20,989 bases of DNA from a virus. This document shows positions 1 through 20,989 of the stretch, in pieces. A program made the position numbers and the translations under genes. Each line of letters starts with the position of its first letter. The stretch's first letter is position 1. Below the pieces are notes generated by a model, which worked only from the letters and a program-made list of their open reading frames with translations, searched no databases and was not told the DNA's origin. The stretch covers positions 1 to 20,989 of IMG/VR virus record IMGVR_UViG_3300042922_000196; one strand, written 5' to 3'.

Positions 1-2168
1 GGGAATGCAAAAGTTACTATAGTAGATCCCCAATTTGATAGAAAACTTTTCAATCCATTAAATACATTGACAGCAGTATTTTTAACTGCATTAAATGCAC
101 CATTTACCATATTTCTAAATGTTTCAGATTTATTATAGGCAATTACAAGCCCTGCTCCTAATGCTGCTAAAGCAATTACAACCAAGCCTATTGGGTTAGC
201 TGCCATAGCTGCATTTAACAACCATTGTGCAGCAGTTACCAAACCTATTCTTCCGGCTGCTATTGCCGACTGTACTCCTGTGGCTACTATATTAACAATG
301 AAGCCTGCTGCTATCTTAGCACCGTTTGCTACAGCTTCTGCACCCGAAGTAACCATACTGGCTATGAAACTTGCTGCTACTTTTGCTCCTGCTATAACCG
401 CTTCTGCTCCTGTTTTAATTACATTGCCTATAAAGCTTATAGCAATCTTTCCACCGCTTATTACTGCTTCTGCCCCTGACCTAGCAACTCCAGCTATGAA
501 ATTGCCCATTTTAGATGCAGTTTCAACGCAACTCGAACCAATACTTTTTATGTTATCGACAAATAGCATACCACCTATTCGAGCAGTATCAAATCCATCT
601 TTCAACGCACTTCCTACTATTTTAAAACCAGAAACAGCTATTTTTGCTGAATCTATAGCACCTTTTACACCATTTATTGTACTTATTACACCTTTTCCAG
701 CTCCTAAAACTACCCAAAGCCCAGCTGCACCTACTGCCATATCTTTTATAACTGTTTTATGTGTAGTTGCAAAATCAAATACAGCTTTTAGTATAGGCAT
801 TACTTTAGTTCCAAGTGCTTCACCAATTTCTATAGATGTTTTAATTAAATTATCTAAATCAGTTTTATGCGCCTTTATTTCAACTGTAAGATTTTGAAAC
901 AGTTTTATTAATGGTGGCAAAAGTTGTTGTACAAGAGGAATTAAAGCCTTGGCCATAACTCCTCCTGTTGCCGCAACTTGCATCTTTAATACTTTTAACT
1001 GCTCCGCTGTTTCATGTGCTTGTTTCGGGTCTATTCCTATCCCTTTAACTTTAGATGCCTGTTCCTTAGCTTCTGTATAATTTTCTAGTAATGGTATAAG
1101 TTGTTGCCCTTTATTGCCTAATACATCTGCTGTAAATGCTTCTTCGTTTCCTGCATCACTAGCTTTTTTATATCCTGCCGCTAAAGCATCTAATTGTTTA
1201 GGAATAGGCAATAATTTACCCTGTGCATCAGTAAGGCTTACACCATACTTATTAAGCGATATGGCAGTAGCGTTGGTTAGTTGTTCGCCACCACTCATAG
1301 TTTTTTGTAATTTTTCATTGGCAGTAGATAAAGCTAATTGTGCAGATTGAACTTGAGTAGAACCCTTGGGATATTTAGCCATTGTTTCATTTAAACTTTT
1401 GGTAGCTTTGTCTACATCTAAATGTGCCTTTTGTAAATCTAATGCACTAGCTTTACTTTTTGCAGAAGAAGCCGCTTGCTTCCCAAGAGCACCATCCAAT
1501 TTAGTAAAGGTACTAATTACTGGTTGTGCATCTACTCCGGCTATTGATAGCATTTTGTTTAATCCTGCTGCTTCTGTAGTTGAAACATGAAGTTTTTGAC
1601 TTAACTTATAAGCGTTATCTCCCGCATTTATAGCCCCTTCTGTAAACTTTATAAGTCCTCCTGCTCCTGCAAGTGTTGCTGTTATTCCTAAAAAAGCATT
1701 TCTTAGTGTAGTTATTTTACTTCTAGCACCTTCAATACTAGTTGATGCATTAGTGGAAAACTCTTTAAATGTAATTTTCTTTGAATCATCATTAGTTTTC
1801 TTTAACTCTGAATCAACCTTTTGCAAACTAGTTTCTGTTTTAGCATAAGAACTTATAGCATTATTTAACTTAATACTTAGGTTTTGTGTTGCATTACTGA
1901 ATTCCCCTGTTTCTGCCTTTGACCTTTCATAGGCATCACGTAAAGCAGTTATTTTAGCTTTCTGTAATCCCATGCTATTACCTAAATACTCTGCCTTTGC
2001 TCTTAATTGGTCCGTAGAAGTACCAAAGTTCCTAAGATTAGCAGATGTAGCATTAAATTCACTTTTAAGAACGCTCATAGACTTGCTAAGTCCTGCAACC
2101 CCTTGTGTAAATAAACTATCATCTATTCCAACCTTTACTTTTAATCCTTGAACACTGTCTTCTGCCAT
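1..2168 (-). CDS. Phage tail tape measure protein (C-terminus beyond window)
   Basis: The frame is open from an ATG at 2168 to the left edge, giving about 722 codons with no stop, so the C-terminus is missing. AGGTAG lies just upstream. The N-terminus (VGIDDSLFTQGVAGLSKSM) and a long charged, coiled-coil-like region up to about residue 130 are typical of tape measure proteins, which set siphophage tail length and are threaded inside the tail tube. Hydrophobic segments follow, then four 22-residue repeats, then the common tape measure motif NPIGLVVIALAALGAG and an NKSETFRN stretch. It follows the tail assembly chaperone pair, the standard siphophage order. The tape measure assignment is strong. 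No lytic or peptidase domain is seen in the visible part. Confidence 0.93.
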   Translation of the reverse strand, partial: MAEDSVQGLKVKVGIDDSLFTQGVAGLSKSMSVLKSEFNATSANLRNFGTSTDQLRAKAEYLGNSMGLQKAKITALRDAYERSKAETGEFSNATQNLSIKLNNAISSYAKTETSLQKVDSELKKTNDDSKKITFKEFSTNASTSIEGARSKITTLRNAFLGITATLAGAGGLIKFTEGAINAGDNAYKLSQKLHVSTTEAAGLNKMLSIAGVDAQPVISTFTKLDGALGKQAASSAKSKASALDLQKAHLDVDKATKSLNETMAKYPKGSTQVQSAQLALSTANEKLQKTMSGGEQLTNATAISLNKYGVSLTDAQGKLLPIPKQLDALAAGYKKASDAGNEEAFTADVLGNKGQQLIPLLENYTEAKEQASKVKGIGIDPKQAHETAEQLKVLKMQVAATGGVMAKALIPLVQQLLPPLIKLFQNLTVEIKAHKTDLDNLIKTSIEIGEALGTKVMPILKAVFDFATTHKTVIKDMAVGAAGLWVVLGAGKGVISTINGVKGAIDSAKIAVSGFKIVGSALKDGFDTARIGGMLFVDNIKSIGSSCVETASKMGNFIAGVARSGAEAVISGGKIAISFIGNVIKTGAEAVIAGAKVAASFIASMVTSGAEAVANGAKIAAGFIVNIVATGVQSAIAAGRIGLVTAAQWLLNAAMAANPIGLVVIALAALGAGLVIAYNKSETFRNMVNGAFNAVKNTAVNVFNGLKSFLSNWGSTIVTFAF
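240..503 (-). repeat. Four tandem 66-bp (22-residue) repeats in the tape measure gene
   Basis: Translated units begin at 503, 437, 371 and 305, and each is exactly 22 residues: NFIAGVARSGAEAV..., SFIGNVIKTGAEAV..., SFIASMVTSGAEAV... and GFIVNIVATGVQSA.... Gly, Ala and Ile/Val positions are kept while the DNA has diverged. 22 is two hendecads (11 residues), a period known in tape measure helices. Confidence 0.85.
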
Positions 2169-2186
2169 TGGCTACACCTACCTTTC

Positions 2187-2420
2187 TTAAAATAAAACAT
2201 TATCTATATAATCCATTTCACTCTCTTTATCTTTAATTCCATTTACTTCTTTATAGGTCTTAAATAGAGCATTTAATTTCTTTGGTGTGCATTTCCAAAA
2301 TTGTTCTTCTGTCATTTTTAACAAAATAGTTCCACAATAAAATAGCCAAGACCAATCCCATTCATTACTGGAATTACTCTCGGCTTCTATTCCCCCGTAT
2401 TTTCTTCTTGCTCTGGCATA
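2187..2420 (-). CDS. Tail assembly chaperone extension (gpT-like), probably made by -1 frameshift
   Basis: This open stretch is in the -1 frame relative to the upstream chaperone gene and overlaps its end. It is bounded by a TGA at 2421-2423 and ends with TAA at 2187-2189. It has no good start of its own: the first internal ATG lacks a ribosome binding site. The product segment contains MTEEQFWKCTPKKLNAL, which matches the usual gpT-type pattern (M-x-EEEFW-x-x-TP-x-x-L). In lambda and many Gram-positive phages this segment is fused to gpG by programmed slippage and helps load the tape measure during tail assembly. If slippage occurs at the five-G run, the fusion would be 181 residues (113 + 68). 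The frame relation is seen directly; the slippage is inferred. Confidence 0.78.
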   Translation of the reverse strand, partial: YARARRKYGGIEAESNSSNEWDWSWLFYCGTILLKMTEEQFWKCTPKKLNALFKTYKEVNGIKDKESEMDYIDNVLF

Positions 2421-2731
2421 TCATTCGAAAGAGCGATATCCATTTTTTCTTTCATACCTACCAAGGTTTCAAGATCTAATTTCTTGCCAACATCTTTTAA
2501 TGTAACTTTTTCATTTTCAACCTTAACCATGGCATATAATGCTGCTCTTACGGCACTTATTTTTGGTTTTTGTAAATCTTCCAAGGCTTGAAAAACATCT
2601 TCGTTAGGATATACATTCTCTATTTCACATAAAACATTGAAATCAAATGTAACTTGATATTCCTCTCCATCAAAAGTGAATGATGGTATATCGGTTTTCT
2701 TTGTTTTTAATTCTTTTCCTTTAACTGCCAT
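2387..2731 (-). CDS. Tail assembly chaperone (gpG-like)
   Basis: A 114-residue protein starting at an ATG behind TAGGAGGAATTTAA. It sits between the major tail protein and the tape measure gene, the fixed position of the gpG-type chaperone in siphophages. The N-terminal half (residues 12-50) has the strand-rich pattern FTFDGEEYQVTFDFNVLCEIE, common in Gram-positive phage chaperones. The C-terminus is acidic (EQEENTGE) and stops just where a -1 frame continues. Such chaperones coat the tape measure while the tail tube polymerises and are absent from the virion. The assignment rests on position, size and the frameshift layout more than on strong sequence motifs. Confidence 0.8.
   Translation of the reverse strand: MAVKGKELKTKKTDIPSFTFDGEEYQVTFDFNVLCEIENVYPNEDVFQALEDLQKPKISAVRAALYAMVKVENEKVTLKDVGKKLDLETLVGMKEKMDIALSNDMPEQEENTGE
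2389..2398 (-). promoter_or_regulatory. Candidate -1 ribosomal slippage site (GGGGG before TAG)
   Basis: Reading the minus strand, the 0-frame ends ACG GGG GAA TAG and five consecutive G residues lie at 2396-2392. A tRNA on GGG can slip back one base and re-pair perfectly with GGG; the next codon would pair less well, so this is not a textbook XXXYYYZ heptamer. The shift must occur between the -1 frame TGA at 2421-2423 and the 0-frame TAG at 2387-2389, and this is the best site in that interval. Confidence 0.55.
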
Positions 2732-2742
2732 TTAAATTCCTC

Positions 2743-3573
2743 CTATGATGCTGTTACAGTAACTACACAAGTTGCTGTTTTGTTTCCATCAACTGTAGTA
2801 GCTGTAATAGTTGCTGTTCCTGCTGCTACTGCTGTAACTTTACCACTGCCATTAACTGTTGCAATTAATGGATTTGAAGTAGTCCAGTTTATTAATTTAT
2901 TTGTAGCGCCAGTAGGTGCATAAGTTACTATAAGAGTGTCATTTGCTCCTACTACAATAGAATCAGTGGTTTTATTTAATGTAATACTAGTAATAGCTAT
3001 ACTTGGTGGAATTGTAGGAACTGCTGTAAGCCATCCTGCCAAAGCATTAATATCTACACCCGGTTCATCATCATCTGCTATAAGTCTCCAATTGCCATCA
3101 GATTCTCTAGGAATAAATGTAGCTTTTAATGTAGCTGTTTGTGTTTTTAACTTATCTGCATCTGTGTCATAATTATCCGCTGTTAGTTCAAATTGTCCTT
3201 TAAATAAACATACATATCTATAATGTACTTTATCAGACTTTAAAGATCTAAAACTCATGGCTACCCACGGTGGCACATCATTTTTATTCTCAACTAGCAC
3301 GCCGTTAATTAATTGAGAACCCTGTAAAAATGCTCTTGTAGCTGGGCCTAATTGATTTAATTCTATTTCTACATCTATGGAATCGAATTTCTGTATAATT
3401 TCTTCTATATTATCGTCAGAGTATTGCATCTCGCTTGTTGATTTAGGTGTTATTTTTGCACTTACCGACCTTTCATATTTGGTCATATTTCCGTATTGAG
3501 CTGTTCCACCTATAATATCTGTGTTATCTGTTAAAGGTGCAAAACTTACATCTCTTAAACCTATTTGTCTCAT
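2743..3573 (-). CDS. Major tail tube protein (phi13-type) with C-terminal Ig-like (Big_2) domain
   Basis: A 276-residue protein. Residues 1-185 look like a phi13/TP901-type major tail protein, with an opening MRQIGLRDVSFAPLTDN, a QLGPATRAFLQG segment and a KTQTATLKATFIPRESDG strand region. It would polymerise into the tail tube. After a proline-containing linker (TAVPTIPPS), residues 194-274 form a bacterial Ig-like domain: SITLNKTTDSIVVG, INWTTSNPLIATVNGSGKVT, AAGTATITATT and CVVTVTAS are signature pieces. Such domains decorate the tail surface and are thought to bind weakly to carbohydrates. Here the domain is encoded in frame, not reached by frameshift. The gene starts within a 23-bp segment also found at the capsid gene start. 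Confidence 0.92.
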   Translation of the reverse strand: MRQIGLRDVSFAPLTDNTDIIGGTAQYGNMTKYERSVSAKITPKSTSEMQYSDDNIEEIIQKFDSIDVEIELNQLGPATRAFLQGSQLINGVLVENKNDVPPWVAMSFRSLKSDKVHYRYVCLFKGQFELTADNYDTDADKLKTQTATLKATFIPRESDGNWRLIADDDEPGVDINALAGWLTAVPTIPPSIAITSITLNKTTDSIVVGANDTLIVTYAPTGATNKLINWTTSNPLIATVNGSGKVTAVAAGTATITATTVDGNKTATCVVTVTAS

Positions 3574-3592
3574 TTAGCATCTTTCCTTTCAA
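3570..3592 (-). promoter_or_regulatory. Translation initiation region shared with the capsid gene (copy at major tail gene)
   Basis: These 23 bases span the ribosome binding site (GAAAGGAAAG on the minus strand) and the ATG of the major tail gene. They are identical base for base to 6199-6221 at the major capsid gene. Flanking sequence differs, so the identity is limited to the initiation region. Both genes encode the most abundant virion proteins. Confidence 0.85.
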
Positions 3593-3593
3593 C

Positions 3594-3923
3594 TTAAATA
3601 TTTTCTTCTAAATAAAATATTGTAATAGCTGTATGATATTTCTTGGCTACATCATCATAATTTAAATCTCTTATTTCTGATATTCTAAAATCTTTTGTTT
3701 CTAATATATTGCCTATTTGTTCTGCTAAATCTCCTATATCACCGTTATAATAAAGATCAATTTGTATATAATAGCCTGTACTTTCTCTTTCATCATCAGA
3801 AGAATCTTCTGGTTGTATTAAATAATAAAAAAAAGTAGCATAAGTTGAAGCGGTACCAAGATATTTCTGATAATATATTGGTACCAAGGGCTTTACAGTA
3901 TTAATTATTAACTCATTAATCAC
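3594..3923 (-). CDS. Putative tail completion/terminator protein
   Basis: A 109-residue protein with a probable GTG start at 3923. AAGGGG lies about 10 bases upstream inside the preceding gene, and the stop of that gene overlaps this start. It lies between the HK97 gp10-like gene and the major tail protein, where siphophages encode the tail terminator or completion protein (SPP1 gp17-like) that caps the tail tube and joins it to the head. The N-terminus (INTVKPLVPIYYQKYLG) and the later strand-rich region (GYYIQIDLYYNGD, HTAITIFYLEE) suit this small alpha/beta fold. I infer the role from position; the sequence alone would not name it. Confidence 0.6.
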   Translation of the reverse strand: MINELIINTVKPLVPIYYQKYLGTASTYATFFYYLIQPEDSSDDERESTGYYIQIDLYYNGDIGDLAEQIGNILETKDFRISEIRDLNYDDVAKKYHTAITIFYLEENI

Positions 3924-4287
3924 TCTTAGCCAACCCCTTTGCTATTTCTTGTTTCAACCTTGCTAACACTTCTTTTTTATTTTTCTCAAAAGCTGGTCTT
4001 AAGAATGGATGCTTATATTCTACATACCAACTATAGTTAGCTACTTTATCCGTATCACCAACATATACAAATTTACCTTCTTTACTCATTTTCACATTAG
4101 ATATTTTCAAAGATTTTCTTAAGTCGCCTGTTCTATCTATAAAAGCTGTAGTTGCCTTGGCATCATCAAGAATAGGCTCGGCACTTTTTTTGAGCGAATC
4201 ATTTTCTAGTTTTACACCCTCTTTACCCATCTTTTCGATTTTGGACATTATCTCACTTAATCCCTCTGTCTCGAATGTACTAGCCAT
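3916..4287 (-). CDS. HK97 gp10-like head-tail/tail completion protein
   Basis: A 123-residue protein. Features of the HK97 gp10 family are visible: an N-terminal helix (LSEIMSKIEKMGKEG), a middle part with RTGDLRKSLKIS (the family's usual RTG-x-L), and a C-terminal YVEYKHPFLRPAFEKNKKE ending in a long helix (HPFLRPA is a family hallmark). Proteins of this group act at the head-tail interface. The start sits behind GGATGGTGAGGAATA, and the gene overlaps both neighbours by 8 bases, consistent with translational coupling across the connector block. Confidence 0.85.
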   Translation of the reverse strand: MASTFETEGLSEIMSKIEKMGKEGVKLENDSLKKSAEPILDDAKATTAFIDRTGDLRKSLKISNVKMSKEGKFVYVGDTDKVANYSWYVEYKHPFLRPAFEKNKKEVLARLKQEIAKGLAKSD

Positions 4288-4612
4288 TATTCCTCACCAT
4301 CCTTGCTCTTAAAATCAGGAATCTACGTTGTTGTAAATAATCATCAATATCGACAATGTCATAAATAACATTGTTATATTTTACTTTCATAGATGTATCA
4401 AAGTTAGGTCTATATCTAATTTTAAAATTTAATATACCTTCCATATTTTCTGTATTATCTGCATAGAATTGTTTGTTTGATATACCCATTATTTTAGTCC
4501 ACGCCTTTATAGCTGTAGATTCGTCTAAATCGGTGGTAGGATATCCATTAGGTGTTTGACCTTCTATTGTATGACCTATTAAAATTCTTTTATTTAACTC
4601 GCCACTCTGCAT
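4280..4612 (-). CDS. Head closure protein (SPP1 gp16-like, phage head-tail joining family)
   Basis: A 110-residue protein opening MQSGELNKRILIGHT, typical of the head-tail joining family, which starts with a short Gly/Leu-Arg-Ile strand. It also has AIKAWTKIMGISNKQFY and the conserved late segment FKIRYRPN...YDIVDIDDYLQQRRFLILRAR. These proteins bind below the connector, close the channel after packaging and provide the tail docking surface. AGGTGAGAAT stands before the ATG. Order and spacing with the upstream gp6-like gene and downstream gp10-like gene match HK97-type phages. Confidence 0.85.
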   Translation of the reverse strand: MQSGELNKRILIGHTIEGQTPNGYPTTDLDESTAIKAWTKIMGISNKQFYADNTENMEGILNFKIRYRPNFDTSMKVKYNNVIYDIVDIDDYLQQRRFLILRARMVRNNG

Positions 4613-4620
4613 ATTCTCAC

Positions 4621-4932
4621 CTACTCAATAACTATTGTGGTCGTATCTATAATTTCAGCCATAGAAAGTTTATCAAGTATAGTGGAAACTATAACATCTC
4701 TTTTATCAGTAACTACATAACCGCTTCTATTTTCATACATATCATTTATAAGTTTCTTTTGAAGTAATCCAGCCAATTTAGTTAACTTTTCATCTATTTT
4801 ATAGTCCTCACCAGCACAATCATCTATATAAATCTGGCTTACTTCTATAAGTTCATTTAAATAGTCATCATCCTCGGTTATATCATTATCTATTTTTATA
4901 TAATTTTTTACTTCACCTAATGTTAGAGCCAT
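4621..4932 (-). CDS. Head-tail connector protein (gp6-like)
   Basis: A 103-residue, mostly helical protein. Its start MALTLGEVKNYIKIDND and the following DDDYLNELIEVSQIYIDDCAG are the standard opening of gp6-like/QLRG connector proteins, which form a ring below the portal. The ribosome binding site is GGGAGGGA. It lies directly downstream of the capsid gene, separated from it by a short hairpin at 4955-4974. The family call comes from the N-terminal motif and from its place as the first gene after the capsid. Confidence 0.85.
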   Translation of the reverse strand: MALTLGEVKNYIKIDNDITEDDDYLNELIEVSQIYIDDCAGEDYKIDEKLTKLAGLLQKKLINDMYENRSGYVVTDKRDVIVSTILDKLSMAEIIDTTTIVIE

Positions 4933-4954
4933 ATAATCCCTCCCAAATTAAAAT

Positions 4955-4974
4955 AGAAGGGCATTAACCCCTCT
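4955..4974 (-). terminator. Hairpin just after the capsid gene (partial terminator or mRNA-end candidate)
   Basis: On the minus strand AGAGGGG pairs with CCCUUCU (seven pairs, one of them G-U) around the loop UUAAUG, and AUUUUAAUUU follows. It lies 5 bases after the capsid stop and before the connector gene. The U-rich tail is broken by A residues, so a leaky terminator or a 3' stabilising stem is more likely than a full stop. Confidence 0.5.
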
Positions 4975-4978
4975 ATAA

Positions 4979-6202
4979 TTATGCTAATGGTAATTGTCCA
5001 GCAATATATAATTTATCGCTGGAATCCACTTGCACGACATCTAAATATTCAATTACTCTTGCATAAGTCATGTTCTTAGTGAATCCAGCTTCTGTAGATA
5101 CTGCAAAACTGTAAGTTCCATTATCTACAAATTTAACTGCATCCATGCAATCTCCATAGAATATAGGCGCTTCCATTACTGGCGCTTCTGTTGTTCCAGT
5201 ATTTATAGAAGGCAACATGTAATTAGAGAATATATTCACAGGTAATCCCACAAATAATTTCTGCGTTGAATCAGCTGGATTAGGTTGTAATATCGGCCTT
5301 CCAAAACTATCTAATGCAGAATCTAATACATTAAATCCGTCTTGATTTGTACAAATACAACCATTAGCCAAAGCGGCAGGGTCTAAATCAATGTTTATGC
5401 TAGCTTTAAGAGCTTTCCAATCTGCAATAGCTTTTATTGTTTTACCAACCTTAAGTTTTGCAACTGCCATAGCATTTTCTGTTATAACTGCTTTTCTCGC
5501 AAATATTTCAGCTATATAACTTTCTAGTGCTTGGTCAGTGAAGCTTAAAAGAGTATTGGAAATAGGAATAATAGCACCTTTTTCAGCTAATGCAAATTTC
5601 TTATTTACAAATTTAATATCATTTGCTTCTGGTATTTCTGCGGTGCCGTCTTCAGAGAAATCTACAAGACCTGTTACAGTTTCAAATCCTTCTACTGGAA
5701 ATGATCCTGTTAGTGCAGTTGCTGGAATATGACCTAATACAGTTCTAAAACTCTTATATTGTCTTATAAGCTTATTTATTGTGGTGCTAATTGCTTGTGG
5801 TAGAACATAACCTTCGCCATTTGCGCCCCAAAAATTAGGATCAGTACCATTACCGCCGGCACCATTTGCAAGTAAAGCTCTTTCTTCTTTACTTAATTCT
5901 TTATTCATCATTGTTTTAACAATTGCTCTCAATACCATAGAATCATTTTTCTTGGTTTCTCTAGTTTCTGTTGGCTTATTTTCCTTTTCTCTTTTTTCTT
6001 TTTCCTGTTCTTGCTGCTGTCTTTTTAATTCTTCCTGTTCTTCTTTTTCTAAATCCTCTGTTATTACTAATTTTGATTCTAAAGCTTTTTTCTCTGCCAC
6101 TGCTGCTTCTGCTTCTGTAATCTTATCCTCATCCATTAAGCTTCTTATTTGAGTTTTCTTTTCCTCTATCTTTTGTCTTATTTGAATACTTGTTAACTTC
6201 AT
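4979..6202 (-). CDS. Major capsid protein (HK97 fold) with N-terminal scaffold (delta) domain
   Basis: A 407-residue protein. Residues 1-90 are a highly charged coiled coil (KIEEKKTQIRSLMDEDKI, LKRQQQEQEKEKREKEN) matching the HK97 delta domain, which acts as an internal scaffold and is removed by the prohead protease encoded just upstream. The mature part starts around residue 105-120 (ANGAGGNGTDPNFWGANGEG) and continues with typical HK97 pieces: GYVLPQAISTTINKLI, FPVEGFETVTG and EKGAIIPISNTLLSF. The C-terminal part contains VSTEAGFTKNMTYARVIEYLD. No separate scaffold gene is present, which fits the built-in delta domain. The start shares a 23-bp initiation region with the major tail gene. 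Confidence 0.95.
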   Translation of the reverse strand: MKLTSIQIRQKIEEKKTQIRSLMDEDKITEAEAAVAEKKALESKLVITEDLEKEEQEELKRQQQEQEKEKREKENKPTETRETKKNDSMVLRAIVKTMMNKELSKEERALLANGAGGNGTDPNFWGANGEGYVLPQAISTTINKLIRQYKSFRTVLGHIPATALTGSFPVEGFETVTGLVDFSEDGTAEIPEANDIKFVNKKFALAEKGAIIPISNTLLSFTDQALESYIAEIFARKAVITENAMAVAKLKVGKTIKAIADWKALKASINIDLDPAALANGCICTNQDGFNVLDSALDSFGRPILQPNPADSTQKLFVGLPVNIFSNYMLPSINTGTTEAPVMEAPIFYGDCMDAVKFVDNGTYSFAVSTEAGFTKNMTYARVIEYLDVVQVDSSDKLYIAGQLPLA

Positions 6203-6221
6203 TTAGCATCTTTCCTTTCAA
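6199..6221 (-). promoter_or_regulatory. Translation initiation region shared with the major tail gene (copy at capsid gene)
   Basis: These 23 bases are identical to 3570-3592 and cover the AAGGAAAG ribosome binding site and start codon of the capsid gene. An out-of-frame ATG lies 7 bases upstream of the true ATG in both copies. See the matching entry at the tail gene. Confidence 0.85.
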
Positions 6222-6241
6222 TTTTGGGTATAAAAAAAGAA

Positions 6242-6850
6242 CTATAGCTCTAACTCTAGTTCCAATTTCTTTTTTCTTAATTCTATTTTTTCACTTTTCT
6301 TGGTCTTTTCTCTCTCAATATCCTCTTTCTTCACTTTTGCCCTTGCTGAAACTGTAGTGTCAGTATACTGTGGATTAGATAATATAGTGCCTTCATACAA
6401 ACATATTTTGGTCAAAGTATCTGTAAAGGTATCGGTATTAGGATCATAGCTATCTTTGTCATCTAAAATATCAAATCCAAAGCTACAGCCTATCATTAAT
6501 CCACTTTTGACCAGATTAATAACATCATTTACATAACTTATATTTGTATCTACTGTGGCAATAAAGTGTAATCCTATATTATCAGTATCTAACTGTAAAC
6601 TCCCTGCTTCTGTACTAGCTAATGGCTTAGTCCAATCATGGGCATATAGTAAAAATATATTGTGTCCATCTGCTAAAGTATCATCAAAGGCATGTGGGTC
6701 TATTTGTTCTACATATCCAGCAAATAATGTGGTAGGACTATTAAATTTAGCAATATATCCTTCTAAAGTAGCAGTACCATCATTATTATTCGTAGCAGCT
6801 CTTATTTCTACTTTATGGTTTAAATTTCTAATTTCATTTACCCTGTTCAA
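6242..6850 (-). CDS. Prohead (HK97-family) maturation protease
   Basis: A 202-residue protein with a TTG start at 6850 behind AAGGCGGTGATAAG. The HK97 protease pattern is clear: residues 28-34 TLEGYIA, GYVEQIDPHAF at 45-55, catalytic His71 in LLYAHDWTKPLA, and catalytic Ser123 in LMIGCSFGF; Glu153 in the CLYEGTILSNP segment may complete the site. The enzyme is packaged in the prohead and cleaves the capsid delta domains before self-destruction. The C-terminal 30 residues are almost all Lys and Glu, a tail probably used for targeting or removed by autocleavage. It lies between portal and capsid genes as in HK97-type phages. Confidence 0.93.
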   Translation of the reverse strand: MNRVNEIRNLNHKVEIRAATNNNDGTATLEGYIAKFNSPTTLFAGYVEQIDPHAFDDTLADGHNIFLLYAHDWTKPLASTEAGSLQLDTDNIGLHFIATVDTNISYVNDVINLVKSGLMIGCSFGFDILDDKDSYDPNTDTFTDTLTKICLYEGTILSNPQYTDTTVSARAKVKKEDIEREKTKKSEKIELRKKKLELELEL

Positions 6851-6868
6851 CTTATCACCGCCTTTCAG

Positions 6869-8098
6869 CTATTCTGTATTGTTATTTTGCTGTACATTTT
6901 TCACTGCAGTTTTGTATAGGTCTTTAATTTTAAGAGTACCACTAGAAGCAAGTAAATCATCACCATCTATTGCTTTTAATAATCCCAATTTAACTCTGGC
7001 TTCATTAGGTGTATAAACACTATTTTGAATATAGCTATTAAGTATTTCAGCCTGTGTCTTGGCATCTGTTCTAAGAAGAACGCTTTCGTCAAATTCGAAA
7101 TGATATCCCATTGCCCTTTCTTGTGGGGTTAATAGCTTATAATTACATTCAGATTCTATGCTTTCAAATAGAATCAATAATGTATTTACCAAATATCCTA
7201 GATTGGATTGTTCTAAACTATTATTGTTAACTCCGTCCATAATGCCTATCATATGTGGCGGTACTCCAAAGGAAGTACATATATCTACTGCGCCCATCTT
7301 TTTTAACTCTGCAAATTGGCTATCTGCTAGATTTAAATTAAGCGGAGTAACTTGATACCCAGCTGGAACGGTAAATATCCTACCTTTATTACTAAATATC
7401 CTATTAAATTTATCTTGTATAGTAGTAAGTCCCTTTTCATCTTTAATATCAGAAACTAATTGTATTAAAGCTTTATTGGTTAATCCATTACTAAACAAAT
7501 CTTTTTGATAATCCTGTGCTGATTGATTAGTTTCTACTGTGTCTTTAAGGTTATCCTTTATAGGAATACTTGTCATACCGTCTAAGGTAAAACTTTTCAA
7601 ATGAATTATATCTGAATAGAAACAATAATATTGCCTTAAGTCATATCCACAGGTATATTGAACTAAAATAGGATTACTCATAGTGCTTTTGGCAAGGCCT
7701 ACATTGTCAATAATGATTGATGTTATAGTTATAGGATATAAACCCGTTGCATTACCCTTAATATCTCTGGTTATCAATGCAGAACTATATCCCTTGTGTT
7801 GTCTTGTAGCTTCCATGGACCGCCAAAAATCCACATTAGACATAAAAGGATTGGGCCTATTCTTCATAATGTCATACAGATAATGTTCTGTAGCTGTTCT
7901 TTCCCCATTATCTGTAGTTTGTTTAAGAATTAATGGTACTTTTCCAACACTTTCGCTATTTATCTTTACACATTTAAAATAAGTATTCTCTTTTAGCTCT
8001 GCATCTATAAAGGCGGTACTACCAAAATTTGCACTCCATGTATAGTTATTCATATCTTGTATAGTCATTCTTTTCTGTTGTCTTTTATTCCAAAACAT
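6869..8098 (-). CDS. Portal protein (HK97 family)
   Basis: A 409-residue protein with GGAGGTGAC upstream. Portal signatures are present: a middle region in which SIPIKDNLKDTVETNQSAQD precedes the clip and stem, and the characteristic VDICTSFGVPPHMIGIMDG followed by NNNSLEQSNLGYL. The C-terminal SVYTPNEARVKLGL matches the usual T-x-NE-x-R-x-x-x-GL. It forms the dodecameric ring through which DNA is packaged and to which the terminase docks. Length is normal for the family. The C-terminal tail (KTAVKNVQQNNNTE) is poorly conserved in appearance. Confidence 0.95.
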   Translation of the reverse strand: MFWNKRQQKRMTIQDMNNYTWSANFGSTAFIDAELKENTYFKCVKINSESVGKVPLILKQTTDNGERTATEHYLYDIMKNRPNPFMSNVDFWRSMEATRQHKGYSSALITRDIKGNATGLYPITITSIIIDNVGLAKSTMSNPILVQYTCGYDLRQYYCFYSDIIHLKSFTLDGMTSIPIKDNLKDTVETNQSAQDYQKDLFSNGLTNKALIQLVSDIKDEKGLTTIQDKFNRIFSNKGRIFTVPAGYQVTPLNLNLADSQFAELKKMGAVDICTSFGVPPHMIGIMDGVNNNSLEQSNLGYLVNTLLILFESIESECNYKLLTPQERAMGYHFEFDESVLLRTDAKTQAEILNSYIQNSVYTPNEARVKLGLLKAIDGDDLLASSGTLKIKDLYKTAVKNVQQNNNTE

Positions 8099-8101
8099 CT
8101 A

Positions 8102-8338
8102 TTATCCGTCACCTCCTAGTCCGTTTATGCTAATAAAATAGCTAGATACTATTAATATTATTGCTAAAACATACATTCCAAGGTACTTATTTAGGATAAA
8201 AGTAGTTAAAAATGTAATTATCAAGGCTATAATTGTTAATGATTCAGCTATCAATGCAGGCTTTATTTCTTTCATTTTGCTCTTTTTATTATGTTTTTTT
8301 AGCCTACATCTATTGAAAAAAGATTTTATTTTGTTCAT
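8102..8338 (-). CDS. Small membrane protein between portal and terminase genes
   Basis: A 78-residue protein. I place the start at the ATG at 8338 (MNKIKSFFNRC) because AGAGGTG lies 6 bases upstream; an in-frame ATG nine codons earlier would overlap the terminase gene and lacks a site. The first 30 residues are strongly basic (RCRLKKHNKKSKMKE). Two hydrophobic segments follow, about LTIIALIITFLTTFIL and MYVLAIILIVSSYFI, separated by NKYLG, then a short GLGGDG tail. The topology suggests a basic cytoplasmic N-terminus on a two-helix hairpin. I do not recognise the family; a holin-like or membrane-tethering role can be imagined but nothing proves it. Confidence 0.75.
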   Translation of the reverse strand: MNKIKSFFNRCRLKKHNKKSKMKEIKPALIAESLTIIALIITFLTTFILNKYLGMYVLAIILIVSSYFISINGLGGDG

Positions 8339-8351
8339 ATTTTCACCTCTT

Positions 8352-10034
8352 TTACCAATTGGCATTTTCCAAAGCTTCTACTGCATCATATTTTTCCTCT
8401 TCTAAGTACAACTGACTATATGCAAAAGTACTCGCTACCAATAAATCTATTCTCTGCTTGTTTTTATTCTCTTTGCATAGCAAAATATCATCTGTAGACT
8501 TACCTTTTATGGTAGTAGCACAACTTACACAATAATCCAGTACCTTATTGGCTTCATAAAACACTTTACCAAGATAAACATCTTGTTGAAATTGCTTGAG
8601 CATAGGACTTAATGTTGAATAAGTTTGTTTTAATAGAATAACATTATAATCTTTACCTAAATTCTCCATGGTCTGTAATGCATTGTATGGGTCACTTACG
8701 ATAACGTCAATAACACAATTATATTTACCTTCAATATCCCTTATATATTGTTCTACTGTATTATAATCAACTACATAACCATCACATATTGTACAATAGC
8801 CTTGTTCCTCCATTAATTCATAGTCAAGATGTTCTCTGCGCTCATGCAAATTATCCCTTGGCAAAAATCCATGTGAGAGTATGTAATAGTTACCTTCTTC
8901 TTTAAACACAATACTTACCGCTGTAAGGTCAGTGGTAATAGATAAATCGACACCAACTGCAACATGCTTACCTTTTAAATCAATTTTATTCTTTCTGCCC
9001 AATACCCATTTATCAAAATCAAGATATTTTTTAATGCTATTTTCCTGGACGAAAATGTTCATATGTTTGGTTAAAAATTCTTCTTGCTCTAAAGGTTTCT
9101 CTAGTGCAGTTTTCCTATTGTCTTTTATTTCTTGATAATTTTCTGGTATTCTCATGGGATTAGACATTTGAAGCCCTATATCATCCCACTTATGTTCATC
9201 TATAGAATAATATAAAAGAGCAAACATTCTATCGTCATCAACAACACCACTATAAACTTTTCGAATATATTCTAATTCTTCAAGCATTATACTTTCATTT
9301 TCCGCATATGCCGAAGTAGTTTTCATACGAATAGGATTCTTAACGGATAACTGTCCAGACTTCATAGCACTATAGTTTTTGTAGTCCTTAAATGCCCCCA
9401 TTTCATCACAGACAAACGCCGAAGGTCTTATACTATTATTCTTATTTCCCTCTGCTGTACGTGCTTGATAGAAGGAATGAGTTAATAAACATTCAATCTT
9501 CCCACTTAATGTTTTAGATGTTTTAAAGTGTTTTTCCACCAAAGGGCTAGCACTTACTATCTGTGTCATAGCATCTTTTGTTTTTGTTGCTAACTCTCTG
9601 TCAAGACATATGCTGTAGAACTCTGAATAATCATCTTCTAGAAGCATTAGAAGTATTAATACCAAAGCACAAATAAAAGTTTTGGCATTTTTACGAGGTA
9701 TAAATAATGTTATATCTCTATATCTATACTTCTTTCTATCACTTTTAAATCTCCACCCAAAAATTGAACATAAAAAAAAGGCTTGGAATCCCCATAAACC
9801 TTCTAATATTGGTGTACCTATTATATTAATGCCTGTTGCAAAGTTCAATAATTTAAGGATATCATTGATTTTCTTTAACTCTTTCTGGTCTAAATAGTAT
9901 TTAAAATCGTCATTATATTGCTTTCTTAAGTCCTCTAAGAACCATCTGCATTGTATTTTAACTTCATCTGTAGTAATTTCTTTGCCACTAATAACATCTT
10001 GTGAATATTTAACAGCTTTATCAAGTAAGAGCAT
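8352..10034 (-). CDS. Terminase large subunit (ATPase-nuclease packaging motor)
   Basis: A 560-residue protein with both terminase domains. The ATPase part shows a variant Walker A, PRKNAKT (residues 113-119), Walker B FVCDE (207-211), and the coupling region MKTTSAY. The RNase H-like nuclease part shows GVDLS (Asp363), VIVSDPYN (Asp448) and a last acidic site in RIDLLVA near residue 536. It cuts concatemeric DNA and pumps it through the portal. The start ATG follows the TerS stop directly, with GTGAGGA inside the end of terS. Length and motifs fit the P27-linked TerL group that works with an HNH endonuclease, also encoded here. Confidence 0.96.
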   Translation of the reverse strand: MLLLDKAVKYSQDVISGKEITTDEVKIQCRWFLEDLRKQYNDDFKYYLDQKELKKINDILKLLNFATGINIIGTPILEGLWGFQAFFLCSIFGWRFKSDRKKYRYRDITLFIPRKNAKTFICALVLILLMLLEDDYSEFYSICLDRELATKTKDAMTQIVSASPLVEKHFKTSKTLSGKIECLLTHSFYQARTAEGNKNNSIRPSAFVCDEMGAFKDYKNYSAMKSGQLSVKNPIRMKTTSAYAENESIMLEELEYIRKVYSGVVDDDRMFALLYYSIDEHKWDDIGLQMSNPMRIPENYQEIKDNRKTALEKPLEQEEFLTKHMNIFVQENSIKKYLDFDKWVLGRKNKIDLKGKHVAVGVDLSITTDLTAVSIVFKEEGNYYILSHGFLPRDNLHERREHLDYELMEEQGYCTICDGYVVDYNTVEQYIRDIEGKYNCVIDVIVSDPYNALQTMENLGKDYNVILLKQTYSTLSPMLKQFQQDVYLGKVFYEANKVLDYCVSCATTIKGKSTDDILLCKENKNKQRIDLLVASTFAYSQLYLEEEKYDAVEALENANW

Positions 10035-10520
10035 TTAATCCTCACCACGCAAAGCTTTTAACAAAGGGTCTTTCTTATCTTCTTTTGTCTTTACATTAAT
10101 TACAGATAATTTTGCTCTTGCAGAAGGACTTAAACCTAATTGTAAACAACATTGATAAAATATTGCACTATAATCTTTATAGATTGTTATAGCTGGATTC
10201 TTTTGCAATCCTCCATCATCTTTTTCTATAACCATACCATATTTTTTAATAGCTTTCTTTGCGGCTCTCATGTTCATAATACTGTCTACAGTTTGAACTA
10301 ATATTTGTATATCTAGGTTATTTAAAATAGCAGAAGCTTTCAATTGCTCTACGAGATAAACATATAGTTCTTTTTCGGTTTTAGTTCTTAAATCTCTAGG
10401 AGGTGTATAAACTAAATCGTCATTACCTTGCAACTTTTCCTCCTGCTCTTTTCTATCTTCAATCTCTTCTTTGGTTAAATGACTAGAATTTATAGCAATT
10501 GGTTTGGCACTTTTTGACAT
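10035..10520 (-). CDS. Terminase small subunit, P27 family
   Basis: A 161-residue protein with TAGGAGGTGATAA before its ATG. P27-family features are present: a basic opening ending in a TPPRDL segment, helical YVYLVEQLKASAILNN and LDIQILVQTVDSIMN, and the C-terminal QCCLQLGLSPSARAKL, a hallmark of this family. It recognises the packaging site and recruits TerL. The strongest GC-rich island in the neighbourhood lies just upstream, in the gap toward the HNH gene. Confidence 0.94.
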   Translation of the reverse strand: MSKSAKPIAINSSHLTKEEIEDRKEQEEKLQGNDDLVYTPPRDLRTKTEKELYVYLVEQLKASAILNNLDIQILVQTVDSIMNMRAAKKAIKKYGMVIEKDDGGLQKNPAITIYKDYSAIFYQCCLQLGLSPSARAKLSVINVKTKEDKKDPLLKALRGED

Positions 10521-10569
10521 TGTTTATCACCTCCTAGTCGCTTAAAAAAATCTCATAAAGGAATTTTTC

Positions 10570-10600
10570 AAAATCGAGAGTTGGGGGCGACCCTCTAAAA
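10570..10600. other. Candidate cos packaging site between HNH and terS genes
   Basis: The gap 10521-10657 has no gene. Within it, a GC-rich island stands out in AT-rich DNA: on the plus strand GAGAG TTGGGGG CGA CCCTCT. It forms an imperfect dyad (GGG CGA CCC core, AGAG/CTCT outside). A second C-run (ACCCCCATATCCC) follows at about 10622. P27 TerS plus a nearby HNH protein is typical of cos phages, and cos commonly lies in exactly this gap. The exact cut positions cannot be read from sequence. Confidence 0.5.
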
Positions 10601-10657
10601 ATATTTTTAAAAACTTTTTATACCCCCATATCCCTTTATTCAAGCCATCCTTAACCA

Positions 10658-11095
10658 TCAGCTAAATTCATTATAAAATTTTAACAGTAATCCTTTTAAT
10701 TCTTTCTGTATCTGTAATCTCGTATAGTCATCTTTGTTATACTTACCATGTATCTTTTGATGGTTGCTATTAGTTAAACCTAATACATTATATATATCTA
10801 ACCTCATATTATAATCTTCTTTAACTTCTACTATATGATGATAGGTTTCTGCCGTAACTATCTTACCAGTCTTGTAATATTCTACTATGTCTATACCATA
10901 TTGCTTTGTCTTTACTAATTCCCTTGCTCTTATCCACTCTATACTATTATAGAATCCTTGTATCTTTTTCTCTGTCTTATCTTTTAATCTATTAGCTTTG
11001 TATATATTGTGTCTTGCCTTATGCTTATCACAGTATTTAATACCATAGTCTACTAATACTTTACATCCATTGTAGCTGCATAACTTCTTAAGCAT
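10658..11095 (-). CDS. HNH endonuclease of the packaging module
   Basis: A 145-residue protein. It opens with a Cys/His cluster (Cys6, Cys11, Cys22, His25 in YCDKHKARHN) and has a middle GFYNSIEWIRARELV typical of phage HNH proteins. The HNH core runs TYHHIVEVKED (His86/87), the Asn-containing IYNVLGL, and NHQKIH (His112, His116). Proteins of this group work with TerS/TerL and portal at cos cleavage in HK97-type phages. The usual CxxCHxxIH is here TNSNHQKIH, so the two cysteines before the last histidines are absent. The start overlaps the preceding gene's stop (ATGCTTAA) with no clear ribosome binding site, so translational coupling is likely. Confidence 0.92.
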   Translation of the reverse strand: MLKKLCSYNGCKVLVDYGIKYCDKHKARHNIYKANRLKDKTEKKIQGFYNSIEWIRARELVKTKQYGIDIVEYYKTGKIVTAETYHHIVEVKEDYNMRLDIYNVLGLTNSNHQKIHGKYNKDDYTRLQIQKELKGLLLKFYNEFS

Positions 11096-11414
11096 TTAAA
11101 TATAATGTGGAATACAATTCATTCATAATTAATTTATCACCATTGAATATATTGTTGATTTCTTCTTGGATATCTAATTTAATAAAATCATCTAATTCTA
11201 ATGAGCATATACGTTCTCTGGATTTTACTAGTTTATAGTAACTGTTTAATCTATCATCTAATACGTTACTAAACATATAATTATTGCAAATTACTTTATT
11301 TGTTCTTGTTATCAATTCATTCAATCTATCTACTAATTGTTTTCTTAATTCATTTGCTTTATTTACAATAATTCCATCCATGACAATCTCCCTGATATTC
11401 TTTAGTTTTTCCAT
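11088..11414 (-). CDS. Hypothetical phage protein, helical
   Basis: A 108-residue protein not recognised. It has an ATG preceded by GGATGGTGAATAGAT and begins 3 bases after the previous gene's stop. The sequence is nearly all helical, with charged and leucine-rich stretches (ANELRKQLVDRLNELITRT, LDDRLNSYYKLVKSRERIC) and no metal or nucleotide motif. Its end overlaps the HNH gene by 8 bases, so it belongs to the same late transcript. A structural or regulatory role at the start of packaging is possible, but nothing supports a specific function. Confidence 0.75.
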   Translation of the reverse strand: MEKLKNIREIVMDGIIVNKANELRKQLVDRLNELITRTNKVICNNYMFSNVLDDRLNSYYKLVKSRERICSLELDDFIKLDIQEEINNIFNGDKLIMNELYSTLYLNA

Positions 11415-11416
11415 AT

Positions 11417-11686
11417 CTATTCACCATCCTTATATAGCCAATTCTGATACAACCAATTTATAATTAATAATCCATCTGTTTCTGCCAATATATTGAACTC
11501 TTTCTTTATTACTTCTATGAGTTCTGGATATAATCTTTCCTTTAATAGTTCAGCAGTACAGCTAAATTCTTTATTATTAATCTCTATCTGTTTATTTACA
11601 TATTCAATGCAATTATTCTTATAATCTTGTATTGCTTCTCCTTGAGTTATTAATTGTAACTCATCACCAAAATACTGCATCTCCAC
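11417..11686 (-). CDS. Hypothetical phage protein (GTG start)
   Basis: An 89-residue protein. A longer in-frame ATG exists at 11728, but a near-perfect AAGGAGGT (rc of 11694-11701) lies 7 bases before a GTG at 11686, so I choose the GTG. The product begins VEMQYFGDELQLITQGEA and ends LIINWLYQNWLYKDGE, with an acidic, helical middle. No known domain is recognised. It is the first gene after the small-ORF cluster and precedes another unknown gene by 2 bases. Confidence 0.72.
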   Translation of the reverse strand: MEMQYFGDELQLITQGEAIQDYKNNCIEYVNKQIEINNKEFSCTAELLKERLYPELIEVIKKEFNILAETDGLLIINWLYQNWLYKDGE

Positions 11687-11782
11687 AATAATTACCTCCT
11701 TATTGCTATTTATACATTGTATATGCATTCTACCCTTACAATAATTTATATGTTTCTGTATATTTATAAATATATATTTCTT

Positions 11783-11950
11783 TTATCTGAATAGATATAC
11801 AGAAAAGAAATATACAAGTAGACAATTTATTATACTAACTGCAAAACAAGCAGCTCTCCTTGCTATAGTTTTTTCAGTAAATATCTCTATAAAGTTGTTT
11901 ATGAATCTAAGTATCATGATAATAAATCCCATCCATGCTATTATCTGCAT
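11783..11950 (-). CDS. Small two-helix membrane protein
   Basis: A 55-residue ORF with GGAAGGTG 6 bases before the ATG. The first half is hydrophobic (IIAWMGFIIMILRFI) and the second half too (ACFAVSIINCLLVYFFSVYLF), joined by a charged loop EIFTEKTIARRA. That suggests two transmembrane helices. It follows the 55-residue soluble ORF by 14 bases. The function is unknown. Small proteins of this type are frequent at the start of Gram-positive phage late operons. A holin role cannot be excluded but there is no endolysin beside it. Confidence 0.72.
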   Translation of the reverse strand: MQIIAWMGFIIMILRFINNFIEIFTEKTIARRAACFAVSIINCLLVYFFSVYLFR

Positions 11951-11964
11951 TTATTTCACCTTCC

Positions 11965-12132
11965 TTATTCTTCTATAACACATATTGCGTTATTCTCTGT
12001 AGCTGCATACAAGTCATTTGGATGGTCCACACAAAATATATAAGCTACATCATCTATTAAATACTTAACTATTCCATATAACCCTTGCCATTCATTCTCG
12101 TCTAGTATCTTTACTAAACTTCCTTCCTTCAT
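11965..12132 (-). CDS. Small hypothetical protein, possibly SH3-like
   Basis: A 55-residue ORF with AAGGAGG upstream; the second ATG (at 12132) is chosen because an earlier ATG touches the ribosome binding site. The sequence MKEGSLVKILDENEWQGLYG then VKYLIDDVAYIFCVD looks like alternating short strands with a conserved Gly, reminiscent of small SH3-type barrels. It overlaps the 35-residue ORF upstream in another frame. Function is unknown. Confidence 0.7.
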   Translation of the reverse strand: MKEGSLVKILDENEWQGLYGIVKYLIDDVAYIFCVDHPNDLYAATENNAICVIEE

Positions 12133-12199
12133 TTTTCTCATCCTCCTTAGGATCAGGTTCTTTAAATATATGTTTATATAGAAACTCCCTTAAACTCAT
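12092..12199 (-). CDS. Very small hypothetical protein (35 residues)
   Basis: ATG at 12199 stands behind AAGGAGTAAAGAC, a good ribosome binding site. The product is short and highly charged: MSLREFLYKHIFKEPDPKED, then NEGRKFSKDTRRE. The last 41 bases overlap the next small gene. It lies directly below the hairpin at 12220-12255, so it would be the first reading frame of the late transcript. Real translation is supported mainly by the ribosome binding site. Confidence 0.5.
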   Translation of the reverse strand: MSLREFLYKHIFKEPDPKEDEKNEGRKFSKDTRRE

Positions 12200-12219
12200 G
12201 TCTTTACTCCTTATGTATA

Positions 12220-12255
12220 ACAAAAGCACCCAGTAATTAAACTAGATGCTTTTGT
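12220..12255 (-). terminator. Strong hairpin, candidate terminator or attenuator in the late leader
   Basis: On the minus strand ACAAAAGCAUCUAGU pairs with ACUGGGUGCUUUUGU through all 15 positions around a UUAAUU loop. Two pairs are G-U on this strand and become mismatches on the other, so the structure was selected in minus-strand RNA. The U-run is inside the stem (GCUUUUGUUAU), as in many clostridial terminators. It would end early transcripts after the regulator gene, but it also lies downstream of the probable late promoter. Confidence 0.72.
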
Positions 12256-12360
12256 ACAAGATATTGTATTTTATTATTTGTTACCACTCTTTACTATTGC
12301 AGTTGATTAATCGTAATCCCCACTACACTTAAACATGCCTTAGTAATTTTGGTACAATAC

Positions 12361-12416
12361 TATAATAACATGGATTGATAGGTAAAATCGTGCAACTTTG
12401 GTGCAAATTTAGTGCA
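12361..12416 (-). promoter_or_regulatory. Probable late promoter with three GTGCA repeats at 11-bp spacing
   Basis: GTGCA occurs (plus strand) at 12390, 12401 and 12412, exactly 11 bp apart, followed by A/T-rich AACTTTG, AATTTA and TGATTT. On the minus strand an extended -10, TG-T-TATTAT, lies at 12370-12362, about 20 bp past the nearest repeat, with no good -35. The repeats therefore occupy about -35 to -60, the usual place for an activator. The outermost repeat overlaps the end of the regulator gene. The gap 12256-12408 holds this and no gene. Confidence 0.65.
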
Positions 12417-12936
12417 TGATTTTTGTCCATGCTTCCCAGTTAGCTATATTGTCTACTAACCTTTGCCTTTTCCTTGTTACATTTGACCGAGATAAACTTA
12501 AGTTAATTCCAACTTCCCAGTCTGGTAATTCTTTATCATACTTAGATTTTAAAAACTCAATATCTTCTTTTCTAAGCAATTTTATATTCTCCTCAATTAT
12601 TATATTATCAGCTTCTATATTTCTTATCTCTTCTTCTATCTCTGATATTTCATCAAACTTCCTTGATTGTTCTATTATTAATCTATCTGTTATTTTAAGA
12701 GCTGTTCTTTCTGCATAACTTTCTCCAGTAGAGCTTGTCTGTACTCTTTCTTCATATGTCATGCTTTTAGATTCTTCTGGAATAGATATATCGGTATGCT
12801 TTAATTTATAATCTATTTGATCTATATGCTTATTTAACAGTGTTATTTTTCTCTTTAAACTATTTATCTTCTTATCCTTCTTGAAATAGTTATATAACTT
12901 CTTTTCTGTCTTCCTGAAGGTTTCTTTATCTATCAC
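12409..12936 (-). CDS. RinA/ArpU-like late transcription regulator
   Basis: A 175-residue protein with a probable GTG start. The N-terminus (FRKTEKKLYNYFKKDKKI) is very like the opening of RinA/ArpU-type regulators. A long charged coiled coil occupies residues 17-125 (KRKITLLNKHIDQIDYKL, EISEIEEEIRNIEADN). The C-terminus carries a sigma region 4-like helix-turn-helix: FLKSKYDKELPDWEVGINL, then SLSRSNVTRKRQRLVDNI. Such proteins activate the packaging and morphogenesis operon. Its place as last gene before the late region, with phased repeats at its end, supports that role. The start site is only weakly supported because the ribosome binding site lies inside the preceding gene. Confidence 0.82.
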   Translation of the reverse strand: MIDKETFRKTEKKLYNYFKKDKKINSLKRKITLLNKHIDQIDYKLKHTDISIPEESKSMTYEERVQTSSTGESYAERTALKITDRLIIEQSRKFDEISEIEEEIRNIEADNIIIEENIKLLRKEDIEFLKSKYDKELPDWEVGINLSLSRSNVTRKRQRLVDNIANWEAWTKIMH

Positions 12937-12941
12937 TTATA

Positions 12942-13217
12942 TCACAACCTATATGTTAATTTTCTAACATTAAATTTATTCATTTCAGATAATATTTTCT
13001 CAATATGTTCTGCGCTGGCTTGTAGAAATTGTTGTTCAAAAAACTCTTTACCTTCTTTAGTAAGCTCAACATCACAGGATATTGATACATCTTCTATATT
13101 TGCTAAAGAATAATCTTTCTTGTTACATAACTCTGCTTTAAATTCCTGTACCTCGCTATACAGTATTTGCTTTGTACCATATTCATCAACTATAGCAAAT
13201 TGTAATTCTCCCCTCAT
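12942..13217 (-). CDS. Hypothetical phage protein
   Basis: A 91-residue protein with GAGGTGAGATAA before the ATG. It opens with a strand-like MRGELQFAIVDEYGTKQILY, has CDVELTKEGKEFFEQQFLQA in the middle, and ends EMNKFNVRKLTYRL. No domain is recognised. It ends 5 bases before the late regulator start, and its last codons carry the only ribosome binding site available to that gene, so the two are probably coupled. Confidence 0.72.
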   Translation of the reverse strand: MRGELQFAIVDEYGTKQILYSEVQEFKAELCNKKDYSLANIEDVSISCDVELTKEGKEFFEQQFLQASAEHIEKILSEMNKFNVRKLTYRL

Positions 13218-13236
13218 TTATCTCACCTCATTATTT

Positions 13237-13377
13237 TTAAATTATTGAACAATCATCCTTATCCGCACTCTTATATTCCTTACCTACTTTAACTATATAA
13301 GTTATACTTGTACTATCTGATACACTATATCTTTCTCCTATTTTATCCTTATACCAACTATTACCTTTACATTTCAT
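13237..13377 (-). CDS. Small hypothetical protein (46 residues)
   Basis: The ORF starts at an ATG that overlaps the end of the preceding gene (ATGAAATGTAA). It reads MKCKGNSWYKDKIGERYSVS, then STSITYIVKVGKEYKSADKD, ending DCSII. The pattern of short strands ending in Lys-Ser-x-Asp-Lys-Asp-Asp-Cys resembles small phage proteins of unknown function that I have seen beside dUTPase or YopX genes. The ribosome binding site is weak, so coupling to the upstream gene is likely. It fills most of the gap between two longer genes. Confidence 0.6.
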   Translation of the reverse strand: MKCKGNSWYKDKIGERYSVSDSTSITYIVKVGKEYKSADKDDCSII

Positions 13378-13789
13378 TATCATTATTTTCAAGAGAATCA
13401 CCTTCTATAGATATTGTTTCTTCATTTTCAATTTTAAAGAAGCCAGGTTCATATCCATGTTTCTTTATCCAATCAAATAGTACCTTATTGAGCTTTTCTT
13501 CTAGTTCTTCTGCATGTTCTCTTTCAACATCACACAAATATTCGTCCCCAACTTCTCCAACTTCATCCGCAGTATTCTCTGCTACATTTTCCAAAATAGA
13601 ATCTACGTCTACACCACATATAGATACTTCTGCAATTTGCCCCACTTTAAAGCTACTCATAAATTGTTTCATTTCTTGTGAGCCTAATTCTTCTTTTGCT
13701 GCCTTTATTGCATCTTCTTTAGTATCGAATTCTTCTCCTTCCCAAATTTCATTTCCATAAAGTTCATACATCCATTTACCTATATTCAT
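13367..13789 (-). CDS. Hypothetical acidic phage protein
   Basis: A 140-residue protein. I use the ATG at 13789 (MNIGKWMYELYGNEIWEG) because GGAGGT lies 7 bases upstream; the longer in-frame TTG would overlap that site. The first 60 residues look like a small folded domain (EFDTKEDAIKAAKEELGS, then VGQIAEVSICGVDVDSIL). The second half is acidic and helical (ADEVGEVGDEYLCDVEREHA), followed by LFDWIKKHGYEPGFFKI. This layout recurs in Gram-positive phage genomes without an assigned role. No catalytic motif is seen. It overlaps its upstream neighbour by 14 bases. Confidence 0.78.
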   Translation of the reverse strand: MNIGKWMYELYGNEIWEGEEFDTKEDAIKAAKEELGSQEMKQFMSSFKVGQIAEVSICGVDVDSILENVAENTADEVGEVGDEYLCDVEREHAEELEEKLNKVLFDWIKKHGYEPGFFKIENEETISIEGDSLENNDNEM

Positions 13790-13946
13790 TTTCATTACCT
13801 CCAAATAAACTTATTTGTCCACTCTCTAACTCTGCTATCCTTCTCCTTAAGTCCTTTTTATGCTTAGGTGATATGGAATACTGTAAAGAGAGTTTAAGTC
13901 TCTCTACAGTATTTAATTCCTTAATATCCATTGTTTTGTCTTTCAT
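13776..13946 (-). CDS. Small basic hypothetical protein (56 residues)
   Basis: The ORF starts at an ATG within the end of the dUTPase gene, with AAGGT 5 bases upstream. It reads MKDKTMDIKELNTVERLKL, is basic in the middle (SPKHKKDLRRRIAELESGQ) and ends ISLFGGNENEYR. It is mostly helical and overlaps both neighbours. The SGQISLFG ending resembles the C-termini of some DNA-metabolism proteins, but the similarity is too short to use. Function is unknown. Confidence 0.6.
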   Translation of the reverse strand: MKDKTMDIKELNTVERLKLSLQYSISPKHKKDLRRRIAELESGQISLFGGNENEYR

Positions 13947-14406
13947 AATTTACCTTGTTTTTAGCATAATAAGCCTGTTCCATTTCTTCTGGTGTAATTC
14001 CAAGCCATAATCCACATATTATTACTCCTTCTAATGCATTATCTAATCTACAAACTTCATCAAATAATCCATTAAATTGTAATATCATAATATCTATAGA
14101 TTCATGGAATTTCGGATTAAGATTTTCAACATAATAGTTGATATCTAAATCACTTTGATGTAATTGGTTCTCTAAGCTAAGAGCGAAGCTTAAGCAATCT
14201 GCAAATTCTTCTAGTAACTTCTCTCTATTTATTTCCTTATGTTTCTTCCAGTGCTTAAACCCTTGCCATACATTAGCCAATTCACCCAACTCTACAAGCA
14301 AAGCTAACTTTATATTCTCTAAAGGATATTCCTTTATTTGAGCATTCTCTAATATAGTTTTATCTAATTCCTTTTGCATATCTAATAATTTTTGTAAACT
14401 TAACAT
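13921..14406 (-). CDS. dUTPase, dimeric all-alpha type
   Basis: A 161-residue protein beginning at ATG 14406 (MLSLQKLLDMQKELDK), chosen over a longer TTG because GGGAGGT lies between the two. It carries the signature of all-alpha NTP pyrophosphatases: EXXE at residues 39-42 (LLVELGELANVWQGFKHWKK) and EFxD at 67-70 (EEFADCLSFALSLEN) for Mg2+ binding. Family members hydrolyse dUTP to dUMP, keeping uracil out of phage DNA. The HWKK segment and total length suit the dimeric Gram-positive phage dUTPase family. It overlaps the upstream gene by 7 bases. Confidence 0.92.
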   Translation of the reverse strand: MLSLQKLLDMQKELDKTILENAQIKEYPLENIKLALLVELGELANVWQGFKHWKKHKEINREKLLEEFADCLSFALSLENQLHQSDLDINYYVENLNPKFHESIDIMILQFNGLFDEVCRLDNALEGVIICGLWLGITPEEMEQAYYAKNKVNYERQNNGY

Positions 14407-14888
14407 TCTTCTACCTCCCAAGCCTTTTCATTTATCATTTCTTCTATTTCTTCATTAGTATAAGTTGTGCCTAGTTTTGACATCGCATTAGCTACGCCAC
14501 GATAACATTCCCAATCTTTATATTTAAATATTTTTTTATGTTTTATAGCTTCTTCAAAGGTCATATATTCTTTCTCTGGAATAGTAAAAGTATCTTTAGC
14601 CCAACTTTTTGTATTCGGTTGAAGACCTGCTCCTATTTCAAAAATTGCACTATCATTTCTGATATATTTATCTCCATCTTTCAACTCACCTTCATTTATC
14701 ATCTTTAGAATTTCCCAACCCTTGTAGGTTTTAGATTCTTCTACTTTCAAAACACTTTCATTTATTAATTCCTTAGACCAATTTTTCAAAGATTTTAATG
14801 CGTCATCTAATGTTCTTTCGTCACTCAAAACCTCTCTATTGGTTTCGATATGCCAAATAATGTTATCTAACTTCTTTTTAGTTCCCAT
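14400..14888 (-). CDS. Hypothetical phage protein with a common C-terminal phage module
   Basis: A 162-residue protein starting MGTKKKLDNIIWHIETNRE behind AGGAGAGTGATTTT; its start is close to the upstream stop. Residues 50-80 (SKTYKGWEILKMINEGELKD) are a motif I have seen in many Gram-positive phage proteins of unknown function, with a TFKGWE-type opening. The C-terminal part has MTFEEAIKHKKIFKYKDWEC then NEEIEEMINEKAWEVEEC. No enzyme motif is visible. A role in DNA metabolism is suggested only by its position beside dUTPase and recombination genes. Confidence 0.78.
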   Translation of the reverse strand: MGTKKKLDNIIWHIETNREVLSDERTLDDALKSLKNWSKELINESVLKVEESKTYKGWEILKMINEGELKDGDKYIRNDSAIFEIGAGLQPNTKSWAKDTFTIPEKEYMTFEEAIKHKKIFKYKDWECYRGVANAMSKLGTTYTNEEIEEMINEKAWEVEEC

Positions 14889-14892
14889 AAAA

Positions 14893-15231
14893 TCACTCTC
14901 CTATATTGCTATAAACTCTTAATAAACTCTGTAAAGCATTAGTTTCAACCTGTATAGAATTTAATTTATCCCTACATGCCTTATATTCAAATTCTGCAAT
15001 ATTTCTTGCAAATAACTCTTTCGACAAATTTCCTTTTGCTATATCACTTATTAATGAAACTGGGATTTTGGCATCCCTTAGTTTCATTATTTCTATACTT
15101 AAAGATTTTCTATATTTACTTTCTTCTTCTGCATACTTCTTAGAAGCTTCTGTTAATATATCCATACCTTTATCTAGCCTTTTATTGTTTAGCCATATTG
15201 CTTGTGCTATATCTGTAGTTTCTACTGCCAT
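14893..15231 (-). CDS. Hypothetical phage protein, helical
   Basis: A 112-residue protein. I use the ATG at 15231 (MAVETTDIAQAIWLNNKRLD) because AAGGAAG lies 8 bases upstream; a GTG three codons earlier is inside that site. It is almost entirely helical (TEASKKYAEEESKYRKSLSI, FEYKACRDKLNSIQVETNAL) with a short VSLISDIAKGNLSKELFA that resembles a helix-turn-helix tip. The helical pattern, one long coiled coil followed by a compact domain, recurs in small phage recombination-region proteins. It follows the Cys-rich gene by 5 bases. Function is unknown. Confidence 0.75.
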   Translation of the reverse strand: MAVETTDIAQAIWLNNKRLDKGMDILTEASKKYAEEESKYRKSLSIEIMKLRDAKIPVSLISDIAKGNLSKELFARNIAEFEYKACRDKLNSIQVETNALQSLLRVYSNIGE

Positions 15232-15236
15232 TTTAT

Positions 15237-15395
15237 TCACTTCCTTGTGTAAAAATCTGCTATAGGACCATCTTCATAACTTGCATCTTCACATTCATGA
15301 CAACAATGGTGGCAAGGACAAAAATCTGCTGTACAACCAATATCATTGCTGTCATGTGGGCATGTATGGCAATAACTATAAATACAATCATCCAT
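15237..15395 (-). CDS. Cys/His-rich miniprotein, likely zinc-binding
   Basis: A 52-residue ORF with AAGGAGCTGAATAAC before its ATG. Of the first 35 residues, nine are Cys (4, 9, 12, 21, 26, 28, 31, 32, 35) and five are His (10, 14, 29, 30, 33): MDDCIYSYCHTCPHDSNDIG then FCPCHHCCHEC. The C-terminal 17 residues are acidic and lack Cys. The density and spacing point to one or two structural zinc (or other metal) sites. It lies between the RecU-like gene and an unknown gene. No catalytic role is visible; a DNA- or protein-binding adaptor is a guess. Confidence 0.75.
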   Translation of the reverse strand: MDDCIYSYCHTCPHDSNDIGCTADFCPCHHCCHECEDASYEDGPIADFYTRK

Positions 15396-15410
15396 GTTAT
15401 TCAGCTCCTT

Positions 15411-15911
15411 TTAATCTAAGATTACCGATAAGTCATATTTGTACCTTGTCCTTTTCTTCTCCTGTGGAATTAAAACTCCATGCATTTCTAACCACTCCAA
15501 AGATAAGCTTCTAGCCTGACGTTCAATCTCTACTTTTATATTTAAAATATCAACAAACCATGTCTTCTCTTTATCTGAAAGATTAAATATAAATCCACAA
15601 TTCATTTTAGGCTTACAATATTCCTTAAATAATCCTTCTACTTGATTGGTTCTAATTGCTCCATATTTAGTTATTTTGCCCTGTTTATTCTTTATCGGTG
15701 CAATTGGTATACTAGCACCTTTATGGCTCTTTAATTCCAGTAAATGAAGCCATCCGTTAGCAAACACTATATAGTCACATATATTAGAACTTGTAAATCT
15801 TGTGTTATTGCCACCTTGCCATGTTCCAGCACTATCCTTTAATTTATATATAAAATATTTATCGTTTATAGATTTTTTAATATCTTCCTCAAATACTTTT
15901 CCGCTATTCAT
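15411..15911 (-). CDS. RecU-like Holliday junction resolvase/nuclease
   Basis: A 166-residue protein starting behind GGAGGAAAGATAT. It shows the RecU-type PD-(D/E)XK layout: NSGKVFEEDIKKSI at the N-terminus, then NICDYIVF with the Asp, LHLLELKSHKGASIP with the Glu-x-Lys, and RTNQVEGLFKEY. The last part (SLSLEWLEMHGVLIPQEKK) is close to RecU C-termini. It would cut four-way junctions made during recombination-dependent replication, working with the Rad52-like annealing protein encoded upstream. It overlaps the HNH gene by 8 bases, a frequent pairing in phages. Confidence 0.85.
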   Translation of the reverse strand: MNSGKVFEEDIKKSINDKYFIYKLKDSAGTWQGGNNTRFTSSNICDYIVFANGWLHLLELKSHKGASIPIAPIKNKQGKITKYGAIRTNQVEGLFKEYCKPKMNCGFIFNLSDKEKTWFVDILNIKVEIERQARSLSLEWLEMHGVLIPQEKKRTRYKYDLSVILD

Positions 15912-16281
15912 ATATCTTTCCTCCTAGTGCTGTCCTTATAATATCCTCACGTTTATATAGTCCTATATGAGAAGTTATTAACTTACATAGGCTTTTTACT
16001 GCCCTGTCGCTTATTTTAAGCTTGTCTTTTATATCTATAGCCATATATGTCTCCTGTGTGAATAATTCTTCTAATTTAGCCTTAAATTGCATTTTAAAGT
16101 GTGTGTCTAATTTCTTATTGAAGTGAACTCCTTGTTTATGGTCTCTATGATGTGTTTGACATAGATAAACATGATTGTATGGACATTTATCTAATGGCTT
16201 TACTTGACTTTTAAAGATTATGTGGTGATCTTCGGTTATTGGATTCCCACAGATAGAGCAGAAATGTATTTCTGAACTCAT
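15904..16281 (-). CDS. HNH-type nuclease-like protein
   Basis: A 125-residue protein behind AAGGGAGTGATAGATAA. The N-terminal 55 residues form an HNH/treble-clef: FCSICGNPITEDHHIIFKS (two Cys, then His-His), CPYNHVYLCQTHHRDHKQGV (Asn, Cys, His-His, His). The rest is helical (HFKMQFKAKLEELFTQETYM) with a DKLKISDRAVKSL segment that may be a winged-helix. It overlaps the RecU gene. It may be a structure-specific nuclease or an inactive zinc adaptor; active-site integrity cannot be judged fully by eye. Confidence 0.82.
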   Translation of the reverse strand: MSSEIHFCSICGNPITEDHHIIFKSQVKPLDKCPYNHVYLCQTHHRDHKQGVHFNKKLDTHFKMQFKAKLEELFTQETYMAIDIKDKLKISDRAVKSLCKLITSHIGLYKREDIIRTALGGKIYE

Positions 16282-16296
16282 TTATCTATCACTCCC

Positions 16297-16920
16297 TTAT
16301 TTGTTAGCTTCAAAGAAGGCTTTTGAAAAACCCGGTGGAGTTATACTTCTTCTAACTTGTCTTTTATCTAAACCACAACCTTTGTTATATATAAATCCTT
16401 CTGGTAGTGGTGGCAAATCTTCCAGTAACCTTGCGTCAAATTTTGTTTGGTCGTATTCAACTATATTTTTCTCCGGTAGATTAAAATTTCCCCAGATATG
16501 AGTTACTTTTTTATAAGAATTACCATATTCATATGGATTCATTTCCAAAGGTGGATTACCTAAAAAGTATCTTAAAAACCCTCTTGGATTTTCTAATGCC
16601 CAAAACTTTAAAGTTGTTACTTTTGAATTTTTACTAGGTAATTCATATTGTTGTTGCCATATTATTTCTAAGCATCTTTTAACTAACTGCATTGCCCCCC
16701 CTAAATCTCTAGGCGTTTTTGCATTTGTTCTTGCTAAGCTAAAATGCGTACATGTAGGTGCTGCCAATATTCCATATACATTCTTTGGTGGCTCATAGGT
16801 AAATACGTCATACTGTGGAAGAGTTATAAGCCTTACATCATATCCAGCATCTTTATAAGGTTTTGACCAACTTCCAGTACCACCGCACAAATCAAGTATT
16901 ATCTTTTTACTATTTTCCAT
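16297..16920 (-). CDS. Cytosine-methyltransferase-like protein (C5 MTase family, short)
   Basis: A 207-residue protein with AAGAAGGTGATAAA upstream. C5-cytosine methyltransferase motifs are in order: SAM-binding LDLCGGTGSWSKPYKDAGYD (residues 9-28), the Cys motif LAAPTCTHFSLAR (Cys57), ALENPRGFL (Glu110), and the C-terminal RRSITPPGFSKAFFEANK. The usual Pro-Cys pair is Thr-Cys (PTC), unusual for the catalytic loop. At 207 residues it is short for a full enzyme, which leaves little room for a target recognition domain. It may methylate phage DNA for restriction protection or use another target. It follows the PP-loop gene by 98 bases. Confidence 0.82.
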   Translation of the reverse strand: MENSKKIILDLCGGTGSWSKPYKDAGYDVRLITLPQYDVFTYEPPKNVYGILAAPTCTHFSLARTNAKTPRDLGGAMQLVKRCLEIIWQQQYELPSKNSKVTTLKFWALENPRGFLRYFLGNPPLEMNPYEYGNSYKKVTHIWGNFNLPEKNIVEYDQTKFDARLLEDLPPLPEGFIYNKGCGLDKRQVRRSITPPGFSKAFFEANK

Positions 16921-16946
16921 TTTATCACCTTCTTATTTTATTATTA

Positions 16947-16985
16947 CAGTAGTACACTTAGAGTATAGATATAGGTGTACTACTG
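16947..16985. repeat. Perfect 11-bp inverted repeat between two modification-like genes
   Basis: CAGTAGTACAC (16947-16957) and GTGTACTACTG (16975-16985) are perfect inverse copies with a 17-base AT-rich loop. A second 7-bp pair, TTAGTTC (16987-16993) and GAACTAA (17012-17018), lies next to it at the stop of the PP-loop gene. Neither is followed by a U-run on the minus strand, so a terminator is not clear; a protein-binding site or RNA processing stem is possible. Confidence 0.65.
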
Positions 16986-17018
16986 CTTAGTTCTTAATAT
17001 TTTTGTAGTCTGAACTAA

Positions 17019-17837
17019 CTATAATGCACATTCACATGGTAAAAATGATAACTGACCATTCATGGGTAAAGCTTTTTCAACTGCTGCCCAAAATGTTTGT
17101 GGCTGCATCTTTTCTCCTGGAACTATGCCCCTACATTTCATTTGCTTAAATTTTGGTTCAAGATCTTCTAAAAAAGTATCTTTTAATATGCTATAGCCTA
17201 TCGCATTTTCTGTTTCTATAGCTTCTTTCCATATCTCAGGGTATAAACAATAAACTAAATACCATTGCTGTTTACCAGCTTTTAAACATCCTATACAATT
17301 GGCATGCCTAAATAATTCATATGTCTTAGGTCTTTTAATTCCTATATCTTCAGTATTTTGTATTGTTCTATTCCAGTAAGCCAAAGGGAAGTCGGTATAG
17401 TATCCTTTTGTTTGCATTACACCTATTCTTCTTTGTATTCTACTAGGTTCGCTTTTATCGAAACCATACAGAATTTTAACATCTTCTCTCATATCATCTT
17501 TTTTAACTGGATAATGCTTATTTAGCCATTTATAAAAAGGTTTTGTTTTAAGATTATAAGTACATAATGCAGTACCAGTTCCTACTTTAAAGGCTCCTAT
17601 ATCTTTGCAAATTTTTAATGGTGTTTTTGTTTCCCAGCCTTCCATATTTGCATAAGTTATAGGTACTTCTAGGTACTTTGATATTTCCTTTTTAAATCTT
17701 TTTATATCTAAATCCTCAACTAAGGGACTTATATCATGATTCAATAAAATTACATTTTCTTTACCTACTTTTCTAACAGCTTCTATAGCTACTAATGCTG
17801 AGCTATGTCCACCGCTTAAGCAAACTACATACTCCAC
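17019..17837 (-). CDS. PP-loop/PAPS-reductase-like (DndC-like) protein
   Basis: A 272-residue protein with a GTG start at 17837; AAGGT lies 7 bases upstream. The N-terminus holds a PP-loop SGGHSSA (residues 8-14), the phage variant of SGGxDS that binds ATP. A conserved TALCTYNLKTKPFYKWL follows with Cys92, then FRHANCIGCLKAGKQQWY with Cys181 and Cys184, and a C-terminal CEC (Cys268, Cys270). This is the phosphoadenosine-phosphosulfate reductase fold; several Cys may hold an Fe-S cluster. In phages such proteins are rarely tied to sulfate assimilation, and DndC-like nucleic acid modification is an alternative. No dnd partners are visible here. A long structured leader precedes it. Confidence 0.85.
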   Translation of the reverse strand: MEYVVCLSGGHSSALVAIEAVRKVGKENVILLNHDISPLVEDLDIKRFKKEISKYLEVPITYANMEGWETKTPLKICKDIGAFKVGTGTALCTYNLKTKPFYKWLNKHYPVKKDDMREDVKILYGFDKSEPSRIQRRIGVMQTKGYYTDFPLAYWNRTIQNTEDIGIKRPKTYELFRHANCIGCLKAGKQQWYLVYCLYPEIWKEAIETENAIGYSILKDTFLEDLEPKFKQMKCRGIVPGEKMQPQTFWAAVEKALPMNGQLSFLPCECAL

Positions 17838-18060
17838 ATATTCGACCTTCTAAATGTTTTTACACATCTAGTAAGGTCAGTCTTTAGAGCTTCCCACGCT
17901 TTTACCCTAGCATCTATGTTTAAGATAGTAGTAATCACACAATTATTAAAGACTTTATACTCTAATTATCACTCTTACGGTTCATTCTTCATGGTTTGCT
18001 AAACTATTGGGCTGTGTACCCTCAAACCTCGTAACCTGGTCTACCAGGATTGATTATGTG
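17838..18060 (-). ncRNA. Long structured leader RNA of unknown class
   Basis: This gene-free stretch folds into several stems on the minus strand: CCUGG-UAGA-CCAGG at 18048-18035; a 6-bp GGUUUG/CAAACC pair (18028-18023 with 17998-17993) holding a GGG/CCC stem inside; an enclosing UUACG/CGUAA pair (18034-18030 with 17979-17975); a long-range 8-bp AGUCUUUA/UAAAGACU pair (17954-17947 with 17886-17879); and last the 14-pair stem over the ribosome binding site. I do not match it to a riboswitch or intron class by eye. A cis-regulatory role for the next gene is inferred from the final stem. Confidence 0.6.
17844..17878 (-). promoter_or_regulatory. Hairpin covering the ribosome binding site of the PAPS-reductase-like gene
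   Basis: On the minus strand GACCUU-A-CUAGAUGU pairs with ACAUUUAG-AAGGUC (14 pairs, one G-U, one bulged A) around a 6-base loop. The right arm contains the AAGGU that is the only ribosome binding site for the GTG at 17837. The stem has no U-run after it, so it should act on translation, not termination. Confidence 0.72.
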
Positions 18061-18082
18061 GATTTTTATTTCTATATCTCAT
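18041..18082 (-). CDS. Possible 13-residue leader peptide
   Basis: An ATG at 18082 has an excellent ribosome binding site, GGAGGT, 6 bases upstream and codes for MRYRNKNPHNQSW before a TAG. The ribosome binding site lies in the loop of a 6-bp stem (GTAACT at 18100-18095, AGTTAC at 18088-18083, minus strand). Stop and last codons fall in the first hairpin of the leader. It may be a leader peptide or the remnant start of a broken gene. Confidence 0.4.
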   Translation of the reverse strand: MRYRNKNPHNQSW

Positions 18083-18099
18083 GTAACTACCTCCAGTTA

Positions 18100-18225
18100 C
18101 TACGACCTATATTCATTTTCCGAACTATCTTTCCAATTCTTAACTATCTCTATGGCTTGTCTAATACTCTTATCTTCTTGTGCTAGCCTTATTATTTCTT
18201 CTATCCAAAAGTTTAGAGTTAACAT
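18100..18225 (-). CDS. Miniprotein, copy 1 of a duplicated gene (41 residues)
   Basis: The ORF begins at the ATG at 18225 that overlaps the YopX gene's stop and reads MLTLNFWIEEIIRLAQEDKS, then IRQAIEIVKNW and a separate tail KDSSENEYRS. Its first 31 codons match copy 2 (19284 down to 19192) at 85 of 93 bases, and the first 43 bases are identical. The tail differs completely. It is amphipathic and helical; no known family. The ribosome binding site here is weak (GAGAATAAAAA), unlike copy 2, so expression of this copy may rely on coupling. Confidence 0.65.
   Translation of the reverse strand: MLTLNFWIEEIIRLAQEDKSIRQAIEIVKNWKDSSENEYRS
18133..18225 (-). repeat. Dispersed repeat, copy 1 (93 bp)
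   Basis: Matches 19192-19284 at 85 of 93 positions. Identity begins exactly at the ATG and stops near codon 31; flanks are unrelated. Most differences are point changes that keep both reading frames open. Confidence 0.88.
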
Positions 18226-18644
18226 TTTTTATTCTCAAATAATTCTGGATTTTCATGGATATCACTTATAATTACAGCTTTCATATTATTTAAAGTCCCT
18301 TGATTAATTATAAATGTATTTCCCTTATTTCTTACTCTATAACCACATTGAAATTGACTACTCCACCATTCAATAACATAATTCCTATATTTATATTCCA
18401 TTTCACCAAATCCAAGCTTATTTAAGTGCTTTTCCATTGATTTTTTATCTTGGATTTTACACTTCACAATGTCTCCCTCATATATTTCCACTCCATCTTT
18501 ATCCTTAAGCCCTGTGTATTGCATAACCTCATATACTTGTGGATGCTTTAAAATCATGTCAAAACTATCTTTGCAATTATTTACTGCATCTGTATACATT
18601 GTTTTACTAACTTTATCCCATGCTCTGAATTTAATATTTCTCAT
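18219..18644 (-). CDS. YopX-family phage protein
   Basis: A 141-residue protein. I use the ATG at 18644 (MRNIKFRAWDKVSKTMY) since AAGGTG lies upstream and a GTG four codons earlier overlaps it. YopX hallmarks are clear: the KFRAWDK opening, VMQYTGLKDKDGVEIYEGDI at about residues 44-63, and the ending IISDIHENPELFE. Family members are common in prophages of Gram-positives and form small beta-barrel-like proteins; their function is not established. Its stop overlaps the start of the miniprotein copy 1. Confidence 0.92.
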   Translation of the reverse strand: MRNIKFRAWDKVSKTMYTDAVNNCKDSFDMILKHPQVYEVMQYTGLKDKDGVEIYEGDIVKCKIQDKKSMEKHLNKLGFGEMEYKYRNYVIEWWSSQFQCGYRVRNKGNTFIINQGTLNNMKAVIISDIHENPELFENKKC

Positions 18645-18689
18645 TTTAAGTTTCACCTTCCTTTGTTCGTCTATTTTTTGAATGCCGAA

Positions 18690-18986
18690 TCAAAGTACAT
18701 GTTTAACTGCTTCCCATAATGCATCACAAGGTTCATTGTAATATTCAGTTTCCCAAGCAGTGGTATAACCCTGTTTTGGGTTTATAGATACACAATACCT
18801 ACCACCTTCATGAATTAATTGTTGAGTATAATTTGATTTAGATTCAAGTATCTCAAGCATTTTACCAATACTACATCTCTCGCCAAACATCCCATTAGCC
18901 ATACCAAGTAGTTCTCGCAATTCCTCAAATTTATCAAAAGTCATTTTCTCTTTATAAATTTGTTCACCTGTTATAAATTGTTTCAT
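18690..18986 (-). CDS. Hypothetical phage protein, possible ABA-sandwich domain
   Basis: A 98-residue protein with GGGGG about 11 bases before the ATG. It opens MKQFITGEQIYKEKMTFDKF and has a middle CSIGKMLEILESKSNYTQQL. The C-terminal 30 residues, with RYCVSINPKQGYTTAWETEY and PCDALWEAVKHVL, look like the end of the phage ABA-sandwich domain, where a two-strand hairpin is followed by an Ala-Leu-rich helix. The match is by pattern only. It sits upstream of the YopX gene, a common association. Function is unknown. Confidence 0.72.
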   Translation of the reverse strand: MKQFITGEQIYKEKMTFDKFEELRELLGMANGMFGERCSIGKMLEILESKSNYTQQLIHEGGRYCVSINPKQGYTTAWETEYYNEPCDALWEAVKHVL

Positions 18987-19025
18987 TGTTAATAAACCCC
19001 CTTCGTAATATATTCAGATTCCGTA

Positions 19026-19175
19026 TTAATCTTCTTTGCAATCTTCACATTTTCGTGGATGTCCTGGTGGCTTTAGCAAATCCTTTGAGCCATCTTTAGG
19101 TATTAAATCTTCTATTAGACACCCACATTCTTCGCATAATGTTCCGTTTAAAATTAATTGTGCTATTTCTCCCAT
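19026..19175 (-). CDS. Small zinc-binding phage protein (49 residues)
   Basis: The ORF starts one base after the miniprotein copy 2 stop, with AAGGA 8 bases upstream. It reads MGEIAQLILNGTLCEECGCL, then IPKDGSKDLLKPPGHPRKC and EDCKED. Two CxxC-type pairs (CEEC, with Cys19, and CEDC) mark a zinc ribbon. The opening MGEIA...GTLCE..CG is recurrent in small phage proteins encoded among replication genes. A structural zinc is likely; the role is unknown. A second paralogue is not seen in the window. Confidence 0.8.
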   Translation of the reverse strand: MGEIAQLILNGTLCEECGCLIEDLIPKDGSKDLLKPPGHPRKCEDCKED

Positions 19176-19176
19176 A

Positions 19177-19284
19177 TTAATATTCCTTTCTCCATTCTTT
19201 AACTATCCCTATAGCTTGTTTAATACTCTTACCTTCTTGTACTAGCCTTATTATTTCTTCTATCCAAAAGTTTAGAGTTAACAT
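19177..19284 (-). CDS. Miniprotein, copy 2 of a duplicated gene (35 residues), nested in an HTH gene
   Basis: An ATG at 19284 stands behind AAGGAGAGTGAAG, a strong ribosome binding site that lies inside the HTH gene. It reads MLTLNFWIEEIIRLVQEGKS, then IKQAIGIVKEWRKEY. The first 56 bases overlap the HTH gene out of frame, so this DNA codes in two frames. It matches copy 1 closely except for its tail. The strong site and conserved frame suggest it is a real gene. It ends just before the zinc-binding gene. Confidence 0.72.
   Translation of the reverse strand: MLTLNFWIEEIIRLVQEGKSIKQAIGIVKEWRKEY
19192..19284 (-). repeat. Dispersed repeat, copy 2 (93 bp)
   Basis: Partner of 18133-18225, about 1.06 kb apart in the same orientation. 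Here the first 56 bases also encode the C-terminus of the HTH protein in another frame. Confidence 0.88.
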
Positions 19285-19417
19285 CTTCACTCTCCTTAAC
19301 TATTTCCTTTACTCTATTCATCCCCAAGCCTAGTTCTAAGGAGATAGATTTTAATGGCCAACCATTCTTTTTAAGTCTTAGTACTTCCTTTTTCTTTTTA
19401 GTTGCTATCCCCCTCAT
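19229..19417 (-). CDS. Small helix-turn-helix protein
   Basis: A 62-residue protein with GAGGAGTGAATATAT before the ATG. Residues 6-42 (TKKKKEVLRLKKNGWPLKSI then SLELGLGMNRVKEIVKE) form a basic helix-turn-helix like those of small sigma-region-4 or Trp-repressor-type proteins. The C-terminus (SEDVNSKLLDRRNNKASTRR) is basic and coincides with the out-of-frame start of the miniprotein copy 2; its sequence may be constrained by, or a by-product of, that overlap. It follows the replisome organizer by 13 bases. A DNA-binding regulatory role is likely; the target is unknown. Confidence 0.8.
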   Translation of the reverse strand: MRGIATKKKKEVLRLKKNGWPLKSISLELGLGMNRVKEIVKESEDVNSKLLDRRNNKASTRR

Positions 19418-19430
19418 ATATATTCACTCC

Positions 19431-20219
19431 TCAATTTCCTAATAGTTTCTTTTCTAATTCATCATAATCATATTCTCGCTGGTCATAGTTGTTGAAGGTT
19501 GTTACCTTGTGGTTCACAGCCTTATTCTGTTTACTATTCCCCTTGTCATTATCTCTTTTTATCCATTGCCTTATAGCTAAGTTATAGTTTTTATATGTCT
19601 TTCCATGCAGTTCTATATATTCATCCATTTTAGTAATAAATGATTTGATTAGCTTTTCATTAAAATCTTTAACTAACTTTTCATATTCTTTATCTGTTAA
19701 TGAGATATGATTATATTCTCCATATTTATGTTTAATTTCTTTTGGAGGTTTATTTTTAGGTTTTGGTTCTTCTTTATCTATACTATCCTTACCTATCTCT
19801 AACCTATCCTTACCTAACCTAACCTGTGTATCCATTTTGTCTACCACTTGGTTGTCACTTGGTATGACATTTTGTATATCATTTAATTCATAAGTTCCAT
19901 TATTCTCTACTAATAACCGTTTTTCTTCTTGATAAATTGTACTTGCATACCTGTCCGACCTTATATAATTGTGTATTCTCCAATGTTTTATTACACAAAT
20001 ACCATTTTCAAAAGGTATAATAAATTGCTTTGTTATCAGCAATCTAAAATCATCATTACTACAACCTATAACCCTTTGAATTTTCTTAGGTGAAGCTACA
20101 AAACCATCATCATCTGCCCTCATGCTAAGGTCGTAATATAACAACCTTGCACTCATGGGCATATCAAGGAACAAATCTGTATCAATTATTTTTAGAGAAA
20201 ACATTCTACGTTGTGCCAT
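19431..20219 (-). CDS. Phage replisome organizer (DnaD-like initiator)
   Basis: A 262-residue protein. Residues 1-110 are a winged-helix of the phage replisome organizer N-terminal family: MAQRRMFSLKIIDTDLFLDM, MSARLLYYDLSMRADDDGFV, then VIGCSNDDFRLLITKQFI and VIKHWRIHNYIRSDRY. A flexible linker with RLGKDRLEIGKDS follows (about 132-145). The C-terminal domain has KYGEYNHISLTDKEYEKLVK and the helical GKTYKNYNLAIRQWIKRD, seen in DnaD-like phage initiators. Such proteins open the phage origin and load the host helicase. The linker is encoded by direct repeats that may be the origin itself. No phage helicase or helicase loader is visible in the window. Confidence 0.9.
   Translation of the reverse strand: MAQRRMFSLKIIDTDLFLDMPMSARLLYYDLSMRADDDGFVASPKKIQRVIGCSNDDFRLLITKQFIIPFENGICVIKHWRIHNYIRSDRYASTIYQEEKRLLVENNGTYELNDIQNVIPSDNQVVDKMDTQVRLGKDRLEIGKDSIDKEEPKPKNKPPKEIKHKYGEYNHISLTDKEYEKLVKDFNEKLIKSFITKMDEYIELHGKTYKNYNLAIRQWIKRDNDKGNSKQNKAVNHKVTTFNNYDQREYDYDELEKKLLGN
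19783..19825. other. Iteron-like repeats in the replisome organizer gene (candidate replication origin)
   Basis: CTATCCTTACCTA occurs at 19783-19795 and again at 19804-19816 (plus strand), 21 bp apart, followed by AACCTAACCTG. On the minus strand they read TAGGTAAGGATAG and encode the Gly-Lys-Asp-Arg/Ser linker. Organizer genes of several Gram-positive phages carry their origin as such repeats. Confidence 0.6.
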
Positions 20220-20228
20220 AATATCACC

Positions 20229-20918
20229 TTATTTCTTTTGGCAAGCCATACATAAGCTATGTCCAAGTTTACTTTTACTGTAATTTGCAACCTTTTCTGA
20301 TATTTCAGCTCCGCATTTTTCACATTTGTATTTATTGGAAGATGTATTTTTATTATCTTGGTTGTTACTCATAGGTTCTGTTGACTCTGGTGTTTTATCT
20401 CCAAGTTTGTATCTAACAATATTTTTATTATCAACTATTTCTAAAGAAGAAATTTCACTTGCTTCATTATAATCAATATCCTTAACTCTAAACCTCACAC
20501 TAGAATTTACCGATAACCTATTATTTCTCTCACTATACTCGCCTTGATTTAAACTAATCCATATAAATGGTGCTGTATAAAGTTCTCTTCCTATTCCGAG
20601 ATTAAAACATGCTCTTTTAAAGCTATCAGAAGCCTGTCCTTTCTCTTTTTCTGTATTACTTTCAGTACCCACATCTTGTTTAGATACCCACATTCCCTTT
20701 TCTACATCATATACTCTTATAGTACAAAACAAATTACCGTTTATAACTTGATGCTCTCTTTCCCATCCTAGAGGCCCAAATACTTCATCAAGTATTTTCA
20801 TATCGCACCTAGCATCTTTATAGAGCAATAATATACACCCTGCACTATTTCCACTTTTTTTAACGCTTTGTACTCTGCATTCAATTTCAGCCGCTTTTAA
20901 AAGTCTTATACTATCCAT
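20229..20918 (-). CDS. Rad52/Sak-type single-strand annealing protein with C-terminal zinc finger
   Basis: A 229-residue protein. The annealing domain (residues 1-150) has the Rad52-like layout: LDEVFGPLGWEREHQVINGN, the central CTIRVYDVEKGMWVSKQDVG, then EKGQASDSFKRACFNLGIGR, which is the family's strongest motif. A variable linker with SESTEPMSNNQDNKN-like residues follows, and then a CxxC...CxxC finger (KYKCEKCGAEISEKVANYSK and HSLCMACQKK). It would anneal complementary strands during recombination-dependent replication, with the RecU-like resolvase downstream. GGAGGGA stands about 12 bases before the ATG, a rather long distance. Confidence 0.88.
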   Translation of the reverse strand: MDSIRLLKAAEIECRVQSVKKSGNSAGCILLLYKDARCDMKILDEVFGPLGWEREHQVINGNLFCTIRVYDVEKGMWVSKQDVGTESNTEKEKGQASDSFKRACFNLGIGRELYTAPFIWISLNQGEYSERNNRLSVNSSVRFRVKDIDYNEASEISSLEIVDNKNIVRYKLGDKTPESTEPMSNNQDNKNTSSNKYKCEKCGAEISEKVANYSKSKLGHSLCMACQKK

Positions 20919-20920
20919 AT

Positions 20921-20989
20921 TTAAAATATTCCCTCCAATATATAATAAATTTTCTTACTTATTTCCCAGTACCCAGCACTTCTAAATAT
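20921..20989 (-). CDS. C-terminal fragment of an upstream gene (frame uncertain)
   Basis: The right edge cuts an upstream gene. One frame is open to a TAA at 20921-20923 and reads IFRSAGYWEISKKIYYILEG, then IF. A second frame ends earlier with YLEVLGTGK and a TAA, also a plausible C-terminus. The fragment is too short to choose between them or to assign a function; its neighbour is a recombination gene. Confidence 0.35.
   Translation of the reverse strand: MFRSAGYWEISKKIYYILEGIF

Follow-up and report, generated by a model that had tools for sequence, protein, structure and literature searches.

Phage T4 genes 38 and 25 are described examples of split translation initiation regions, in which RNA structure shortens the spacing between the Shine-Dalgarno (SD) sequence and the start codon from 22 and 27 nt to 5 and 11 nt, respectively (PMC3014915). 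Here we describe a structured leader that precedes a PAPS-reductase-like PP-loop gene in the window, i.e., the whole stretch of DNA analysed, a virus record of 20,989 bases with minus-strand phage genes that include TerL, an Erf/Rad52-like gene, a DnaD-like loader and YopX. An earlier note on this DNA had proposed a structured, cis-acting leader in front of the gene. Our analysis supported this proposal, and confirmed that the observation is real and larger than first described. From comparison of sequences, the leader probably belongs to an undescribed family of cis-acting phage RNAs that controls the translation of PP-loop genes.

Results

Architecture of the leader in the window

The stems that the earlier note had placed by coordinates were all found at those positions. 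They include the long-range pair of 8 bp, which is perfect as claimed (17954-17947/17886-17879), and the terminal stem of 14 pairs (17878-17873/17849-17844 plus 17871-17864/17857-17850), whose right arm contains the ribosome binding site, AGAAGG at 17851-17846 being the likely SD of the GTG at 17837. Two parts had been missed. The closing helix P1, which joins both ends of the element, had been overlooked, and the spacer reported as gene-free is present but holds a 13-codon ORF with a good SD, which runs from 18082 to a stop codon in the first hairpin loop. Because of these two omissions, we widened the coordinates of the element to approximately 17833-18062, with the leader ORF extending to 18082 (Table 1). 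Counterparts of this ORF are MNIKLKIPHYQSW in L003 and MRYRYRIPLTQSL in L007, each followed by a stop codon. In the window the structure has an SD at either side: GGAGG belongs to the leader ORF, and AGAAGG is local.

Table 1. Features of the leader and the gene behind it (positions in the window).
Feature	Position	Strand	Basis or remark
PP-loop, PAPS-reductase-like gene, GTG start	17019-17837	minus	phrog_424, E 2.8e-26
Whole RNA element, P1 to P1'	17833-18062	minus	P1 boundaries; match to covariance model R1 at 17835-18062; folding z -3.78
P1 3' strand, GAAUAUGUGGA	17833-17843	minus	GUG start codon inside
P6 terminal hairpin, 14 pairs	17844-17878	minus	contains local SD AGAAGG (17851-17846)
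P4 long-range helix, AGUCUUUA/UAAAGACU, and enclosed internal loop	17879-17954	minus	GGGAAGC at 3' end of loop
P3 (GGUUU/AAACC) around P3a hairpin (GGG/CCC)	17993-18028	minus	GA...CCAAUAG internal loop
P2 hairpin, CCUGG-UAGA-CCAGG	18035-18048	minus	most conserved hairpin of the family
P1 5' strand, UCCACAUAAUC	18052-18062	minus	10 of 11 pairs with 17833-17843; own-partner permutation 0/20000 (34 elements)
Leader ORF, 13 codons, MRYRNKNPHNQSW followed by stop	18041-18082	minus	stop UAG in P2 loop
SD of leader ORF, GGAGG	18090-18094	minus	sequence and anti-SD strength

Folding of 17838-18060 gave -53.3 kcal/mol (z -2.57), and 1 of 200 shuffled sequences was equally stable. When the ends of the element were included (17830-18066), the energy was -63.6 kcal/mol (z -3.78), and none of 200 shuffles reached it. 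The unconstrained fold of the window favours an alternative pairing near P2 and in part of P3/P4, and the structure of the long-type leaders was picked by hand.

Search of the window against Rfam 15 at the gathering thresholds, including the riboswitches, group I and group II introns and HEARO, yielded no match, and relaxed thresholds gave a single chance-level match (E 0.75), located in coding sequence next to the element. Rfam searches of 11 related loci returned nothing at E<=1, those with L144 and L221 returned chance-level matches only, and a search for tRNA and tmRNA found none. The earlier note could not match the leader to a known riboswitch, ribozyme or intron class, which agrees with the lack of any match beyond chance in Rfam 15; the match to an unrelated element such as an intron remnant, which it had named as a refutation, did not appear among the group I and II introns of Rfam. 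Literature searches found no paper on a leader RNA or riboswitch in front of PAPS-reductase genes of phages. The family is new to the RNA libraries and the literature that we searched.

Relatives of the leader

The first relatives were obtained from homologs of the window enzyme in IMG/VR, and further ones by pattern scans for the P2 hairpin. Several of these homologs share a common first hairpin, AAUCC-UGG-UAGA-CCA-GGUUAC, a middle part that varies in size and a hairpin immediately before the start codon. We distinguished three types: S, the gut-phage leaders (L065, L144, L170, L198 and others); C, short leaders with a CCACUA terminal hairpin (L004, L006, L016, L142, L235, L284); and L, longer leaders with P3a and a local SD (the window, L003, L007, L048, L221, L341, L350). 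Full window-type copies precede PP-loop genes in L350 and L341. Comparison of these elements shows a common predicted architecture, in which P1 joins the ends of the element at the start codon and encloses P2, P3, P4 with a conserved internal loop, and P6.

The earlier note had expected the leader in homologous phages, and many do carry it; in some relatives of the enzyme, e.g. L008, the leader is absent, so these enzymes do not depend on it. The element is rare in samples of genomes, occurring in 1 of 391 from one class, 2 of 207 from one family and, as a true match, 1 of 398 from one phylum, these samples having one genome in common. A DNA-similarity search of phage and plasmid records for the element found none, and a tblastn match led to one member in MT835516.1 (L337).

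Covariation and covariance model

We aligned 13 S-type leaders to a structure of 34 pairs (alignment A3), with the window and its close relatives excluded. In this alignment, 97.7% of cells are paired and 15 of the 34 pairs have changed on both sides. There are 43 cells with double-sided changes vs 10.5 in shuffled alignments (0/500), and sliding the partners abolishes the signal. The alignment also contains invariant unpaired columns. Compensatory changes, which the earlier note had named as the support to look for, are seen in the stems of relatives: the 8-bp P4 pair reads AUUCCUC/GAGGAAU in L007 and AACCUU/AAGGUU in L341, and GGG/CCC of P3a is swapped to GCC/GGC in L350.

A covariance model, R1, built from the 13 leaders of A3 recovers the window element (17835-18062) at 35.1 bits and an E-value, rough as are all those from this model, of 1.3e-7 (in 180 kb). 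Its matches to other leader types have E-values between 5e-11 and 3e-3. When a 501-base stretch of the window was searched without filters, the score was 27.7 bits and the 3' end was put within P6; therefore, R1 fixes the 3' end of the element poorly. Membership of the window element in a new family of leader RNAs is well supported by these comparisons. Confident R1 matches elsewhere precede PP-loop genes where the contig continues, and in the window and the complete confident matches the PP-loop gene lies directly downstream, with the exception of L020. There, the leader at 10353-10480 (minus strand) is an orphan with no PP-loop gene, and homology stops right at the position of the start codon.

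Two matches, L139 (E 7e-4) and L351 (E 3e-4), were rejected as false matches in unrelated sequence, and only matches below approximately 1e-4 were therefore trusted. Two further leaders, L188 and L166, which precede SGGKDSL proteins, have low scores and are uncertain members.

Pairing of the start codon in P1

The 5' flank of P2 pairs with the start region of its own element at -9.36 kcal/mol vs -6.79 kcal/mol with those of other elements (0 of 20000 permutations, 34 elements). This pairing is kept by more than 20 different P1 sequences, among them AUACC/GGUAU, ACACC/GGUGU, ACAUC/GAUGU, CAUAACU/AGUUAUG and ACGCUUA/UAAGCGU, and the longer UUCCAUUAA/UUAAUGGAA, ACCAUUCCA/UGGAAUGGU and GCCUUUCCA/UGGAAAGGU. 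The 3' strand of P1 covers part or the whole of the start codon in nearly all elements; in L256 it either ends right before the UUG or covers an AUG that lies in frame, two codons before it. A start codon in or directly beside P1 is thus a trait common to the members.

Placement of SD sequences and upstream stop codons

On the 5' side of the element, the best anti-SD pairing has a median of -8.6 kcal/mol, compared with -4.6 kcal/mol directly before the start codon, and the 5' SD is the stronger in 31 of 34 elements (p 7e-6). Homologs without the element have an anti-SD pairing of -7.4 kcal/mol before their own ATG. Most S- and C-type relatives have their only good SD on the far side of the structure, and the 5' SD is not followed by a start codon in most members. 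A second SD-like sequence at the 3' base of the terminal hairpin occurs in the window-type members, L254, L256 and L279. Masking of the SD by the last hairpin, as had been suggested from the window, fits the window and the types closest to it; it does not extend to most members, whose P6 has no SD and whose SD lies 5' of the element.

An upstream ORF stops between -18 and +6 of P2, i.e., at or inside P1/P2, in approximately 40 of 46 elements. These ORFs are of two kinds, leader ORFs of 7-16 codons and preceding genes, the latter encoding unrelated proteins. Part of this pattern may be ordinary, since packed phage genomes put stop codons near the next gene, but packing does not account for the clear dedicated leader ORFs, which are found in only about a dozen elements.

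Downstream genes and genome context

The PP-loop protein of the window has 272 residues and a P-loop motif of SGGHSS. The family that it matches, phrog_424, is phosphoadenosine phosphosulfate reductase; no Pfam family matched it. Relatives of the enzyme are 50-83% identical, and the enzyme family matches a solved structure, PptA (PDB 21fy), at E 6.4e-17 with a profile and 1.4e-12 with the single sequence. A literature search found no paper on this structure.

The leader is present before at least 7 different PP-loop/PAPS-reductase-like protein groups (SGGHSS, SFGKDS, SAGVSS, SGGAASS, SGGKDST, SGGKDSHF and SGGIGS), in phages and prophages mainly of clostridial type. PF01507 matches the downstream proteins of L198, L142 and L221, and a protein search with the SFGKDS group yielded further leaders. 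L198 and L250 have a near-identical leader and the same kinds of upstream and downstream gene, with a different PP-loop group between them; the leader therefore stays while the enzyme gene is swapped. In L276, two tandem PP-loop genes each have their own element and their own P1 (ACACC/GGUGU and AUACC/GGUAU). This contig has three successive PP-loop genes at 1009-2726 and 2864-3889, two of them with their own leader element.

Several neighboring genes were observed alongside. In the window, the next gene downstream (16297-16920, minus strand) belongs to a phage DNA methyltransferase family, phrog_757 (E 9e-28), and in Pseudoalteromonas phage Y3 the PP-loop gene is likewise adjoined by a gene annotated MT-A70. 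Downstream of the gut-type PP-loop gene in L342 (3656-5271) are isochorismatase/nicotinamidase-like and PRPP-synthetase-like genes and the start of a NAMPT-like gene, and the first two kinds are likewise found downstream of the PP-loop gene in L345 and L346. This gene set looks like NAD salvage. The upstream gene in L144 resembles PRPP synthetase.

Discussion

The placement of start codons, SD sequences and upstream stop codons around a covarying fold makes control of translation likely for this leader family, and we infer that it takes the form of translational coupling gated by the fold. P1, together with P6, would hide the start codon and, in the window, the local SD as well. A ribosome on the upstream gene or leader ORF would terminate inside P1/P2, where it would cover the 5' strand of P1, open this helix and free the start codon. 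Because the only good SD lies 5' of P1 in most members, the fold would have to bring SD and start codon together there, the folded domain joining the two as in T4 genes 25 and 38. The geometry resembles that of the T4 genes on a far larger scale, with the start codon in a helix at the foot of a compact domain and the 5' SD only a few bases away from the opposite strand of this helix. Such bridged initiation would need at least the P1 end to be open, since P1 pairs the start codon itself. Window-type members would use the local SD beside P6. The conserved unpaired segments around P4/P5 suggest a putative binding site, and one may guess that the conserved internal loop binds a ligand or protein that sets the state. 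A bolder version, which we offer tentatively and regard as doubtful, is that of an RNA gate: a large ligand- or protein-sensing domain between the SD (with the upstream stop) and the start codon would pass a terminating or SD-bound ribosome across 100-280 nt of folded RNA to the start codon in the closing helix. That an intron of a new self-splicing class lies at this place is the less likely variant.

Among other explanations, a metabolite riboswitch is a real possibility, although we place it somewhat on the improbable side. The P3-P4-P5 core would be its aptamer, and a ligand would open or close P1/P6 and thereby expose or mask the SD and start codon; this is compatible with translational control and adds a ligand to it. 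The earlier note had suggested that the metabolite may be related to the enzyme; a single leader, though, goes with enzymes of several different families. Strong conservation of unpaired segments (the invariant columns of A3, and GGUAAA, AGCGUGAAA and GGGAGGAUU, which are kept in distant types) speaks for an aptamer, as does the occurrence of one leader with different enzyme groups downstream (L198, L250); no known aptamer matched in Rfam, however, and the core ranges from approximately 100 to 280 nt, which is wider than usual for an aptamer. Phage proteins often repress their own synthesis, and the leader adjoins PP-loop genes, so the PP-loop protein or another phage protein might bind its own leader and repress translation. 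We consider such autoregulation rather unlikely, because the downstream proteins are very unlike one another, yet the leaders can be near-identical. A small RNA in its own right, with a guide- or cofactor-like role, which works with the enzyme and ends by chance at its gene, would suit a complex conserved fold tied to one enzyme superfamily and the enzyme-less orphan copy in L020. This reading is decidedly unlikely, given that the closing helix contains or adjoins the start codon and that the placement of SD and stop codon follows the gene.

Splicing and bypass were considered because the SD lies on the far side of the element, and are disfavoured because window-type members hold a plausible SD within the element, beside the start codon, and because the upstream ORF and the gene, as read by hand, do not stand in the same frame relation across P1 in all types, so that a constant fusion is not supported. 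If a small self-splicing intron of a novel kind separated the SD from the start codon, its removal would join the two; excision at P1 would leave ordinary spacing (e.g. AAGGAGUUAAU joined to AUG), in line with the SD directly before the start in homologs that lack the element. Rfam gives no group I or II match, and no empty site was found: relatives with the same upstream gene have the element or lack the enzyme too. In the search with the gut-type upstream gene, the relatives with the enzyme all carry the element, so the boundaries of the element could not be set that way. We therefore hold this intron to be very improbable. The short ORF that ends with a stop codon in or beside a hairpin also suggests a programmed bypass like that of T4 gene 60, in which ribosomes would take off at the stop codon of P2 and land at the enzyme gene. 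This reading is scarcely credible: the SD is not followed by a start codon in most S-type members, and matching take-off and landing codons were not seen.

The leaders add a strongly covarying RNA family to phage PAPS-reductase-like PP-loop genes, which are widespread and functionally unexplained, and give a handle on the control of these genes and perhaps on the metabolite or modification involved. If it is true that SD and start codon act across a fold of 100-280 nt, a curiosity of T4 becomes a widespread regulatory design.

The leader family resembles several known systems in part. As in the bypass of T4 gene 60, there is a short ORF with its stop codon in or near a hairpin; unlike gene 60, there is no fusion frame, and the downstream protein has its own start codon. 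As in leader-peptide and termination-reinitiation control, a single structure holds both an upstream stop codon and the next start codon, whereas the domain between stop and start is here large and conserved. With translational riboswitches the family shares a conserved, complex leader fold, an unpaired conserved core and an SD or start codon in a helix; it differs from them in having no Rfam match, in the SD often lying upstream of the domain and in the upstream ORF that stops inside it. Like the split initiation regions of T4 genes 25 and 38, the members are phage genes with structure between SD and start codon, but those of T4 have a spacing of 22-27 nt and one structure, compared with 100-280 nt and several conserved helices in the leader family (PMC3014915). 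A further difference from T4 is that the closing helix of the family contains or adjoins the start codon, and that the leader occurs with many genes of one superfamily.
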